Below, piece after piece: positions 1 to 64,000 of a stretch of DNA of 64,000 nt. The DNA lies in contig NZ_CP116942.1 in assembly GCF_028532485.1 (NCBI RefSeq), forward strand, positions 1,364,001 through 1,428,000, read 5' to 3'. The position numbers and the translations under genes are program-made. Each line of letters begins with the position of its first letter. The stretch's first letter is position 1. The notes under the pieces are model-generated. The model ran no database searches. It had not been told where the DNA came from and saw nothing but the letters and a program-made list of their open reading frames with translations. The DNA is from Iamia majanohamensis (GTDB lineage: Bacteria > Actinomycetota > Acidimicrobiia > Acidimicrobiales > Iamiaceae).

Positions 1-291
1 GGCGACGAGCTGGCCCAGCGCTTCGCCGCCCGGGCCGGCGCGGTCGACGGCCAGGAGGGCTTCGAGGGCTTCGAGCTGCTGAAGCCCACCGACGGCCGGG
101 ACCAGTGGCTGGTGGTGACGCGCTGGCGCGACCAGGAGTCCTTCGAGGCCTGGATGGCGTCGCCGGCCTTCGGCCACGGGCACCGCTCGGCCCAGGAGCG
201 CGAGGGCGGCGACGCCCCGCCCCCGGTGTCGGTGTCGAGCGAGGTCTGGACCTTCGCCCCCGCGGGCGGCTCGCAGCCCCAGGACGGCTGA
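1..291 (+). CDS. ABM-superfamily (heme-degrading monooxygenase-like) protein, C-terminal part
   Basis: The window opens inside this gene and only the last 96 residues are present. The visible part has the signature of the antibiotic biosynthesis monooxygenase (ABM) ferredoxin-like fold: a strand WLVVTRW at visible residues 36-42, followed by the helix DQESFEAWMASP and a histidine-rich turn. Family members include IsdG/MhuD-type heme-degrading enzymes and small quinol monooxygenases. The sequence alone does not say which activity applies. The stop at 289-291 is followed closely by a small membrane-protein gene. The start and any upstream operon partner lie outside the window. Confidence 0.72.
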   Translation, partial: GDELAQRFAARAGAVDGQEGFEGFELLKPTDGRDQWLVVTRWRDQESFEAWMASPAFGHGHRSAQEREGGDAPPPVSVSSEVWTFAPAGGSQPQDG

Positions 292-337
292 GCTGCTCGC
301 CACGGGCCTCTCCGCCGCGCACGACGTCGGCGCCTGG

Positions 338-664
338 GTGGTCGTCGTCGGCAACGGCGTGGCCGGGGCGTGGGCCCTGGCCGCGCACCGTCGGACCGCC
401 CTCCGGGTGGCCGCCCTGTGGTGGTTCACGGTCGCCGTGCAGGCCTCGATCTTCGTCGAGGTCGCCATCGGCGTCGCCTACCAGCGCAGCTCGGGCATCG
501 AGCCCTCCCAGCTGCACCTGCTCTACGGCTTCGCCTCGCTGTTCGGGGTGGGGATCCTCTACTCGTACCGCAACCAGCTGGCCGACCGGCTCTACCTGCT
601 CTACGGGCTGGGGGGCCTGTTCCTCATGGGGATGGGCATCCGCTCGATGGTGCTGCACACCTGA
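338..664 (+). CDS. Small four-helix membrane protein, unknown function
   Basis: This predicted 108-residue protein is almost entirely hydrophobic. Four membrane segments can be seen: residues 1-16, about 22-46 (rich in Trp, Phe and Val), about 58-78, and 83-107. The short loops are charged (AHRRTALR; YRNQLADR). I do not recognise the family. The frame is open upstream of the GTG at 338, back to just behind the preceding stop, so a non-standard CTG start near 293 overlapping the upstream gene would add about 15 residues. A pair of strong hairpins follows the stop. Confidence 0.6.
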   Translation: MVVVGNGVAGAWALAAHRRTALRVAALWWFTVAVQASIFVEVAIGVAYQRSSGIEPSQLHLLYGFASLFGVGILYSYRNQLADRLYLLYGLGGLFLMGMGIRSMVLHT

Positions 665-676
665 CCGCAGGTGGGC

Positions 677-702
677 GCACCCGGGGTCCCGCCACCGGGT
701 GC
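677..702. terminator. Hairpin, likely part of a bidirectional terminator
   Basis: GCACCCGG at 677-684 and CCGGGTGC at 695-702 form a perfect 8-bp stem with a 10-nt loop. It lies between the convergent membrane-protein gene and the NlpC/P60 gene. There is no T-tract, as is usual for hairpin terminators in very GC-rich actinobacteria. Confidence 0.5.
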
Positions 703-726
703 GGCCGGCGGCGGGACCGAGGTGCG

Positions 727-769
727 CCGTCCCCGGGGCGGGGCGCCGTTGCCCGGGCCCCGGGGACGG
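727..769. terminator. 13-bp-stem hairpin between convergent genes
   Basis: CCGTCCCCGGGGC at 727-739 pairs perfectly with GCCCCGGGGACGG at 757-769 across a 17-nt loop. It sits 16 nt from the minus-strand stop at 785 and follows a first hairpin 25 nt away, so it could stop transcription from both sides. Confidence 0.55.
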
Positions 770-784
770 GAGCTGCTCCGCGTG

Positions 785-1261
785 CTAGCCCGACCGGGGC
801 ATGGCGGAGGCGGGGATGCGGCCGTAGCCGACGAGGTTCGAGGTCCAGTAGCTGTCGAGGCGGTCCTCCCGCACCGGCATGCTGCTGTTGCGGGCGTGGA
901 TGATCGTGCCGTCGCCGGCGTAGAGGGCGACGTGGCTGACCCGGCCGCCGGGCCCGCTGGAGCTGTAGAAGACGAGGTCGCCGGGCTGGAGCTGGCTGCG
1001 GGAGATCCGGTCGGTCCAGTCGAACTGGCCGCTCGACGTGCGGGGGATGGTCACCCCGGCCTGCCCCCACGCCCACGAGGTCAGCCCGGAGCAGTCGAAG
1101 CCGCTCTTCGGGGTGGAGCCGCCGTAGGTGTAGCGGGTGCCGATCTGGCCGCGGGCGTGCTCGACGGCGGCGTTGCCGGGGGTGCAGGCCGAGAGGGCGC
1201 CGGCCAGGACGAGGAGGGCGAGGGCGGCCACCGCGGGGGCGAGCCGGAGACGTCGGGTCAC
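785..1261 (-). CDS. NlpC/P60-family lipoprotein (C40 cell-wall peptidase)
   Basis: This is a predicted secreted peptidoglycan hydrolase that would cut stem-peptide bonds. With the GTG at 1261 the protein is 158 residues. It has a basic N-terminus (VTRRLRL), a hydrophobic core and a lipobox LSAC with the lipidated Cys at 26. The NlpC/P60 core has the catalytic Cys57 in FDCSGLTSW, His110 in RVSHVALYAG and a third polar residue, His122, in IIHAR. The domain is about 120 residues, a normal length, with no extra binding modules. The open frame runs upstream to 1384, but that extension lacks a signal-peptide character. No clear ribosome binding site precedes 1261, so the start is not certain. Confidence 0.85.
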   Translation of the reverse strand: MTRRLRLAPAVAALALLVLAGALSACTPGNAAVEHARGQIGTRYTYGGSTPKSGFDCSGLTSWAWGQAGVTIPRTSSGQFDWTDRISRSQLQPGDLVFYSSSGPGGRVSHVALYAGDGTIIHARNSSMPVREDRLDSYWTSNLVGYGRIPASAMPRSG

Positions 1262-1479
1262 GAGGGGAGGTCCGATCACGAAGATGTCGATTGCGTGACG
1301 GAACGTAATGTCCCCGCAACGGCCCGGGCAAGGCACCCCCGTCGCGGGGCTGCGGACCCGGGCCGACGCAGGGCGCGTCGCCACCGCGACCCGATCGGCA
1401 GGTGTGTCAGAGGTGTGAAGGTTCCGGGCGCGAGCACCCCGACGGGTGGTCGGCGCGGACCGCCCGGGGACGGCGATCG

Positions 1480-1716
1480 CTACAGGTGGACCACCGGGCA
1501 GGTCACCGTCCGGGTGATGCCCGTGACCATCTGGACCCGCGAGACGACCATCTTGCCGAGCTCGTCGACCGTGTCGGCCTCGGCCCGGGCGATGACGTCG
1601 TAGCTGCCGGTGACGCCCTCGGCCGAGGTGATGCCGGCGATGCCGGCCACCTCCTCGGCCACCTGGGCGGCCTTGCCGACCTCGGTCTGGATCAGGACGT
1701 AGGCGCTGACGGCCAC
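1480..1716 (-). CDS. Lrp/AsnC ligand-binding (RAM) domain protein
   Basis: This 78-residue stand-alone RAM domain has no DNA-binding helix-turn-helix. The sequence runs AYVLIQTEVGKAAQVAEEVA, then GITSAEGVTGSYDVIARAEA, then a C-terminal strand RTVTCPVVHL, which is the usual pattern of AsnC effector domains. Such mini-proteins form dimers or higher rings and are thought to sense amino acids. The GTG start at 1716 is fixed by a good GAGGAGG ribosome binding site at about 1721-1728. Longer readings upstream are low-complexity and are not supported. Confidence 0.88.
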   Translation of the reverse strand: MAVSAYVLIQTEVGKAAQVAEEVAGIAGITSAEGVTGSYDVIARAEADTVDELGKMVVSRVQMVTGITRTVTCPVVHL

Positions 1717-1887
1717 GGTTCCTCCTCGGGTCGGGCGGGCGCCCCGGGGGGCGCGGCGTCGGGCGCCCAGGCTAGCGGTGGCCGGGGGACGGGGCGGGGG
1801 CCGCAGTGGCTCACCCCCGCGGGTGAGCAGATGTGACGATCTGGTGACAGACCGGGACTGGGGGCGGCCGGCGTCGAACCCCTTGCC

Positions 1888-2172
1888 ATGCGCGATCGGC
1901 CCCCCTCCCTGCCGCCGGCGCTCGATGCCGAGCTGGACGAGGCCCTCAGCCTCGTCCCCCTGGTCGACGTGGTGCCCGACCTGGCCGACCGCGTCTTCCA
2001 CCGCATCACCGCCTGCCTGGTGGAGGCGCTGCTCCACGAGGCCCGGGTCCGCATCGACGAGGGCGTCCCCGACCGGGCGACGCGCCTCACCGAGATGTGC
2101 CGGCTGGTCGTGGCCCTGGAGGAGCAGGGGCTGTGGGAGCGGCCCGACCCCCCGCCCCGGGGGCGCCGCTGA
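1888..2172 (+). CDS. Small acidic helical protein, unknown function
   Basis: This predicted 94-residue soluble protein appears mostly helical (DAELDEALSLVPLVDVVPDL, then a long amphipathic stretch to residue 80) and ends in a proline/arginine-rich tail. I do not recognise a family. Its Glu/Asp-rich codon pattern and normal GC3 look like real coding sequence. The ATG at 1888 has no clear Shine-Dalgarno sequence. It converges on the PEPCK gene with a 42-nt gap that holds only a weak GGGGC/GCCCC hairpin (2192-2205). Confidence 0.6.
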   Translation: MRDRPPSLPPALDAELDEALSLVPLVDVVPDLADRVFHRITACLVEALLHEARVRIDEGVPDRATRLTEMCRLVVALEEQGLWERPDPPPRGRR

Positions 2173-2214
2173 GCGGTCGCTCCCCGGGGGTGGGGCGGGC
2201 GCCCCTCGACGGGG

Positions 2215-4020
2215 TCAGTCGGCCAGGCGCTTCTCGAGCTCGCGGAGCTCGTCGGCCAGCTCCTCGGGCAGCCGCTCGCCGACGAAGGCGAAGTGGTCCT
2301 CGATGAGCGGGATCTCGCCCCGCCAGGCCTCGTTGTCGACCCGGAGCAGCTCGGCCATGGTGGCCTCGTCGACGTCGAGGCCGTCGGTGTCGAGGCTGTC
2401 GGGCGTCGGCACCCGGCCGATGGCGGTGTCGACGGCGTCGGCGGTGCCGTCGAGGCGCTCGAAGACCCACTTGAGCACCCGGCTGTTCTCGCCGAACCCG
2501 GGCCACAGGAACGAGCCGTCCTCGCCCTTGCGGAACCAGTTGACCCAGAACAGGCGGGGGAGCTTCTCGGTGTCGGTGGCCTGGCCCATGTCGAGCCAGT
2601 GCTTCATGTAGTCGCCGGCGTTGTAGCCCATGAACGGCAGCATGGCGAAGGGGTCGAAGCGGACCTCGCCGATGGTGCCGGCGGCGGCCGCGGTCTTCTC
2701 CGAGCTCATGATCGAGCCCAGGAAGGTGCCCTGCTGCCAGTCGTAGGCCTCGGTGACGAGGGGGACGTTGGTGGCCCGGCGCCCGCCGAAGAGGATGGCC
2801 GAGATGGGCACCCCGGCCGGGTCCTCCCACTCGGGGGCGATGGACGGGCACTGCGACGCCGGCGCCGTGAAGCGGGCGTTCGGGTGGGCCGCCGGGGTGG
2901 GCGAGTCCGGCGTCCAGTCCTGGCCCTTCCAGTCGGTGAGGTGGGCCGGGGCCTCGTCGGTGAGGCCCTCCCACCAGATGTCGCCGTCGTCGGTGAGGGC
3001 CACGTTGGTGAAGATGCTGTTGGAGTGCAGCGACGCCAGGGCGTTGGGGTTGGTGTCCTCGCCGGTGCCCGGGGCCACGCCGAAGAAGCCGGCCTCGGGG
3101 TTGATCGCCCGCAGGCGGCCCTCGTCGTCGAGCTTCATCCAGGCGATGTCGTCGCCCACCGTCTCGCAGGTCCAGCCCGGGAGCGTGGGGATCAGCATGG
3201 CCATGTTGGTCTTGCCGCAGGCCGACGGGAAGGCGGCGGCGACGTAGCGCTTCACGCCCTCGGGGTTGGTGACGCCGACGATGAGCATGTGCTCGGCCAT
3301 CCAGCCCTCGTCGCGGGCCATGGTGGAGGCGATGCGGAGGGCGAAGCACTTCTTGCCCAGCAGGGCGTTGCCGCCGTAGCCGGAGCCGTAGGACCAGATC
3401 TCGCGGGTCTCGGGGAAGTGGGTGATGTACTTGTTGTCGGCGTCGCAGGGCCACGGCACGTCGGGGCGCTCGGTGCCGTCGGCGGTGACCAGCGGGTAGC
3501 CCACCGAGTGGAGGCAGGGGACCCAGTCGCCGTCGCCCAGCACGTCGAGGGCGCCCTGGCCCATGCGGGTCATGATCCGCATGTTGGTGGCCACGTAGGG
3601 CGAGTCGGTGAGCTGCACGCCGATGTGGGCGATGGGGGAGCCGAGGGGGCCCATCGAGAAGGGCACCACGTACATGGTGCGGCCCCGCATGGCGCCCCGG
3701 AACAGCCTGAGCAGCTCCTCCTTCATCTCCGACGGGGCCCGCCAGTTGTTGGTGGGTCCGGCGTCGATCTCCTGCTCGGAGCAGATGAAGGTGCGGTCCT
3801 CGACCCGGGCCACGTCGTCGGGGTCGGAGAGGGCCAGGTAGCTGTGGGGCCGCTTGGCCTCGTCGAGCGTGGTGAAGGTCCCACCGGCGACCAGCTCGGC
3901 GCAGAGGCGTTCGTACTCCTCGGCGGAGCCGTCGCACCAGTGCACCTGGTCGGGCTGGAAGACGTCCCTCCACTCCTCGACCCAGTCCTGGAGCCTCTGG
4001 TTGCCGGTGGTCGCGCTCAT
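2215..4020 (-). CDS. pckG: Phosphoenolpyruvate carboxykinase (GTP)
   Basis: Converts oxaloacetate + GTP to phosphoenolpyruvate + GDP + CO2, the entry step of gluconeogenesis, in the cytosol. The 601-residue length matches the GTP-dependent class (about 600-620), not the ATP class (about 530). The P-loop with the mobile catalytic cysteine is FPSACGKTN at 264-272 (Cys268). Other class motifs are [13 protein letters not shown] near the C-terminus, EDTNPNA, and the [13 protein letters not shown] block at 212-224. The ATG at 4020 lies 32 nt from the cold-shock-like gene upstream on the same strand. No unusual residues are visible. Confidence 0.97.
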
Positions 4021-4052
4021 TCTGTGTCTCCGGGGGGTGGTGGGGTCGCCGG

Positions 4053-4370
4053 TCAGGTCGGCTCGGCCGACCCGGCGGCGAGCGGGTCGACGGACGGCGA
4101 GGGGGTGGGGGAGGCGGCGTCGGCGGCCAGCGGGGTGGCGTCCGCCGCGGGGAAGCCAGGGGTGCCCATGTCGGTCTCGGACCCGAGGTGCAGGCCGGTG
4201 GCCCGGCCCTCGCCGTCGAGGTCGAACACGACCCGCTGGCCCTGGCGGACCATGCGGAACACGGAGCCGTCGAGGGCCCCGGCGGCCAGGTCGACCTCCG
4301 AGAGGTCGGTGTCGCGCACCACCACGCCGTCGCCGGTCACGGGGTCGTAGGACTTGATCACGCCTTGCAC
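4053..4370 (-). CDS. Cold-shock-domain-like protein with low-complexity tail
   Basis: This predicted 105-residue protein has an N-terminal half ([18 protein letters not shown] then [16 protein letters not shown]) that follows the strand pattern of a cold-shock/OB nucleic-acid-binding domain. The usual aromatic RNP residues are largely replaced by aliphatic ones. The C-terminal half is Ala/Pro/Ser-rich. I chose the GTG at 4370 because GGAG sits 8 nt before it and the product then begins exactly where cold-shock domains begin. A longer GTG start at 4412 lies immediately after a TAGGGT promoter-like hexamer (4411-4416) and would probably fall outside the transcript. Nucleic-acid binding is an inference. 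Confidence 0.62.
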
Positions 4371-4410
4371 GTGCGGGGCTCCGTCGCTGGGGGCGGGGGT
4401 GGTGGCCGCC

Positions 4411-4416
4411 ACCCTA
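4411..4416 (-). promoter_or_regulatory. -10-like hexamer TAGGGT for the cold-shock-like gene
   Basis: TAGGGT reads on the minus strand about 40 nt before the preferred GTG start at 4370. It would give a short leader that contains the GGAG site. Confidence 0.35.
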
Positions 4417-4469
4417 CTGGTGGGTCGACCGGGCTCTCCACGTGGGGCACCGGGGCCCGGACCGCCTCG

Positions 4470-4685
4470 TCAGGCCTCGACCGGGCGGCGGGTGCGGGGC
4501 GCCTTCTGGACCTTGCCGGCCCGGATGCAGCCGGTGCAGACGTCGATGCGGCGGGTGGTCCCGCCCACGACGGCCCGGATCCGCTGGATGTTCGGGTTCC
4601 AGCGCCGCTTGGTGCGACGGTGGGAGTGGCTCACGCTCATGCCGAACGACGGCTTCTTGCCGCACACCTCACACACCGATGCCAT
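4470..4685 (-). CDS. rpmB: 50S ribosomal protein L28
   Basis: Component of the large ribosomal subunit. The 71-residue product starts [15 protein letters not shown] and continues [18 protein letters not shown], both diagnostic of bL28. Cysteines at CEVC and CTGC show that this is the zinc-binding (C+) paralogue type. Actinobacteria often carry both zinc and zinc-independent copies under Zur control. The ATG at 4685 has an AGAGGT site upstream. It is divergent from the DAK2 gene, the usual neighbour of rpmB. Confidence 0.96.
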
Positions 4686-4824
4686 CTCGCTGGACCTCTG
4701 TCGTCGCTGTCTCCGGGGACCGAGCAACGCTACGGGGTGTCCGGGCCGTCCACAAACCGGACGCGCCCCCGTCGAGGGCGCCGACCGCGCCCGCGGCCCG
4801 GCCGGGGCCCCTCGGGCGGATCGG

Positions 4825-4830
4825 TAGCAT
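4825..4830 (+). promoter_or_regulatory. -10-like TAGCAT immediately before the DAK2 gene
   Basis: TAGCAT ends 8 nt before the ATG at 4839 with no Shine-Dalgarno sequence between, which suggests a leaderless transcript. Confidence 0.45.
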
Positions 4831-4838
4831 GCGCCGCC

Positions 4839-6515
4839 ATGACGAGCGAGCGCCTCGGGGCGGACGACATCCGGCGGGTGGTCGCCTCCTTCCGTGACGC
4901 CCTGCGGTCCCACCAGGCGCTCATCAACCAGCTCAACGTCTACCCCGTCCCCGACGGCGACACCGGCACCAACATGGCCCTCACCCTGGAGTCGGTCGTG
5001 GGCGAGCTGGAGGGGGCCGACGCCGACCTGGCCAGCACCTGCAAGGCGGTGAGCCACGGGTCGCTGATGGGCGCCCGGGGCAACAGCGGCGTGCTGCTGT
5101 CGGGGATCCTGCGCGGCGTCGCCGTCACCGTCTCCGAGGCCGGCGGCCTCGACGGCCCGGCCCTGGCCGGCGCCCTGCGGGCCGCGTCCGACGGCGCCTA
5201 CGCGGCCGTGCCCCGCCCCGTCGAGGGCACCATCCTCACCGTCGTCCGGGAGGCGGCCGAGGCCGCCGAGGAGGTCGTCGGCGCCGCCGACGGCACCCCG
5301 CCGACCCTCGTGGCGGTGGGCGAGGCCGCCCGGGAGCGGGGCCACGACGCCCTCCGCCGCACCCCCGAGATGCTGCCCGTGCTGGCCCAGGCCGGGGTGG
5401 TCGACGCCGGGGGCACCGGCCTCCTGCTCCTGCTCGACGCCGTGCTGCACGTGGCCGACGGCCGCCCCCTCCCCGAGGCCCCCGACGGCGGGGACCAGGC
5501 CGCCCCCGACCTCGACGCCCTCCGCGACCACGCCGACGCCGGCGACCACGACGCGCACGACGTGGGCGACCTCCGCTACGAGGTCATGTACTTCCTCGAG
5601 GCGCCGGACGAGACGATCCCGGCCTTCAAGGAGGTGTGGGGCGGCATCGGCGACTCCATCGTCGTCGTCGGCGGCGACGGCCTGTGGAACTGCCACATCC
5701 ACACCGACGACATCGGCGCGTCCATCGAGGCCGCCGTCGACATCGGCCGGCCCCGCAACATCCGGGTCACCGACCTCATGGAGCAGGTCGAGGAGGAGCG
5801 GTGGGTGCGCGAGGGCGCGGCCGCCGCCGCCGAGGAGCCGGCCCCGCCGCCCGAGCCCGTCCCCACCGCCGTCGTGGCCGTGGCCACCGGCGACGGGGTG
5901 CGGCGCATCTTCACCTCCATGCGGGTCCAGCAGGTCGTCACCGGCGGGCAGTCGATGAACCCCTCCACCCAGCAGCTGGCCGAGGCGGTGGAGGCGGCCC
6001 CGGCCGACGAGGTCGTGGTGCTGCCCAACAACAAGAACATCATCGCCGTGGCCGAGAAGGTGGCCGAGCTCACCGACAAGGTGGTGCGGGTGGTGCCCAC
6101 CCGGGGCATCGCCGAGGGCTTCGCCGCCCTGATCGCCTACGACCCCGAGGCCACGGCCGAGGCCAACGCCGAGGGCATGGGCGCCGCGGCCGCTGCGGTG
6201 GTGGCGGGCGAGGTCACCCGGGCCGTGCGGGAGAGCACCTGCGACGTCGGGCCCATCGCCGAGGGCGACTGGATCGGCATCGGGCGCGAGGGCATCCGGG
6301 CGGTCGGCGCCGACCTCGGCGACGTCACCTGCGCCCTGCTCGGCGCCCTGCTCACCGACGACCACGAGATCCTCACCATCATCGAGGGCGAGGGGGCCAG
6401 CGCCGGCACCACCCGCCACGTGACCGAGTGGCTGGCCGAGCACCACCCCGACGTCGAGGCCGAGGTCCACCACGGCGGCCAGCCCATGTACCCCTACTAC
6501 CTCGGCCTGGAGTAG
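4839..6515 (+). CDS. DAK2-domain phosphatase/kinase-like protein (YloV/FakA family)
   Basis: The 558-residue protein has an N-terminal DAK2 (DhaL-like) nucleotide-binding domain with the Mg-ADP motif [10 protein letters not shown] at 37-46 and a glycine-rich [12 protein letters not shown]. This is followed by a middle and a C-terminal domain ([31 protein letters not shown]) typical of the YloV/FakA family. FakA phosphorylates fatty acids bound to a FakB/DegV partner; no DegV gene is visible here. The gene lies where it usually does, between rpmB and recG, although two accessory genes now separate it from recG. The actinobacterial members remain poorly characterised, so the substrate is not assigned. 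Confidence 0.9.
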
Positions 6516-6557
6516 CGGCCGGGTCCCGCACACCTGGCCGACCCGCCCCTGCCCTCC

Positions 6558-6585
6558 GGCCGGCTCCCGGCTGCCCGAGCCGGCC
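6558..6585. terminator. Nested hairpin after the DAK2 gene
   Basis: GGCCGGCTC (6558-6566) and GAGCCGGCC (6577-6585) form a perfect 9-bp stem with a 10-nt loop, 43 nt after the DAK2 stop. Flanking CACACCTG and CAGGTGCG can extend the structure. Confidence 0.5.
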
Positions 6586-6856
6586 CGACAGGTGCGCCAG
6601 CACCACCACGGTCCGGAGGCCGTGGCGACGGCGCGAGCGGGGGGCCACGAGGACGGCGGCGCCGCCTCGCGACGTCCGCCGACGGCGGCTGGTGGCCGTG
6701 GCGCCGGGTCACGGGCGTGGCCCCCTCGACGGTCGCCCCGGCCGGGACCCCCTCGATGGACCCCACGGCCAGGGCCTCCACGAGGGCGACCCCAGGGGAC
6801 GAGGCGGTGGCAGGGCGCGGGGGTCCCGGCCCGCGGGCCGCGGGGTCGCTCCGCCG

Positions 6857-6862
6857 TAGCCT
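6857..6862 (+). promoter_or_regulatory. -10-like TAGCCT before the DUF2332 gene
   Basis: The hexamer ends 6 nt before the GTG at 6869, with no ribosome binding site in between. This is a leaderless arrangement. Confidence 0.4.
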
Positions 6863-6868
6863 GCGCCC

Positions 6869-8563
6869 GTGGGCCCGGACCCGGACCAGCACGTCCCGTC
6901 GGCGCAGGTGAGCGACGTGCAGCGGATGTTCCGCGAGTTCGCGGCGTCCTACCCGGACCTGCGGCTCTACCGGGCGATCTGCGAGGGCGCGGCGGGCGAC
7001 GACGAGGTGGCCGGCCTGCTCACCGCGGCCAGGCCGGGGCAGGCCCGGCCCGTGCTCCTGCTGGCCGCGCTGCACGAGCTGGTGCTGCGCCGCCCGGACC
7101 TGCCCGCCGCCCGCTGGTACCCGAGCGTCACCGGCGAGCCCGTCGCCGAGGGCGACCCGTGGCCCGACGTGCGCCGGACCGCACTCGCCCACGCGGAGGA
7201 GCTCCGGGCGGTGATCGCCTCCCGGTCGACGCAGACCAACGAGGTCAACCGGGTCGTGTACCTCGCCCCGCTGCTCGCCCGGGCCGCGGCCGACGTCCCG
7301 GGCGCGCCGGTGGCCCTGGTGGAGCTGGGTGCCAGCGCAGGGCTCCTCCTCGGCCTGGACCGCTACCGCATCGAGGTCACCCCACCCGGCGAGCACGACG
7401 CCCCCGACCCGACCTCCCCGACGGGCGGGCCCACGCCGGTCACGGGCCGCGGCTCCCCGCCGGAGGTCGCCGGCCCCGGCGGTGGGAGCCTGCCCCCGGA
7501 CGGGGGGCCAGGGATCGTGCTGGGCGACCCGACGTCGACGGCGGTGTGCGCCGGGGTGCAGCGCGACGGGCCGTCGATGGGGGACCTGCGCCTGCCCACG
7601 ATCGTGGCGCGGGTCGGGCTCGACCGGGCCCCGGTGCCGCTCGACGACGAGGACGAGGTGCGCTGGCTGGAGGCCTGCCTGTGGCCCGACGTGCCAGGGC
7701 GCCTGGAGCGCTTCCGGGCCGCCGTCGGGCTGCTGCGGGCCGACCCGCCGTCGCTGGTCGCCGGCGACATGGTCGACGACCTCGAGGCCGTGGCCCGCTC
7801 CGCCCGCGCCGTCGCCACCGCCGCCCTCGCCCCCGCGGGCTCCCCGTCGGGACGCCCGACCGGCGACCGACCCCGAGGCCACGGGTCATCCGACCACCCG
7901 GCCGCCGACGCCGACGGCGACGGCGACAAGCCGGAGACGAGCGATGCCTCTCGCCCGGCCTCCGCCGGCGACGGTCCGGCGACGAGCGATCCCCGCCGCC
8001 TGGCCGCCGACGGGGAGGGTCCGGCGACGAACGGTGCCCGCCGCCTGGCCGCCGACGGGGAGGGTCCGGCGACGAGCGATGCCTCTCGCCTGGCCGCCGA
8101 CGGGGAGGGTCCGGCGACGAGCGATGCCTCTCGCCTGGCCGCCGACGGGGAGGGTCCGGCGACGAGCGGTGCCCGCCGCCCGGCCGCAGCAGGGGACGCG
8201 ATCGGCGGCCCTGGCACCCTGGGTGGGATCACGCCCGCCGCCTCCGGCGCGTCCGCCCCGGTGCACCTCGTCGTCTTCAGCTCCTGGGCGCTCACCTACG
8301 TGGCCCGGGAGCGGCGCCCGCAGGTGGCCGAGGCCCTCGCCACCCTGGCCGCCGACGGCCGCCCCGTGTCCTGGCTCACGGCCGAGCCCCCCGGCTGCGT
8401 GCCCGGCCTCCCCCGCCCGCCGGGCGACCCCGACCGCCCGTCCAACGAGGCGTCGACGATCCTCGGCGCCCGCCGCTGGCGCGCCGGCGTCGAGCTCCCC
8501 CCGGCCCGCTGGGGCACCAGCCACCCCCACGGCACCACCCTCTCCTGGCACCCCACCCCCTGA
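6869..8563 (+). CDS. DUF2332-family protein with an internal minisatellite
   Basis: Residues 1-170 ([52 protein letters not shown]) and the C-terminal 110 residues ([29 protein letters not shown]) match the DUF2332 family, whose function is unknown. The [10 protein letters not shown] motif resembles the SAM-binding loop of class I methyltransferases. The protein has 564 residues, while the family is usually near 330-350. The excess is a central low-complexity insertion, roughly residues 310-450, that contains five tandem 15-residue units. The insertion interrupts the domain between two conserved blocks and keeps the frame. The GTG start at 6869 follows a TAGCCT hexamer. Confidence 0.78.
7949..8173 (+). 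repeat. 45-bp in-frame tandem repeat (minisatellite)
   Basis: Five consecutive 45-bp units start at 7949 (degenerate), 7994, 8039, 8084 and 8129. Each encodes a 15-residue unit with the core [14 protein letters not shown]. The last four units are nearly identical at the DNA level, so recent unequal crossing-over or slippage is likely. The length is a multiple of three, so copy-number change would keep the host DUF2332 gene in frame. Confidence 0.9.
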
Positions 8564-8583
8564 CCCTCTCCGCCCCCCCGAGC

Positions 8584-8686
8584 TTTGAGCACTTGTCCGT
8601 CGCATGCGGCGACATGTGCTCAAGGTTGCGACGAGGCCGACGGACTTTGAGCACCTGTGCGTCACATGTGGCGACATGTGCTCAAG
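8584..8686 (+). repeat. Left twin-palindrome block of the nuclease cassette
   Basis: Two 41-nt copies lie at 8584-8624 and 8646-8686, 62 nt start to start. Each begins TTTGAGCAC and ends ATGTGCTCAAG. The outer arms pair with about one mismatch, and an inner palindrome GTCGCATGCGGCGAC (first copy) is nested inside. The same sequence, in reverse orientation and with the same 62-nt spacing, lies at 9674-9776 on the other side of the gene. Confidence 0.92.
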
Positions 8687-8750
8687 GTTCGGGGGACGAG
8701 GGTGGGCGGCACCCAGGCCGGGTGTCACACCGGCTGGCCACCATGGGGAG

Positions 8751-9662
8751 ATGGAACGGTGGAAGGACCTCACCCGTGAGGCCGAGCACGGCTTCGGCGT
8801 CGTCACGCGCGACCAGCTCTCGGGGGTCGGCCTCTCGAGTCGGACGATCGACCGATGGTCGGCCGAGGGCAGGCTCGTCCCGATGGCCCACGGCGTGTTC
8901 CGCCTCGGGGGTGTGCCGCCCAGCTTCGAGGCCGACGTCGTCGCGGCCCTGAGGGTCTTCGACGGCGACACGTGGGGCTCGCACCACACCGCCGCTCGGC
9001 TCCTCGGCCTCGGCGTGTCGGGTCGTGAGCACCGCATCGAGCTGACCCGCCCGTACGGCCTGAGCGCCAAGCGATCGATCGCCCGGGTGCACCGCTCCAC
9101 CCACCTGCCGCCGCACCACCTCACGACCGTCGCAGGCATCCCGATCACGACGGCATCGAGGACGGTCTTCGACCTGGCGCGGACGACGGGCCCGACCAGG
9201 CTCGGTCGGGCGGTCGACGCGGCGCTCCTCCAGCGGACGGCGACCATGGGCTCGCTGTACCGGGTGCTGCACGACCTGGGCGGTCGGGGTCGTCCCGGCA
9301 CCCGTCGCATGCGCGAGGTGCTCGACACCCGTGGCCTCGACCACATGCCGCCCGAGAGCGAGCTCGAGGAGGTCGGCATGGCGCTCCTCGCCGGTCTCGG
9401 GTTCACGTGGCAGGTCGAGATGTCTGATGCGCAGGGCTACATCCGGCGCGTGGACGCGCTGCACCGTGCCGGGGGCCTCGTCCTCGAGCTCGACGGCTCG
9501 CAGCACGACGCACCCCCGCAACGGGCTCTCGACCTCCAGGGCGACCGTCGGCTCGAGGCCCTCGGGCTCGAAGTGGTGCGGCTGCGCTGGGTCCACGTGA
9601 CCCGTGGGTCCGACGCCACCCGGACCGGGCTCCTCCGCCGTCTCCGCTCCACCGCCGCGTGA
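8751..9662 (+). CDS. AbiEi-like/DUF559 PD-(D/E)XK nuclease-fold protein
   Basis: The predicted protein has 303 residues. The N-terminal 90 residues resemble the winged-helix AbiEi-type antitoxin domain (GVVTRDQLSGVGLSSRTIDRW; LVPMAHGVFRLGG). The C-terminal 105 residues form a Vsr/DUF559-like restriction-endonuclease fold: Glu203 in PESELEEV, Asp235 in RRVDALH, Glu246 and Asp248 in LVLELDGSQHD, then GDRRLEALGLEVVRLRW. Such fused proteins are common orphans in actinobacteria and have no proven function. No toxin partner lies next to it. The ATG at 8751 gives the domain its usual beginning; the frame continues upstream into the palindromes, which I treat as non-coding. Mirror-image palindrome pairs flank the gene. 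Confidence 0.78.
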   Translation: MERWKDLTREAEHGFGVVTRDQLSGVGLSSRTIDRWSAEGRLVPMAHGVFRLGGVPPSFEADVVAALRVFDGDTWGSHHTAARLLGLGVSGREHRIELTRPYGLSAKRSIARVHRSTHLPPHHLTTVAGIPITTASRTVFDLARTTGPTRLGRAVDAALLQRTATMGSLYRVLHDLGGRGRPGTRRMREVLDTRGLDHMPPESELEEVGMALLAGLGFTWQVEMSDAQGYIRRVDALHRAGGLVLELDGSQHDAPPQRALDLQGDRRLEALGLEVVRLRWVHVTRGSDATRTGLLRRLRSTAA

Positions 9663-9673
9663 CCTCGGAGGAC

Positions 9674-9776
9674 GTTGAGCACATGTCGCCGCATGTGACG
9701 CACCTCTGCTCAAAGCTTGAGCGGGCACCGTCGATCTTGAGCACATGTCGCCGCATGTGGCGCACAAGTGCTCAAA
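9674..9776 (-). repeat. Right twin-palindrome block of the nuclease cassette
   Basis: Two 41-nt copies lie at 9674-9714 and 9736-9776, again 62 nt apart. They read TTGAGCACATGTCGCCGCAT in the direction opposite to the left block. The block starts 12 nt after the nuclease-gene stop and ends 55 nt before the recG start. Confidence 0.92.
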
Positions 9777-9817
9777 GGTCGCCCGAGCGGGCGGGCGAGG
9801 GGGGTTCGGGTGGGGCG

Positions 9818-9823
9818 TAGGGT
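9818..9823 (+). promoter_or_regulatory. -10-like TAGGGT before recG
   Basis: TAGGGT ends 7 nt before the recG ATG. The only purine-rich run between them touches the start codon, so leaderless initiation is more likely than Shine-Dalgarno initiation. Confidence 0.45.
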
Positions 9824-9830
9824 CGGGGGG

Positions 9831-12059
9831 ATGGCCCGACGGCTCTCGCAGCTCGCCCGCCTGTCGGTCACCGAGCTCACGGGGCTGGGGCCCAAGGCGG
9901 CGGAGGGCCTGGAGGCGGCCTTCGGCGTCGAGACCGTCCTCGACCTGCTCACCCACTACCCCCGCCGGTGGATCGACCGCACCAACGAGGCCCGCATCCG
10001 CGACCTGCGCCCCGGCGACGAGGCCATGGTGGTGGCCGACGTCCGGCGCATCTCGTCGCGCCGCACCCGGGGCCGCCCGCCCCGCACCCTGGTCACCGCG
10101 GACGTGTCCGACGGCTCGGGTCACCTGAAGGTCACCTTCTTCAACCAGGGGTGGCGGGAGCGCCAGCTGCCGGCCGGCACCCAGTGCGTGCTCTTCGGCA
10201 AGGTCGACACCTACCAGGGCTCCCTGCAGATGACGAACCCGGTGGTCGACCTGCTGGGCGACCAGACCGGGCGCTTCGTCCCCGTCTACCCGCAGTCCGA
10301 GAAGGTCCGGGTCACCTCCCAGGACGTGGCCCGCTGGGTGGCCGAGGTGCTGGACCGGGCCGGCACCTTCGCCGAGCCCCTGCCCGACTGGGTCCGCGCC
10401 GAGCACACCCTCACCGACCGCACCCGGGCCTTCCACGGCATCCACCAGCCCGACGGGTGGGACGACGTGTCGGTGGCCCGCAAGCGGCTGGTGTTCGACG
10501 AGCTGCTCCGCATCCAGCTGGCCCTGATCCTGCGCAAGCGGGCCCTGGAGCGGGTCACCAAGGGCATCACCCACGAGGTGGCCGGGCCCGACGGGGCCGG
10601 CCCCTCCCTGCTCACGGACTTCCACCAGCTCCTCCCGTTCCCGCTCACCGGCGCCCAGGAGCGGGTCATCGACGAGATCACCGCCGACCTGGCCGGCCCC
10701 CACCCCATGCACCGCCTGCTCCAGGGCGACGTGGGCGCGGGCAAGACCGTCGTCGCCCTCTCCGCCCTGCTGGTGGCGGTGCAGGGCGGCCACCAGGGGG
10801 CGCTGATGGCCCCCACGGAGGTCCTGGCCGAGCAGCACCACCTGTCCATCCGGGGCCTGCTCGAGGGCCTCACGGTCGACGACGGGGGCACCACCCTGCT
10901 GGGCGACCGGCCCGTCGCCGTCGAGCTGCTCACCGCCCGGGCCACCCCCACCGAGCGCCGGAAGGTGCTGGCCGGGCTGGCCGACGGCTCGGTCGACCTC
11001 GTCGTCGGCACCCACTCGCTGATCCAGGAGACGGTGTCGTTCCGGTCCCTCGGCGTGGTCGTGGTCGACGAGCAGCACCGCTTCGGCGTCGAGCAGCGCG
11101 CCGCGCTCCGCGAGCGGGGGGCGGGCGACGCCACCCCCGACGTCCTGGTCATGACGGCCACGCCGATCCCCCGCACCGCGGCCATGACCGTCTACGGCGA
11201 CCTCGACGTGTCGGTCCTCGACGAGATGCCCCCCGGCCGCACCCCCATCACCACCACGTGGGTGCGCACCGACCCGCCCGCGGGCGAGGCCGACGACGAC
11301 GACGCCATCGGCCCGCTCCCCGAGCAGGACCACCTCGACGGCACCGATCCGGAGGACGCGGTGTGGGCCGCGGTCCGGGCCGCGGTGGGCGAGGGCCGCC
11401 AGGTGTACGTGGTGTGCCCGCTCATCGAGGAGTCCGACAAGCTCGAGGTGCGCTCGGCCCAGGAGACCTTCGACCGCCTGACCTGGCAGCCCGACGGCGA
11501 GCTGGCGTCCCTCCGCGTCGCCCTGCTCCACGGCCGGATGCCGGCGGCCGAGAAGGAGGGGGTGATGGACCGCTTCCGCCGGGGCGAGGTCGACGTGCTC
11601 GTGGCCACCACGGTGATCGAGGTCGGGGTCGACGTCCCCAACGCCACGGTGATGGTGGTGCTCGACGCCGACCGCTTCGGCATCGCCCAGCTCCACCAGC
11701 TCCGGGGCCGGGTGGGCCGGGGCGCCCACGCCTCGACCTGCTACCTCGTCGGCTCCGGTGCCACCGAGGAGGGCGAGGCCCGCCTGGAGGCCCTGGTCGC
11801 CTCGACCGACGGCTTCGCCCTGGCCGAGGTCGACCTCGACCTCCGGGGCGAGGGCACCCTGATGGGGGAGCGCCAGAAGGGCCGCACCGACCTCAAGCTG
11901 GCCTCGCTGCGGCGCGACCGCGAGTGGGTGGCCAAGGCCCGCGACGTGGCCATCGCCCTGGTCGACGCCGACCCCGAGCTGGCCGCCAGCCCCCTGCTGG
12001 CCGACGAGGTCGGCCTCTTCCTCGGCGACGAGGAGCAGGACTTCCTGCTCAAGTCCTAG
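9831..12059 (+). CDS. recG: ATP-dependent DNA helicase RecG
   Basis: Branch-migration helicase that reverses stalled replication forks and processes Holliday junctions. The 742-residue protein has an N-terminal wedge/OB domain (residues about 60-140), Walker A GDVGAGKT at 299-306, the DEQH box in VVVVDEQHRFGVEQR, motif III TATPIPRT, and the RecG-specific GRVGRGAHASTCYL followed by DLDLRGEGTLMGERQKG (TRG motif region). Length and order are typical. In most actinobacteria it directly follows the DAK2 gene; here the DUF2332 gene and the palindrome cassette lie between. Confidence 0.96.
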   Translation: MARRLSQLARLSVTELTGLGPKAAEGLEAAFGVETVLDLLTHYPRRWIDRTNEARIRDLRPGDEAMVVADVRRISSRRTRGRPPRTLVTADVSDGSGHLKVTFFNQGWRERQLPAGTQCVLFGKVDTYQGSLQMTNPVVDLLGDQTGRFVPVYPQSEKVRVTSQDVARWVAEVLDRAGTFAEPLPDWVRAEHTLTDRTRAFHGIHQPDGWDDVSVARKRLVFDELLRIQLALILRKRALERVTKGITHEVAGPDGAGPSLLTDFHQLLPFPLTGAQERVIDEITADLAGPHPMHRLLQGDVGAGKTVVALSALLVAVQGGHQGALMAPTEVLAEQHHLSIRGLLEGLTVDDGGTTLLGDRPVAVELLTARATPTERRKVLAGLADGSVDLVVGTHSLIQETVSFRSLGVVVVDEQHRFGVEQRAALRERGAGDATPDVLVMTATPIPRTAAMTVYGDLDVSVLDEMPPGRTPITTTWVRTDPPAGEADDDDAIGPLPEQDHLDGTDPEDAVWAAVRAAVGEGRQVYVVCPLIEESDKLEVRSAQETFDRLTWQPDGELASLRVALLHGRMPAAEKEGVMDRFRRGEVDVLVATTVIEVGVDVPNATVMVVLDADRFGIAQLHQLRGRVGRGAHASTCYLVGSGATEEGEARLEALVASTDGFALAEVDLDLRGEGTLMGERQKGRTDLKLASLRRDREWVAKARDVAIALVDADPELAASPLLADEVGLFLGDEEQDFLLKS

Positions 12060-12112
12060 CCGGGCGGGGAGCGCTCTCGGCACCACGCGACGACGGAGGA
12101 CGACCCCACGAC

Positions 12113-13201
12113 ATGACCACCGGACTGACCCTCACCGGCGGCGGGGCGCGCGGCGCCTACCAGGCCGGCGCCCTGGTCGAGCTGCTGCCCGCCCTCGACG
12201 CCGCGGGCCGCCGACCCTCGATCCTCTCGGGGGCCAGCGTCGGCGCGCTCAACGCCACCGCCCTGGCCGCCGCCGCCCACCTCCCGGTGGACGAGCAGGT
12301 GGCCGCCCTCACCTCGGTCTGGGCCCAGGTGCGCGAGCGCGACGTGCTGGAGCCCTTCGTCCGGCGGGCGCCGCAGGTGCTGCTGCGCTACGCCAGCGAG
12401 CTGTCGCCGTTCCCCGGGCCCCGGCTGCGGGGCCTGGTCGGCACCGCACCGCTGCGCGCCACCATCGCCCGGTGGGTGGACTGGGACCAGGTCGAGGCCA
12501 ACGTGGGCGACGACGGGCCTCTGGACACGCTCCTGGTGATGGCCACCGCGGTGGCCACCGGTCGGGCCACCGCGTTCGTGGCCGGCGCGGTGCCGGACGA
12601 GGGCGAGCGGCGGGTCCGCTACGTCCCGACCCGGCTGGGCGCCGACCACCTGGTCGCCTCGGCCTCCATCCCGCTGCTGTTCGAGGCCACCCACGTCGAG
12701 GACCCGCCGGAGGCCGCAGGCTGGTACTCCGACGGCTCCACCCGCCTGTCCCGGCCCGTGAGCCCGGTGATCGACGCCGGGGCCGACGACGTGGTGGTGG
12801 TGTCGACCACCGGGCTGGGCGAGGTGCCCGACCACACCGGGGCCCGGGAGGCCGAGCCCGACCTGGCCGACGTGGGCGTGAACGTGCTGGAGGCGCTGGT
12901 GCGCGACGTGCTGATCGACGACCTCGACCGCTGCCACCGACAGCACGACGTCGACTGCCTCGTCGTGGCGCCCGAGGACCCCCTGGCCCTGGGCGACCTG
13001 GCCCGCCAGGTGATGGACGACCGGCACCGGCACCCGACCGGCGCGCTGCGGTCGGACCTGCCCCTCATCGACTGGGCCCTCGGCTCCGAGAGCCCCCGCC
13101 AGGGCGAGCTGCTCTCCTACCTGCTGTTCGACCCGGACTTCGTGGCCGGGGCCATGGAGCTGGGTGCCGCCGACGCCCGCCGGGCCCTCGAGGGCCTCTG
13201 A
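12113..13201 (+). CDS. Patatin-like phospholipase
   Basis: Predicted acyl hydrolase with a Ser-Asp dyad acting on membrane lipids or lipid esters. The oxyanion motif GGGARGAYQ is at 9-17, the nucleophile elbow GASVG at 40-44 (Ser42), and the catalytic Asp is most likely in YSDGSTRLSRPVSPVIDAGA. The protein is 362 residues, slightly long for a bacterial patatin, with no signal peptide or membrane segment. The ATG at 12113 follows a GGAGGA site by a few bases. It lies downstream of recG on the same strand (53-nt gap) and converges on a small zinc-protein gene. Confidence 0.88.
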   Translation: MTTGLTLTGGGARGAYQAGALVELLPALDAAGRRPSILSGASVGALNATALAAAAHLPVDEQVAALTSVWAQVRERDVLEPFVRRAPQVLLRYASELSPFPGPRLRGLVGTAPLRATIARWVDWDQVEANVGDDGPLDTLLVMATAVATGRATAFVAGAVPDEGERRVRYVPTRLGADHLVASASIPLLFEATHVEDPPEAAGWYSDGSTRLSRPVSPVIDAGADDVVVVSTTGLGEVPDHTGAREAEPDLADVGVNVLEALVRDVLIDDLDRCHRQHDVDCLVVAPEDPLALGDLARQVMDDRHRHPTGALRSDLPLIDWALGSESPRQGELLSYLLFDPDFVAGAMELGAADARRALEGL

Positions 13202-13233
13202 GCGGGATGACGGTCAGGAGGCCAGGGGGACGG

Positions 13234-13443
13234 TCAGAAGTCCAGGGGGTCCTCGTCGCCGCCGGGGACCACCAGGTCCCAGCGGTCGAGGCAGTCCTCG
13301 CAGCGGTAGGCGACCACGTCGCCGGGCTCCCACCCGCCCTCCTCGGGGGGGAAGGTGATCCGCCCGCACCGGCCGCCGCAGTCGATGCAGTCGATCTCTT
13401 CGGGGACGAGGGGCCCGCCCGCGCCGTCGCCGCGGTCGCTCAC
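13234..13443 (-). CDS. Small zinc-ribbon-like protein
   Basis: This 69-residue acidic protein has two cysteine pairs, CIDCGGRC near residues 19-26 and CEDC near 49-52, spaced as in a zinc ribbon. The family is not one I can name. The GTG at 13443 overlaps the stop of the upstream enoyl-CoA hydratase gene (GTGA), so translation is probably coupled. The function is unknown; zinc binding is inferred from the cysteines. Confidence 0.75.
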   Translation of the reverse strand: MSDRGDGAGGPLVPEEIDCIDCGGRCGRITFPPEEGGWEPGDVVAYRCEDCLDRWDLVVPGGDEDPLDF

Positions 13444-14189
13444 CGCTCGCCCCGGGCGGCGCGGTCGGCCTGGCTGGCGCCGAAGCGGGCCACCCCCTCG
13501 GCGAAGTCGGGGGCGGCGATGACGGCCTGGCCGTGGCGGTCCTCGTTGGCCAGGCCCTCCTCCAGCTCCAGGCCCAGCCCCTCGTAGACCGACGCCCGGT
13601 CGTGGACGACGCAGGTCCAGGGCGCCTCCGCGATCGACGCGGCCAGCTCGACGGCGGCGGCGAGGGCGGTGCCGTCGTCGACCAGCCGGGTCACGAACCC
13701 CGCCGCCTCGGCCTCGGTGGCCGGCACCTCCCGGCCGGTCAGGATCCAGTCCAGGGCCCGGCCCAGGCCGACGATCCGGGGCAGGCGGTAGGTGCCGCCG
13801 TCGATCAGGGGCACGCCCCAGCGCCGCTCCAGGCAGCCGAAGCGGGCGGAGCGACCGGCGACCCGCAGGTCGCAGAAGGCGGCCAGCTCGATGCCCCCGG
13901 CCACGCACCAGCCCTCGATGGCGGCGACGACCGGCTTCGACAGCTGGAGCCGGGTCGGTCCGAGGGGGCCCGAGGGCCGCAGGCGGGGGAGGTCGACCAG
14001 GTCGGCGCCGGCGCAGAAGGCGGCCTCGTCGCCGGTGAGCACGGCGACGCGGGCGCCGGGGTCCTCGTCGAAGGCGATGAGCTCGTCGTGGAGGCGCTGG
14101 GCGGTGGCGCTGTCGATGGCGTTCCGGCGGCCGGGTCGGTCGATGCGGACGACCACCACGCCGTCGGGGAGCTCGAGGTCGGACGTCAC
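13440..14189 (-). CDS. Enoyl-CoA hydratase/isomerase family protein
   Basis: This 249-residue crotonase-fold protein would act on acyl-CoA thioesters. The oxyanion-hole stretch AAFCAGADLVDL and the second stretch EGWCVAGGIELAAFCDLRVA are clear. The glutamates expected in a classical hydratase are only partly present, so isomerase or another crotonase chemistry is possible. The N-terminus is DGVVVVRIDRPGRRNAID, normal for the family. The GTG start lies at 14189. The gene is divergent from the SDR gene at 14264 and forms a two-gene unit with the zinc-ribbon-like protein. Confidence 0.88.
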   Translation of the reverse strand: MTSDLELPDGVVVVRIDRPGRRNAIDSATAQRLHDELIAFDEDPGARVAVLTGDEAAFCAGADLVDLPRLRPSGPLGPTRLQLSKPVVAAIEGWCVAGGIELAAFCDLRVAGRSARFGCLERRWGVPLIDGGTYRLPRIVGLGRALDWILTGREVPATEAEAAGFVTRLVDDGTALAAAVELAASIAEAPWTCVVHDRASVYEGLGLELEEGLANEDRHGQAVIAAPDFAEGVARFGASQADRAARGER

Positions 14190-14250
14190 CCGGGTGACGC
14201 TAGGGGAGCGGTGCGCCGACGGCTCCCGCCGGCTGGCGTGGGCCCGGGCC

Positions 14251-14256
14251 TACGCT
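14251..14256 (+). promoter_or_regulatory. -10-like TACGCT before the SDR gene
   Basis: The hexamer ends 7 nt before the ATG at 14264 in the divergent gap with the enoyl-CoA hydratase gene. This suggests a leaderless transcript. Confidence 0.4.
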
Positions 14257-14263
14257 CCCGGCG

Positions 14264-15166
14264 ATGCCCGCCCGGCCCGGACCCGACGCCCTGCCCGACC
14301 TGTCGGGCCGGACCGTCGTGGTCACCGGGGCCAACGCCGGGCTGGGCAAGGAGACGGTGGTGGCCCTGGCCGGGGCAGGGGCGCAGGTCCTGCTGTGCGC
14401 CCGGGACGCGGGGCGGGGCGCGGCGGCGGCCGAGGAGGCCCGGCGACGCTCCGACGGGGGGGACGTGGCGGTCGCCGAGCTCGACCTCGGCTCCGTCGCC
14501 TCGATCCACGCCTTCGCCGAGCGGGTGGCGGCCGACCACGACCGCCTCGACGTGCTGGTGAACAACGCCGGGCTCTCCCGCGACGAGCGGGAGGAGACCG
14601 TCGACGGGCTGGAGGCGGTGGTGGGGGTCAACCACCTGGGCCACCACCTCCTCGCCCGCCTGCTGGCCGACCACCTGGCCGCGACCCCCGGGTCCCGGGT
14701 CGTGACGGTGGCGTCGGTGGCCCACCGCCGGGTCCTCCGCCCCCTCACCCGGGCCGCCCTCGAGGGGCGCGACGGCGAGTACGACACCTTCGTCCAGTAC
14801 GCCCGCTCCAAGCTGGCCAACGTGGTCTTCACCCGGGAGGCGGCCCGCCGCCTCGGCCCCCGGGGGGTCACCGCGGTGTGCTGCCACCCCGGCCTGGTGC
14901 GCACGGGGATGACCACCGAGGCCTCCGAGACCGAGACGGGCCAGCGCACCATGGCCCTGGCCTCCCGGCTCATGAAGGACCCCGTCGAGGGCTGCGGGGC
15001 CCAGGTGGCCCTGGCCGCCGTGCCGGACGTGGGCCTGCTCCAGGGCGCCTACGTGGTCCGGGGCCGGGCCCGCCGGCCGTCGCGGGTCGCCTGCGACGCG
15101 GCCCACGCCCGGTGGCTCTGGGACGAGAGCGACGCGATGCTGGCCGAGGCCGGGGCGCGGGTCTGA
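14264..15166 (+). CDS. Short-chain dehydrogenase/reductase (retinol-dehydrogenase-like)
   Basis: The 300-residue NAD(P)-dependent oxidoreductase has the cofactor motif VVVTGANAGLGKE near residues 17-29, NNAG in DVLVNNAGLSRDE, the catalytic serine in VVTVASVAHRR, and YxxxK as YARSKLAN. The long insertion between Ser and Tyr and the C-terminal extension match the WW-oxidoreductase/retinol-dehydrogenase-like subgroup. An Arg after the cofactor loop (CARDAGR) suggests NADP preference. The substrate is unknown. Its stop shares bases with the rsmD start (TGATG), so the two are co-translated. Confidence 0.9.
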   Translation: MPARPGPDALPDLSGRTVVVTGANAGLGKETVVALAGAGAQVLLCARDAGRGAAAAEEARRRSDGGDVAVAELDLGSVASIHAFAERVAADHDRLDVLVNNAGLSRDEREETVDGLEAVVGVNHLGHHLLARLLADHLAATPGSRVVTVASVAHRRVLRPLTRAALEGRDGEYDTFVQYARSKLANVVFTREAARRLGPRGVTAVCCHPGLVRTGMTTEASETETGQRTMALASRLMKDPVEGCGAQVALAAVPDVGLLQGAYVVRGRARRPSRVACDAAHARWLWDESDAMLAEAGARV

Positions 15167-15729
15167 TGCGCGTCGTCGCCGGCTCGGCCCGCGGCCTGCG
15201 CCTCGAGGCGCCGGCCGGGCACGGCACCCGGCCCACCACCGACCGGGTGCGGGAGGCCACCTTCAACGCCCTGCACAGCGCCGGGGCGCTGGTCGGGGCC
15301 GAGGTCCTCGACGCCTTCGCGGGCAGCGGGGCCCTGGGCATCGAGGCCCTCTCGCGCGGGGCCGCCCGCTGCACCTTCGTGGAGGCCGACCGGGCGGCCC
15401 GGGCCGTGGTCGAGGCCAACCTGGCCACCACCCGCCTGGCCGAGCGGGCCACCGTCGTCGGCGGCGACGCCCGCCTCCACCTCGGGGCCACGGCCGCCTC
15501 CTACGACCTGGTCCTGCTCGACCCCCCGCACGCCGGCACCGACTGGCCCGCCCTGCTCGACGCGGTCGCCCCGCGGCTGGCGCCCGAGGGGCTGGTGGTG
15601 GCCGAGTCCGACCGCCCGGTGGTCGATGCGACGACGGGGGAGGGGCCCTGGTCGGTCCTCAGGGAGAAGCGCTACGGCGGTACGGTGGTGCAGATGATCA
15701 GCGCCCTGACCCCCGAGAGCGCGCCGTGA
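15166..15729 (+). CDS. rsmD: 16S rRNA (guanine966-N2)-methyltransferase RsmD
   Basis: Methylates G966 of 16S rRNA (E. coli numbering) using SAM. The 187-residue protein opens with the family signature MRVVAGSARGLRLEAPAG and TRPTTDRVREATFNAL, and has the SAM loop DAFAGSGALGIEAL and the catalytic DPPH motif in LVLLDPPHAG. It lies directly before coaD, as in most bacteria, with a 25-nt gap. Confidence 0.95.
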   Translation: MRVVAGSARGLRLEAPAGHGTRPTTDRVREATFNALHSAGALVGAEVLDAFAGSGALGIEALSRGAARCTFVEADRAARAVVEANLATTRLAERATVVGGDARLHLGATAASYDLVLLDPPHAGTDWPALLDAVAPRLAPEGLVVAESDRPVVDATTGEGPWSVLREKRYGGTVVQMISALTPESAP

Positions 15730-15754
15730 CCCTCCTTCGGCGTGGTGCCCGACG

Positions 15755-16234
15755 ATGAGCACCGTCCTGTACCCGGGGTCGTTCGACCCGGTCCACAACG
15801 GCCACATCGAGATCATCGACGTGGCCTCGCACCTCTTCGACGACGTGGTCGTGGCCGCTCTGCGCAACCCGCAGAAGGGCCAGACCATGTTCGACGTCGA
15901 CGAGCGGGCGGAGATGCTGCGCGAGTCGGTCTCCCACCTGGGGAACGTGAAGGTGGTCGGCTTCTCCAAGCTGGTGGTCGAGGTCGCCCGCGACGTGGGC
16001 GCCGACTTCATCATCAAGGGGTTGCGGGCGGTGTCGGACTTCGAGTCCGAGATGCACCAGGCCCACATGAACCTCGCCATCTCCGGCGTGCACACCGTGT
16101 TCATCCCCTCCGCCACCACCCACTCCTTCGTGGCCTCGAAGCTCATCCGCGAGATCGCCCGCTTCGGCGGCGACGTCACGTCGATGGTGCCCGAGCCGGT
16201 GGCCAAGCGACTCGCCGAGAGGTTCGCCGAATGA
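15755..16234 (+). CDS. coaD: Phosphopantetheine adenylyltransferase
   Basis: Transfers AMP from ATP to 4'-phosphopantetheine, the penultimate step of coenzyme A synthesis. The 159-residue protein has the nucleotidyltransferase motif YPGSFDPVHNGH (HxGH-like, residues 6-17) and the C-terminal SFVASKLIREIARFGGDV. Length and motifs are canonical. Its stop overlaps the next start by ATGA, so the coiled-coil protein downstream is likely translated by coupling. Confidence 0.97.
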   Translation: MSTVLYPGSFDPVHNGHIEIIDVASHLFDDVVVAALRNPQKGQTMFDVDERAEMLRESVSHLGNVKVVGFSKLVVEVARDVGADFIIKGLRAVSDFESEMHQAHMNLAISGVHTVFIPSATTHSFVASKLIREIARFGGDVTSMVPEPVAKRLAERFAE

Positions 16235-16986
16235 CCTTCCACGACGACCTGCCCACCGCCGACGAGGCCAGCGGCCAGCACCCCGAGGTCACCCCCCGCC
16301 GCTCCCGCGACCCCCTGGCCGGGCCGGAGGCCGACGCCATGCTGCGCCGGGCCGCCGACCTGGTGGCCTCGGGTCGGCCCATGCCCCTGTCGTCGTCGGT
16401 GATGATCAACCGCGACGAGGTGCTCGACCTGCTGGGTCGGGCCATCGACCAGCTCCCCGACGAGCTGCGCCAGGCCCGCTGGCTGCTGAAGGAGCGCGAC
16501 GAGTTCCTGGCCCGGGTGCAGAGCGAGGGCGACGAGATCCTCGACGCCGCCAGCGCCAAGGCCGAGTCCATGGTGCAGCGCACCGAGGTCGTGAAGGCGG
16601 CCGAGCAGCGGGCCAAGCGCATCGTCGAGCAGGCCGAGGACGACGCCCGTCGCCTGCGCCACGAGTCCGAGGACTTCTGCGACCAGCGCCTGGCCCAGTT
16701 CGAGATCGTGCTGGAGCGGACCATGAAGATGGTCCACGCCGGGCGAGAGAAGCTGAACGCCTCGCCGGTGGGCGGCCCGGCCTTCGACGACGCCGACCGC
16801 GACCTCACCGACCACGGCCCGCCCAGCGGCGCCACCCCGGCGGTGGCCACGGGCGTCGCCCCCGGCGGCTTCGGGAACCCCACGGGCGCGGCCCCGGCCG
16901 CCCCGCCGGCCCCGCCCGCCCCGGCCGCCGAGGAGCAGGCCGCACCGGGCCGCGACGACCGGTTCTTCGACCAGGACGAGGGGTGA
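16231..16986 (+). CDS. Coiled-coil protein, DivIVA/ATP-synthase-b-like
   Basis: This 251-residue protein sits where actinobacteria usually carry a DivIVA-like gene between coaD and DUF177. It has an acidic N-terminus, a conserved patch SSSVMINRDEVLDLLGRAID near 54-73, then a long charged coiled coil to about residue 165 (LKERDEFLARVQSEGDEILD; RAKRIVEQAEDDARRLRHES). The Ala/Pro/Gly-rich tail ends in a short acidic motif. A structural role in cell-pole or envelope growth is inferred from position and fold only. The start overlaps coaD (ATGA) and the stop overlaps the next gene (GTGA). Confidence 0.8.
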   Translation: MTFHDDLPTADEASGQHPEVTPRRSRDPLAGPEADAMLRRAADLVASGRPMPLSSSVMINRDEVLDLLGRAIDQLPDELRQARWLLKERDEFLARVQSEGDEILDAASAKAESMVQRTEVVKAAEQRAKRIVEQAEDDARRLRHESEDFCDQRLAQFEIVLERTMKMVHAGREKLNASPVGGPAFDDADRDLTDHGPPSGATPAVATGVAPGGFGNPTGAAPAAPPAPPAPAAEEQAAPGRDDRFFDQDEG

Positions 16987-17507
16987 AGGTCCGCACCGTC
17001 GAGCACGTCGCCGACCTCCGTCGGCGGCCCGGCAGCCAGCGCCCGGTCCGGCTCACGGTGCCGGCCGAGGCCCTCGGGCCCCTCGGCACCTCCGCCGCCG
17101 TCGTGCCCCCCGAGGGCGAGGTCGACCTCGACGCCGTGGGCGAGGCCACCGGCGTCGACGTGGTCGTGACCGGCACCCTCCGCTTCCCGTGGGAGGGCGA
17201 CTGCCGGCGCTGCCTCCAGCCCGTCAGCGGCACCGTCGAGGCCGAGGTGCGCGAGGTGTTCGAGCCCACCCCGGTCGAGGCCGAGACCTGGCCCCTCGAC
17301 GGCGACACCGTCGACCTGGGGCCGATGCTCCGGGAGGTCGTGCTGCTCACCCTCCCGCTCGTGCCCCTGTGCTCGGAGGACTGCTCCGGGCCCGACCCCG
17401 AGCGGTTCCCGACGACCGTCGAGGGCGAGGGCGGCGCCGACGAGGGCGACGACGAGGCACCCCCCGACCCCCGGTGGGCCGCGCTCGACGAGCTCCGCTT
17501 CGACTGA
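16983..17507 (+). CDS. DUF177 (YceD) family protein
   Basis: DUF177/YceD proteins are encoded directly before rpmF in most bacteria; related proteins in plants affect 23S rRNA accumulation. The 174-residue product has the family core (VTGTLRFPWEGDCRRCLQPV) with the CxxC pair, a second cysteine pair (PLCSEDC), and an acidic linker before the ending DPRWAALDELRF. The CxxC pairs suggest metal binding. The GTG at 16983 overlaps the upstream stop. Confidence 0.92.
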   Translation: MKVRTVEHVADLRRRPGSQRPVRLTVPAEALGPLGTSAAVVPPEGEVDLDAVGEATGVDVVVTGTLRFPWEGDCRRCLQPVSGTVEAEVREVFEPTPVEAETWPLDGDTVDLGPMLREVVLLTLPLVPLCSEDCSGPDPERFPTTVEGEGGADEGDDEAPPDPRWAALDELRFD

Positions 17508-17545
17508 GGGCGGGGCCAGGCTTCGTCGCCCGCAGGGTCGGCCGC

Positions 17546-17551
17546 TACGCT
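17546..17551 (+). promoter_or_regulatory. -10-like TACGCT upstream of rpmF
   Basis: TACGCT lies about 60 nt before the rpmF ATG, in the only gap of this operon segment. It could provide an internal promoter for rpmF-plsX. Confidence 0.35.
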
Positions 17552-17612
17552 CGTCTCTCCGTGCCCGGGCGACCCCGGGTCTGCCCCGTCCCGAGATCAG
17601 GACACCCCGACG

Positions 17613-17792
17613 ATGGCCGTCCCCAAGAAGAAGACCTCCAAGGCCAAGAGCCGCAGCCGGCGGGCCTCCGCCTGGCGCCTCGACGCCCCGGCCCGCAGCA
17701 CCTGCTCGCGCTGCGGTGCGGTGAAGCTGCCCCACCGCGTCTGCGGCAACTGCGGCTTCTACAAGGGTCGCCAGGCCCTCGACGTCGACTGA
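17613..17792 (+). CDS. rpmF: 50S ribosomal protein L32
   Basis: Large-subunit ribosomal protein of 59 residues: MAVPKKKTSKAKSRSRRAS, then two cysteine pairs, CSRC and CGNC, forming the zinc ribbon of the C+ bL32 type. L28 in this window is also the zinc form. It lies between DUF177 and plsX, its standard place. The start is set by the invariant MAVPKKK. Confidence 0.97.
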   Translation: MAVPKKKTSKAKSRSRRASAWRLDAPARSTCSRCGAVKLPHRVCGNCGFYKGRQALDVD

Positions 17793-17820
17793 GGCCGGGC
17801 CCGGTCCCGACCACGGCCCC

Positions 17821-18825
17821 GTGCCGATGACCCTGCCCGCCCCCATCGCGGTCGACGCCATGGGCGGCGACCGCGCCCCCGACGAGATCGTGGCCGGGGC
17901 CGAGCGGGCCGCGGCCGAGCTCGACCTCCCCGTCGTGCTCGTCGGCGACCCCGACCGGGTGCGGAGCTCGCTCGAGGTCCTGCCCGCCTCCGAGGTCATC
18001 GCCATGGACGAGGACCCGGGGCGGGGCGTCCGGCGCAAGAAGGACTCGTCGCTCGTCCGGGCCGCCGAGGCGGTGCGCGACGGCCGGGCCTCGGCCATGG
18101 TCAGCGCCGGCAACACCGGCGCCACCTGGGGGGCGGCGCTGCTGCGCATGGGGCGGATCAAGGGCGTGTCCCGACCCGCCATCGCCACGCCGCTGCCCCG
18201 GCCCGGCCACGACACCCCGCTGGTGCTGCTCGACGCCGGCGCCAACGTCGACTGCCAGGCCGAGTGGCTGGTGCAGTTCGCCCAGATGGGTGCGGTCTTC
18301 GCCCGCGACCGCTACGGCCTCGACGCCCCCCGCGTGGGGCTCCTGTCGATCGGCGAGGAGCCCGGCAAGGGCGACGGCCTGCGCAAGGAGGCCCACGCCC
18401 TGCTCGACGACCCCTCCTGGGCCGAGCGCTGCGGGGCCACCTTCGCCGGCAACGTCGAGGGTCGCGACCTCATGGCGCCGGGCCTCGACGTGGTGGTCAC
18501 CGACGGCTTCACCGGCAACGTGGCCCTGAAGACCCTGGAGGGCGCCATGCGCTCGCTGGTGGGGGCCGTGCTCGGCGCCTTCGACACCGACGACGCCACC
18601 CGGGCCGCGGGCGACGTGCTCATGCCCGCCCTGCTGCCCCTGTACGGCCAGCTCGACCCCGACGCCACCGGGGGCGCCATGCTCCTCGGCGTCGACGGCG
18701 TGTGCATCATCAGCCACGGGTCCTCCTCCGCGACCGCGGTGGTCAACGCCTGTCGGGTGGCGGCCGAGTCGGTCAGCTCCGGGCTGGTCGACGCCGTCCG
18801 GGGCGCGGTGGGCACGCCCGCCTGA
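17821..18825 (+). CDS. plsX: Phosphate acyltransferase PlsX
   Basis: Makes acyl-phosphate from acyl-ACP as the first step toward lysophosphatidate, with PlsY/PlsC downstream. The 334-residue protein has the hallmark IAVDAMGGDRAPDEIV, the SAGNTGA block, LLDAGANVDC, GEEPGKGD, and DVVVTDGFTGNVALKT. Either the GTG at 17821 or the ATG at 17827 can start it. It lies 28 nt after rpmF. A lysophospholipid acyltransferase gene is present elsewhere in the window (57.5 kb). Confidence 0.96.
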   Translation: MPMTLPAPIAVDAMGGDRAPDEIVAGAERAAAELDLPVVLVGDPDRVRSSLEVLPASEVIAMDEDPGRGVRRKKDSSLVRAAEAVRDGRASAMVSAGNTGATWGAALLRMGRIKGVSRPAIATPLPRPGHDTPLVLLDAGANVDCQAEWLVQFAQMGAVFARDRYGLDAPRVGLLSIGEEPGKGDGLRKEAHALLDDPSWAERCGATFAGNVEGRDLMAPGLDVVVTDGFTGNVALKTLEGAMRSLVGAVLGAFDTDDATRAAGDVLMPALLPLYGQLDPDATGGAMLLGVDGVCIISHGSSSATAVVNACRVAAESVSSGLVDAVRGAVGTPA

Positions 18826-18833
18826 CCCTCCCC

Positions 18834-18854
18834 GTCACCCGTCTGACGGGTGAC
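18834..18854. promoter_or_regulatory. Perfect 21-nt palindrome between plsX and acpP
   Basis: GTCACCCGTC and GACGGGTGAC flank a single T. With a spacer of one base this suits a dimeric repressor site better than a terminator hairpin, although it also follows the plsX stop by only 9 nt. It lies 69 nt upstream of the TAGGAT hexamer of acpP. Confidence 0.45.
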
Positions 18855-18922
18855 AGCCGGCGCCACGACCGACATCGTCCCTGGTCAAACCGATTCACAA
18901 GCGCACGAAGTTGGTCCGCGAC

Positions 18923-18928
18923 TAGGAT
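18923..18928 (+). promoter_or_regulatory. -10-like TAGGAT for acpP
   Basis: TAGGAT lies 33 nt before the acpP start and just ahead of its GAGGAGG site. No good -35 hexamer is seen at 16-18 nt. Confidence 0.45.
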
Positions 18929-18961
18929 CCTCCGGCCGTCACCCGCCCCCGAGGAGGAGCG

Positions 18962-19267
18962 TTGCCCGCCGAGACCCACACCCAGCAGGGCCCGATGAGT
19001 CGCCAGGAGGTCTTCGAGCTGATCCGCGACCGCCTGGTCGACATCCTCGAGATCGACGCCTCCGAGGTCCACGAGGGCGACTCCTTCGCCGACGACCTGG
19101 AGGCCGACTCCCTCGCCCTCATCGAGCTGGTCGAGGCCCTCGAGGAGGAGGTCGGCGAGCGCAGCGTCGGGTTCCGCATCGAGGACGAGGACCTGGAGGA
19201 CCTGAAGACGGTCCGCGACGCGGTCGACTACGTCTACGCCCGCGTGGGCGACGGCGCCGGGTCCTGA
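18962..19267 (+). CDS. acpP: Acyl carrier protein
   Basis: Carries growing acyl chains on a 4'-phosphopantetheine arm. The attachment site is Ser50 in EADSLALIELVEALEEE. The protein is 101 residues, about 20 longer than E. coli ACP, because of an N-terminal extension and a slightly longer end. The TTG start at 18962 is preferred because GAGGAGG ends a few bases upstream; an ATG at 18995 would remove 11 residues. The product is strongly acidic, as expected. The plsX-acpP-rnc order is the common bacterial fatty-acid/RNase III arrangement. Confidence 0.93.
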   Translation: MPAETHTQQGPMSRQEVFELIRDRLVDILEIDASEVHEGDSFADDLEADSLALIELVEALEEEVGERSVGFRIEDEDLEDLKTVRDAVDYVYARVGDGAGS

Positions 19268-19296
19268 CCGAGGCCCCCGCACCCGTCGCGCCGTCG

Positions 19297-20037
19297 TTGG
19301 CCGAGCGCCTGGGGCACACCTTCGCCGACCCCGGACTGCTGGAGATGGCGATCTGCCACCGCTCCTGGTGCGCCGAGAACCCGGGGGGCCGGTCGAACGA
19401 GCGCCTGGAGTTCCTCGGCGACGCGGTCCTGGGCGCGGTCGTGGCCGAGGAGCTCTACCGGCGCTTCCCCGACGCGGACGAGGGCTGGCTGTCGCGCGCC
19501 CGGGCCACCGTGGTGCGGGCCAGCACCCTGGCCGAGGCGGCCGAGGAGGTCGGCCTGGGGGCGGAGATCCGCCTGGGCAAGGGGGAGGAGGCCACGGGGG
19601 GACGGGAGAAGCCGTCGATCCTGGCCGACGGCCTGGAGGCGCTCATCGGGGCCGTCCACCTCGACGCCGGACGGGCCGCCTCGGCGGCTGCGGTCATGAC
19701 CCTCCTCGGCGACCGCATCGCCACCGCCTCGGGGGCGCCGGGCCACCTCGACGACAAGACGCTGCTCCAGGAGCACGCCAGCCAGGTCCTGGGCGAGGTC
19801 GTCACCTACGCGGTGACCGACTCCGGGCCCGAGCACGACAAGACCTTCGAGGCCACCGCCCGCATCCGCGGGCGGAGCCTCGGCTCCGGCACCGGCCGGA
19901 CCAAGAAGCAGGCCGAGCAGCGCGCCGCGCGCCAGGCCTACGAGGCCCTCACCGGCCCCGACGGCGCCGGTGCGCCCGACCCCACCACCCCTGCGGGCAC
20001 CGTGCCCGCGCCCAGCACGAAGGACGAGGATGCCTGA
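19297..20037 (+). CDS. rnc: Ribonuclease III
   Basis: Cuts double-stranded RNA in rRNA precursors and regulatory RNAs. The nuclease domain shows the signature NERLEFLGDAVLG near 39-51 of this reading, with the second acidic cluster EALIGAVHLDAG. A C-terminal dsRNA-binding domain follows (KTLLQEHASQ; DKTFEATARIRGRSLGSGTG; KKQAEQRAARQAYEAL). There is no ATG or GTG near the N-terminus. I use the TTG at 19297, which gives the usual LAERLGHTF beginning and 246 residues. A CTG at 19264 overlapping the acpP stop (CTGA) would add 11. The stop overlaps the following glycosylase start by 8 nt. Confidence 0.94.
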   Translation: MAERLGHTFADPGLLEMAICHRSWCAENPGGRSNERLEFLGDAVLGAVVAEELYRRFPDADEGWLSRARATVVRASTLAEAAEEVGLGAEIRLGKGEEATGGREKPSILADGLEALIGAVHLDAGRAASAAAVMTLLGDRIATASGAPGHLDDKTLLQEHASQVLGEVVTYAVTDSGPEHDKTFEATARIRGRSLGSGTGRTKKQAEQRAARQAYEALTGPDGAGAPDPTTPAGTVPAPSTKDEDA

Positions 20038-20863
20038 GCTGCCCGAGATGGAGACCCTGCGACGCGACCTGGACCGCGAGGTGGGGGGCAAGCGCATCAA
20101 GACGATCGACGCCCCCGGGCGCAGCGCGTTCTCCCGCATGCCCAAGAAGCAGGTCCTGGAGCGCCTCGACGGCGTCAAGATCAGCTCCGCCGACCGGCGG
20201 GGCCTGCTGCTCACCCTGAAGCTGGACTCCGGCGAGCTGCTCGTCATCGACGTCCGCGAGTCGGGCGGCATGCGGAAGACCACGCCCAAGGAGGAGACGG
20301 CCAAGGGCACCCAGGTGGTGATCTCGTTCACCCAGGGGGGCCAGCTGCGGCTCATCGACCCCGAGGGGAACATGAACGTCTGGGTCGCCACGCCCGAGGA
20401 GCTGCTCGAGCAGGAGCCGGTGCTGACCGAGCTGGGCCTCGACCCGGTCGTCGAGCCCATCTCCTGGACCACCTTCGGCCACCTGCTGCTGAGCCGGGCC
20501 CAGACGGTCAAGCAGTTCCTCACCGACCCCACCGCCGTGGTCGGCATCGGCCCGGTCTACTCCGACGAGATCATCTGGCAGTCGGGCCTCCGCCACGACC
20601 GCGAGACCAACCAGCTGACCTCCCAGGAGATGCGCCGCCTCTACCGGGCGGTCGTGGAGACGCTGCACGACGGGGCCAAGCACCGGGGGACCACCCTGGC
20701 CGACGGCAACTACCACGACCTGGCGGGCAAGCCCGGCGGCTACCAGGACATGCTCCAGGTCTACGAGCGGGCGGGCGAGGCCTGCCGGCGCTGCCGGGGC
20801 ACCATCGCCAAGGTGCGCTACTCCAAGTCGCACGTCTTCATGTGCCCCGACTGCCAGGTCTGA
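20030..20863 (+). CDS. Fpg/Nei-family DNA glycosylase, divergent MutM
   Basis: This 277-residue base-excision-repair glycosylase starts PELPEMETLRRDL with the catalytic Pro and Glu. A helix-two-turn-helix region and a C-terminal zinc finger (CRRC ... CPDC) complete the fold. It sits in the mutM position between rnc and smc. Three usual DNA-contact positions look altered: the Lys after RRG in the beta-clamp loop is Leu59, the Asn of VAGIGN is Pro175 in VVGIGPVYSDE, and the zinc-finger loop reads KSHVFMC rather than the Arg-containing GRGT type. Catalysis or lesion range may therefore differ from 8-oxoG-specific MutM. Confidence 0.85.
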   Translation: MPELPEMETLRRDLDREVGGKRIKTIDAPGRSAFSRMPKKQVLERLDGVKISSADRRGLLLTLKLDSGELLVIDVRESGGMRKTTPKEETAKGTQVVISFTQGGQLRLIDPEGNMNVWVATPEELLEQEPVLTELGLDPVVEPISWTTFGHLLLSRAQTVKQFLTDPTAVVGIGPVYSDEIIWQSGLRHDRETNQLTSQEMRRLYRAVVETLHDGAKHRGTTLADGNYHDLAGKPGGYQDMLQVYERAGEACRRCRGTIAKVRYSKSHVFMCPDCQV

Positions 20864-20876
20864 CCGGACCCCCGCC

Positions 20877-23800
20877 GTGTTCCTCCGGTCCCTGAGCCTG
20901 AAGGGGTTCAAGTCCTTCGCCGACGCGACCGACCTGGCCATGGAGCCGGGGGTCACCGTGGTGGTGGGCCCCAACGGGTCCGGGAAGTCGAACGTGGTCG
21001 ACGCCATCGCCTGGGTCCTCGGCGCCCAGGCCCCGAGCGCGGTCCGCAGCCAGAAGATGGAGGACGTCATCTTCGCCGGCACCGCGACCCGCCCGGCGCT
21101 CGGGCGGGCCGAGGTGGCGCTCACCATCGACAACTCGGCGGGCCTGCTGCCCATCGACTTCGCCGAGGTCACCATCACCCGCACCCTGTGGCGCTCGGGC
21201 GACAGCGAGTACGCGATCAACGGCGTGCCCTGCCGCATGCTCGACGTGCAGGAGCTCCTGTCGGACTCCGGGGTGGGCCGCCAGCAGCACGTCATCATCT
21301 CCCAGGGCCAGATCGACGCGGTGCTGAACGCCCGGCCCGAGGAGCGCCGCCTCATCATCGAGGAGGCGGCCGGGATCCTGAAGTACCGGCGGCGCAAGGA
21401 GAAGGCCGAGCGCCGCCTGGCCGGCACCGAGGCCAACCTGCTGCGGCTCCAGGACCTCCTCCGGGAGGTGCGCCGCCAGCTGCGGCCCCTCGAGCGCCAG
21501 GCCGAGGCCGCCCGCCGCCACGGCGACCTGGTGGCCGAGCTCACCGCCCGCCGGATCCACCTCGCCGGCGCCGACCTGCGCCGCCTCCGCTCCCGGCTGG
21601 AGGCGGCCGAGGGCACCCGTCGCGACCTGCGCACGCGCGAGGGCGAGGCCAAGGGCGAGCTGGCGTCCCTCGACGCCGCGGTGCTGGCCGCGGAGACGCG
21701 CCTGTCGGCCACGGGGGGTGACGACCTGGGCGACGACCTGGCCCGGTGCGAGGCCCTGCGCGAGCGGGCCCGGGGCCTGGCCGCGGTGCTGGCCGAGCGC
21801 CGCAGGGGCCTCGAGCGCCAGCGGGGCGCGGCGGTCGACGAGGCCGTCATCGCCTCGCTCGAGGCCGAGGCCGCCCGTCTCGACGCCGAGCTCGACGCGG
21901 TCCGGGCCGACGCCACCCGCCTGGTGCCCGACACCGAGCGGCTCCAGGAGGCCGAGGCCACCCTGGCCGCGGAGCGGGCCGAGCTGGCCGAGCGCTGGTC
22001 CTCCGACGACGGCGACGTCGCCGCGTCGTGGGACCAGGCCGGTGCGGTGCCGTCGAGCCGGGCCGCCGAGGTGCGCGGCGAGCTGGCCGCGGTGCGGTCG
22101 TCGGTGGAGCGGGGCGACGACGAGCTGCGCCGGGTCGCCGACCGCCAGGAGGCCCTGGCGGCCAAGGCGGCCCGCCTCGAGCAGGAGTCCGAGCGCCTGC
22201 GGGGCGAGCTGGCCGCGGCCGAGGAGGCCGAGGGGACGCTGGTGGAGGCGGTCGACGCAGCCACCGAGGCCCGGGCCGCGGCCGAGTCCGCCGCGGCCGC
22301 AGCCGAGGAGCGGCGCCGGTCCGCCGACGGCGAGCGCCACCGGTGGGCGGCGCGGGCCGACGCCCTGGCCCTGGCCCTCGACGAGGCCCGGGCCCAGGCC
22401 GGGCTGGACCGCCTGGCCGACGTCGAGGGCGTCCGGGGCACCCTGCTCGACGTGGTCGCCGTCGACGAGGGCTGGGAGGCCGCCTTCGAGGCCGCCTCGG
22501 GCCCCGCCCTGGGGGCCGTCGTGGTCGACGGGCTCGACGGCGCCCGCCGGGCCCTGTCCACCCTGGTCGAGGGGGGCCTGACCGGCGCGGTGGTGCCCCT
22601 CGGCGCCGGCGCGGCCGTCCCCGCCTCCGTCGACGACGGGCCCCGGGCCCTGCGTCCCCACGTCCGCGCCACCGCCCCCGGGGTCGATGCCCTGCTCGAT
22701 GCCCTCGTCGGTCCCGTCCTCGTCGTCGACGACTGGCCCGCGGCGGTGGACGCCGCCCTCGCCGCCCCCGACCGGGTCGTCGTCACCCGGGGCGGCGACC
22801 GCTTCGCCCCCGACGGCTGGCGGGTCGGGGCGGCGGGCTCGGGCGCCACCGGTGCGGCCCTGGCCGAGGCCCGCGACCGGGCCGAGGCCGCCGGGCTCGA
22901 GGCCGACCGGGCCGCCGAGGAGCAGGCCGAGCGGCAGCGCCGGGTCGCCGACGCCCGGGCCGCCGAGGCCGATGCCGGCCGGGTCCTCGACCGCAACGAC
23001 GGGCGCCTGGTGGCGGCGGGCGACGCCCTCCAGCGCACCGACGCCGACCGCCGGGACCTGGTCACCGAGGCCGAGTCGCTCGGCGCCCACGCCACCGAGC
23101 TGGGGGAGCGGGTGGGGCGGGACCGGGAGCGGGTGGCGGCCCTGGAGGCCGAGCTGCCCGGCCTGGAGGCCGAGGAGGCCCGCCGGGCCGACCGGGTGCG
23201 CGCTGCGGCCGACGCCCGGGCCGCCATCGAGGAGCGGGCCACGGCGGTCGCCACCCTGCGCAGCGACATCGAGGTGCGGGCGGCCAGCATCGAGGAGCGC
23301 ACCGCCTTCCTCACCGGCCGTCGCGAGGAGGTCGAGGAGCGGCTCTCCCGCAACCAGGCCCAGCGACGCGACGCGGAGAGCCGGCGCGTCGGCCTCGAGG
23401 CCCAGGACCGCGCCGTGGGCCGGCTGGCCGCGGTGGTCGCCGACCGCCTCGCCGTGGTCGACACCGCCCTGGCCTCGCTCCGCGACCGGCGCCAGCGCCA
23501 GAGCGACGCAGCCCGGGCGGTGGCCGCCGAGCTCGAGTCGCTGCGATCCCGGCGCAGCGCGGCGGAGTCGGGCCTGGCCGAGACCCGGGAGCGCCTGGGG
23601 CGGGCCGAGCTGGAGATCTCCGAGGTCCAGCTGCGCATCGAGAACGCGGTCGAGGCCATGCGTCGCGACCTCGACGTCGACCCCGACACCGCCCTGGCCG
23701 CCCCGGCCCCGGAGGTGCCCGAGGGCACCACCGCGGTGGGGCGGGTGCGCGAGCTAGAGCGCGAGCTGCGCCTGCTCGGTCCCATCAACCCGCTGGCGCT

Positions 23801-24371
23801 GGAGGAGTTCACCGCCCTCCAGGAGCGCCACGCCCACGTCGAGGGCCAGCTGGAGGACGTGAAGTCGGCCCGGCGTGACCTGGCCAAGGTGATCCGGGCC
23901 GTCGACGCCGAGATCGTCAACGTGTTCGCGGCCGCCTACGCGGACGTCGAGAGCGGCTTCCGGCACCTGTTCGACACCCTGTTCCCCGGCGGCCAGGGTC
24001 GGCTCACCCTCACCACCCCCGACGACCTCCTCTCGACCGGTGTCGAGATCGAGGCCAAGCCGTCGGGCAAGAACGTGAAGAAGCTGTCGCTGCTCTCCGG
24101 CGGGGAGCGGTCCCTCACCGCCCTGGCGTACCTCTTCGCCGTGTTCCGGGCCCGGCCGTCGCCCTTCTACGTGATGGACGAGGTCGAGGCCGCCCTCGAC
24201 GACGTGAACCTGCACCGCTTCCTCGGCCTGGTGGCCGAGTTCCGGGCCGACGCCCAGCTCATCATCGTCAGCCACCAGAAGCGCACCATGGAGGCCGCCG
24301 ACCTGCTCTACGGGGTCACCATGAAGCCAGGCGGCTCCTCGCAGGTGGTGAGCGAGAAGGTCGACGTCTAG
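20877..24371 (+). CDS. smc: Chromosome segregation ATPase SMC
   Basis: The 1164-residue SMC forms the long-armed dimer that organises chromosomes with ScpA/ScpB. The N-terminal head has GPNGSGKSNVVDAIAWVLG with Walker A at 31-38. Two long coiled coils flank the hinge near residues 520-660 (VRGTLLDVVAVDEGWEAAFE). The C-terminal head has the ABC signature LSGGERSLTALAYLF and Walker B YVMDEVEAALDD. The coils are unusually rich in Ala, Arg and Glu because of the GC content. The GTG at 20877 follows the glycosylase stop by 13 nt. The scpAB genes are not in the window. Confidence 0.97.
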   Translation: MFLRSLSLKGFKSFADATDLAMEPGVTVVVGPNGSGKSNVVDAIAWVLGAQAPSAVRSQKMEDVIFAGTATRPALGRAEVALTIDNSAGLLPIDFAEVTITRTLWRSGDSEYAINGVPCRMLDVQELLSDSGVGRQQHVIISQGQIDAVLNARPEERRLIIEEAAGILKYRRRKEKAERRLAGTEANLLRLQDLLREVRRQLRPLERQAEAARRHGDLVAELTARRIHLAGADLRRLRSRLEAAEGTRRDLRTREGEAKGELASLDAAVLAAETRLSATGGDDLGDDLARCEALRERARGLAAVLAERRRGLERQRGAAVDEAVIASLEAEAARLDAELDAVRADATRLVPDTERLQEAEATLAAERAELAERWSSDDGDVAASWDQAGAVPSSRAAEVRGELAAVRSSVERGDDELRRVADRQEALAAKAARLEQESERLRGELAAAEEAEGTLVEAVDAATEARAAAESAAAAAEERRRSADGERHRWAARADALALALDEARAQAGLDRLADVEGVRGTLLDVVAVDEGWEAAFEAASGPALGAVVVDGLDGARRALSTLVEGGLTGAVVPLGAGAAVPASVDDGPRALRPHVRATAPGVDALLDALVGPVLVVDDWPAAVDAALAAPDRVVVTRGGDRFAPDGWRVGAAGSGATGAALAEARDRAEAAGLEADRAAEEQAERQRRVADARAAEADAGRVLDRNDGRLVAAGDALQRTDADRRDLVTEAESLGAHATELGERVGRDRERVAALEAELPGLEAEEARRADRVRAAADARAAIEERATAVATLRSDIEVRAASIEERTAFLTGRREEVEERLSRNQAQRRDAESRRVGLEAQDRAVGRLAAVVADRLAVVDTALASLRDRRQRQSDAARAVAAELESLRSRRSAAESGLAETRERLGRAELEISEVQLRIENAVEAMRRDLDVDPDTALAAPAPEVPEGTTAVGRVRELERELRLLGPINPLALEEFTALQERHAHVEGQLEDVKSARRDLAKVIRAVDAEIVNVFAAAYADVESGFRHLFDTLFPGGQGRLTLTTPDDLLSTGVEIEAKPSGKNVKKLSLLSGGERSLTALAYLFAVFRARPSPFYVMDEVEAALDDVNLHRFLGLVAEFRADAQLIIVSHQKRTMEAADLLYGVTMKPGGSSQVVSEKVDV

Positions 24372-24404
24372 GTCCGGACCGGGCGGCCGGGGCCCCGGGC
24401 CGGG

Positions 24405-26195
24405 TCAGCCGGCGGGCTGGGTGGGGGCCGGGGGCTGCGACCCCGCCGAGGAGGTCTGCAGCACCACCAGGCGGTCGTCGTTGCGGGTGGGCTCGCGCGA
24501 CGTGGCCATGCCGGGCACGCCGTCGGCGCGCACCGCGATGAGCGGCATCTGGCTCTCGCTGGCGGCTTGGCCCGGGTCGAGGGCCACCACGCCGGCCCCG
24601 TGGTCCGCCAGCAGCTGGTCGAGGTGCTCCTGGGTGAGGTCCCGGAAGGCCCGTCGGCCCTCGTGGGCCTCGCCCTCCTGGGCCCGCTGGTCCTCGTCGT
24701 CGCGGGCGATCCGCCACACGTTGGCCCGCCCCAGGTGCCGGGTGACGCGGCTGACGCCGAAGGCGTCGAGCGCCTCGGCCCCGGAGCCGACCACGGCCAG
24801 GCGGCCGCCCACCCCGTCGAGGGCGGAGGCCAGGTCGTCGCCCTCCAGGCGCCCGGCGTAGACGAGCAGCCCCGCCTCGCGGGCCTCGTCGGCCAGCTCG
24901 TCGGTCTCGGCCACCACGAGCACGGGCACGCCGAGGTCGGTCAGGGCCGTGCCCAGGGCCCGGGCCCAGCGGCGGGCACCGATCAGCACCACGCCCGTGG
25001 GCTCGGGCACGTCGACCTGCAGGCGCCGGGCCAGGGGCCGGGCGAGGGGGCCGTAGACGATCGTGGTGCCGGCCACCACGAGGAAGGTGAGGGCGGCCAG
25101 GTCCTCGCCGCCGGGGAGCCCGGCCTCGGTCAGCTCGAAGCCGAACACGGCCGAGACCGACACCGCGACGATGCCCCGGGGCGCGAGGGAGGCGAGGTAG
25201 GTGCGTTCCTTGCCGGTGAGGGAGGTGCCGGCGGTGGAGACGAGCACCGCCAGCGGGCGCACGACGAGGACGAGGACGGCGAGCAGGAGGGCGGCGGGCA
25301 CCAGGTTGTCGGTGAGGGTGGAGGCCTCCACCCGGGCACCGAGGATCACGAAGATGCCGGCCAGGATGAGCGCGGCCAGGTGCTCGTGGAGCTCGACGAT
25401 CGGCTCGATGGCCACCCGGCGCTGGTTGGCCAGGACCACGCCGGCCACGGTGGCCGCGTACAGGCCGGCGTCGGTGCCCAGCTCGTTGGCGATGGCGTAG
25501 GCGACCAGGGCGGCCACCAGCGACAGCGGGCCGCGCAGGTGGTCCGAGATCCAGTGCCGGTCGAGGACCACCACCAGGCCGGCGGCCACCACCGCCCCCA
25601 CCACGCAGCCGACGACGGTGATGCTCCCGACCGCCACCACCGCCTCGCCGATGGAGCCGTCGTCGAGCAGCAGGACCTCGAGCACGCTGACGCCGAGCAC
25701 CGCGCCGACGGGGTCGATGATGATGCCCTCCCAGCGGAGGATGCGCCCGACCCGGGGCCGCAGCCGGGCCTGGCGCAGCAGGGGGATCACCACCGTCGGC
25801 CCGGTCACGACCATGATCGACCCGAAGAGGACGGCGACGCCGCGGGGGAGGTCGGTGAGGAGGGCGGCCGCGGTGGCGCCCAGGGCGAGGGTGACGAGGA
25901 CGCCGAGGGTGAGGAGGCGGACCACCACCCGGCGGGTGGTGGAGCCGATCTCGGCCCAGCGCAGGCTGAGCCCGCCCTCGAAGAGCAGCAGCCCGACGCC
26001 GAGGGCGATCATGGAGCTGAGCAGCTCGTCCTCGAAGGTGTCGCTCGGGTCGATGAGCCCCAGCGCCGGTCCCACCAGGAGCCCGGCGGCCAGCATGAGG
26101 ACGATCGACGGCAGTCGGAGGCGCGTCCCCAGCCACTGGGCGCCGATGCCGAGGCCGAACGCGAGGGCGAGCACGGCCGCCGGTTCGTGGATCAC
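24405..26195 (-). CDS. Cation:proton antiporter (CPA family) with TrkA-N/RCK-like domain
   Basis: The 596-residue membrane transporter probably exchanges Na+ or K+ for H+. About twelve hydrophobic segments fill residues 5-400, including the family blocks MIALGVGLLLFEGGLSL, MVVTGPTVVIPLL, EGIIIDPVGAVLGV (acidic pair in the transport core) and APRGIVAVSVSAVF. The cytosolic C-terminus has a Rossmann stretch (GVVLIGARRWARALGTAL; RLAVVGSGAEALDAFGV) like TrkA-N/RCK regulators that bind nucleotides, then a tail. The GTG start at 26195 is set by a GGAGAG site. It converges on smc. Confidence 0.9.
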   Translation of the reverse strand: MIHEPAAVLALAFGLGIGAQWLGTRLRLPSIVLMLAAGLLVGPALGLIDPSDTFEDELLSSMIALGVGLLLFEGGLSLRWAEIGSTTRRVVVRLLTLGVLVTLALGATAAALLTDLPRGVAVLFGSIMVVTGPTVVIPLLRQARLRPRVGRILRWEGIIIDPVGAVLGVSVLEVLLLDDGSIGEAVVAVGSITVVGCVVGAVVAAGLVVVLDRHWISDHLRGPLSLVAALVAYAIANELGTDAGLYAATVAGVVLANQRRVAIEPIVELHEHLAALILAGIFVILGARVEASTLTDNLVPAALLLAVLVLVVRPLAVLVSTAGTSLTGKERTYLASLAPRGIVAVSVSAVFGFELTEAGLPGGEDLAALTFLVVAGTTIVYGPLARPLARRLQVDVPEPTGVVLIGARRWARALGTALTDLGVPVLVVAETDELADEAREAGLLVYAGRLEGDDLASALDGVGGRLAVVGSGAEALDAFGVSRVTRHLGRANVWRIARDDEDQRAQEGEAHEGRRAFRDLTQEHLDQLLADHGAGVVALDPGQAASESQMPLIAVRADGVPGMATSREPTRNDDRLVVLQTSSAGSQPPAPTQPAG

Positions 26196-26346
26196 AGGCT
26201 CTCCGTCGGGTGGGGCGGATCGTGGGCCAAGCGCCCAAGTCTGGCGTGTGGGAGCGGGTGGGGCGCGCCGGAGCCGCGAGGGCCGGTCGTGGCCGGGCCC
26301 GGAGGCGGTCGGGCCGTGGGGTGCGCCCACCCGCCGACGCGGGGGC

Positions 26347-27477
26347 TCAGGCGGTGGGCGGCCCGGCCGCGGCACGCCGCAGGTGGGCGACCAGCTCGGC
26401 GCGCGACGTGCCTGCGTTGAGCCCGCTGGTCGACGGCATCAGGTAGGCCGGCGTCGGCCCCAGGCGGCGCGGCTGCCACCCGGCCCGGGCCCGGCGGTCG
26501 ACCGCGGCCCGCCAGCCCCCGAGCCCCACGAGGACGATGGCCTCCGGCGCGAGCAGGGTGCAGAGCCGCTCCAGGCGGGCCAGCCCGGCGCGGTGCTCGG
26601 CGGTGGTCAGCTCGGCGGCACGGGGGGTGGCCCGCTTCACCACGTCGGTCATGCCGATGCCCTCCTGGGCCAGGAGCCGCCACGGGTCGCGGGCGGACCG
26701 CTCGCCGCACAGGCCGGCCTCGACGAGCGCGGGCCAGAAGCGGTTGCCGGGGCCGGCGTAGCCCACGCCGGCGTCGGCGGCGTGGAGGCTGGGGTTGAGC
26801 CCGCACACCAGGAGGCGCATGCCCGGCGCGACCGTGTCGGGCAGGGTCCGGCCCCGGGTGGCGGCGACGTCCAGGTAGGTGGCGTCGCCCCACTCCATCG
26901 GGGAGGTCGCCAGCTCGACGTCCACGAACCCGGCCCCGACGATCACGTCGACCAGGGCGTCGGAGGGCCAGAAGGTGAACCGCCGACCGGGCAGGTCGTT
27001 GCCCGCGTCGCTCACGCGCACGCCCTCGCCCCCGAACATCCGCAGCCCGACCGGGGCGCCCACGGCCAGGGCCCGGTGCAGGTCGGCCAGGGCGAGGGGC
27101 AGGTGCGGGGCCCCGACGTGCTGGAGCGACTTGCTGGCCCAGGCGCCCCCGAGGCCGCCGGGGCGGATCGGGAGGGCACCGGCCGCGGCCCGCACGAGGG
27201 GCACGTCGGGGTGGGCGGCGGCGGCCCGGGCGAGCATGGCCGCACTGGGGTCGAGGCCCACCAGGGGGCGGGCCAGCACGCCGAGGTCGTTGCCGGTGCC
27301 GCAGCCCAGGTCGAGCAGCGGTGCGGTCGAGGCCCGGCGGGCCTGGAGGGCGGCGACGCGGTCGGCCCCGGCGGTGATGACGCCGCGGGCGGCGTAGGCG
27401 TCGGCACCGGCGTCGTAGGCGGCGACGGTCTCGGGGTCGAGCGACGGGACGTCGGAGCCGGCCTCCGGCGCGGTCAC
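26347..27477 (-). CDS. SAM methyltransferase fused to Mug-type uracil/thymine DNA glycosylase
   Basis: The 376-residue two-domain protein has an N-terminal half (about 1-205) that is a class I methyltransferase with SAM loop LLDLGCGTGNDLG at 54-66, GLDPSAAML, and a SKSLQHV helix. The C-terminal half (about 210-376) is a complete mismatch-specific glycosylase: LLVCGLNPS at 222-230, YAGPGNRFWPAL at 240-251, GIGMTDVVKRATPRAAEL, and the substrate loop MPSTSGLNAGTS. Mug/TDG enzymes remove U or T opposite G; their methyltransferase partner is not standard. The GTG at 27477 overlaps the upstream stop (GTGA), so it is coupled to a clamp-motif protein. Confidence 0.9.
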   Translation of the reverse strand: MTAPEAGSDVPSLDPETVAAYDAGADAYAARGVITAGADRVAALQARRASTAPLLDLGCGTGNDLGVLARPLVGLDPSAAMLARAAAAHPDVPLVRAAAGALPIRPGGLGGAWASKSLQHVGAPHLPLALADLHRALAVGAPVGLRMFGGEGVRVSDAGNDLPGRRFTFWPSDALVDVIVGAGFVDVELATSPMEWGDATYLDVAATRGRTLPDTVAPGMRLLVCGLNPSLHAADAGVGYAGPGNRFWPALVEAGLCGERSARDPWRLLAQEGIGMTDVVKRATPRAAELTTAEHRAGLARLERLCTLLAPEAIVLVGLGGWRAAVDRRARAGWQPRRLGPTPAYLMPSTSGLNAGTSRAELVAHLRRAAAGPPTA

Positions 27478-27791
27478 CGTCGGGCCCGCCGCCGCGACGG
27501 GGCCGGTGGGGCCGGAGGGGCCCCGTCGACGAAGAGGTCGAGCTGCTCGGCCCGCCCCACCCGGTCGGCCAGCGGCTCCCAGGTGCGGGCCCCGCGGGGC
27601 CCGGTGCCGCGGACCTCGAGGCGCTCGACGGGCAGGGCCCGGGCCGCTCCCCGTCGGTCGCGCACGCCCACCGACCCGTCGCGCTCGCGGCGCTCGACGG
27701 TCGCCTCCTGCCACCGGGCCGAGGGCCGGGGCCGGAAGCGCACGACGTCGCCGGCGCGGAGGCCGAGGTCGATGAGCCCCGGTGCGGTCAT
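27474..27791 (-). CDS. Small basic protein with a sliding-clamp-binding motif
   Basis: The 105-residue basic protein has a short beta-rich core, VVRFRPRPSARWQEATVERR then GSVGVRDRRGAARALPVERL, that looks like an SH3/KOW-type barrel. Residues 83-87 read QLDLF, the consensus beta-clamp-binding peptide, followed by a Pro/Arg-rich tail. It is translationally coupled on both sides: its ATG overlaps the SDR stop (ATGA) and its stop overlaps the Mug-fusion start (GTGA). A role in recruiting repair to the replication clamp is an inference. I do not recognise a named family. Confidence 0.7.
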   Translation of the reverse strand: MTAPGLIDLGLRAGDVVRFRPRPSARWQEATVERRERDGSVGVRDRRGAARALPVERLEVRGTGPRGARTWEPLADRVGRAEQLDLFVDGAPPAPPAPSRRRARR

Positions 27792-28597
27792 CCCCCGGCC
27801 ATGCCCCCCAGCACCAGGGCCTGGAGCTTGCGCATGCCCTTCAGCCACCGGTCGGGGTCGCCGGCCCGGCGCTGGGCGTAGGTGGCCACCTCGGGGTGGG
27901 GGAGGACGAGGAAGTGCCCCTCGTCCATGGCGGCCACCACGGCCTGGGCCACCTCCTCGGGCTCGATGACGCCCTGCAGGGCGACGGTGCTCACCGCGCT
28001 GGTGTCGGCGCCGCCCCGGATCATGTCGGTGTTCACGCCCTGGGGGCAGAGGCAGTGCACCCGCAGGCCCTGGTCGCCGTAGGTGATCGACAGCCACTCG
28101 GCGAAGGCCACCGCCCCGTGCTTGGTGACCGAGTAGGCGGCGTCGCCGATCTGGGACAGGAGCCCGGCCGCCGACGCGGTGGTGAGGAACGTGCCCCCGC
28201 CCCGCTCGACCATGGCCGGCACCACCACCCGGGCCGCGACGACGTGGGCCATGACGTTGACCCTCCAGGTGCGGTCCCACGCCACGTCGTCGGCGTCGAG
28301 GCCCATGGCCGTGCCCACGCCGGCGTTGGCCGCGAACAGCCCGACGGGGCCGAAGCGCTCCTCGGTGCGGGCCACCAGGGCCTCCACCTCGGCCTGGTCG
28401 GACACGTCGGCGGCGTGGTCGAGGACGCGGTCGCCGTGGCGCTCGGCCAGGCGGGCGGCCGCGTCGGCGCAGTCGGCCGGGTCGAGGTCGGCGATGGCGA
28501 CGCCGGTCGCCCCCTCGGCGAGGAAGCGGTCGGCCAGGGCGAAGCCGATGCCCCGGGCCGCCCCGGTGATGATGCAGGTGGTGCCGTCGAGGGTCAT
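27788..28597 (-). CDS. Short-chain dehydrogenase/reductase
   Basis: The 269-residue classical SDR has cofactor loop TGAARGIGFAL near 10-20, an Asp after beta-2 (ADLDPADCAD) that favours NAD, NAGVG in place of NNAG, the catalytic Ser in LTTASAAG, and YxxxK as YSVTKHGAV. The C-terminus ends in a WLKGMRKLQ helix seen in many actinobacterial SDRs of unknown substrate. It starts a three-gene coupled unit with the clamp-motif protein and the Mug fusion. A functional link to repair is doubtful and may reflect only gene packing. Confidence 0.88.
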   Translation of the reverse strand: MTLDGTTCIITGAARGIGFALADRFLAEGATGVAIADLDPADCADAAARLAERHGDRVLDHAADVSDQAEVEALVARTEERFGPVGLFAANAGVGTAMGLDADDVAWDRTWRVNVMAHVVAARVVVPAMVERGGGTFLTTASAAGLLSQIGDAAYSVTKHGAVAFAEWLSITYGDQGLRVHCLCPQGVNTDMIRGGADTSAVSTVALQGVIEPEEVAQAVVAAMDEGHFLVLPHPEVATYAQRRAGDPDRWLKGMRKLQALVLGGMAGG

Positions 28598-28741
28598 GGG
28601 GGCGAGCGTACCGAGGGGGTGCGACGGCGTCCGGCGGCCCTCGTCGGCGAGGCGGCACGGCGACCCTTCGATGGACGTCACCCCAGGCCAGACGGGTCCT
28701 CGGCCGGCGATTCGCTGTCGATTCGCTGCCCGACGGGCGGC

Positions 28742-29749
28742 TCAGGGGGCGGCGAAGGCCTCCAGGGTGGCGTCGACGACCTGGCGCCGGTCGTCGCCCC
28801 AGGGCAGGGGCATGAGCACGGCCTCGTCGACGCCCGCCTCCTCGTAGGACCGGCGGGTGGCGCGCACCAGCTCGGCGTCGCCGACCACGTCGATGGCGTC
28901 GACCATGGCGTCGCTGATGGCGGCCACCGCCCCCTCGCGGTCGCCGTCGGCGTGGCGGGCCCGCACCTCGGCCACCTCGTCGCCGAAGCCGGCGCGGGTG
29001 AAGCTCTCGGCGTAGGAGGCGACCGTGGCGTAGCCGAAGAGGTCCTTGCGCCCCTTGGCCCGGGCCGGCTCGGTGGGGGCCACCCCCGCGTGCACGTAGG
29101 CGTGGACCCGGCAGGCCCCGGGCTCGCGCCCGGCGTCGGCCTCGCCCGCCCGGACCTGGTCGACCGACCAGCCCACGTGGGAGGCGGGCAGGTAGTTGAG
29201 CAGCACGCCGTCGGCCACCTCGCCGGCCAGGCGCAGCATGCGGGGCCCGAGGGCGCCGAGCACGATGCGGGGCGTGCGCTCCGGGGCGCGCATCCCGAGC
29301 CGGAAGCCCTTCACCGCGTAGTGGTCGCCGGCGAAGGTGACCTTCTCGCCCGACAGGCACTCGCGGACGAGGGCCACGTACTCCCGCACGACCCCCAGGG
29401 GGTGCTCGCCGTAGGGGGTGCCGTGCCAGCGGCCGGTGACCACCGGGGAGGACACGCCGACGCCGAGCAGCACGTCGCGGTCGGGGTCGAGGGCGGCGAG
29501 GGTGGCCGCGGCCATGGCGGCCAGCGGCGGGGTCCGCAGCTGGAGGGCGAGGACACCGGTGCCCAGGTCGAGGCCCGGCGCGGCGGCACCCGCCGCGGCC
29601 AGCAGCGAGAAGGCCTCCGGACCGGTGGTCTCCGCGGTCCAGAAGGAGCCGTAGCCGAGCTCCTGGGCCCGCCGGGCGGTGGCCACGGCCTCCGTCGGGC
29701 CCAGGGCCATGAGGCTGGCGTAGGTGAGGCCGGGTGCGGGGTCGGTCAT
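28742..29749 (-). CDS. LLM-class (F420-dependent type) oxidoreductase
   Basis: The 335-residue luciferase-like (TIM-barrel) flavin or F420 enzyme has typical blocks: RAQELGYGSFWTAETTGPEA, LDLGTGVLALQLRTP, LGVGVSSPVVTGRW, RIVLGALGPRMLRLAGEVADGVLLNYL and VREYVALVRECLSGE. Actinobacterial members mostly use reduced F420. The substrate cannot be named. The ATG at 29749 is followed by the family-typical N-terminus. It lies downstream of the flavodoxin gene on the same strand, with a 40-nt gap. Confidence 0.88.
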   Translation of the reverse strand: MTDPAPGLTYASLMALGPTEAVATARRAQELGYGSFWTAETTGPEAFSLLAAAGAAAPGLDLGTGVLALQLRTPPLAAMAAATLAALDPDRDVLLGVGVSSPVVTGRWHGTPYGEHPLGVVREYVALVRECLSGEKVTFAGDHYAVKGFRLGMRAPERTPRIVLGALGPRMLRLAGEVADGVLLNYLPASHVGWSVDQVRAGEADAGREPGACRVHAYVHAGVAPTEPARAKGRKDLFGYATVASYAESFTRAGFGDEVAEVRARHADGDREGAVAAISDAMVDAIDVVGDAELVRATRRSYEEAGVDEAVLMPLPWGDDRRQVVDATLEAFAAP

Positions 29750-29789
29750 GACGGCGACCGTAGCGGTGGCCGCCGACGGGCCGGGGCGG

Positions 29790-30245
29790 TCAGAACGAGC
29801 CGATGGTGGCGGCGACGACGCCGCCCAGGTCGGTGCAGGCGTCGGTCGCGGCCCCGTCGACGGGGCCCGACACCTCCACCACCTCGGCCACCTTCTCCCA
29901 GCCCAGGCCGCCGGTGATCTTCTGCAGGTCGCGGGCCGCGCCGGTGGTGTCGTCGCCCCCGTGGAGGTAGGCCCCGAAGGGACGGCCCCGGGTCTCCTCC
30001 AGGCACGGGTAGTAGATCGTGTCGAAGAAGTGCTTCACCGCCCCGGCCAGCATCCCGAGGTTGGCCGGTCCGCCCACCACGTAGCCGTCGGCGGCGAGGG
30101 CGTCGGCCGCGGTGGCCGAGAGGGCGGCGCGCACGACCACCTCGACGTCGCCGATCTGCGGGTCCCCGGCGCCGGCCCGCACCGCCTCGAGCATGGTGTG
30201 CAGGTTGGGCGAGGGCGTGTGGTGCACGATCAGCAGGCGGGCCAT
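29790..30245 (-). CDS. Flavodoxin-family / NAD(P)H-oxidoreductase-like protein
   Basis: The 151-residue flavodoxin-fold protein starts MARLLIVHHTPSPNLHTMLE, where the first loop binds the FMN phosphate. It has the second loop GYVVGGPANLGMLAGAVKHF and FDTIYYPCLEE before the third loop GGDDTTGAARDL. The Trp/Tyr-rich region matches the NADPH-dependent FMN-reductase-like branch. I chose the ATG at 30245 because GAGG lies 9 nt before it; an ATG at 30254 would add three residues. A possible electron donor for the adjacent LLM enzyme, but this is an inference. Confidence 0.85.
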   Translation of the reverse strand: MARLLIVHHTPSPNLHTMLEAVRAGAGDPQIGDVEVVVRAALSATAADALAADGYVVGGPANLGMLAGAVKHFFDTIYYPCLEETRGRPFGAYLHGGDDTTGAARDLQKITGGLGWEKVAEVVEVSGPVDGAATDACTDLGGVVAATIGSF

Positions 30246-30284
30246 GGCCCCCATCCTCGCGGGGAGGCCGGCGGCCGGCCGGGC

Positions 30285-30326
30285 GCGACGACGCCCCGGC
30301 GAGGGTGGGTGCCGGGGCGTCGTCGC
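30285..30326. terminator. 16-bp perfect hairpin
   Basis: GCGACGACGCCCCGGC (30285-30300) and its exact reverse complement (30311-30326) enclose a 10-nt loop. It lies 38 nt after the stop of the 25-residue membrane peptide gene on the minus strand, and probably ends that transcript before the flavodoxin gene. Confidence 0.7.
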
Positions 30327-30363
30327 AGCCTCCGGGCCGAGGGCCCGGGGCGGGGGGTGCGGC

Positions 30364-30441
30364 TCAGGCGCGGCGCACGAAGTACACGATCAAGACGATG
30401 AGCAGGATGACGACGAGGATGCCGACGATGCCGAGTTCCAC
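30364..30441 (-). CDS. 25-residue single-span membrane peptide
   Basis: The peptide MELGIVGILVVILLIVLIVY followed by FVRRA is one perfect hydrophobic helix with a positive C-terminal cap. The GTG at 30441 is preceded by AGAAGGA at a good distance, and a 16-bp-stem terminator follows the stop, so the unit looks like a real monocistronic gene. Similar tiny hydrophobic peptides occur in actinobacteria without known function. Roles as a stress-regulated membrane peptide or a partner of a larger complex are possibilities only. Confidence 0.68.
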   Translation of the reverse strand: MELGIVGILVVILLIVLIVYFVRRA

Positions 30442-30551
30442 GGTGGTGTCCTTCTGTGGCGTGGGGGTGTGACGGACCGGCGCTGCCCCCATCGACGGCC
30501 GTCAAACCGGCCACCCTCCCGGACCCGCGGCTCACCCGGGCCCGGACGCGA

Positions 30552-30594
30552 CGACGACCGCCTCTCCCGGTGGTCCCGGGGCGAGCGGTCGTCG
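30552..30594. terminator. Hairpin after the bS22 gene
   Basis: CGACGACCGC (30552-30561) pairs perfectly with GCGGTCGTCG (30585-30594), and inner CTC/GAG and CCGG pairs extend the stem. It starts 25 nt after the bS22 stop on the minus strand. Confidence 0.6.
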
Positions 30595-30618
30595 AGGTCG
30601 AGCGATGTGGGCGGTGCG

Positions 30619-30720
30619 CTACTTGCCGGCGGCGCGGCGCTGCCAGCGGGTGCGCTTCAACATCTTCTTGTGCTTCTTCTTGCGCATGCGCTTGCGGCGC
30701 TTCTTGACGAGAGATCCCAT
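30619..30720 (-). CDS. Small ribosomal protein bS22 (AURKAIP1/COX24 domain)
   Basis: This 33-residue, extremely basic peptide starts MGSLVKKRRKRMRKKKHKKM and continues LKRTRWQRRAAGK. It matches the AURKAIP1/COX24-domain peptides of actinobacteria, identified as bS22 in mycobacterial ribosomes, where it binds near the 30S decoding region. The start is fixed by the family's MGSxVKKRRKRM beginning. In mycobacteria this gene lies next to galE2 and an acyltransferase gene. Here that pair is 26 kb away, so the gene has been separated from its usual partners. Confidence 0.93.
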   Translation of the reverse strand: MGSLVKKRRKRMRKKKHKKMLKRTRWQRRAAGK

Positions 30721-30815
30721 GAGGTCGGCCACCCTACCGGCGCCCCGCCACGATCCTCCAAACCCGTGCCCGGGCCGGGGCCGCAGGCGCCCCCGTCGTA
30801 GGGTGACGGGATCTG

Positions 30816-30888
30816 TCGGGGGTAGTTCAGCTGGCAGAACACCGGACTTTGAATCCGGATGTCGCAGGTTCGAGTCCTGCCCCCCGAA
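30816..30888 (+). tRNA. tRNA-Gln (TTG anticodon)
   Basis: The 7-bp acceptor stem TCGGGGG/CCCCCGA is perfect (30816-30822 with 30881-30887), with discriminator A at 30888 and no encoded CCA. The D arm GTAGTTCAGCTGGCAGAAC and anticodon stem CCGGA/TCCGG enclose the loop CTTTGAA, giving anticodon TTG (Gln). The T arm is GCAGGTTCGAGTCCTGC. All stems pair. Confidence 0.97.
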
Positions 30889-31010
30889 CGATCGCCGTGA
30901 CCCGGCCGAGGACCGCCGGTGGACGGGGCGGGGCGCCGGGGTGGACGGGGCGTGACGGCCCGGTGGCTGCGCCTCCCGGAGGTGGGTTCACAGGTGGGGG
31001 CGTGGCGCGC

Positions 31011-31016
31011 TAGACC
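31011..31016 (+). promoter_or_regulatory. -10-like TAGACC before glmU
   Basis: The hexamer ends 7 nt before the glmU ATG with no ribosome binding site between. Confidence 0.4.
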
Positions 31017-31023
31017 TGCGGCC

Positions 31024-32121
31024 ATGGCCCCGCGACCGCTGTCCGCCGTGGTGCTGGCCGCCGGCGAGGGCACCCGCATGCGGTCCGAGCGGCCCAAGCC
31101 GCTGCACCTGCTGTGCGGCCGGCCCATGGTCCGCTACGTCCTCGACGCCCTCGGCGACTGCGACGTCGACCGGGTGGTCGTGGTGGTCGGCCACGGCGCC
31201 GAGCGGGTGACCAAGAAGCTCCAGGCGGACGACTCCGACTACCTCCTCGACTTCGTCGAGCAGCACGCCCAGCTGGGCACCGGCGACGCCACGTCGGTCG
31301 GCCTCACCGCCTTCCCCGACGTCGACGACGCCGACGACGCCGACGTCCTGGTGCTCCCGGGTGACACCCCGCTCCTGCGGCCGGCCACGATCCGCGCCCT
31401 CGTCGACCACCACCGCAGCAGCGACGTGGCCTGCACCGTGCTCACCGCCCGCTTCGCCGACCCCAGCGGCTACGGCCGGGTGGTGCGGGGGCGCGACGGC
31501 CGGGTGGCCCGCATCGTCGAGCACCGCGACGCCACCCCCGAGCAGCGCGAGATCGACGAGATCAACACCTCGATCTACTGCTTCCGCCGCAGCGTCCTGG
31601 CCCCCGCCCTGCGCCGCCTCCAACCTGTCAACGACCAGGGCGAGTACTACCTGACCGACGTGGTCGAGGTCCTCTCCGACGCCGGCTACGGCGTCAGCGC
31701 CGTCACCGCGGAGGACACCGACGAGACCCACGGGGTCAACGACCGGTCCCAGCTCGCCGCGGCCGAGGCCGAGCTGCGCCGCCGCACCAACCTCGAGTGG
31801 CTGCGTCGGGGCGTCACCATGGTCGACCCCGACCGCACCTACGTCGACACCACCGTCGACCTGGCCACCGACGTCACCCTCTTCCCCGGCACCATCCTCC
31901 AGGGCCGCACCGTCATCGGCGAGGGCAGCGAGATCGGCCCCGACACCCGGCTGGTCGACTGCATCGTCGGGGCCCGCAGCACCGTCGAGCAGGCCACCGG
32001 GCGCGACGCCGAGGTGGGCGCCGACGCCCACGTCGGCCCCTACGCCCACCTCGCCCCGGGCACGTCGGTGCCCGACGGGACGACCACCGGCCCCTTCCAC
32101 GCGGCCACCGACGCCGGCTGA
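31024..32121 (+). CDS. glmU: GlmU-like N-acetylglucosamine-1-phosphate uridylyltransferase, short form
   Basis: GlmU makes UDP-GlcNAc for peptidoglycan. The N-terminal domain is complete: LAAGEGTRMRSERPKPLH at 10-27, QLGTGDAT, LVLPGDTPLL and DEINTSIYCF. A partial left-handed beta-helix follows (VTLFPGTILQGRTVIGEGSE). The protein has only 365 residues against about 450-490 for bifunctional GlmU. It stops at the position where the acetyltransferase active site (Arg/Lys binding residues and catalytic His) should begin, so only uridylyltransferase activity is expected. No frameshift or reading frame continuing the domain is visible downstream; prs begins 56 nt later. Confidence 0.88.
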   Translation: MAPRPLSAVVLAAGEGTRMRSERPKPLHLLCGRPMVRYVLDALGDCDVDRVVVVVGHGAERVTKKLQADDSDYLLDFVEQHAQLGTGDATSVGLTAFPDVDDADDADVLVLPGDTPLLRPATIRALVDHHRSSDVACTVLTARFADPSGYGRVVRGRDGRVARIVEHRDATPEQREIDEINTSIYCFRRSVLAPALRRLQPVNDQGEYYLTDVVEVLSDAGYGVSAVTAEDTDETHGVNDRSQLAAAEAELRRRTNLEWLRRGVTMVDPDRTYVDTTVDLATDVTLFPGTILQGRTVIGEGSEIGPDTRLVDCIVGARSTVEQATGRDAEVGADAHVGPYAHLAPGTSVPDGTTTGPFHAATDAG

Positions 32122-32177
32122 TCCGGCCGGTCCCCCTCCCTCCTCTGCCCCCCGACCCCACGACCGGAGAGCACCTC

Positions 32178-33173
32178 ATGGAGCCCCTGGAGACCGTCAC
32201 CCGCAAGCGGCTGCACCTCTACTCGGGGTCGTCGCACCCCGGGCTGGCGGCCGACATCGCGGCCCACCTCGGCACCGAGCTGGGCGAGCCCAACCTCCGG
32301 CGCTTCGCCAACGGCGAGATGCACTGCCGGTTCGACGAGTCGATCCGGGGCGCGGACGTGTTCATCGTGCAGACCCACTCGGGGGAGCACGGCCAGTCGG
32401 TCAACGACTCGCTGATGGAGCAGCTGATCATGATCGACGCGGCCAAGCGGGCGTCGGCCAAGCGCATCACCGCGGTCTGCCCCTTCTACGGCTACGCCCG
32501 CCAGGACCGGAAGGCCGAGGGCCGCGAGCCCATCACCGCCAAGCTGGTGGCCGACATGCTCACCGCCGCCGGCGCCGACCGGGTGGTCTCGGTCGACCTG
32601 CACTCGGGCCAGATCCAGGGCTTCTTCGACATGCCCGTCGACCACCTGACGGCCATGCCCATCCAGGTCGACTACCTCCGCCGCACCACCCAGCCCGACG
32701 ACCTCGTGGTCGTGTCGCCCGACTCCGGCGGCGTGAAGGCGGCCAAGCGCTTCGCCAACGAGGTGGGCGCCGAGCTGGCCTTCGTCAACAAGGTCCGTCC
32801 CCGGGGGACGGCCAACCAGGTGGTGGCCGACAGCATCGTGGGCGACGTGGCCGGCCACAGCTGCGTGCTCCTCGACGACATGATCGACTCGGCCGGCACG
32901 ATCTGCGCCTCGGCCGACCTGCTCCACGAGGAGGGGGCCACCGACGTGTGGGCCATGACCACCCACGGCGTGCTGTCGGGCCCGGCCATCGACCGGCTCA
33001 AGAACTCGGCGCTGACCAAGGTCGTCATCACCGACACGCTGCCCCTGCCCGAGGAGAAGCAGCTCGACAAGATCGAGGTGCTCTCGGTGGCCCCCATCAT
33101 CGGCCAGGCCATCCGCTCGGTGTTCGACGACGCCTCGGTCAGCGAGATCTTCGGCGGGCGCAACCAGAGCTGA
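32178..33173 (+). CDS. prs: Ribose-phosphate pyrophosphokinase
   Basis: Makes PRPP from ribose-5-phosphate and ATP for nucleotide, His and Trp synthesis. The 331-residue protein has RFANGEMHCRFDESIRGAD, the flexible-loop motif YGYARQDRK, the metal-binding VSVDLHSGQIQGFF, and the PRPP loop VLLDDMIDSAGTI. Length and motifs are those of the class I phosphate-activated enzyme. A GGAGAG site lies before the ATG at 32178. The glmU-prs-rplY-pth order is widespread in actinobacteria. Confidence 0.97.
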   Translation: MEPLETVTRKRLHLYSGSSHPGLAADIAAHLGTELGEPNLRRFANGEMHCRFDESIRGADVFIVQTHSGEHGQSVNDSLMEQLIMIDAAKRASAKRITAVCPFYGYARQDRKAEGREPITAKLVADMLTAAGADRVVSVDLHSGQIQGFFDMPVDHLTAMPIQVDYLRRTTQPDDLVVVSPDSGGVKAAKRFANEVGAELAFVNKVRPRGTANQVVADSIVGDVAGHSCVLLDDMIDSAGTICASADLLHEEGATDVWAMTTHGVLSGPAIDRLKNSALTKVVITDTLPLPEEKQLDKIEVLSVAPIIGQAIRSVFDDASVSEIFGGRNQS

Positions 33174-33183
33174 GCCCGGGGTG

Positions 33184-33212
33184 GGGGTGGCCGCCCGCCC
33201 GGCGGCCACCCC
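33184..33212. terminator. 12-bp perfect hairpin between convergent prs and DUF4214 genes
   Basis: GGGGTGGCCGCC (33184-33195) and GGCGGCCACCCC (33201-33212) enclose a 5-nt loop. The hairpin starts 11 nt after the prs stop and ends 15 nt before the opposite stop, which fits a bidirectional terminator. Confidence 0.8.
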
Positions 33213-33226
33213 TCACCGGTGCGGGG

Positions 33227-34111
33227 TCAGCCCGCCAGGTCGGCCTTGCCGACCCGGCCCTCGGGGTGCACGCGGGAGCGCAGCATCTCGGGGCTGGGCT
33301 GGGTCTGGGCCCGGTTGTAGCCCTCGTTGGAGCTGAGGATCAGCGTCCACATCTTGAAGGCGCGCCACTGGCCGGGGCCGCGGAGCCACTGGGTCCAGTA
33401 CTGGAAGCCGGCCTGGTCCGGCGGGCGGTTGAGCCCGGCGAAGAAGGCGCCGAACACCCAGCCCTGGGCGTTCTCCCCGCTCTTCTCCAGGATGGTCGCC
33501 ACCCGGTTGCGGCTGGCCGCCGTCGAGGGCGAGCCCATCAGGCCCAGGTAGTAGGCCGCCCCCGCCGGGTCGGGGTCCCGGTCGAGGATGTTGTTGTAGC
33601 CGATGGTCAGCCACTGCTCGTCCCGCTCCGCACCGGGCGGGGCGTCGAGGCCGTCGTAGAACTCGTCGGACGAGAAGAGGCGGGCGATGAGCTGCCCGTC
33701 CCACTGGAGCCGACGGATCTCGGCCACGCCGTCGGTGACCTCGGCCGGGGTCGGGTCCCGCTGGAGGATCCCGCCGTAGAGCGGCACGACGTTGTTGTTG
33801 ACCAGGTTCTCGCTGGACATGTCGATCGCCAGGGTGAAGGCACTGCGGCTGTAGCCGCTGTCCAGGCGATCGGTCCAGTAGGCCGAGCCGGCCGCGTCCG
33901 GGCACCGGAACAGGATGTTCAGGTAGATGAACCGGACGAACCGGGCGTTGCCCTCGGGTGCCGGGCACGCGACCGGCGGGGCGCCCTCGGCCACGCCGAC
34001 CGAGGGCTGGGCCCCCGACGTCGACGCCAGGGGACCGGCCAGCAGGCCGGCGGCGAGGACCAGTCCCGCGACGGCGGCGAGCCGGCGACGGGGTTGGGTG
34101 GGTGTGCTCAC
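33227..34111 (-). CDS. Secreted DUF4214-domain protein
   Basis: The 294-residue exported protein has an N-terminal signal peptide (basic PRRRLAAV, hydrophobic LVLAAGLLAGPLA, likely cleavage after STSGA). The mature part carries two or three DUF4214 repeats (RFIYLNILFRCPDAAGSAYW; IGYNNILDRDPDPAGAAYYL; NRPPDQAGFQYWTQWL), a fold found in extracellular and S-layer-associated proteins of unknown activity. The GTG at 34111 follows a strong AAGGAGA site. The gene is divergent from rplY and converges on prs. Its role is unknown. Confidence 0.87.
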   Translation of the reverse strand: MSTPTQPRRRLAAVAGLVLAAGLLAGPLASTSGAQPSVGVAEGAPPVACPAPEGNARFVRFIYLNILFRCPDAAGSAYWTDRLDSGYSRSAFTLAIDMSSENLVNNNVVPLYGGILQRDPTPAEVTDGVAEIRRLQWDGQLIARLFSSDEFYDGLDAPPGAERDEQWLTIGYNNILDRDPDPAGAAYYLGLMGSPSTAASRNRVATILEKSGENAQGWVFGAFFAGLNRPPDQAGFQYWTQWLRGPGQWRAFKMWTLILSSNEGYNRAQTQPSPEMLRSRVHPEGRVGKADLAG

Positions 34112-34221
34112 GTCTCTCCTTCGGAGTCGGTGGGAGCTCGTCGGCGGCGGCGCGCGGGGTCGACGCTGGCCCCGCTCCGACGGCTCCGTCCCGCCGTCCC
34201 GTCCCCGTTGTCGGACGCTCC

Positions 34222-34274
34222 CGCTGTGGTGTGGCCCCGCCGCGGTGGCGGGGCGGCGAGATCGAACCACAGCG
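34222..34274. repeat. Single 53-nt nested palindrome
   Basis: Outer arms CGCTGTGGT (34222-34230) and ACCACAGCG (34266-34274) are perfectly complementary. Inside lies a second perfect stem, GCCCCGCC/GGCGGGGC. Its size and nested design resemble the twin palindromes elsewhere in this window, but only one copy is present and its position is in a divergent promoter region. Confidence 0.65.
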
Positions 34275-34359
34275 CCGCACCCCCCGCACCGGCCCCACCC
34301 GGGGGAGCCCTCCCCCTTGTGCGCCGGGGGCCCGCTGGTCCCGCGGCCGCCCCGGCCCC

Positions 34360-34365
34360 TAGTGT
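34360..34365 (+). promoter_or_regulatory. -10-like TAGTGT upstream of rplY
   Basis: The hexamer lies 55 nt before the rplY ATG, giving a short leader that contains GTAGGAG near the start. Confidence 0.4.
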
Positions 34366-34420
34366 CGTCCGGTCCACAACCGATGCGCTCCGGCGCGATC
34401 TCAGACGTAGGAGTCCCCCG

Positions 34421-35116
34421 ATGGCCGAGATCACCCTCACCGCCACCCCCGGTCGCGAGACCGGCACCCGCAGCTCCCGGCGCCTCCGCGCCGAGGCCAA
34501 GGTCCCCGCCGTCGTCTACGGCCTGGGCCGCGACACGGTGGCCGTCACCGTCGACTGGCGCGAGCTGCGGTCCGCACTGATCACCGACGCCGGGATCAAC
34601 GCCCTGATCGACCTCACCGTCGAGGGCGAGGGCGAGTCCAACCTGGCGATCATCAAGGACATGCAGCGCCACCCGATCAGCCACACCGTCGACCACGTCG
34701 ACTTCCTGCTGATCCGCCGGGACCAGGAGCTGGCCGTCGACGTGCCCGTGGTGCTCGAGGGCGTGGCCGACGAGGTCGAGAACAACCAGGGCCTGGTCGA
34801 GCAGTCGATCACCCTGCTCACCGTCAACGCCCTGCCCGAGAGCATCCCCGACCAGCTCACCTACGACATCTCCGAGATGGAGATCGGCGACACCGTCACC
34901 GTGGGCGACCTCACCCTGCCCTCCGGCGTCACCACCGACGTGGAGCCCGACGAGGTCGTGGCCAGCGCCCAGGTCTCCCGGGCCGCCATCGAGGCCGAGG
35001 CCGAGGAGGCCGAGCTGGCCGAGATGGCCGAGCTCAACGAGCTGGCCGAGGCCGGTGTGGGCGAGGGCGACCTGGCCGAGGGCGAGGGTGGCTCCGACGA
35101 GGGTGACGAGGGCTGA
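34421..35116 (+). CDS. rplY: 50S ribosomal protein L25/general stress protein Ctc
   Basis: Binds 5S rRNA in the large subunit. The 231-residue product is the long CTC form: an N-terminal L25 domain (RRLRAEAKVPAVVYGLGRD; HTVDHVDFLLI) and a C-terminal TL5-type beta domain (VDVPVVLEGVADEV; LPSGVTTDVEPDEVVASAQV), followed by a very acidic Glu/Ala/Gly tail. The ATG at 34421 follows GTAGGAG. It lies directly before pth, the usual order. Confidence 0.95.
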   Translation: MAEITLTATPGRETGTRSSRRLRAEAKVPAVVYGLGRDTVAVTVDWRELRSALITDAGINALIDLTVEGEGESNLAIIKDMQRHPISHTVDHVDFLLIRRDQELAVDVPVVLEGVADEVENNQGLVEQSITLLTVNALPESIPDQLTYDISEMEIGDTVTVGDLTLPSGVTTDVEPDEVVASAQVSRAAIEAEAEEAELAEMAELNELAEAGVGEGDLAEGEGGSDEGDEG

Positions 35117-35160
35117 GGCTCCGCCGCCGCCGCACCCCTGAGCCCCCGCCGCCCCCGACC

Positions 35161-35754
35161 GTGCCCGTCGACCTGCTCGTCGTCGGGCTCGGGAACCCGG
35201 GGATGGACTACGCCCGCACCCGCCACAACGTCGGGGCCGACACGGTCGGCCTCCTGGCCGAGCGCCACGGCGGTCGCCTGAAGGTGGCCTTCCGCAACGA
35301 GCGGGCCCAGAGCGACGAGGTGCGCGTCGGGACCGTCCGCATCGGCCTGGCCATCCCCGAGACCTTCTACAACGAGTCCGGGGTGGCCGTGGGGGCCCTG
35401 GTCCGGCGCCACGACCTCGAGGACCTGCACCGGGTCGTCGTGGTGCACGACGAGCTCGACCTGCCCCCCGGCCGGCTGAAGCTGAAGCTGGGGGGCGGGC
35501 TGGCCGGCAACAACGGGCTCAGGTCGATCAAGGCCCACCTCCACACCGAGGACTTCGCCCGCGTCCGCATCGGCGTGGGCAAGCCGCCGGGCCGCCAGCA
35601 GGGGGCCGACCACGTGCTGCGCCGGCCTGGCAAGGCCGAGCGGGCCGAGCTCGATGTGGCCATCGAGGAGGCCGCCGACGCCGTCGAGGCCATCGCGACC
35701 GACGGCATCGAGGCGGCCATGGGCCGCTACAACACCCGCCCCGACCCCGCCTGA
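35161..35754 (+). CDS. pth: Peptidyl-tRNA hydrolase
   Basis: Releases peptides from dropped-off peptidyl-tRNA. The 197-residue protein has GLGNPGMDYARTRHNVG with the catalytic His of TRHNVG, PETFYNESG, VVVHDELDLPPGRLKLKLGG with the conserved Asp, and GGGLAGNNGLRSI. The invariant Asn and His positions are intact. The GTG at 35161 begins with the family-typical hydrophobic strand VDLLVVGLGNPG. It follows rplY by 44 nt and converges on an LLM oxidoreductase gene. Confidence 0.96.
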   Translation: MPVDLLVVGLGNPGMDYARTRHNVGADTVGLLAERHGGRLKVAFRNERAQSDEVRVGTVRIGLAIPETFYNESGVAVGALVRRHDLEDLHRVVVVHDELDLPPGRLKLKLGGGLAGNNGLRSIKAHLHTEDFARVRIGVGKPPGRQQGADHVLRRPGKAERAELDVAIEEAADAVEAIATDGIEAAMGRYNTRPDPA

Positions 35755-35797
35755 GCCGACGAGACGACGGAGTGGGCCAGGCACGACCCGTCGGCCC

Positions 35798-36814
35798 TCA
35801 GGCCGGGGCGCCCGCCCGCACCCCCGCCACCACCGCGGCCAGGGCCTCGTCGGCGATGCCGCCGGGGGCGTAGACCGCCAGGCGGTCGACCCGGCCGCCG
35901 GCCCGCTCCAGGAGGCGGGCCGCGACCCGGTCGGGGTCGCCCCGGACCACGACGGCGTCGAGCAGGTCGTCGTCGACCAGGGCGGCCATCTCGTCCCACC
36001 GCCCCTCCCGGGACAGGCGGCGCAGCTCGGGGTGGAGGTCGGCCCGTCCCTCGGTGGCCATGACCGGCTCGTAGGCGGGGGTCGAGCCGTAGAAGCCGAC
36101 CAGCCAGCGGGCCCCCTCGTCGGCGGTGCGCTGCTCCTCGGCGTCGCGCCCGCAGGCCAGGATCGCCTGGCCCACCACGGTCAGCTCGGCCCGGTCGCGC
36201 CCGGCGTCGGCGAGGCCCTGGGCGATGCGGGGGAAGGTGGTCTCGGCCGCGTGGCGATCGGAGGTGAAGGGGTGCACCAGCAGCCCGTCGGCCTCGGCGA
36301 CGGCCAGCTCGGTCATCCGCAGCCCCAGGGCCCCGATCCAGATCGGCGGTCGCCCGCCCTCCACCGGCCCCGGGTCGAACGCCGGGGTCATGAGGGTGTG
36401 GCTGGTGAAGCGGCCCACGTAGTCGAGGGGGCGGCCCTCCTCCCACGCGTCCCACACGGCGCGGATCGCCCCGATCCACTCCCGCATCCGGGACGCGGGG
36501 TGCGACCAGGTGGCGCCGTAGCGGCGCTCGACGTGGGCCCGGACCTGGGTGCCGAGCCCGAGGGCGGCCCGTCCCCCCGAGAGGGCCTGGAGGTCCCAGG
36601 CGGTGTGGGCCAGGTGCACCGGCGAGCGGGGGAACGCCACCGCGATGTTGGAGTAGACGAAGGCGTCGGTGGCCGCTGCGGCCAGGGCCAGGGGCAGGAA
36701 GACGTCGTGGGGGCCCTCGAAGGTGAACAGCCCGTCCACGCCGGTGGCCGCCAGGGCCTCGGCCCGGGCCGGGACCTGGGCGGGTGGGGCCAGCAGCAGG
36801 GTGTCGATCAGCAC
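35798..36814 (-). CDS. LLM-class F420-type oxidoreductase (TIGR03617-like)
   Basis: The 338-residue luciferase-like protein has the blocks LAATGVDGLFTFEGPHDVFL, FVYSNIAVAFPRSPVHLAHT, WDLQALSGGRAALGLGTQVR, HVERRYGATW and PPIWIGALGLRMTELAVAEAD, which match the F420-dependent TIGR03617 group of actinobacteria. I take the GTG at 36814, because AGGA lies 7 nt before it and the product then starts VLIDTLLL as in relatives. A GTG at 36832 would add six residues. It follows a dioxygenase gene on the same strand with a 31-nt gap. The substrate is unknown. Confidence 0.86.
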   Translation of the reverse strand: MLIDTLLLAPPAQVPARAEALAATGVDGLFTFEGPHDVFLPLALAAAATDAFVYSNIAVAFPRSPVHLAHTAWDLQALSGGRAALGLGTQVRAHVERRYGATWSHPASRMREWIGAIRAVWDAWEEGRPLDYVGRFTSHTLMTPAFDPGPVEGGRPPIWIGALGLRMTELAVAEADGLLVHPFTSDRHAAETTFPRIAQGLADAGRDRAELTVVGQAILACGRDAEEQRTADEGARWLVGFYGSTPAYEPVMATEGRADLHPELRRLSREGRWDEMAALVDDDLLDAVVVRGDPDRVAARLLERAGGRVDRLAVYAPGGIADEALAAVVAGVRAGAPA

Positions 36815-36845
36815 GGCCAGATCCTGGCCCACCGAGGGGGGCGGG

Positions 36846-37781
36846 TCAGGTGAGGCCGATCTCGGCCAGGCGCTGGTTCAGGAAGTCGTCGGCCGTGGTC
36901 GGCGGGAAGTGCTTCTCGTCGTCGCCCACCAGGGACGCCGGCGCGTCGAGGACCACGTCGGGCCGGGGGTGGCAGAAGAAGGGCATGGAGTAGCGGGGGA
37001 GGTCGTCGGTCTTGGGGTTCACCACCCGGTGGGTGGTGGACGGGATCTTGAGGTTGACGTGGCGGCTCAGCATGTCGCCGGCGTCGACGACGATCTCGCC
37101 CTCCAGGCCGTCGACGGGGTGCCAGGTGCCGTCGCGGTCGAGCAGCTCGAGGCCGGCCTCGGTGGCCGCCGGGAGCAGGGTGATGAGGTTGATGTCCTCG
37201 TGGGCCGCGGCCCGCACCGCGCCGGGCACGTTGGCCTCGCGCAGGGGCGGGTAGTGGATGACCCGGAGTACGGAGCGGCCGTCGACGACCATGTCGGCCA
37301 GGTCGCGCTCGGGCAGGTCGAGGTAGACGGCGATGGCCTCGAGGAGGGTCTGGGCCGCATCCTCGAGGTCGCGGTAGAGCCGCATCATCGCCGGCCGGAA
37401 GTGGGGGACCTCGTCGGGGAAGACGTTGGCCCCGTAGGTGGCGAAGAGCGGGTGGTCCTCGGGGACGTCCTGGTGGACGTGCCAGAACTCCTTGAGGTCG
37501 ATGGCCTCGCTGTCCTTGGCGTGCTCGGTGCCGAACGGGGTGTAGCCCCCGGCGCCCTTCGGCATCACGTAGGCGGCCTTGGCCTCGGCCGGGAGGGCGA
37601 AGAGGTCGCGGGCCGCGACGTAGGCGGCGTCGACGTCCTGGCGGGTGACGCGGTGGCCGTCGACCTTGACGAACCCGGTCTCGACGAGGCTGTCGCCCAG
37701 GGTCCGCACGAAGGCGTCGCGCGCGGCCGCGTCGCCGTGGGTGAACTCGTCGAGGTGGACGGTGGCGACGTCGAAGGCCAT
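36846..37781 (-). CDS. 2-oxoglutarate/Fe(II)-dependent dioxygenase (isopenicillin N synthase family)
   Basis: The 311-residue protein has a DIOX_N-like start (VATVHLDEFTHGDAAARDAF; GFVKVDGHRV) and the double-stranded beta-helix core. Iron ligands are His-x-Asp in AAHEDINLITLLP and the distal His in PSTTHRVVNP, with the 2-oxoglutarate-binding RxS as RYSMPFF. Such bacterial proteins hydroxylate or desaturate small molecules; the exact substrate is unknown. There is no biosynthetic cluster around it, so beta-lactam synthesis is unlikely. Confidence 0.9.
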   Translation of the reverse strand: MAFDVATVHLDEFTHGDAAARDAFVRTLGDSLVETGFVKVDGHRVTRQDVDAAYVAARDLFALPAEAKAAYVMPKGAGGYTPFGTEHAKDSEAIDLKEFWHVHQDVPEDHPLFATYGANVFPDEVPHFRPAMMRLYRDLEDAAQTLLEAIAVYLDLPERDLADMVVDGRSVLRVIHYPPLREANVPGAVRAAAHEDINLITLLPAATEAGLELLDRDGTWHPVDGLEGEIVVDAGDMLSRHVNLKIPSTTHRVVNPKTDDLPRYSMPFFCHPRPDVVLDAPASLVGDDEKHFPPTTADDFLNQRLAEIGLT

Positions 37782-37813
37782 GGCCCCAGGATGCCACCGG
37801 GGGCCGGGGCGGA

Positions 37814-38608
37814 CTACTGGGCGGGCTCCGGGGTCATCACCGCGAACATGGCGCCCTGCGGGTCCTGGATGGGCACCAGGCGGCCGGTGCCCGGGATGTC
37901 CATCGGCGCGCCCATCACCGTGCCGCCCTGCTCGGCGGCCAGGGCGGCGGCGGCATCGCAGTCGTCGACGATGAAGTAGACGAGCCAGGCGGGCGGCATG
38001 GGCTGACCCGGGGTCACGGCCCCGGCGATCCCCTGGGCGTTGCCGCCCTCGACGTGGAAGACCGTGTAGTCGCCCATGCCCTCGCCCATGTCCACCACCT
38101 CGGTGGTCCAGCCCAGGAGCTCGCCGTAGAACCGGGCCGCGGTGGCCGGGTCGGGCGTCAGCAGCTCGTTCCAGCTGAGGGCGCCGTGCTCGTTGACGAC
38201 CTCCGAGCCGATGCTCTGCTTGCCCTGCCAGAGGCAGATCGCGGCGCCGGTGCTGTCGGCCACGACCGACATGCGGCCCGCCTCCATGACGTCCATGGGC
38301 GGGCGCATGACCTGGCCCCCGGCCGCCTCCACCCGTGCGGTGGTGGCATCGACGTCGTCGACGGTGACGTAGGTGCTCCAGACCGGGGGCATGCCGGCCT
38401 GGGCCATCTCCGGCGACAGCTGCATCATGCCGGCGGTGACGTTCCCGCCCTTCAGGCACATCGTGTAGGTCATGTCCGGACCGGCGGGCCGGTCGTCGAA
38501 CTCCCAGCCGAAGAGGGCGCCGTAGAAGACCTTGGCCGCGACGGGGTCGGGGGTGGCCAGGTCGGTGAAGGACGGGACCCCGGGGGCATGGCTGGTGACG
38601 ACGGGCAT
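37814..38608 (-). CDS. VOC-family (glyoxalase/dioxygenase-fold) protein, two domains
   Basis: The 264-residue protein consists of two tandem vicinal-oxygen-chelate modules (about 10-125 and 138-260). Each shows the pattern PSFTDLATPDPVAAKVFYG / WNELLTPDPATAARFYGELL and a closing strand with an acidic residue (STGAAICLWQGK; DPQGAMFAVMTPE). This arrangement matches the hydroxylase/CFP30-like family of actinobacteria. The reaction is not assignable. A GGAGGT site precedes the ATG at 38608. The stop lies 32 nt from the dioxygenase start, so the two may be co-transcribed with the LLM enzyme. Confidence 0.88.
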   Translation of the reverse strand: MPVVTSHAPGVPSFTDLATPDPVAAKVFYGALFGWEFDDRPAGPDMTYTMCLKGGNVTAGMMQLSPEMAQAGMPPVWSTYVTVDDVDATTARVEAAGGQVMRPPMDVMEAGRMSVVADSTGAAICLWQGKQSIGSEVVNEHGALSWNELLTPDPATAARFYGELLGWTTEVVDMGEGMGDYTVFHVEGGNAQGIAGAVTPGQPMPPAWLVYFIVDDCDAAAALAAEQGGTVMGAPMDIPGTGRLVPIQDPQGAMFAVMTPEPAQ

Positions 38609-38885
38609 GGGGACCTCCGGCGGGGCGTCGCTCCCACGGGTGCGGGGCGTGGGGCGAACGTACCCCTGGGGTGTGACACCCACAACGGAGACGGGTGACC
38701 CCCGGGTGGACGGCGGGCGAACCTCGCCCCCCGGGGTGTTCGGTCCGCGGCGCCGCCAAGGGGCACCGCCGGGCCGGGGGGAGCGGGCGCCGTCGCCGGT
38801 AGGTTGGGTGGCCTCGCTCGGGACCCGATCGGCACCGGATCCCGGCGTCGCCCCGCGTCCCGTCGACCCCACCGAGCCGCCGCCC

Positions 38886-42308
<3,423 letters not shown>

Positions 42309-42322
42309 GGCGCGGCCTGTCC

Positions 42323-42441
42323 GTTCTGGTCTGGCGATCGGCCCTGGAGGGCGTGATCCCAGATCAGAACCGCACGGTCCGGGGCGGCCCCGCCTTCTGG
42401 TCGCCAGATCGGCCCTGGAGGGCGTGATCCCAGACCAGAAC
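42323..42441. repeat. Twin palindromes after mfd
   Basis: Two 48-nt copies lie at 42323-42370 and 42394-42441, 71 nt start to start. The first begins GTTCTGGTCTGG and ends CCAGATCAGAAC; the second begins CTTCTGGTCGCC and ends CCAGACCAGAAC. Both share the identical inner 25 nt containing GCCCTGGAGGGC, itself a hairpin. The pair fills the gap between convergent mfd and a hypothetical gene. Confidence 0.9.
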
Positions 42442-42512
42442 GGTCGGGCCGGGGGCGGCCTCCGGGTCCTGCTGCGCCCCGTCGGCGGATCGCGCCCGCC
42501 CGACCAGTGCGG

Positions 42513-43019
42513 TCAGGGGCGCGGCCCGCCCTGGGGCGTCGCCTCCCGCACCGCGCCCAGCAGGGCCTGGGCCGCGGCGACCAGGTGGGCGACCGTGCTC
42601 GGCTCCTGTCCCCAGAAGGCCCGGCTCGGGATGCGGGCTCGCCGCCGGCCCGAGGGGGTGAGGACGGTGAGCTGCACCATGTCGGCCGGGGGCAGGTCCA
42701 CCCGCTCGTCGGCTGGGAAGAGGTCGAGGTCGTGCTGGAGCGCGACGAGCAGCTCGGCACCGGCCCGCACGACCGGCGGATGTCCGCCGGCCCCGATGGT
42801 GCCGCCGCCGCTGCTGGTGTAGAGGCTCGTCGTCCCGTCGGCCAGCGTGACGAGGCTGGCCACCTCGGGCGGCCGGGGGATGTCGATGACCACGCCCAGG
42901 ACGTCGGGGTGGGCGTCCGAGGGCGGTGCGACGCGCCCGGCGGCCTCGGTCAGGACCATGGACCGCAGACCCTCGTAGGTCGTCGAGGCATCGGAGCCCT
43001 GCCCCCTGCGCCGGAACAC
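42513..43019 (-). CDS. Hypothetical protein, unknown family
   Basis: This predicted 168-residue soluble protein has strands SLVTLADGTTSLYTSSGGGT and VQLTVLTPSGRRRARIPSRA followed by a helix STVAHLVAAAQALLGAVREA. The pattern suggests a small alpha/beta fold, but I do not recognise it. I chose the GTG at 43019; the open frame continues to 43097 with an arginine-rich, less convincing extension. It converges on mfd across the twin palindromes and is divergent from the lipoprotein gene across another palindrome. Confidence 0.6.
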   Translation of the reverse strand: MFRRRGQGSDASTTYEGLRSMVLTEAAGRVAPPSDAHPDVLGVVIDIPRPPEVASLVTLADGTTSLYTSSGGGTIGAGGHPPVVRAGAELLVALQHDLDLFPADERVDLPPADMVQLTVLTPSGRRRARIPSRAFWGQEPSTVAHLVAAAQALLGAVREATPQGGPRP

Positions 43020-43117
43020 GGCGACCTGTCTACCCCGCAGCGTCGACCGCTCCCCGTTCCGACGCGGTGGTTCGCCACCCGTGACGACCGTGCGCATCGG
43101 GATCGACGGGTCCCGTC

Positions 43118-43159
43118 CTGGCGCGCCTGCTCGTCACCCATGACGAACAGGCGCGCCAG
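43118..43159. repeat. Single 42-nt palindrome in a divergent promoter region
   Basis: CTGGCGCGCCTG (43118-43129) pairs with CAGGCGCGCCAG (43148-43159). After one mismatch, TCGTCA pairs with TGACGA around the loop CCCA, so 18 of 19 positions pair. It lies between two genes that read away from each other, where a terminator is not expected. Confidence 0.85.
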
Positions 43160-43217
43160 AGGCGAGGGCGAGGCGCACGCCCGGAGCGCCGACTGCGGGG
43201 GGTCGGGCCCGGGCCCC

Positions 43218-43223
43218 TACGAT
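43218..43223 (+). promoter_or_regulatory. -10-like TACGAT before the PpiC-like lipoprotein gene
   Basis: The hexamer ends 9 nt before the ATG at 43233 with no Shine-Dalgarno sequence between. Confidence 0.45.
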
Positions 43224-43232
43224 CGGCGCCCG

Positions 43233-44348
43233 ATGCCCTCCGTGCACCCGCTCCGTGCCCGTCGGGCGGCCGTGGCCCTGCTGGCCCTGGTCGCCCTCGT
43301 CGTCGGCACCACCGCGTGCGGCGCTGGCGAGCCCCCGGCGGCCACCGTCGAGGGCACCGACATCTCGGCCGACGTGGTCGACGAGATCGTCGAGGCCTAC
43401 GTCGACGCCGACCCCGAGACCTACGGGCCCGAGTTCACCGGCGCCGGCACCGACACCCTCTCGATGGCCCCGGTGTCCAACGTCCTGGGCAGCCTCGTGA
43501 TCCAGGAGCTCCAGGCCCACTACGCCGAGCAGCGCGACATCGAGCCCACCGACGAGGAGCGGACCCAGGCCGAGGAGCTGGCCCGCACCAGCTTCGTCCA
43601 GGACCAGGCCGCGCCCGCCGCCGACGGCGCCCCCAGCGAGGCCGAGCAGACCAGCGGCGCCATCTTCGACGCCCTGTCCGGGTCGACCCAGGAGTACCTG
43701 GTCGACCTGCGGGCCCAGGCCCTGGCCCTCAGCCGCCAGCTGGGCGAGGAGAGCGGGTCCGGCGACGCCGCCGCCCGGGAGTTCTACGAGCAGAACCCCC
43801 AGCAGTTCACCGCCGTCTGCGTCTACCTGCTCGCCGTCCCGGCCGACCAGCTCGAGGCGGTGCAGGGGCGCCTCGACGGCGGGGAGGACTTCGCCGAGGT
43901 GTCGGCCGAGGTGTCGACCGAGCCGCAGGTGCAGGAGGCGGCCGCCGGCCCGCCCCAGTGCCTGGCCCTGACCCAGCTCCAGCAGCAGGTGCAGCCGGAG
44001 CTGTTCGAGGCCCTGGCCGGGGCCGAGACGGGCGACGTGGTCGGTCCCTACCCCTACGACGAGACCGGGGAGATCCAGACCCTCTTCGGCATCGAGGAGC
44101 GCCAGGTCACCCCGTTCGAGCAGGTGCGCGACGCCATCCTGCAGCAGCTGCCCTCGGCCGGCGACCAGGCCGTCAGCGACCTGCTGCTCGAGGAGGCGCC
44201 CCAGGCCGACGTGAGCGTCGACCCCCGCTTCGGCTCCTGGGACGCCGACCAGGCCCGGGTGATCCCGCCCGAGGGCGCCGTCGACCCGGCCGGCACCGGC
44301 ACCGACGTGCCCGTCGAGGGCGTCGACGCCACCGACGCCCCCGGCTGA
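43233..44348 (+). CDS. SurA/PrsA-like lipoprotein (peptidyl-prolyl isomerase family)
   Basis: The 371-residue exported lipoprotein has a signal peptide with hydrophobic core AVALLALVALVVG and lipobox TTAC (Cys29). After it comes a helical chaperone domain as in SurA/PrsA (TVEGTDISADVVDEIVEAYV; IQELQAHYAEQRDIEPTDEE) and a shortened parvulin-like region (VQGRLDGGEDFAEVSAEVST; GAETGDVVGPYPYDETGEIQ). The tail is acidic and rich in Pro/Thr. A fold-assistance role at the outer face of the membrane is likely. The gene lies before mazG, in the place where mycobacteria have the lpqU lipoprotein. Confidence 0.85.
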   Translation: MPSVHPLRARRAAVALLALVALVVGTTACGAGEPPAATVEGTDISADVVDEIVEAYVDADPETYGPEFTGAGTDTLSMAPVSNVLGSLVIQELQAHYAEQRDIEPTDEERTQAEELARTSFVQDQAAPAADGAPSEAEQTSGAIFDALSGSTQEYLVDLRAQALALSRQLGEESGSGDAAAREFYEQNPQQFTAVCVYLLAVPADQLEAVQGRLDGGEDFAEVSAEVSTEPQVQEAAAGPPQCLALTQLQQQVQPELFEALAGAETGDVVGPYPYDETGEIQTLFGIEERQVTPFEQVRDAILQQLPSAGDQAVSDLLLEEAPQADVSVDPRFGSWDADQARVIPPEGAVDPAGTGTDVPVEGVDATDAPG

Positions 44349-44358
44349 CACCGGCGCG

Positions 44359-45702
44359 GTGACGCCCCGCATCGTCGCCTGCGGGCTCGGTCCCGCCGGG
44401 GCCGACCTCGTCACCCGGGAGACCGCCGACCTGCTGGGGTCCGGTCGGCCCGTCCGCCTCCGCACCACCCGCCACCCGGCCGTCGCCCAGGTGGCCCCCG
44501 ACGCCCCCGGCCACGACCACCACTACGAGGCGGCCGCCACCTTCGCCGAGGTCTACCGCCGCATCGTCGACGACCTGGTGGCCGAGGCCGGCGAGCACGG
44601 GGAGCTCGTCTACGCCGTGCCCGGCTCCCCCCGGGTCCTCGAGCGCACCGTCGACCTGCTGGCCGAGCGGGCCTCGGCAGGCGAGGTCGAGCTCGACGTC
44701 CGCCCCGCCCTCTCCTTCCTCGACCTGGCGTGGGTGCGCCTGGGCATCGACCCCCTGGAGGAGGGGGTGCGCCTGGTCGACGGGCACCGCTTCGCCACCG
44801 CGGCGGCGGGGCAGCGGGGCCCGCTGCTGGTGGCCCACTGCCACAACCGCCGGGTGCTCTCCGACATCAAGCTGGCGGTGGAGGACCCGCCCGACGAGCC
44901 CGTCCTCGTCGTCCAGCGGCTGGGGTCGCCCGACGAGGCCGTCACCGAGGTGGCCTGGGCCGACCTCGACCGCAGCGTCGAGCCCGACCACCTGACCTCG
45001 CTCTACGTCCCCGCCCTGGCCGCCCCCGTCGCGGCCGAGGTGGTGGCCTTCGCCGAGCTGGTGCGCACCCTGCGCGAGCAGTGCCCCTGGGACCGGGAGC
45101 AGACCCACGTCACCCTCACCCGCCACGCCCTGGAGGAGGCCTACGAGGTGGTGGAGGCCATCACCGCCTGGGACGCGGCCCTCGGCACCGACGCCGAGGT
45201 CGACGCCGACGAGCACCTGGCCGAGGAGCTGGGCGACCTGCTCTTCCAGGTCGTGTTCCACGCCACCCTGGGCGCCGAGCGGGGTGCCTTCGACCTGGCC
45301 GACGTGGCCCGGGGCATCCACGACAAGCTGGTCCGCCGCCACCCCCACGTGTTCCCGCCCGAGGGGGTCGAGGCCGGCGGCGACACCGACGTGGCCTCCC
45401 TCACCCGCACCTGGGAGGAGATCAAGCGGGCCGAGACGGGCCGCACGAGCGTGATGGACGGGCTCCCCGACGACCTGCCGTCGCTGCTGTGGGCCCACAA
45501 GGTGCTGCGCAAGGCCGAGGCCGCCGGCCAGCCCTGGACCCCGAACACCACCGCCGCGGCCGACGACCTCGGGGAGCAGCTCCTCGCCCTCGTCCACGCC
45601 GCCCGCGCCGCCGACGTCGACCCCGAGACCGCCCTCCGCACCGCGGCGGCCCGCGTCCGCGACCAGGTCCGCGCCACCGAGGGCGAGCCGCCGGCCCCGT
45701 AG
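44359..45702 (+). CDS. mazG: MazG-type nucleoside triphosphate pyrophosphohydrolase with methylase-like domain
   Basis: The 447-residue fusion (YabN type) has residues 1-220 resembling the tetrapyrrole/SAM methylase fold (VACGLGPAGADLV; VYAVPGSPRVLERT). The MazG domain starts near 235 (CPWDREQTHVTLTRHALEEA) with the metal-binding acidic helices EEAYEVVEA and EELGDLLFQVVFHA and a second half containing WEEIKRAE. MazG hydrolyses non-canonical or damaged NTPs to NMP and PPi. The GTG at 44359 lies 10 nt after the lipoprotein stop, suggesting one operon. Eno follows after a 210-nt gap with a palindrome. Confidence 0.93.
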   Translation: MTPRIVACGLGPAGADLVTRETADLLGSGRPVRLRTTRHPAVAQVAPDAPGHDHHYEAAATFAEVYRRIVDDLVAEAGEHGELVYAVPGSPRVLERTVDLLAERASAGEVELDVRPALSFLDLAWVRLGIDPLEEGVRLVDGHRFATAAAGQRGPLLVAHCHNRRVLSDIKLAVEDPPDEPVLVVQRLGSPDEAVTEVAWADLDRSVEPDHLTSLYVPALAAPVAAEVVAFAELVRTLREQCPWDREQTHVTLTRHALEEAYEVVEAITAWDAALGTDAEVDADEHLAEELGDLLFQVVFHATLGAERGAFDLADVARGIHDKLVRRHPHVFPPEGVEAGGDTDVASLTRTWEEIKRAETGRTSVMDGLPDDLPSLLWAHKVLRKAEAAGQPWTPNTTAAADDLGEQLLALVHAARAADVDPETALRTAAARVRDQVRATEGEPPAP

Positions 45703-47192
<1,490 letters not shown>

Positions 47193-47193
<1 letters not shown>

Positions 47194-47645
47194 TGGCCGA
47201 CCGCCGCCCCTCCTCGTCCGGGCGTCGCCCGAACCGACCCGCCCCCCGCCGCGGCGCGGGCCAGGGCCGGCCCCGCGCCGGGGGACGGGCGCCGACCGCC
47301 GCGCACCGCCCGCGACGCCGGGTCGTCATCGGCCTGCTGGTGTCGGTCGTGCTGGTGGGCTTCCTGCTCGTCGGCGTGTTCCCCACCCGGGCGTGGCTGG
47401 CCCAGCGCGACGAGCTCTCGGCCCGCCACGAGGAGCTGGCCGCCCTGGAGCAGGAGCAGGACGCCATCGAGGAGCAGGTCGAGCGGCTCCAGACCCAGGA
47501 GGAGATCGAGCGCATCGCCCGGGAGGAGTACGGCATGACCCGCGAGGACGAGACCGCCTTCCGCATGCTGCCCGGCGCCGTCGCCCCCGTCGACCTCCCC
47601 GACACCTGGCCCTTCACCGGCACCGACGACTGGCTGAACCGCTAG
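47193..47645 (+). CDS. FtsB/DivIC-like septum formation initiator
   Basis: The 150-residue single-pass membrane protein has a basic cytoplasmic N-terminus (about 45 residues rich in Arg and Pro), a membrane segment VVIGLLVSVVLVGFLLVGVF, an external leucine-zipper-like coiled coil RDELSARHEELAALEQEQDA, then the family motif IERIAREEYGMTREDE. FtsB/DivIC joins FtsL and FtsQ in the divisome. It is coupled to eno. In mycobacteria the next gene is DUF501; here about 5.4 kb of opposite-strand sequence comes first. Confidence 0.92.
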
Positions 47646-47961
47646 GGAAGCGCAAGGGCTTCGAACCTGCGATCGGGCTGCGGGCCGATCGACGGCTCCG
47701 GTTCGGTGCTCGCTCTGGCTCCGCTCGCTGGCGCTCGCTTCGCTGCTGCGCTCCGCTTCCGGTGCCGTCGATCGGCCTTCCCAACTCTCGGCCCACCTCA
47801 CGGGCGAGTGGGCGTCGGCGGTGGGCCTTGCGGGAGGTGGGGCGACCTGAGCTGGCCCCGGACCGGCCGCGCCGGCCCGTGGGCCTTCGAACCTGCGATC
47901 GGGCTCCGGGCCGATCGGAGGATGGCTCGGGCGGGTCGACCGTCCGACCCCGCTCCACCTG
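47646..47961. repeat. Repeat-rich non-coding spacer at the divIC/insert junction
   Basis: No gene is supported in these 316 nt. A direct repeat of about 35 nt, with core CTTCGAACCTGCGATCGGGC, occurs at 47657-47692 and 47881-47916. GGCCGATCGACGGC (47683-47696) has an exact inverted copy at 47764-47777. Between them lies a run of GCTCGC/GCTTCGC/GCTCCGC words unlike the surrounding coding sequence. Confidence 0.75.
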
Positions 47962-50400
47962 TCAGTCGCGGTGCGCCGTCCTGGGCAGGCCCAGGGCCTC
48001 GGGGAGGTCCGACCACCACGCGTCCACCGCCGCCTCCCGGTCGGCGAAGGGCGTGGGGCCCGGCGCCAGCGCCGCGGTGATGGCGGCGAGCGAGTCGGGC
48101 AGATCGGCGGGGTCGTCGACGGCGAGCGCCTCGGGGAGCCCGGCCTGGGCGGCCAGGCCCCGGGCCTTGGCCCGGTAGTAGGGCGTGGTGGCGGCGAGGA
48201 CGGCGGGCACGCCTGCGGCCAGGGCCAGCAGGGCGGCGTGGAACGACTGGGCGGCCACCGCCTCGGCCCGGGCCACCTCGGCCACCAGGAGCCGGGGGTC
48301 GGTGCTGCACTCGACCAGGTGCCACCGGGCCTGCAGGGGGGTGGTGGCCCGCACGTCGGCCAGGGTGGCGATCTCGGGCTCGGGGTCCTGGCGGTTGAGG
48401 GCGAGGCCGACCACGTCCCACCCCCGCTCGGCGGCCAGCGCGTCGGCGGCCCGGGCCCAGGCCCGGGCGGCGCCGTGGTGCTCCTCGCCGCCGACGTAGG
48501 GGGCGCTGCGGACGGTGACGACCAGGCTGGGGCGCCGGTCGGGGCCGTCGCCGCCCTCCGGGGCCAGGCCCAGGGCGTCGTCGCCGGTGACCACGACCCG
48601 GGTGGGGTCGACGCCCGGGAGGGCTCGGGCCAGGGTCGCGGAGTCGGCGTCGCGGCAGGCCACCGCCACCGCCCCGGCCAGCAGGCCGGCGACCAGGCTG
48701 CGGTCCGCGGCGTCGTCGAGCGGGCCGATGCCCTGGCCCGAGAGGGCGTAGGGGACCGCGGCCCGCCGGAGGGCGGCGGCGAGCAGGGCGCGGGGCGCCA
48801 CCAGGCCGTGGGACCACTCCGACACCAGCGAGCCGCCGCCGAGCAGGAGGGCGGCGTCGTAGGCGGCCGGGTCGAGGGCGTGCCACGCCCCCTGGCCCAC
48901 CCGCAGGCGGTCGGCGGCGGCGGCCGTGGCCGCGTCGAGGCGGCCCAGCTGCTCGTGGTCGAGGCCGGGGAGCAGCTCGGTCAGCGGCCCCAGCCAGCGC
49001 ACCGGGCCCAGCCCGCCCGGCGGCTGGGGCCCGTCGGTGACCAGGTCGAGGGCGACGTCGGGCCCGAGGCGGGCCTGGAGGCGCTCGACGGCGCGGACCG
49101 TGATGGCGTCGTCGCCGACGTTGCCGACCCCGCCGGACGCCAGCACGAGGATCCGGGGCCCGGGGGGCGGTCCGGGGTCGGCTGGGGCCGGGTCCGGCGC
49201 CAGGTCGGGGCGGAGGGCGACGGCCGCCGGTGTGGCCCACAGCGACCCGGCCTCGGGGTCCCAGGCCACCGCGGCCACGTCGTCCATGGCCCCGGGGCCC
49301 TGCCGGCGGCCCGTGGGGTCGAAGACCCGGGCCACCCGGGAGGCACCGATGCGGGGGTCGCCCACGCTGTGGTGGAAGGCGGTGCCGAGGTCGAGGTAGC
49401 GCCCGACCAGGGTGGGCACGAAGGTGAGCAGCAGCCCGGCCTCGACCACCCGGTGGACGTTGGCCCAGTCGTCGACGTGCTCGAGGAGCGGGTCGGGCGA
49501 CCACCCGCCGAGCGCCCGCAGCGCGGCCACGTCGACCACGGCCATGGTGTCGACGTAGTTGGCCGAGAACAGCGGTGGGGACGGGGGCTCGTTGGAGACC
49601 GGCCCGCGTGCCGCCCCCGAGGGGTCGACCTGGACCACGGTGCCGTAGGTGAGGGCGGCCCCGGTGGCCCGCGCCGCCCGGTACAGGGCCTCCACCCCCT
49701 CGGGCCGGGCCGTGTTGTCGGCGTCGAGCTGGAAGGCGTGGGTGGTGGTGGCCGCGTGCAGCAGGGTCGTGCGGGCCAGGGCCAGGCCCAGGTTCACCGG
49801 CGCGGTGACGACCCGGACGCGGGGGTCCTCGGCGGCGAGGGCGGCCGCGACCTCGGCGGTGGCGTCCGAGGAGGCGTCGTCGAGCACCAGCACCTGGCCC
49901 TGCTCCTCGTCGGGCAGGCGGTCGAGGGCGGCCAGGCCGGAGCGGACCGAGGCCTCGAGCAGGCCCCCGTGGTTCCAGCACAGGGTGAACACCGACAGCC
50001 CGGTGGTGGGCTCGGGGGCCGGGCCCAGGGCCTCGCGCAGCGCCGCGGCCGCGTCGCTCCGGGCCGGGGCGGCGACGGCCCGGTGGAGGGCGGTGGCGTG
50101 GCCGGCGACGGCGCCGTCGACCTCGGCCACGCGGGCGGCCAGGTCCTGGATCCGCAGGGTGATGAGGCCGAGCTCGTCGCCGATGGCGGTCACGCCGGCC
50201 CGGGCGTCGCCCCGCCCCGCCCAGACCAGCTCCTCGAGGCGCTCCATGGTGCGGCCCAGGTCGTCGAGGGCGGCCTGGGTGACGGCGACGTCGGAGGCCA
50301 CCTCGTCGATGCGGTTCGGCGCCTGGCGCGCCCGGGCCAGGAAGGCCCGGGCCCGCTCGGTGGTGCTGGGCGTCGCGTCCGGGGCGGCGTCGTCAGCCAC
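47962..50400 (-). CDS. Glycosyltransferase family 2 fused to polysaccharide pyruvyltransferase
   Basis: The 812-residue two-enzyme protein has residues 1-130 predicted to be helical. A GT-A glycosyltransferase follows from about 134 (SVFTLCWNHGGLLEASVRSG; VLVLDDASSDATAEVA; DXD-like LDADN; LLEHVDDWANVHRVVEAG). From about 415 a CsaB/WcaK-like pyruvyltransferase begins (ILVLASGGVGNVGDDAITVR; LLLGGGSLVSEW; YALSGQGIGPL; SFHAALLALAAGVPAVLA). It would add a sugar and a pyruvate ketal during surface-polysaccharide synthesis. The GTG at 50400 overlaps the upstream PP-loop gene by 8 nt, with GGAG before it, so the two are co-translated. Confidence 0.87.
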   Translation of the reverse strand: MADDAAPDATPSTTERARAFLARARQAPNRIDEVASDVAVTQAALDDLGRTMERLEELVWAGRGDARAGVTAIGDELGLITLRIQDLAARVAEVDGAVAGHATALHRAVAAPARSDAAAALREALGPAPEPTTGLSVFTLCWNHGGLLEASVRSGLAALDRLPDEEQGQVLVLDDASSDATAEVAAALAAEDPRVRVVTAPVNLGLALARTTLLHAATTTHAFQLDADNTARPEGVEALYRAARATGAALTYGTVVQVDPSGAARGPVSNEPPSPPLFSANYVDTMAVVDVAALRALGGWSPDPLLEHVDDWANVHRVVEAGLLLTFVPTLVGRYLDLGTAFHHSVGDPRIGASRVARVFDPTGRRQGPGAMDDVAAVAWDPEAGSLWATPAAVALRPDLAPDPAPADPGPPPGPRILVLASGGVGNVGDDAITVRAVERLQARLGPDVALDLVTDGPQPPGGLGPVRWLGPLTELLPGLDHEQLGRLDAATAAAADRLRVGQGAWHALDPAAYDAALLLGGGSLVSEWSHGLVAPRALLAAALRRAAVPYALSGQGIGPLDDAADRSLVAGLLAGAVAVACRDADSATLARALPGVDPTRVVVTGDDALGLAPEGGDGPDRRPSLVVTVRSAPYVGGEEHHGAARAWARAADALAAERGWDVVGLALNRQDPEPEIATLADVRATTPLQARWHLVECSTDPRLLVAEVARAEAVAAQSFHAALLALAAGVPAVLAATTPYYRAKARGLAAQAGLPEALAVDDPADLPDSLAAITAALAPGPTPFADREAAVDAWWSDLPEALGLPRTAHRD

Positions 50401-52150
50401 GCCGCGCTCCCGCGACCAGGTCGCGGTCGGCAGAGCCGGCGAGCAGGTGGTCGACGGCGGGGCCCAGCCGGCGGGCGACGGCGGCGGGCGAGAGGTCGAG
50501 GTCGTCGAGGGCATCGGCCGCCACCACCAGCGCGGCGAGGGGGGCGACCAGGGCGGCGGCCAGGTCCTGGGCCGGCCCCGGCGGCATCACCTGGAGGGGC
50601 AGGCAGCCCTGCTCGATGGTCTCCACCAGGCGGACGGGCTCGAGGTCGCCCTCGGCGCGCCACCAGAGGCGGGCCCGGGCCGTGCGGAGGAGGGCCCCCA
50701 CGGCGTCGGGAGGCAGGACCGGGGGCGCCTCGGGGGCCCACAGCACGCCGGGCAGGTAGCAGGCACCGGCGCCGAAGAGGTCGTGGCAGCGGAGGGCGAG
50801 GTCGGCCTGGGCGCCGTCGCGCGCCCCGTCGCGGAGGTGGGGCTCGACCACGGCCCAGGCCCGGGGGCGGCGCAGGTCGTCCGTGGCGCGGGCCCGGACC
50901 CGGTGGTGGTCGGCGAGGGCGGGACGGAGCGGCACCGTGCCCGGCCGCCACCCGAGGGGACGGGGGGCGGGGGCGTCGGGGAGGCCGGTCGCGGCGCGCA
51001 GGCCGGCGGCCACCCGGGTGGGCACCCCGGGGCCGGCCAGGCCGGCGGGGTCGTCGGTGCCCCAGCGGACGGGCGGCTCCTCGCCCGTGCTCGTGTGCCG
51101 GGCGTCGACCCAGGCCCGCCGCAGCTCCTCGTGCTCGGGGGGGAGGTCGCGGAGCACGCCCTGGATGAGGGGCGCGGTGGTGTCGGAGACGTCGCAGACC
51201 CGGACCCGCTCGAGGTCGATGGGTGCGTCGAAGCCCCGGGCCGGGTCGGGGTCGCCGGCGAGCAGGAGGCTCGCCATGGTGATCTGGCACTTGCGGCACC
51301 GGCCGCAGTTGCCCGCCTGCTCACCCTCCCAGCAGACCTGCAGGGTGCGACGGGCCAGGGGGTCGGTGAGCACGTGGGCCAGGCGGGCGTCGCGGTCGCG
51401 GTGCGGGTTGCCCAGCACCACCTCGGTGCGACGGGTCGCCACCGCCTCGATCACCTGCGGGTCCGAGCCCACCGAGCCCGGACGGTCGACGGGGTTGGCG
51501 CCGCTCAGCACCAGGCGGCGGAGCCCGGCCGATGCGGTGAGGCCGGTGCCGACCAGGGCCGGGCCCGAGGTCTCGACCCAGGGGCGGTGGGGGTCGAGCA
51601 GGGCGCGGACCGACGTGGCCAGCACCACCAGCTCGAGGCCCAGCTCGTCGGCGACCTGCTGGTGGCCCTGGATGATCTGGGCCTCGACGGCACGGAGCCG
51701 GGGCTCGCCGTGGTGGACGGCGAGGAGGTGGGTGACCCGGTCGGCCTCGGGCGCGGCCAGCAGGTCGAGCAGGGTCGACCACGAGTCGGCGCCCCGGGTG
51801 AAGAACAGCCCCACCCCTCCGGCGTCGGGCCCGCCGTCGTAGGTGGAGGCCACCTCGACCCGGGTGCCGCCGGTGCCCCAGGCCGTCGCCAGGCGGTCGG
51901 CCAGGGCCTGGGCCCCCCGGGCCGCCAGGGCGTCGACCTCGCCCTCGACCTGGAGGTCCTCGCCGCAGGCAGCGGCCGCCGCCACCAGGCCCGGGAGGGT
52001 GGGCGAGGCGGTGGGGTCGAGCAGGTCGGCCTGGGCCCGCCGGACGGCCACCTCGAGCGGGGGCAGGTCGGTGCCGTCGGCCGCCACCAGGGTGGTGCGC
52101 ACGGTGACGTGGCCGTCGTCGACGTGGGTGGTGGGGGGCCGGGCGCGCAC
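50393..52150 (-). CDS. QueC-like PP-loop protein with C-terminal domain of unknown function
   Basis: The predicted protein has 585 residues. Residues about 95-300 look like an N-type ATP-pyrophosphatase: the P-loop reads FTRGADSW at 117-124 (SGGxDS in the family), and four cysteines, Cys273-x8-Cys282-x2-Cys285-x2-Cys288 (CWEGEQAGNCGRCRKC), reproduce the zinc-site spacing of QueC. The 200-residue C-terminal part (CHDLFGAGACYLPGVLWAPE; RLVETIEQGCLPLQVMPPG) is not one I can name, but resembles the end of some glycosyltransferase-associated proteins. It lacks other queuosine genes nearby and is coupled to a GT2-pyruvyltransferase, so an adenylation or amidation step on a surface glycan is a better guess than preQ0 synthesis. 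Confidence 0.72.
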   Translation of the reverse strand: MRARPPTTHVDDGHVTVRTTLVAADGTDLPPLEVAVRRAQADLLDPTASPTLPGLVAAAAACGEDLQVEGEVDALAARGAQALADRLATAWGTGGTRVEVASTYDGGPDAGGVGLFFTRGADSWSTLLDLLAAPEADRVTHLLAVHHGEPRLRAVEAQIIQGHQQVADELGLELVVLATSVRALLDPHRPWVETSGPALVGTGLTASAGLRRLVLSGANPVDRPGSVGSDPQVIEAVATRRTEVVLGNPHRDRDARLAHVLTDPLARRTLQVCWEGEQAGNCGRCRKCQITMASLLLAGDPDPARGFDAPIDLERVRVCDVSDTTAPLIQGVLRDLPPEHEELRRAWVDARHTSTGEEPPVRWGTDDPAGLAGPGVPTRVAAGLRAATGLPDAPAPRPLGWRPGTVPLRPALADHHRVRARATDDLRRPRAWAVVEPHLRDGARDGAQADLALRCHDLFGAGACYLPGVLWAPEAPPVLPPDAVGALLRTARARLWWRAEGDLEPVRLVETIEQGCLPLQVMPPGPAQDLAAALVAPLAALVVAADALDDLDLSPAAVARRLGPAVDHLLAGSADRDLVAGARRG

Positions 52151-52212
52151 CCCGCCAACCTAGGCGCCGGCCCCTGCGCCGCCCTCAGCGGTCGGGCCCC
52201 CTCGGGCTGCGG

Positions 52213-52983
52213 TCAGTGGGGCACCATGCCGCCGTCGGCGAGGAGCACCTGGCCGGTGATGTAGCTGCCGGCGTCGCTCACCAGCAGGAGGGCCGGGCCG
52301 ACCATCTCGTCGGGCGTGGCCAGCCGGCCCATGAGCGACGCCGCGGCCATGGCCGCGGCGCCCTCGGGCCCGGTGTTGCGCACCATGTCGGTGTCGACCG
52401 AGCCGGGGGCGAGGGCGTTGACCCGGATGCCCTGGGCCACGTGGGCGGCCGCCATCGACCGGGTGAACGACAGCAGGGCGGCCTTGCCCGCGGCGTACAT
52501 GGCGACGGGGGCCGAGAAGAGGAAGGCGCCGACCGACACGACGTTCAGCACCGCGGCGTGGGGGCTGGCCTCCAGGTGGGGGAGGGCCGCCTGGAGGAGG
52601 AAGACCGGGCCCCGCAGGTTGACGTCGAAGGACTTCTCCCACGCCTCGGGCGTGAGCTGGCCGAGCGGCTGGGCCAGGGCGTTGGCCGCGTTGTTGACCA
52701 CGATGTCGAGGCCGCCGAAGGCGTCGACGGTCCGGTCGACCAGGGCCGAGACGGCCTCGAGGTCGCCCATGTGGGTGGCCACGCCGAGGGCCTCGGCGCC
52801 CCGGGACCGGAGGTGGGCCTCGGCCTCGGCGCAGGCCTCGGGCTTGCGGCTGGCCACCACGACCTGGGCGCCGGACGCGGCCAGGCCCTCGGCCAAGGCC
52901 AGGCCGATGCCGCGGGTGCCGCCGGTGACGAGGGCGGTGCGGCCGGTCAGGTCGAACAGGGAGCGGAGGGCATCGGCGTCCAC
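52213..52983 (-). CDS. Short-chain dehydrogenase/reductase
   Basis: The 256-residue classical SDR has TGGTRGIGLALAEGLA for the cofactor, NNAA in DIVVNNAANALAQPL, the catalytic Ser in LNVVSVGAFLFSAPV, YxxxK as YAAGKAAL, and the FabG/gluconate-5-dehydrogenase-type ending GSYITGQVLLADGGMVPH. The Arg in ASRKPEAC favours NADP. The substrate is unknown. It is the outermost gene of the minus-strand block inserted between divIC and DUF501. Its GTG start at 52983 faces the DUF501 gene. Confidence 0.9.
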   Translation of the reverse strand: MDADALRSLFDLTGRTALVTGGTRGIGLALAEGLAASGAQVVVASRKPEACAEAEAHLRSRGAEALGVATHMGDLEAVSALVDRTVDAFGGLDIVVNNAANALAQPLGQLTPEAWEKSFDVNLRGPVFLLQAALPHLEASPHAAVLNVVSVGAFLFSAPVAMYAAGKAALLSFTRSMAAAHVAQGIRVNALAPGSVDTDMVRNTGPEGAAAMAAASLMGRLATPDEMVGPALLLVSDAGSYITGQVLLADGGMVPH

Positions 52984-53062
52984 GGAGGGGCCTCTCGGTC
53001 GGGGACCCCTGATCTACCAGGGCGGGGCGCAGCCGGCCGGGGGACCGGGTCGCCGCCACCGG

Positions 53063-53068
53063 TACCGT
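53063..53068 (+). promoter_or_regulatory. -10-like TACCGT before the DUF501 gene
   Basis: The hexamer ends 8 nt before the GTG at 53077. It would give DUF501-ppx its own promoter now that it is cut off from eno-divIC. Confidence 0.45.
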
Positions 53069-53076
53069 CGGGCTCC

Positions 53077-53580
53077 GTGCCCCCCTCCGACACCGACCGG
53101 ACCGCCGTCGCCGCGCTCCTCGGCCGCGAGCCCGACGGCGCCTTCGACGTGGTGGTGCGCCACGCCGACGGGGGGCCGGTGGTCATCCGCAACGCGCCGC
53201 TGCTGCCGAGCGGGCGGCCCATGCCCACCCGCCACTGGCTGGTGGGCGAGCCCGAGCGGACCTGGGTCGGGCGCCTGGAGGGCGCCGGCGGCGTGGACCG
53301 GGCCGAGGCCGAGGTCGACACCGACGCCCTGGCCGCAGCCCACCGGGCCGCGGCCGCCGAGCGGGCCGCGGCCCTGCCGCCGGACCACACCGGGCCGGCA
53401 CCCTCCGGCGGCGTGGCCGGCACGCGCGTGGGCGTGAAGTGCCTCCACGCCCACTACGCCCGCTGGCTTGCGGGCGAGGACGACCCCGTGGGGGCCTGGG
53501 TGGCGGCGCACCTCGACGAGGTCGGCGGCGCCGCCCCCGGCGCCGGCGGACCCGAGGTGGTGCCGGCCCCGGCGGGCTGA
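53077..53580 (+). CDS. DUF501-family protein
   Basis: The 167-residue member of DUF501 is a conserved actinobacterial and Thermotoga-type family found between divIC and the exopolyphosphatase gene. Family blocks: DRTAVAALLGREPDGAFDVV, the RHWLVG core (PMPTRHWLVGEPE), and GGVAGTRVGVKCLHAHYARW with a conserved Cys and two His that could hold a metal. The Ala/Arg-rich helix in the middle is typical. The function is unknown. The GTG at 53077 follows TACCGT, and ppx starts 38 nt after the stop. Confidence 0.88.
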   Translation: MPPSDTDRTAVAALLGREPDGAFDVVVRHADGGPVVIRNAPLLPSGRPMPTRHWLVGEPERTWVGRLEGAGGVDRAEAEVDTDALAAAHRAAAAERAAALPPDHTGPAPSGGVAGTRVGVKCLHAHYARWLAGEDDPVGAWVAAHLDEVGGAAPGAGGPEVVPAPAG

Positions 53581-53618
53581 CCTGGGCCGGCGACCGTCCG
53601 ACGGGCCAGGCTGGGGCC

Positions 53619-54563
53619 GTGACCGATCCCTCCGGGCCCGTGGCCGCCATCGACTGCGGGACCAACTCCACCCGCCTGCTCGTGGCCGAGCCCGACGGCG
53701 ACGGCGGGCTGCGCGCCCTCACCCGCCTCATGCGCATCACCCGCCTGGGCCAGGACGTCGACCGCACCGGGGCCCTGGCCCCCGAGGCCGTCGAGCGCAC
53801 CCAGGCCGTGCTGGCCGAGTACCGGGCGGTGATGGACGATCACGGCGTGGCCCCGGGCGACGTCCGGGTCGCAGCCACGTCCGCAGCCCGCGACGCGGCG
53901 AACCGCGACGAGTGGTTCGCGGCGGCCGAGGCCACCGTGGGCGCCCGGCCCGAGCTGCTCACCGGGGCCGAGGAGGCCGAGCTGTCCTTCCGGGGGGCGA
54001 CGACGGGCCTCGACCCGGCCCGGGGCCCGTTCCTCGTCTTCGACCTCGGCGGCGGGTCGACCGAGCTGGCCTACGGCACCACCGAGGTGACCTCGTCGGT
54101 GTCGCTCGAGGTGGGCTGCGTGCGGCTCACCGAGCGGTTCCTCGAGGGCGACCCGCCCCGCCCCGAGGAGCTCACCGCCGCCATCTCCTACGCCGAGTCC
54201 TGGTTCGACGACGTCCTGCGCAAGATGCCGGGGGCGGCGACGGCGCCGACGGTCATCGGCCTGGCCGGCACCGTCACCACCGTGGCCGCGGTCGAGATCG
54301 GCCTCGACCCCTACGACCGGGACCGGACCCACCACTTCGTGCTCACCAAGGAGGCGGCCGAGGACGTCTTCCGCACCCTCGCCACCGAGGCCCGGGAGGA
54401 CCGCATCGCCAACCCCGGGCTGGAGGAGGCCCGGGCCGACGTCATCGTGGGCGGGTGCTGCGCCCTGGTCGCGCTCTACCGCCGCCTCGGCCTCGACGAG
54501 GTGCTCGTCTCCGAGTCCGACATCCTCGACGGCTTGGCGGCCAGCGTGGGCGACCGGCGCTAG
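53619..54563 (+). CDS. ppx: Exopolyphosphatase (Ppx/GppA family)
   Basis: Acts on inorganic polyphosphate or pppGpp. The 314-residue single-core form is like the mycobacterial Rv1026-type enzymes, which lack the C-terminal domain of E. coli Ppx. The actin-like ATPase motifs are VAAIDCGTNSTRLLV, VRVAATSAARDAANRDEW, FLVFDLGGGSTELAYGTT and VIGLAGTVTTVAA, with catalytic Glu in EAELSFRG. The GTG start is at 53619. The stop codon TAG overlaps the stop of the convergent rhodanese gene (CTAG at 54560-54563). Confidence 0.93.
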   Translation: MTDPSGPVAAIDCGTNSTRLLVAEPDGDGGLRALTRLMRITRLGQDVDRTGALAPEAVERTQAVLAEYRAVMDDHGVAPGDVRVAATSAARDAANRDEWFAAAEATVGARPELLTGAEEAELSFRGATTGLDPARGPFLVFDLGGGSTELAYGTTEVTSSVSLEVGCVRLTERFLEGDPPRPEELTAAISYAESWFDDVLRKMPGAATAPTVIGLAGTVTTVAAVEIGLDPYDRDRTHHFVLTKEAAEDVFRTLATEAREDRIANPGLEEARADVIVGGCCALVALYRRLGLDEVLVSESDILDGLAASVGDRR

Positions 54564-54937
54564 CCCTCGTCCGGCGCGGCGGCCCAGGCGAGGTAGCCGC
54601 CGTCGAGGTCGGTGGCCCGGGCCAGGCCGACGTCGCGCAGGACCGCGGCAGCCAGCGACGAGGCGTAGCCCTCGTTGCACACCAGCACCACCACCTGGTC
54701 GGGACCCTCCAGCTCGGGCACCCGGTGGTCGCCGGTGGGGTCGAGGCGCCACTCGAGCACGTTGCGCTCGACGACCAGCGCCCCCGGCAGCTCGCCGTGG
54801 GTGGCCCGGTCGGCCGCGGGTCGGATGTCGACCACCAGGGCGCCCTCGTCGACCAGGGCGGGGAGGTCGTCGGGCCCAGGGCGGCGGCCGAGGCGGCGGC
54901 GGGCCTCGGCCAGGAGGCGGTCGGTGGCGGCGCTCAC
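54560..54937 (-). CDS. Rhodanese-like sulfurtransferase domain protein
   Basis: The 125-residue single-domain rhodanese has ALVVDIRPAADRATHGELPG as the CH2A-like block and the active-site loop VVLVCNEGYASSLAA with the catalytic Cys. The loop CNEGYAS is the six-residue type that binds sulfur rather than phosphate. It probably carries sulfane sulfur in cyanide detoxification or sulfur trafficking. GTG start at 54937. It shares the palindromic CTAG stop with ppx. Confidence 0.92.
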   Translation of the reverse strand: MSAATDRLLAEARRRLGRRPGPDDLPALVDEGALVVDIRPAADRATHGELPGALVVERNVLEWRLDPTGDHRVPELEGPDQVVVLVCNEGYASSLAAAVLRDVGLARATDLDGGYLAWAAAPDEG

Positions 54938-55039
54938 GGCGACGACGCTACCGGGGCCGGGCCCGTCGGGAGCCGAGCGCGGATCCAGCCGCTACGTTGC
55001 CCTCGCACACCGCCCAGACCAGGGGACCGACCACCAGAC

Positions 55040-55708
55040 ATGCGTCGCGATCGCACCAGCGGACGGGCCGCACCGGTCCCCGCGGACGGGGCCACCGGGG
55101 ATCCGACGGCGCGCTCGGGCGCGCTGTTCGGCCGCCGGGTGATGCTGCGCCCGCTGGTCCTGTCGGACTTCGAGGCCTGGCGCGAGGTGCGGCTCCGCTG
55201 CCACGACTGGCTGACGGTCTGGGAGCCCAGCCGCCAGCCCGGGTCGCCCGACCCCACCACCGACCGCGACGCCTTCGGCGTGCGGTGCGCGGCCCGCCAG
55301 CGGGAGCGGGCCCTCGGCACCGGGCACGGCTTCGGCGTGTTCCACGACGGGCGCCTCTGCGGGGAGATCAACCTCAACAGCATCCAGCGGGGGCCCTTCC
55401 AGAACGCCTACGTGGGCTACTGGATCGACCAGGCCGTGGCCGGGCGGGGGCTCATGCCCGAGGCCGTGGTGGTGCTGTCCCGGTTCGCCTTCGAGGAGCT
55501 GGGGCTGCACCGGCTCCAGGTGTCGATCATCCCCCGCAACCAGGCCAGTCGGCGGATCCCCGAGAAGCTGGGCCTCCGCGACGAGGGCGTCGCCCTGCGC
55601 TACCTCGAGATCAACGGCGTGTGGGAGGACCACGTCCGCTACGCCATCACCTCCGAGGAGTGGCTCGAGCGTCGCGACGACCTGGCCCGGGCCTGGCTCT
55701 CGCCGTAG
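55040..55708 (+). CDS. GNAT acetyltransferase (RimJ/RimL-like)
   Basis: The 222-residue GNAT protein has an N-terminal 28 residues that are basic and disordered. The fold then follows the RimJ/RimL N-acetyltransferase pattern: VMLRPLVLSDFEAWREVRLR, FGVFHDGRLCGEINLNSIQR, acetyl-CoA loop YWIDQAVAGRGLMPEA, LHRLQVSIIPRNQASRRIPE with the conserved Asn, and LRDEGVALRYLEING. RimJ acetylates ribosomal protein N-termini, but substrates vary. The ATG at 55040 is followed by MRRDRTSGRAAP; a later start would trim the tail. It converges on an enoyl-CoA hydratase gene. Confidence 0.9.
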   Translation: MRRDRTSGRAAPVPADGATGDPTARSGALFGRRVMLRPLVLSDFEAWREVRLRCHDWLTVWEPSRQPGSPDPTTDRDAFGVRCAARQRERALGTGHGFGVFHDGRLCGEINLNSIQRGPFQNAYVGYWIDQAVAGRGLMPEAVVVLSRFAFEELGLHRLQVSIIPRNQASRRIPEKLGLRDEGVALRYLEINGVWEDHVRYAITSEEWLERRDDLARAWLSP

Positions 55709-55741
55709 AGGTCTTCGTCGTCGCTCGGTCGGCGGAGCTCG

Positions 55742-56494
55742 CTACTTCGAGCTGATCTTCTGCTGGAGGGCGGCCAGGCGCTCGGCGAAGGCGGGTTGGT
55801 GCAGCGACCACACCTGGGGGTCGAGCTCGCGCTCGACGGCCTCGGCGTGGGTCTCGATCGCGGCCATGGCCCCGAGGGTCTCCTTCACGTTCACCACCAG
55901 GTCCCGGGGGGCCGCTGCGGCCCGGGCGGCCAGCTGGTGGGCCGTGCCCAGGAGCTCGTCGTCCTCCACGCAGCGCCACACCAGCCCGGCCCGCTCGGCC
56001 TCGGGCCCGTCGAGGACCTCGCCGAAGAGGAGGGCGGCGGCGGCCGCCTGGGGCCCGGCGATGCGGCGGAACATCCACGTGTGACCCCCACCGGGGTGGA
56101 GGCCGAGCTGCAGGAAGCGGGTGTCGAAGCGGGCCTGGCGTCCGGCCAGGCGCACGTCGCAGGCCAGGGCCAGGTTCATGCCCGCCCCGACGGCGGCGCC
56201 GTTCACCGCGGCGATGGTCGGCAGCGGACAGCGCGCCACGCGGAGGAAGCCCTCGTAGATCGCCAGCAGGCCCTCGCGCTCCGAGGAGCCCAGGTCCGAC
56301 AGGTCGGCGCCGGCGCAGAAGGCCCGGCCCTCGCCGGTGACGACGACGGCGCCCACGCCCTCGTCGGCCTCCACGGCCTCGACCGCGGCGACGAGGTCGT
56401 CGCCCAGGGGGCCGCCCAGGGCGTTGCGCCGGTCGGGGTCGTCGAGGGTGAGCAGGGCGACGCCGTCGGTGATGTCGGTGCGGACGAGGCTCAT
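55742..56494 (-). CDS. Enoyl-CoA hydratase/isomerase family protein
   Basis: The 250-residue crotonase has the oxyanion-hole stretch GRAFCAGADLSDLGSS and VNGAAVGAGMNLALACDVRL, with family motif RFLQLGLHPGGGHTWMFRR. The Glu of the classical hydratase pair is not clearly at the second site (GLHPGGG), so the reaction may be an isomerisation or a CoA-thioester side reaction. The N-terminus VALLTLDDPDRRNALGG is canonical. It lies 10 nt after the galE2-like gene on the same strand, so it is probably the last gene of that operon. Confidence 0.89.
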   Translation of the reverse strand: MSLVRTDITDGVALLTLDDPDRRNALGGPLGDDLVAAVEAVEADEGVGAVVVTGEGRAFCAGADLSDLGSSEREGLLAIYEGFLRVARCPLPTIAAVNGAAVGAGMNLALACDVRLAGRQARFDTRFLQLGLHPGGGHTWMFRRIAGPQAAAAALLFGEVLDGPEAERAGLVWRCVEDDELLGTAHQLAARAAAAPRDLVVNVKETLGAMAAIETHAEAVERELDPQVWSLHQPAFAERLAALQQKISSK

Positions 56495-56504
56495 GGGGTG
56501 GTGG

Positions 56505-57548
56505 TCATCCTTCTCCGTCGCGGACGACGGCGGGGGAGTGGCGGAAGAACTGCTCGACGTCCTCCTCGTAGCGGTACTCGGAGTCCTGGGTGCCGATCGT
56601 CTTGCGGAGGCGCACGGCCTCCACGAAGGCGGCTGTGGCCCCGGCCGTCGTGTACGAGTACGAGAAGCCGGCGTCCTTGAGGCGGCGGTTGTCGATGCCC
56701 CGCCCGTAGCGGAGCAGGTCGAGCAGCTCGGGGGGGATGTCGACGCCGAGGCGCCGCAGGGGGGCTGCGGCCAGGCCGGTGCCCACGAAGGGCATGGGGA
56801 TGGTCGGCTTGTCGCAGATGCGGGCGATCTCGCTCCAGGGGAGCAGGCCGTCGCCGGCGACGTTGTAGATGCCGGGGTGGCCGCCGCCGATGGCGAACAG
56901 CAGCGAGCGCACCACGTCGTCCTCGTGCACCAGCTGGATGCGGGGGTCGAACCCCAGCACCGACGGCACCGCGGGGAGGCGCAGGGCCTTGCTGAACGGC
57001 GTCGACAGGCGCGGCCCGAGCACGTTGCAGTAGCGCAGCAGGGTGACCTCGACGTGGGGGTTGTCGATGGCGAAGTCGCGCACGTAGCCCTCGACCTCGA
57101 GCAGGCTGTGCTCGATGCGGGTGCGGGGCGTCGACTTGCGGTTGGTCGACTCGGTGAACCACACGGGGTCCCGCGGCGTCGACCCGTAGACCAGGGCCGA
57201 GGACTTCACCACCACGTTCTCCACCGTGCTGCCGGGCGTGGAGGCCGCGGCGAACAGGTTCATGGTGCCGATGACGTTGATCTCGTGGAGCTGGCGGCCG
57301 GTGGCCCGGGTGCTGTCGACCACCAGGAAGGTGTGGACGATGGTGTCGACCTTGGTGGCGGCCACGATCCGGGAGAGGATCGAGTAGTTCTCGTCGGAGC
57401 GGACGTACTCGGTGCGCTCCAGGCGCACCTTGGGCTCCTCGGTGTCGAGGCCGATGATGACGTCGACGTCGTCCTGCTCCTCCAGGGCCTGGGCCAGGCG
57501 CCCGCCCCAGAAGGTGCCCAGGCCGGTGATGAGGACGCGACGGCCCAC
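56505..57548 (-). CDS. NAD-dependent epimerase/dehydratase (GalE2-like)
   Basis: The 347-residue extended SDR starts VLITGLGTFWGGRLAQALEE (the GxxGxxG variant GLGTFWG). The active-site Tyr/Lys are unclear: after the Ser in VVKSSALVYGST there is no YxxxK at the usual place, although Lys138 and nearby Arg could substitute. The C-terminal region YEEDVEQFF is shared with mycobacterial galE2 (Rv0501). Its pairing with an acyltransferase gene 3 nt away copies the mycobacterial Rv0501-Rv0502 order, which argues for a shared envelope-lipid role. Confidence 0.87.
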   Translation of the reverse strand: MGRRVLITGLGTFWGGRLAQALEEQDDVDVIIGLDTEEPKVRLERTEYVRSDENYSILSRIVAATKVDTIVHTFLVVDSTRATGRQLHEINVIGTMNLFAAASTPGSTVENVVVKSSALVYGSTPRDPVWFTESTNRKSTPRTRIEHSLLEVEGYVRDFAIDNPHVEVTLLRYCNVLGPRLSTPFSKALRLPAVPSVLGFDPRIQLVHEDDVVRSLLFAIGGGHPGIYNVAGDGLLPWSEIARICDKPTIPMPFVGTGLAAAPLRRLGVDIPPELLDLLRYGRGIDNRRLKDAGFSYSYTTAGATAAFVEAVRLRKTIGTQDSEYRYEEDVEQFFRHSPAVVRDGEG

Positions 57549-57551
57549 GGC

Positions 57552-58424
57552 CTACCCGAACCAGACCGAGCGGCGCTGCTGGAGCATCTCGAAGAGGGCC
57601 TCCTGGATGCTCTGGCGGATCTCCTCGGAGCAGTCCATGATGCGGCTGCGCGAGTAGCGCTCCTGGTCCGGGGGGACGTCGAAGGTCACCGGCGGCAGCA
57701 CCCGCAGCTTGAACTTCGACGGGAAGTAGGCGGCCGCGCCCAGCGGCCCGAAGGCCAGCATGTTGGCGGTGATGGGGAAGTACGGGGTGCCGAGCAGCTT
57801 GGCCAGGGCCGGGACCCGGGCGAGGGTCGGCATCGACTCCTCGGCGCCCACCACCGCGATGGGGATGATCGGCACCCCGGCGCGCATGGCGATCTCGACG
57901 TAGCCGCCCCGGCCGAAGCGCCGCAGCCGGTAGCGCTCCTGGTAGGTCTTGGCCGGGCCCTTGGTGCCCTCGGGGAACACCAGCACCAGCTGCTCCTGCT
58001 CCCGGAGCAGCCGGTAGGCGTTGTCGGGCTGGGCCACGACCCCGCCGTTGCGGGCCCACAGGGTGCCCACCACAGGGAGGGACTTGAAGTAGTGGTCGGC
58101 CAGGCCGTAGACGGGCCGGCCCATCTCGGTCTCGATGCCGTGCATGATCGCCGGCGCGTCGGAGGGGACGGCGGCGGCGTGGTTGGCCACCAGCAGGGCG
58201 CCGCCCCGGGCCGGGATGTTGTGGAAGTCCTCCCACTCGACCCGGAACCACTTGTCGTAGAGGGGGGCGTAGACCTTGCGGGCCAGGGCGCGCATGCTCT
58301 CGCTGCGGCCCCACTCGTCGACGTCGCCCATGCGGGGGTCGTCGAGGGGCTCGGCCTCGTCCGCTGCGGGGGGCGGGGCCACCGGCACGAGGGCCGAGGA
58401 GCGCTCCTGGGTCGGACGGGCCAT
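57552..58424 (-). CDS. Lysophospholipid acyltransferase (PlsC family)
   Basis: Transfers acyl chains to lysophosphatidic acid or a related acceptor at the membrane. The 290-residue protein has the catalytic NHxxxxxD as NHAAAVPSD in GALLVANHAAAVPSDAPA, the phosphate-binding FPEGTKGPAKTY, and IPIAVVGAEESMP. The N-terminal 60 residues are Pro/Ala/Glu-rich and probably disordered. The ATG at 58424 is preferred because upstream codons run into the repeats. It overlaps a compact operon with the GalE2-like epimerase and an enoyl-CoA hydratase. Confidence 0.92.
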   Translation of the reverse strand: MARPTQERSSALVPVAPPPAADEAEPLDDPRMGDVDEWGRSESMRALARKVYAPLYDKWFRVEWEDFHNIPARGGALLVANHAAAVPSDAPAIMHGIETEMGRPVYGLADHYFKSLPVVGTLWARNGGVVAQPDNAYRLLREQEQLVLVFPEGTKGPAKTYQERYRLRRFGRGGYVEIAMRAGVPIIPIAVVGAEESMPTLARVPALAKLLGTPYFPITANMLAFGPLGAAAYFPSKFKLRVLPPVTFDVPPDQERYSRSRIMDCSEEIRQSIQEALFEMLQQRRSVWFG

Positions 58425-58453
58425 CGGGCGCAGCGTACAACCCCCTCCCGACG

Positions 58454-58514
58454 GCCTCGCAGGCCTGCGGTCACGGTCCCGCCTGCCTCGCAGGCCTGCG
58501 GTCACGGTCCCGCC
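58454..58514. repeat. Two perfect 30-bp tandem copies
   Basis: The same 30 bases occur at 58454-58483 and 58485-58514 with one base between (period 31). Each copy contains the palindrome GCAGGCCTGC. The repeats lie just upstream of the acyltransferase gene, in the gap that also holds the next twin palindromes. Confidence 0.92.
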
Positions 58515-58530
58515 GGCCGGTCTCCCCCCG

Positions 58531-58648
58531 GTTCTGAGGCACGTGGCTGCCATGGGTGGCGGGTGGGTGCCTCAGAACGGTGCGGCCGGCGTCTCCCTCG
58601 GTTCTGAGGCAGGGAGGTGCCGTGGGTGGCGCACGGGTGCCTCAGAAC
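58531..58648. repeat. Twin palindromes upstream of the acyltransferase operon
   Basis: Two 48-nt copies lie at 58531-58578 and 58601-58648, 70 nt apart. The first has perfect 12-bp arms GTTCTGAGGCAC/GTGCCTCAGAAC with an inner GCCA/TGGC stem. The second keeps the arms (GTTCTGAGGC/GCCTCAGAAC) while its interior differs at several positions. They lie before the acyltransferase start and after the stop of the Cas4-like nuclease gene. Confidence 0.92.
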
Positions 58649-58662
58649 GGAGGAGGGCGTGC

Positions 58663-58682
58663 GGGGGGGGGGGGGGGGGGGG
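58663..58682. repeat. Run of 20 G (poly-C on the transcript)
   Basis: Twenty consecutive G bases end one base before the nuclease stop codon (complement at 58684-58686). Such a run is rare even at this GC content and can vary in length by slippage or be miscounted by sequencing. It lies outside the reading frame, so it cannot alter the protein. Confidence 0.85.
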
Positions 58683-58683
58683 T

Positions 58684-59640
58684 TCAGGCGCGGTCGCGGT
58701 CGTCGAGGAAGGCCTGGCCGACGGTGCAGCCCTCCAGCTCGCGGCACCAGCGGCAGGCGCCGGAGGGGCGGAGGACGGGCTCGTCGCCGCCGTGGAGGAC
58801 GCCGACCATGCGCTCGACGCCGTCGGCCACCCGGGCCGCGGCCGCCTCCAGCATCCCCTCGGTGACGGCCTCGACGTGGAGGCTGCCGGAGTCGAGGTAG
58901 GACGACGCCACCGCCCGGGGCGGCACGCCGGTGCGGAGCGTCTCGACCAGGGCGTAGAAGCGCAGGTCGTCGAGGTGGTGCACGGCGGTGGACCCGGTCT
59001 TGAAGTCGACCACCACCTTGCCGGCCCGCATGCCGTCGGCCTTGCCCAGGGCCAGGTCGACCCGGCCCGACAGCACCACCCGCCCACCGCACAGCTCGGT
59101 GCGCAGCGACTGCTCGGTCACCGGCCGCCACACCGGCTTGAGCGGGGGCCAGACCTCGGTGAACGACGTGACCCGGGCCACCGCCGCCCCCCGGACCTCG
59201 GCCCGGTCGTCCTCGTCGCAGTCCCGCAGCCAGTCCGACATCCACCGGTCGGCTCCGGCCAGGCGCTCGATGGCGGTGTCGACCAGCTCGGCCGGGGTGG
59301 AGGGGGACCGCCGGTTGAGGGTGAGCTCGATGGCCTTGTGGGCCACCGCGCCCTGGACCACCGCCGGGGAGGGCACGAAGTCCGACGTGGTGGCGTCGGA
59401 GCGCCAGCGGGCCTCGCAGCCGTGGATGGTGGCCAGGGCGTGCTTGTTCACGAACAGCGACTCCCCGTCGGGGATGGCCGTCGCCGGGCCCGAGAGCTCC
59501 CCCTCCAGGTCGCGCCGCAGCCGGGCCCGCAGGTCGTCGGGGAAGACGGGGCGGTCCTCCCGACGGGCGGCCAGGCGCTCGAGGGTCTCCCGCTGGACCG
59601 GCGTGTGCTCCGCCTCGTCGGGGAGGGCTGCCTCGCTCAC
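58684..59640 (-). CDS. RecB/Cas4-like PD-(D/E)XK nuclease with Fe-S cysteines
   Basis: This stand-alone 318-residue exonuclease-like protein has catalytic residues His101 (QGAVAHKAIEL), Asp195 (SGRVDLALG), Asp212-x-Lys214 (VVVDFKTGS) and Tyr229 in the RecB motif LDDLRFYALV. Cys75 (IHGCEARW) with Cys296-x2-Cys299-x5-Cys305 (CRWCRELEGC) matches the split 4Fe-4S site of Cas4 and AddB. No helicase, Cas or CRISPR genes lie around it. Single-strand 5' or 3' end processing in repair is likely, but unproven. The start at 59640 faces the promoter of the small gene at 59696. Confidence 0.88.
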   Translation of the reverse strand: MSEAALPDEAEHTPVQRETLERLAARREDRPVFPDDLRARLRRDLEGELSGPATAIPDGESLFVNKHALATIHGCEARWRSDATTSDFVPSPAVVQGAVAHKAIELTLNRRSPSTPAELVDTAIERLAGADRWMSDWLRDCDEDDRAEVRGAAVARVTSFTEVWPPLKPVWRPVTEQSLRTELCGGRVVLSGRVDLALGKADGMRAGKVVVDFKTGSTAVHHLDDLRFYALVETLRTGVPPRAVASSYLDSGSLHVEAVTEGMLEAAAARVADGVERMVGVLHGGDEPVLRPSGACRWCRELEGCTVGQAFLDDRDRA

Positions 59641-59695
59641 GGGGCGAGGCTACGCCCACGGCTCGCTGTCACAGGGGGGTCCCATACTCGGGGAC

Positions 59696-60013
59696 ATGGA
59701 CGCCACCGCCGTGCACTTCGCCGCCGCCGCCCGGCTGCTGGGCGACACCGCACGCGCCCGGGGCCTGGTCGTGCCGGCCTTCCGCAGCCCACCCCGCCGG
59801 TCGGGGGCGGCCCGCACCCTGCGCCGCTGGTCGGGCGGTGGCGCCACCGTGTCGGTCGAGGTCCGGGGCCGCCCCTACGAGGCGGTGGTGGCCGACATGG
59901 TCGAGGGCGTGGTCGTCGCCAACCGGGTCGAGGGCCCCGACGCCACCCGCTTGCGCACCGCCCTCTGGGCCGCCGTCCTCGAGGGCGAGGGGGGCACCAT
60001 GGCCGCGGCCTGA
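59696..60013 (+). CDS. Small hypothetical protein
   Basis: This predicted 105-residue protein has an N-terminal helix AVHFAAAARLLGDTARARGL and a beta-like segment ATVSVEVRGRPYEAVVADMV that reads like a small globular domain. The family is unknown. The ATG at 59696 follows CATACT by 7 nt, a leaderless-looking start in the divergent gap with the nuclease gene. The last 10 codons and stop are duplicated further downstream (see the repeat at 59986). Confidence 0.62.
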   Translation: MDATAVHFAAAARLLGDTARARGLVVPAFRSPPRRSGAARTLRRWSGGGATVSVEVRGRPYEAVVADMVEGVVVANRVEGPDATRLRTALWAAVLEGEGGTMAAA

Positions 60014-60141
60014 GGGCCGGGCCACGCACGACGAGCCGTGGTCGGACCGGACCCCGGGACGCCGCGGCCGGTGGTCGAGGGGGGCACCATGGCCGCCGCC
60101 TGAGGGCCGGGCCACGCACGACCAGCCGTGGTCGGACCGGA
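59986..60141 (+). repeat. 66-bp direct duplication of a gene's 3' end
   Basis: Bases 59986-60051 recur at 60076-60141 (period 90) with a handful of substitutions, one of them CGCGGCC to CGCCGCC. The unit includes the final codons and the TGA of the small gene plus the following GGGCCGGGCCACGCACGAC, which can pair as CCACG/CGTGG. The second copy no longer belongs to a gene. Confidence 0.9.
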
Positions 60142-60439
60142 TCCTGGGGTCGGCCCGGCCGGCGGCCGAGGGGGCGGGCGCGGCCCTCGCAGGCAGCCCG
60201 CCTCCCGCCGCGGCACAGGGCTCGGGACGAGGTGGATGGGGGCGCGCCGCGGAGGTGGTGGGCGCAGCGGGCGACCGACCCGACGGAGAACGTCGCCCAC
60301 CTGACGCAGACCGGGGGCGGCGAGAGGAGGCGGCGGCCCGGGCCGCACGGACCGGTCGACGACGTCGGCGCGCCCGCCGCGCTCGCGCGGCCGGCGGCGC
60401 GGTCGCGGGCGCGTCGAGGGGCGGCGGTACGGTCCGGCG
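60014..60439. other. Non-coding spacer with decayed duplicate
   Basis: Besides the second copy of the 66-bp duplication, these 426 nt contain no gene I can support. Both strands read as Pro/Arg/Gly-rich noise. The right end holds a TACGGT hexamer for the next gene. Confidence 0.55.
60428..60433 (+). promoter_or_regulatory. -10-like TACGGT before the methyltransferase gene
   Basis: The hexamer ends 6 nt before the ATG at 60440, with no ribosome binding site between. Confidence 0.45.
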
Positions 60440-61609
60440 ATGGCCCCACCCCCGCCGCCCGCCCGCCGGGGGCGGTCGTCCCGCCCCGACCGGCACCGGG
60501 CCGTGGTCGTCTGCATCCCCGGCCTGGAGGACATCGTCGGCGCCGAGCTCGACGCCCTGGGCATCGCCCACCGCCCCGCCGGGGCCGGGGCCCTGGCCGG
60601 ATGGGTCACGGACCGCCAGCTCTACCTGGCCAACGTGGCCCTGGCCTCGGCCACCCGGGTGCTGGTCGACGCGGGCACGATCACCGCCCGCACCTTCGCC
60701 GACCTGGAGTCCCGGGTCCACGAGGTCGACCTCTCGCCGTGGGTCGAGCCCGGGCGCCCGGTGCGGATGCGGGTCTCCACCCACCGGGCCCGCCTCCAGC
60801 ACACCGGCGGCATCGAGGACCGCATCCGTCGGGCGCTGGACCTCGGCCGCCCGCCGCCCGCCGACGACCCCGACGCCCTGCTGGTCGTGGTGCGCAACGA
60901 CCGCGACCGGATGTCCTTCCGCGTCGACTCCTCCGGCGCGCCGCTGCACCACCGTGGGTGGCGGGGGCCGCAGGCCAAGGCGCCGCTCCGGGAGACGGTC
61001 GCCGCCGCCTGCCTCACCGCCGCGGGCTGGACGCCGGACCGACCCCTGGTCGACCCCTTCTGCGGGTCGGGGACGATCCCCATCGAGGCCGCCCGCCGGG
61101 CCGCGGGCATCGCCCCCGGCGCCGACCGCACCTTCGCCTTCGGCGACTGGCCGTCGTTCGCCCCCGGCACCTGGGCGTCGGTGCTGGCCGACGTGGAGCG
61201 ACGGATGGCCGACGCGGCGGCGGCCGAGCCCGCGCCGATCCTGGCCCGCGACCGCGACGCCGGCGCGGTGGCGGCCACCCGGGAGAACGCGGAGCGGGCC
61301 GGGGTGGCCCACCGCGTCACCGTCGAGCAGGGCGCGGTGTCCGACGCCCGGCCGCCCGAGGGGGCCACGGGCGGCCTGCTGCTCACCAACCCCCCGTGGG
61401 GTGGGCGCACCGGGGGCGGCGGCGACCTGCGGGACCTCCACGCCCGCATCGGCCAGGTCGCCACCGGGTCGTTCCCCGGCTGGGCCGTCGCCCTCCTGGT
61501 GGCCGACGCCCGCCTGGGCCGGGCCACCGGCCTCGACCTCGCCACCCGCCTCAAGACCCGGGCCGGTCCCACCTCGATCACCCTCCTCGCCACCACCCCG
61601 CCGGCCTGA
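60440..61609 (+). CDS. THUMP/UPF0020-type RNA (guanine-N2) methyltransferase
   Basis: The 389-residue protein is similar to the N-terminal methyltransferase half of RlmKL and to Trm14-like enzymes. A THUMP-like RNA-binding region occupies about 20-165 (VVVCIPGLEDIVGAELDALG; RVHEVDLSPWVEPGRPVRMR). The UPF0020 methylase follows with RPLVDPFCGSGTIPIEAARR as SAM loop and the catalytic NPPWG in LLLTNPPWGGRT. It likely makes m2G in rRNA or tRNA. It is shorter than RlmKL, which has a second methylase domain. The ATG at 60440 is followed by a Pro/Arg-rich leader. Confidence 0.88.
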   Translation: MAPPPPPARRGRSSRPDRHRAVVVCIPGLEDIVGAELDALGIAHRPAGAGALAGWVTDRQLYLANVALASATRVLVDAGTITARTFADLESRVHEVDLSPWVEPGRPVRMRVSTHRARLQHTGGIEDRIRRALDLGRPPPADDPDALLVVVRNDRDRMSFRVDSSGAPLHHRGWRGPQAKAPLRETVAAACLTAAGWTPDRPLVDPFCGSGTIPIEAARRAAGIAPGADRTFAFGDWPSFAPGTWASVLADVERRMADAAAAEPAPILARDRDAGAVAATRENAERAGVAHRVTVEQGAVSDARPPEGATGGLLLTNPPWGGRTGGGGDLRDLHARIGQVATGSFPGWAVALLVADARLGRATGLDLATRLKTRAGPTSITLLATTPPA

Positions 61610-61642
61610 GCCGCACCGGCCCCGCCGCACGAGGGGGATCCC

Positions 61643-61760
61643 AACCTGCGGCACCTTGGGGACAGGACCGCCCTCATCTGCCGCAGGTCTGGGGAACGCA
61701 GGACGGTCATCGCAACCTGCGGCACCTGCGGGACAGGACCGCCCTCATCTGCCGCAGGTT
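61643..61760. repeat. Twin palindromes after the RNA methyltransferase gene
   Basis: Two copies of about 47 nt lie at 61643-61689 and 61714-61760, 71 nt apart. Both begin AACCTGCGGCACCT and end TGCCGCAGGT, so the outer arms pair over 10-11 bp. The middle GACAGGACCGCCCTCATC is identical in both. They lie in the gap between the methyltransferase and deacylase genes. Confidence 0.92.
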
Positions 61761-61866
61761 CGGGCCTCGTGGTGCGGTCGGCCCGGTGGCCGTCGCCGGG
61801 CACGGGGGACCGGGGCGGCCTACGGTCTGCGGCCGGCGGGGGGACAGCGCCACGGAGGAGCCAGCC

Positions 61867-63630
61867 ATGCTCGACCACGTCATCCGCGGAGGATCGATCG
61901 TCGACGGGACCGGGGCCACGCCGGCCACCGGCGACGTCGGGGTGCGCGACGGCCGCATCGTCAGCATGGGCGGCCGCATCGACGAGCCCGCCCGGGAGGA
62001 GGTCGACGCCGACGGCTGCATCGTCACCCCGGGCTGGGTCGACGTCCACACCCACTACGACGGCCAGGTGACCTGGGACGACGCCCTGGAGCCGTCGGCC
62101 ACCAACGGCGTCACCACCGTGGTCATGGGCAACTGCGGCGTGGGCTTCGCCCCGGTCCGCCCCACCGACACCGAGGCGATCATCGACCTCATGGAGGGCG
62201 TCGAGGACATCCCCGGCACCGCCCTCCACGCCGGCATGCCGTGGGGCGAGTGGGAGACCTTCGGCGAGTACCTCGACCTGCTCGACGGGCGGTCCTACGC
62301 CCTCGACGTCGGCGCCCAGCTGGCCCACGGCGCCCTGCGCTTCTACGTGATGGGCGAGCGGGGGGCGGCCAACGAGGACGCCACCGCCGAGGACCTGGCC
62401 CAGATGCAGGCCCTCGTCACCGGGGCCCTGGAGGCCGGGGCCCTGGGCATCACCACCTCGCGCACCATCGGCCACCGCTCCAGCTCGGGCCGGCCCGTGC
62501 CCGGCACCTTCGCCGCCCCCGACGAGCTGCTGGCCCTGGCCGAGGGGATGAGGGCGGCCGGCACCGGCGTGTTCGAGGCCATCGTGGCCGGCACCATCGG
62601 CCGCCTGGAGGGCCTCGGCGGCGAGCGCTCGACGCCCATCGAGGAGGTCCCCCTGCTCACCGCGGTGTCGCGCACCAGCGGCCGGCCGGTGACCTTCACC
62701 GTGGCCCAGCTCTTCGAGGACCCCGACCACTGGCGGCGGGTGCTCGACGCCACCGCCGAGGCCAACGCCGACGGCGCCGACCTCCACCCGCAGGTCATCC
62801 CCCGGTCGGTCACGATCATGACCAACCTCGACACCTACCACCTGTTCCGGGGGCGGCCGACCTACGAGAAGGTGGCCGACCTGCCCCTGGCCGAGCGGGT
62901 CGTCGAGATGCGCCGGTCCGAGGTGCGCGAGGCGATCCTCGCCGAGCGTCCCGAGACGGGGGCACCGGACCTCTCGGACAACCTCACCGCCCTGTTCGCG
63001 GTGGCCCTGCCGCTCACGTTCCCGCTCACCGAGCCGCTGGACTACGAGCCCACGCTCGACCAGTCGCTCGCGGCCCAGGCCGGGGCCCGGGGCGTCTCGC
63101 CCGAGGAGCTGATGTACGACTGGCTGCTGGCCGACGAGGGCAAGGCGTTCTACGCCGTGCTCGGCTCGAACTTCGTGAGCGGCTCGCTCGAGGTGTGCCG
63201 GGAGATGCTGGCCGACCCCCACACGGTCACCGGCCTGTCCGACGCCGGGGCCCACGTGAACCTGATCTCGGACTGCTCGGCCAGCACCTTCCACCTCACC
63301 CACTGGGCCCGGGACCGCACCCGCGGCGAGCGCCTGCCCCTCGAGCACCTGGTGGCCAAGCTGTCGGGCGGCAACGCCCGCCTCTACGGCCTGGGGGACC
63401 GGGGCGTGCTGGCCCCCGGGAAGCGGGCGGACGTGAACGTCATCGACATGGACCGCCTGGAGATCTCGGCGCCGTACCTCCGCCACGACCTGCCCACCGG
63501 GGCCAGCCGCATCCTCCAGCCGGCCCGGGGCTACGAGGCGACCATGGTGGCCGGCACGTTGACCCGCCGGAAGGACGCCGACACCGGTGCCCGCCCCGGC
63601 CGCCTCGTCCGCGGCGCCCGCACCGCCTGA
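61867..63630 (+). CDS. N-acyl-D-amino-acid deacylase / D-aminoacylase-type amidohydrolase
   Basis: The 587-residue amidohydrolase-fold protein has metal ligands in GWVDVHTHYDGQ (HxH), the family's MGNCGVGFAP with the metal-bound Cys, a YDWLLADEGKAF block, and SDAGAHVNLISD with the catalytic Asp. The C-terminal beta-sandwich closes with APGKRADVNVID. Members remove N-acyl groups from D-amino acids or act on related N-acyl compounds. The ATG at 61867 is preceded by GGAGGAG. Neither a substrate transporter nor a regulator is adjacent. Confidence 0.9.
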   Translation: MLDHVIRGGSIVDGTGATPATGDVGVRDGRIVSMGGRIDEPAREEVDADGCIVTPGWVDVHTHYDGQVTWDDALEPSATNGVTTVVMGNCGVGFAPVRPTDTEAIIDLMEGVEDIPGTALHAGMPWGEWETFGEYLDLLDGRSYALDVGAQLAHGALRFYVMGERGAANEDATAEDLAQMQALVTGALEAGALGITTSRTIGHRSSSGRPVPGTFAAPDELLALAEGMRAAGTGVFEAIVAGTIGRLEGLGGERSTPIEEVPLLTAVSRTSGRPVTFTVAQLFEDPDHWRRVLDATAEANADGADLHPQVIPRSVTIMTNLDTYHLFRGRPTYEKVADLPLAERVVEMRRSEVREAILAERPETGAPDLSDNLTALFAVALPLTFPLTEPLDYEPTLDQSLAAQAGARGVSPEELMYDWLLADEGKAFYAVLGSNFVSGSLEVCREMLADPHTVTGLSDAGAHVNLISDCSASTFHLTHWARDRTRGERLPLEHLVAKLSGGNARLYGLGDRGVLAPGKRADVNVIDMDRLEISAPYLRHDLPTGASRILQPARGYEATMVAGTLTRRKDADTGARPGRLVRGARTA

Positions 63631-63657
63631 CCCCGGGTGGCGCACGCCGTACCGCCG

Positions 63658-63663
63658 TAGCGT
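63658..63663 (+). promoter_or_regulatory. -10-like TAGCGT before the dioxygenase gene
   Basis: The hexamer ends 6 nt before the GTG at 63670. Confidence 0.4.
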
Positions 63664-63669
63664 GTCTGC

Positions 63670-64000
63670 GTGCGCAACGAGCTGATGCCGGCCGCGTTCA
63701 TCGGCCACGGGAACCCGATGAACGCCCTGGAGAGCAACCACCACACCGACGCGTGGTCGGCCCTGGGCGCGGCGCTGCCCCGGCCCCGGGCCGTGGTGGT
63801 GGTCTCGGCCCACTGGTACACGAACCACACCGCGGTCACGGCCATGGGCCACCCCCGCACGATCCACGACTTCTACGGCTTCCCCGACGCCCTGTTCGCC
63901 GTGAGCTACCCCGCCCCCGGGGCCCCGGACGTGGCCGAGGAGCTGGCCGAGGTGGTGAAGCCGACGTGGGTCGGCCAGGACCTCGACTCCTGGGGCCTCG
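63670..64000 (+). CDS. DODA-type extradiol dioxygenase, N-terminal part
   Basis: Only the first 110 residues are in the window. The start FIGHGNPMNAL supplies the first conserved His, followed by VVVVSAHWYTNHTAV with the second His and the downstream block TIHDFYGFPDALFAVSYPAPG. This is the LigB/4,5-DOPA dioxygenase (YgiD-like) family, which opens catechol rings using non-haem Fe or Zn. The substrate is unknown. GTG at 63670 or ATG at 63685 could be the start; TAGCGT favours the first. Confidence 0.88.
   Translation, partial: MRNELMPAAFIGHGNPMNALESNHHTDAWSALGAALPRPRAVVVVSAHWYTNHTAVTAMGHPRTIHDFYGFPDALFAVSYPAPGAPDVAEELAEVVKPTWVGQDLDSWGL

Follow-up and report, generated by a model that had tools for sequence, protein, structure and literature searches.

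What is a nuclease-fold gene doing between two pairs of palindromes in the space between a DUF2332 gene and recG? The question is raised by a stretch of 64,000 nt of the Iamia majanohamensis chromosome (the window), which covers positions 1364001-1428000 of a single-contig genome of 4.58 Mb (G000 in the comparisons below). A preliminary description of the window had reported four palindromes, starting at 8584, 8646, 9674 and 9736, that frame one gene, with a start spacing of exactly 62 nt on both sides and with the left and right pairs oppositely oriented. All of this is confirmed by our analysis, in which the cassette is resolved into the following parts:

8584..8624, + strand: palindrome copy 1 (left outer), which belongs to a dispersed family.
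8646..8686, + strand: palindrome copy 2 (left inner), 62 nt from copy 1.
8751..9662, + strand: gene for a 303-aa AbiEi-like/Vsr-EDxHD nuclease fusion (Pfam AbiEi_4 and DUF559, AlphaFold2 model, homologs).
8751..9335, + strand: residues 1-195, AbiEi antitoxin-like fold with an N-terminal winged helix (fold matches); proposed palindrome-binding module, as suggested by the AbiEi literature (PMC7319586).
9348..9659, + strand: residues 200-303, Vsr/EDxHD endonuclease domain (fold matches and conserved residues).
9674..9714, - strand: palindrome copy 3 (right inner), inverted with respect to the left pair.
9736..9776, - strand: palindrome copy 4 (right outer), 62 nt from copy 3.

The gene extends from an ATG at 8751 to a stop codon at 9660-9662. 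Its downstream neighbor is recG (start 9831), as initially described, whereas the upstream one, previously given as DAK2, is the DUF2332 gene (6869-8563). The latter gene contains, at 7931-8187, a 45-bp tandem repeat in 5.7 copies, whose product, a repeat of 15 residues, interrupts the conserved domain. The palindromes of the cassette are about 41 nt each, are 84-93% alike across the gene and fold individually as imperfect hairpins of about 17 bp (z -5.0 for a single copy and -8.1 for the pair). By eye, these units start CTTTGAGC and have neither a GTAG nor a CGTC tetranucleotide head, and they have no match in Rfam. We scanned 304 kb of DNA (the window and twelve 20-kb stretches of four genomes) for hairpins: among the 496 recovered, similar pairs 0.5-2.5 kb apart are found in the window cassette only and, hence, the bracketing of the gene is beyond chance. 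The motif CCCGAGC, previously offered as a possible target duplication, is indeed present on both outer sides (8577-8583 and 9782-9788). On the left we reject that interpretation: CCGAGC also precedes the palindrome copy at 195649, and the left occurrence is therefore part of the repeat frame. At the other cassette junctions, which were compared across species, no target duplication was seen by eye.

The open reading frame was rightly described as a DUF559/AbiEi-like nuclease gene: above the Pfam cut-off its product matches AbiEi_4 (3e-7) and DUF559 (6e-6) only, and it has homologs in 44 of the 61 genomes that we searched. An NCBIfam search with the window protein returned no match, and neither did a sequence search against solved structures, so that a fold search was required. 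This was done with an AlphaFold2 model (pLDDT 94). Residues 1-195 recovered the AbiEi antitoxin 6y8q (Z 12.8, rmsd 4.5, 182 aligned) and Rv2827c, 1zel (Z 10.6, rmsd 3.9, 190 aligned), while residues 200-303 recovered the endonuclease-like protein NGO0050, 3hrl (Z 13.6), the catalytic domain of I-Bth0305I, 3r3p (Z 12.5, rmsd 2.2, 93 aligned) and Vsr, 1cw0 (Z 11.3). A link between DUF559 and the EDxHD family has been noted previously (PMC9403480). E206, D235, E246, H252 and D261 are each at least 90% conserved across 68 homologs; hence, the nuclease domain is probably active. When eight close homologs are compared, it is mostly in the winged helix that divergence is greatest, as would be expected of a module that keeps pace with changes in its palindrome.

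Is the bracketing a rule or a peculiarity of one locus? Protein searches recovered named relatives from Acidimicrobiales, Acidimicrobiia and other actinomycetote metagenome assemblies. In the named genomes a search with the single sequence returned nothing, while one with a close alignment returned four loci; on plasmids there were only distant, partial matches from Streptomyces. For each testable homolog we compared the 400 nt upstream of the gene with the region from -80 to +400 nt around its stop codon, and accepted repeats with a score of at least 20. Within the order, 63 of 95 testable homologs have a repeat common to both flanks, and in 56 of the 63 it is a hairpin. Random 900-bp segments with 350-nt flanks yielded a shared repeat in 1 of 625 cases and a hairpin in 0 of 625; as these flanks are slightly shorter than those of the survey, we note that at 350 nt the survey gives 55/94 and 47/94, respectively. 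Left flanks set against right flanks from different genomes reached a maximum score of 19 (n=145). Two loci that only a protein search had brought up (L274 and L275) are both bracketed. A gene lacking the palindromes in related genomes had been named at the outset as one finding that would speak against the pairing. Among the closest homologs there is none: all seven proteins of the close group (at least 42% identity, window gene included) have flanking palindromes. The flank survey did, however, find no matching flank repeat for about one-third of the distant homologs. In a phylum-wide sample the rule is weaker, with a shared flank repeat in 10 of 26 and hairpins in 6, and the partnership may have been partly lost or be confined to some clades. 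The window pairs are inverted, and the flanking repeats of other homologs occur in either orientation. Across the homologs an outer GAAC/GTTC tag is enriched (15 and 18 of 55, as against 4.1 in shuffles).

The palindromes themselves differ from gene to gene. The ortholog in a congener (G002), which occupies the same recG junction and has 69% protein identity, is bracketed by the unrelated palindrome TTGGACGGAACCCCGCAGCATGATGCCGTTCCCGTCCAA, and the remaining close homologs are each bracketed by further, different palindromes. As these two orthologs at one junction have unrelated palindromes, the copies on the two sides change in concert; and as left matches right without matching the ortholog at the same locus, the copies have been exchanged or replaced within the genome. 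We queried nine palindromes against eight genomes, with matches in six: among the matches listed, every palindrome is found in its own genome only. The copies listed, which are approximate lower bounds and include a few covariance-model sites of G000, number at least 42 and at least 9 for two families in G002; at least 13, at least 10 and at least 4 for three families in G000; and at least 39, 15 and 6 in G016, G006 and G001, respectively. The G022 palindrome has, among the matches listed, just its two flanking copies. G022 also has a strong palindrome, CCGAACCTGGCACGG...CCATGCCAGGTTCGG (L115 4849-4902, G022:C303), some 1.5 kb away from its bracketed gene and unlike the one that flanks that gene.

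These counts bear on a role in defence or addiction, wherein DNA would be attacked by the nuclease, with the palindromes serving either to mark and protect self or as targets that fix the gene in place. AbiEi has homology to phage-defence families and the Vsr-like domain resembles restriction-type nucleases; yet at least 4-42 palindromes per listed family are sparse for the marking of a chromosome, and neither an AbiEii toxin nor a methylase is present directly beside the window gene. We consider such a role improbable. The privacy of the palindromes also bears on a second possibility, namely that an unlinked enzyme mobilizes them and that the nuclease gene is merely cargo caught between two copies. 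Palindromes alone are far commoner than palindromes with the gene, and REPs elsewhere rely on a transposase acting in trans. If so, the cargo should be diverse; instead, members of one protein family are found between matching private palindromes in dozens of cases, no other segment of the 304 kb is so bracketed, and the whole genome has no match to the Y1 (HUH) transposase domain PF01797, for which control genomes were positive. Accordingly, we think it unlikely that the gene is a passenger.

The dispersal of the palindromes is evident from the window chromosome, where the pattern with up to 3 mismatches has 16 copies, of which 12 lie elsewhere than beside the gene, and a covariance model adds further, more diverged sites. 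Some of the dispersed window-type copies are single and some are in tandem at 62 or 72 nt. No chromosomal copy examined falls inside a gene, as called by a crude gene caller. In the best-studied family the units are of about 40-46 nt and have sharp edges. Twenty copies from G002 hardly differ over 36-40 nt, loop included, and their flanks are unrelated; the information per position in the copies of this genome is 1.4-2.0 bits inside the unit as against 0.3-0.9 outside, with similarity gone within a few bases, and several copies start right after the apparent stop codon of the upstream gene. Copies within one palindrome family are too similar for much covariation, which is barely or not above shuffled controls. 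At two sites in the window genome (L022 and L023; G000:C1:417324 and 1144493) about 200 bp upstream is near-identical too, including the apparent start of a leftward small gene, which indicates that a larger block was duplicated along with the palindrome. The palindrome model additionally recovers, in many genomes, a 49-nt match with a nearly constant score of 22.6 bits (e.g. G006:C30:56786-56834 and G002:C1:4449358-4449406), which is probably one conserved unrelated RNA or gene.

The form and placement of these units help to weigh two further alternatives. The protein could be an AbiEi-type autoregulator with the palindromes as its operators and the dispersed copies as its regulon: AbiEi proteins bind inverted repeats in promoters and autoregulate, with cooperative binding in S. 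agalactiae (PMC7319586), and the left repeats end at a median of 63 nt before the start codon. However, copies are also placed directly after the stop codon (right repeats, median +14 nt), several dispersed ones lie apparently just after gene ends, and, unlike diverged operators, the dispersed copies keep almost the same 40 nt, together with the loop, within unrelated flanks. A regulatory role would also leave the conserved nuclease active site unexplained, and we regard it as doubtful, if the best of the alternatives. Alternatively, the hairpins at the two ends could act as insulators or terminators that stop transcription of a foreign gene, their sequences being kept matched via gene conversion. 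Many dispersed copies apparently follow a stop codon closely or separate convergent genes, but no intrinsic terminator with a T-tract was found; moreover, the private sequences, the sharp-edged multicopy spread and the spacing step of about 10.4 nt (see below) are left unexplained, making this very improbable.

Cassettes of this kind are present or absent at a given junction depending on the species. In the comparisons that follow the names of flanking genes are putative, being read from translations, and insertion is deduced by parsimony across species. The cassette between an epimerase (SDR) and an aconitase gene in G002 is absent in G000, with about 40 nt between the two matches. Conversely, G002 lacks a paralogous G000 cassette that follows a gamma-glutamyltransferase-like (GGT) gene; there, the next gene apparently starts no more than about 15 nt further on. 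Neither G000 nor G003 has the cassette that G001 carries behind an FHA-type gene. At the recG junction of G005, DUF2332 and recG overlap and there is no cassette. At the FHA junction G002 has no nuclease gene; it has three tandem palindromes of about 52 nt with a spacing of about 71 nt (L227; G002:C1, after 4237562), which are related (42/52) to those beside another family gene of the same genome. With cassettes at some junctions and bare palindromes at this one, both are gained and lost at junctions of one kind. Thus, both the copies of the layout elsewhere and the empty sites in relatives, which had been suggested as support for a mobile element whose product recognizes the palindromes, were found; together with the missing Y1 domain they strengthen that proposal, minus its target duplication.

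The tandem copies beside the gene are spaced in two preferred ways. Among 24 families the spacing is 58-62 nt in 11 (mean 61.2) and 70-73 nt in 11 (mean 71.5), with 66 nt in one and 118 nt in one; dispersed G016 copies display further spacings of 84 and 95-96 nt. As compared with a uniform distribution over the same range this grouping has p ~1e-5; periods of 9.5-12 nt fit it statistically indistinguishably, and 10.5 is not singled out. The gap of 10.4 nt between the two means is about one turn of DNA, which suggests that proteins on neighboring palindromes touch each other on one face of the DNA. The homing endonuclease I-Bth0305I dimerizes on a target of nearly 60 bp (PMC3943268).

Several known systems share features with the cassette. 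The REP/RAYT systems likewise have a gene between inverted palindromes, the same palindromes dispersed in intergenic DNA, both singly and in clusters, and an own palindrome for each gene (PMC2817692). In contrast to them, the enzyme here is an AbiEi-like/EDxHD fusion with no Y1 domain, the window units lack the GTAG head, copies are fewer, and tandem spacings of about 61 and about 72 nt are preferred. Membership in REP/RAYT is rejected, as its defining Y1 transposase is absent from both protein and genome, in agreement with the remark in the preliminary description that those pairs use a different fold. With the EDxHD homing endonuclease I-Bth0305I the modeled nuclease domain appears to share the Vsr-like catalytic fold and the conserved E, D, H and D, for which E206, D235, H252 and D261 would stand. 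EDxHD or free-standing homing genes are also present or absent at the same site, as seen here at four junctions across species; but the window gene is not in an intron or intein, and the AbiEi-like DNA-binding module and the private multicopy palindromes set it apart. The AbiE type IV toxin-antitoxin system has the AbiEi fold that the model predicts for residues 1-195, but here a nuclease is fused, palindromes lie on both sides and are dispersed, and there is no AbiEii toxin beside the window gene, whose neighbors are DUF2332 and RecG. Vsr has the Dcm methylase as its partner and T:G mismatches as its substrate, with no palindromes involved. Its fold is shared with residues 200-303 (1cw0).

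Every rival, be it operator, passenger, defence or terminator, fits badly with at least one of the features established directly: pairing, privacy, dispersal, sharp units, presence/absence, spacing groups and conserved nuclease residues. We favor, with a probability of about 0.6, a selfish gene-palindrome module that combines an AbiEi-like domain binding inverted repeats with a Vsr/EDxHD endonuclease, i.e. a RAYT-like partnership built on an unrelated enzyme. The private palindrome of each gene, its dispersal, and a Vsr/EDxHD-type nuclease on a complete AbiEi-like module are what this adds to the initial view of the locus. Under the favored reading the AbiEi-like part would bind its cognate palindrome, cooperatively on adjacent units, whence the helical phasing of the tandem units; the nuclease would nick or cut at or near palindromes or intergenic targets; and repair would copy palindromes, and occasionally the whole cassette, into new sites. 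The module may thus be a functional analog of REP/RAYT in which homing-endonuclease-like chemistry replaces the Y1 transposase. The chances are about even that it represents an undescribed class of bacterial mobile elements, in which an AbiEi-EDxHD nuclease recognizes and propagates a private palindrome that switches sequence as lineages diverge, the REP/RAYT lifestyle having been reached independently with homing-endonuclease chemistry. In the open-access papers searched we found no description of a pairing between AbiEi-DUF559 genes and palindromes, and priority is uncertain; the titles and abstracts of the DUF559 papers among them mention no palindromes, and none was found that links AbiEi to dispersed palindromes.

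If correct, this would tie a second, unrelated enzyme family to repetitive extragenic palindromes. With an own palindrome for each protein, it would also provide dozens of natural protein-DNA pairs for recognition tests, from which a code of specificity change could be read. It would further explain the role of a widespread actinobacterial architecture, AbiEi plus DUF559, that is easily annotated as an antitoxin. The PADLOC AbiEi models PDLC02228, PDLC02249 and PDLC02231 match window 8751-9659 at about 1e-23 (8e-24 for the AbiEi-like region). With such a call made where no toxin partner lies beside the gene, AbiE counts in actinobacteria may be inflated.

Follow-up and report, generated by a model that had tools for sequence, protein, structure and literature searches.

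A QatC/QueC-like PP-loop protein paired with polysaccharide pyruvyltransferases and its possible role in finishing bacterial surface glycans

The gene pair and its locus

The window examined is a 64,000-nucleotide stretch of the Iamia majanohamensis contig NZ_CP116942.1 (positions 1,364,001 to 1,428,000). Between positions 47340 and 53580 it holds a pair of genes that lie on the opposite strand within a block of housekeeping genes (eno, a DivIC-like gene, a DUF501-like gene and ppx). Their features are listed in Table 1. The 585 aa product of the first gene was claimed by no model in Pfam, NCBIfam, PADLOC and PHROG searches, and a single-sequence scan of genome contigs with it returned no matches. 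The second gene, here called the partner, encodes a glycosyltransferase family 2 (GT2) domain fused to a polysaccharide pyruvyltransferase (PS_pyruv_trans) domain, preceded by a coiled coil that was read off the sequence. The partner scores 76.7 bits against PF04230, above the cut-off of 25.3. The TGA stop of the PP-loop gene and the GTG start of the partner share exactly 8 nt (50393-50400).

Table 1. Features of the PP-loop gene and its partner (positions in the window)
Feature	Position	Strand	Details or basis
QatC/QueC-like PP-loop protein	50393..52150	minus	585 aa, GTG start
N-terminal domain, residues 1-108	51827..52150	minus	QatC 9y01_B alignment spans model residues 1-353; pLDDT about 92
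PP-loop ATP-binding domain, residues 109-305	51236..51826	minus	QueC 3bl5 Z 13.8 over 111-302; Cap9 Z 11.9
PP-loop F-T-R-G-A-D-S, residues 117-123	51782..51802	minus	homologue conservation
Zinc-type cysteine motif C-x8-C-x2-C-x2-C, residues 273-288	51287..51334	minus	conservation; QueC 2pg3 alignment
C-terminal domain, likely GT-B-like, about residues 375-575	50426..51028	minus	alignment, separate model, VIA matches
Partner: coiled coil, GT2 and polysaccharide pyruvyltransferase fusion	47962..50400	minus	GTG start at 50400; PF00535 1e-17, PF04230 3.7e-21
Partner GT2 domain	49588..49995	minus	PF00535
Partner PS_pyruv_trans domain	48196..49122	minus	the only PF04230 of the genome

The PS_pyruv_trans domain (3.7e-21) and the region of H and K are shared by the partner and CsaB. 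However, the coiled coil and GT2 domain are fused only to the partner, and the R that precedes H (R306 in CsaB) has been replaced. By predicted genes, the neighbours of the PP-loop gene are the partner, an SDR gene and housekeeping genes. Membership of the SDR gene (52213-52983) in the same unit was rejected, as it is not conserved at other loci. The site within the housekeeping block is shared by most relatives, and at one locus (L074) a member that lacks the C-terminal domain lies just past ppx.

In the PP-loop protein, FTRGADSW occupies residues 117-124 and the cysteines are spelled C-WEGEQAGN-C-GR-C-RK-C (273-288). Full-length homologues in the same bacterial family are 37-61% identical. 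F117, R119, G120, D122, S123 and all four cysteines are invariant in eight of these, which also share conserved blocks within the N- and C-terminal domains. The F, G, D and S of the loop and the cysteines are likewise invariant across 16 wider homologues. Over the whole family the loop varies between SGG, TGG, SRG and TRG, and the TRGADS of the 585 aa protein departs from a strict SGGxDS. As distant members (Azospirillum, Gloeothece, Priestia, Gemmobacter and haloarchaea) mostly carry FSGGVDS, FSGGLDS or FTGGVDS, we conclude that FTRGADSW is a true PP-loop. The RG form, with R in place of the second residue of SGG, is a derived form within one clade. A GS-x-P-x-x-D motif that is common among relatives has been lost in the genus Iamia and, together with the SRG or TRG loop, this loss makes a weakened or altered active site possible.

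Most of what the original prediction had described here was borne out. The PP-loop assignment is backed by the FSGGVDS-type relatives and by the fold match described below. The QueC-type cysteine spacing is invariant in homologues, the 200-residue extra domain is real and conserved in the alignment, and the 8-nt overlap with a GT2-pyruvyltransferase fusion is exact. Absent from that prediction was a conserved domain of about 108 residues at the N-terminus, which is matched by the N-terminal part of QatC.

Relationships to QatC, QueC and sugar amidotransferases

An AlphaFold2 model built from an 11-sequence alignment had a pLDDT of about 90 over residues 1-355. The top solved match in VIA-align was QatC (9y01_B, Z 15.6), which aligned over 290 residues within 1-353 of the model, N-terminal domain included. 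QueC followed, with 3bl5 at Z 13.8 (180 residues aligned, rmsd 3.1) and 2pg3 at Z 12.8, and the 2pg3 alignment coincides at the loop and the cysteines alike. Cap9 (9nto) gave Z 11.9, and the TtuA/ThiI/TilS group and other PP-loop enzymes about 10. Foldseek returned nothing with E below 0.001 for the PP-loop model, the best weak match being TilS. As this was also the case for the C-terminal domain, the structural case rests on VIA-align and sequence context. On this basis, the predicted structure confirms the QatC/QueC PP-loop fold. The comparison with QueC and TilS that had been proposed thus found the PP-loop fold present, and the description 'QueC-like' is better given as 'QatC/QueC-like'.

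Folded alone, the C-terminal domain gave a pLDDT of 71.5 and a pTM of 0.72. Nearly all of its best 50 VIA matches are GT-B glycosyltransferases, from Z 8.6 downward (a middling range). They include a phage glycosyltransferase, EXTL3, SenB, the alpha-glucosyltransferase 1y6g and exostosins, with SenB, EXTL3 and the phage HY126 glycosyltransferase at Z 8.1-8.6. However, the Foldseek E was above 0.001 and the pLDDT of the model only 71.5. As Z of about 8 is middling and Foldseek was not significant, the domain is likely, rather than proven, to be GT-B-like, on moderate evidence from the model. Sequence searches of Pfam and PDB with this domain found nothing useful. hhalign against local glycosyltransferase and pyruvyltransferase sets was not significant, and its best register fell on the GT-B donor motif. 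The domain differs from GT-B enzymes in being shorter than a complete GT-B and in having no sequence match to them, and the acidic pair of the GT-B donor site is not conserved.

The 585 aa protein had no match above the curated cut-off to the QueC models PF06508 and TIGR00364. When the QueC profile was compared with 13 family members, nine matched weakly (best E 0.0059). It shares with QueC the fold, the C-x8-C-x2-C-x2-C zinc motif and the position of the PP-loop, but has TRG for SGG, extra N- and C-terminal domains and no preQ0 genes that could be found, and it lacks YxQxHxxE, VPxRN and YPDC, the signature motifs of QueC (PMC13329287). With QatC, its best structural match, it shares the arrangement of N-terminal and PP-loop domains. 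However, QatC has the zinc pattern C(x)19CGxCxxRR and requires QatB (PMC13329287, PMC12424860), whereas the protein described here has C-x8-C-x2-C-x2-C, a GT-B-like C-terminal domain and no qatA, qatB or qatD recognised nearby. Matches to the QatC models of PADLOC and NCBIfam all fell short of a useful threshold. On motifs and cut-offs, membership in QueC or QatC proper was therefore rejected.

A queuosine connection had also been doubted in the original prediction, for want of pathway neighbours, and this held. None of the neighbourhoods read, those of homologues included, showed a recognisable queuosine or preQ0 gene. In the genome, QueC has no match above cut-off and PTPS/QueD is absent, while TGT is present. 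A role as a phage defence system was rejected, as there was no PADLOC match and no relative in the phage collection.

The suggestion that this fold had no precedent for adenylation chemistry on a glycan did not survive. The N-acetyl sugar amidotransferases WbpG and LpNASAT are PP-loop enzymes of O-antigen synthesis with a zinc tetracysteine of the pattern CXXCXn[GN]XCXXC (PMC10607449), and sugar amidotransferases form cluster 5 of a 2026 survey of the QueC superfamily, which has no group matching the family described here (PMC13329287). The PP-loop, zinc-type cysteines and surface-polysaccharide setting are common to our protein and WbpG, PseA and LpNASAT, but its cysteines are arranged differently and there is no profile match. 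In the literature searched, we found no pairing of WbpG, PseA or LpNASAT with a pyruvyltransferase. Nor did the open-licence literature yield relevant papers joining QueC or QatC with a pyruvyltransferase, or describing a fusion of a QatC-type enzyme with a GT-B-like domain that is coupled to PS_pyruv_trans.

Pairing with pyruvyltransferase genes across genomes

Searches with the C-terminal domain (397 genomes of the order) and the PP-loop domain (395 genomes of the class) brought in further families. At all 13 distinct loci with the C-terminal domain, a pyruvyltransferase gene adjoins. Within the same bacterial family, each full-length homologue adjoins the same GT2-pyruvyltransferase fusion, with a stop/start overlap of 4 or 8 nt at 6/8 loci, and one genome (G001) has a second copy of the pair elsewhere (L058). 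Among members that lack the C-terminal domain, a polysaccharide pyruvyl transferase gene is adjacent or two genes off in four genera, namely Azospirillum (two records), Priestia (two records, with tandem QueC-like copies), Gloeothece (two species) and Gemmobacter (two loci). The pairing thus spans four phyla (Actinomycetota, Cyanobacteriota, Alphaproteobacteria and Bacillota), and the coupling to a polysaccharide enzyme is far stronger than could have been known when it was predicted.

The association was quantified in the 15 acidimicrobial genomes that contain the family (I. majanohamensis and the matches in the class sample), which carry 0 to 3 copies of PF04230. In 10 of these, PF04230 lies within 10 kb of the family gene or C-terminal domain, against 0.11 expected (P about 4e-19); G379 was counted via a C-terminal domain fragment at a contig end. 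With G379 and I. majanohamensis left out, eight were observed (P 6e-15). The paired PF04230 gene is the only one of its genome in 9/10. A maximum-likelihood tree of 65 members requires at least nine changes in pairing on well-supported branches, with neighbour labels taken from a local profile whose matches at L092, L093, L155 and L158 are weak; the neighbours at L155 (G689) and L158 (G640) were confirmed by PF04230. At least nine gains or losses indicate that the pairing arose or was kept repeatedly and is no single frozen accident.

Some loci show further glycan genes or rearrangements. At L156, the family gene has a 4-nt overlap with the pyruvyltransferase gene and is followed by ABC-2 exporter-like and dTDP-rhamnose-like genes, and L146 is surrounded by exporter and glycosyltransferase genes (both read from sequence). 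At L089 (2002-5283) and L150 (6756-14269), three tandem copies of the QueC-like and C-terminal domains lie around one GT2-pyruvyltransferase fusion, and the middle copy is spread across several reading frames and is apparently broken. In Priestia, a plasmid that carries two family members and a pyruvyltransferase gene also encodes, close to them, a DUF6395 protein (L108, 14817-16133), and at the profile level DUF6395 is weakly related to the family.

Possible roles of the PP-loop protein

Prediction or comparison supports the fold, the QatC-like N-terminal domain, the zinc-type cysteines, the conserved coupling to PS_pyruv_trans and, on moderate evidence, the GT-B-like domain. The reading that we favour, tentatively, is that the protein is a ligase with the QatC/QueC fold that tailors surface glycans, acting on a carboxylate beside its pyruvyltransferase partner. 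ATP would be bound by the N-terminal and PP-loop domains and used to adenylate a carboxylate or carbonyl of the substrate, a putative ATP pyrophosphatase activity, while the GT-B-like domain probably holds the glycan or a nucleotide sugar. The translationally coupled partner would attach to the same glycan both a sugar, through its GT2 domain, and a PEP-derived pyruvate ketal, through PS_pyruv_trans. Pyruvyl transfer leaves the ketal with a free carboxylate, and this carboxylate, or that of a neighbouring uronic acid, would be the most likely substrate. Attack on the acyl adenylate by ammonia or an amine would then yield an amide, this product and the pyruvyl-ketal acceptor both being putative. 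Cap9 uses a protein amine instead of ammonia, and QatC has been proposed to do likewise. With ATP and ammonia, QueC itself takes a carboxylate first to an amide and on to a nitrile (PMC13329287). Taken with the free ketal carboxylate left by the partner, this makes amide formation on the glycan the simplest joint hypothesis. The departures from SGG in the loop, the lost GS-x-P-x-x-D and the lack of the YxQxHxxE, VPxRN and YPDC motifs, which are catalytic in QueC, count against it. The narrower proposal that the ketal carboxylate is amidated (or made a nitrile) right after pyruvylation by the partner, which would remove its negative charge, is unlikely as it stands, and no amidated pyruvate ketal was found in a review (PMC6801904). 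If true, the same chemistry pairing would have come together repeatedly across Actinomycetota, Cyanobacteriota, Alphaproteobacteria and Bacillota.

Pyruvate ketals are cell-wall anchoring epitopes in some bacteria, and the pairing points to what may be a new route by which bacteria chemically finish their surface sugars. The QueC superfamily has been recast as a versatile scaffold for preQ0 synthesis, protein deazaguanylation by Cap9 and defence by QatC. The family described here, which has no curated model, would extend it by a glycan branch with the architecture of QatC, and hypothetical proteins of several phyla would gain a first functional assignment. PS_pyruv_trans is a partner that can be tested directly, and pyruvate-ketal amidation is the chemical hypothesis that goes with it.

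Alternatively, the enzyme could act on a different sugar group, forming an amidine or amide there as WbpG and LpNASAT do on N-acetyl groups, and its link to the pyruvyltransferase would be no more than that both decorate one polymer. This is possible but somewhat doubtful. There is precedent in PP-loop sugar amidotransferases that carry a zinc tetracysteine (PMC10607449), and relatives without a pyruvyltransferase lie near further sugar-tailoring genes (formyltransferase, GNAT, ATP-grasp and polysaccharide deacetylase, for example), and sugar-tailoring genes also lie near the Gemmobacter pairs. However, pairing specifically with PS_pyruv_trans recurs in unrelated lineages, which suggests a tighter link, and the cysteine order and fold are those of QatC/QueC rather than the CxxC-xn-CxxC of NASAT. 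We consider it distinctly improbable that this clade has lost catalysis in the PP-loop domain and retains it as a scaffold or a regulator for the GT2-pyruvyltransferase. The TRG loop and the loss of GS-x-P-x-x-D in the genus Iamia would fit, as would a conserved partner and a donor-site acidic residue that is not fully conserved in the GT-B-like domain, but invariance of the loop S/T, G, D and S and the four cysteines at 37-61% identity is unusual for a dead site. Modification of the partner protein, for instance at its N-terminus, as by Cap9 in CBASS and, as proposed, QatC in qatABCD, is very unlikely even though QatC is the closest solved fold, N-terminal domain included, as the N-termini of the coupled partners are variable with no conserved Gly motif, no qatA/B/D or CD-NTase genes were recognised nearby, and the PADLOC and NCBIfam QatC matches are sub-threshold with no relative among phages in the collection.

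A tailoring ligase acting beside a pyruvyltransferase can describe only part of the family. In the neighbourhoods read, no pyruvyltransferase lies near the haloarchaeal and Nostoc members or several standalone actinobacterial genes. The same holds for a second family member in the I. majanohamensis genome (L071, 9016-10095; G000:C1 about 1750000), which has an FSGGVDS loop. With many such members, this is not uniformly a glycan family, and a pyruvate ketal cannot be the substrate of every member. The expectation that homologues always accompany glycan genes therefore failed for many standalone actinobacterial members and the L071 copy. A GNAT-like gene adjoins the family member at L071 and at L072. 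The haloarchaeal members are found on plasmids (L103, L104, L105 and L106), have SGG or TGG loops and lie near ATP-grasp, GNAT, formyltransferase, flippase or sulfatase-like genes, another undescribed context. The L093 contig is filed under a Bifidobacterium breve MAG; with 69% G+C and a grouping among acidimicrobial sequences, it is probably misassigned.
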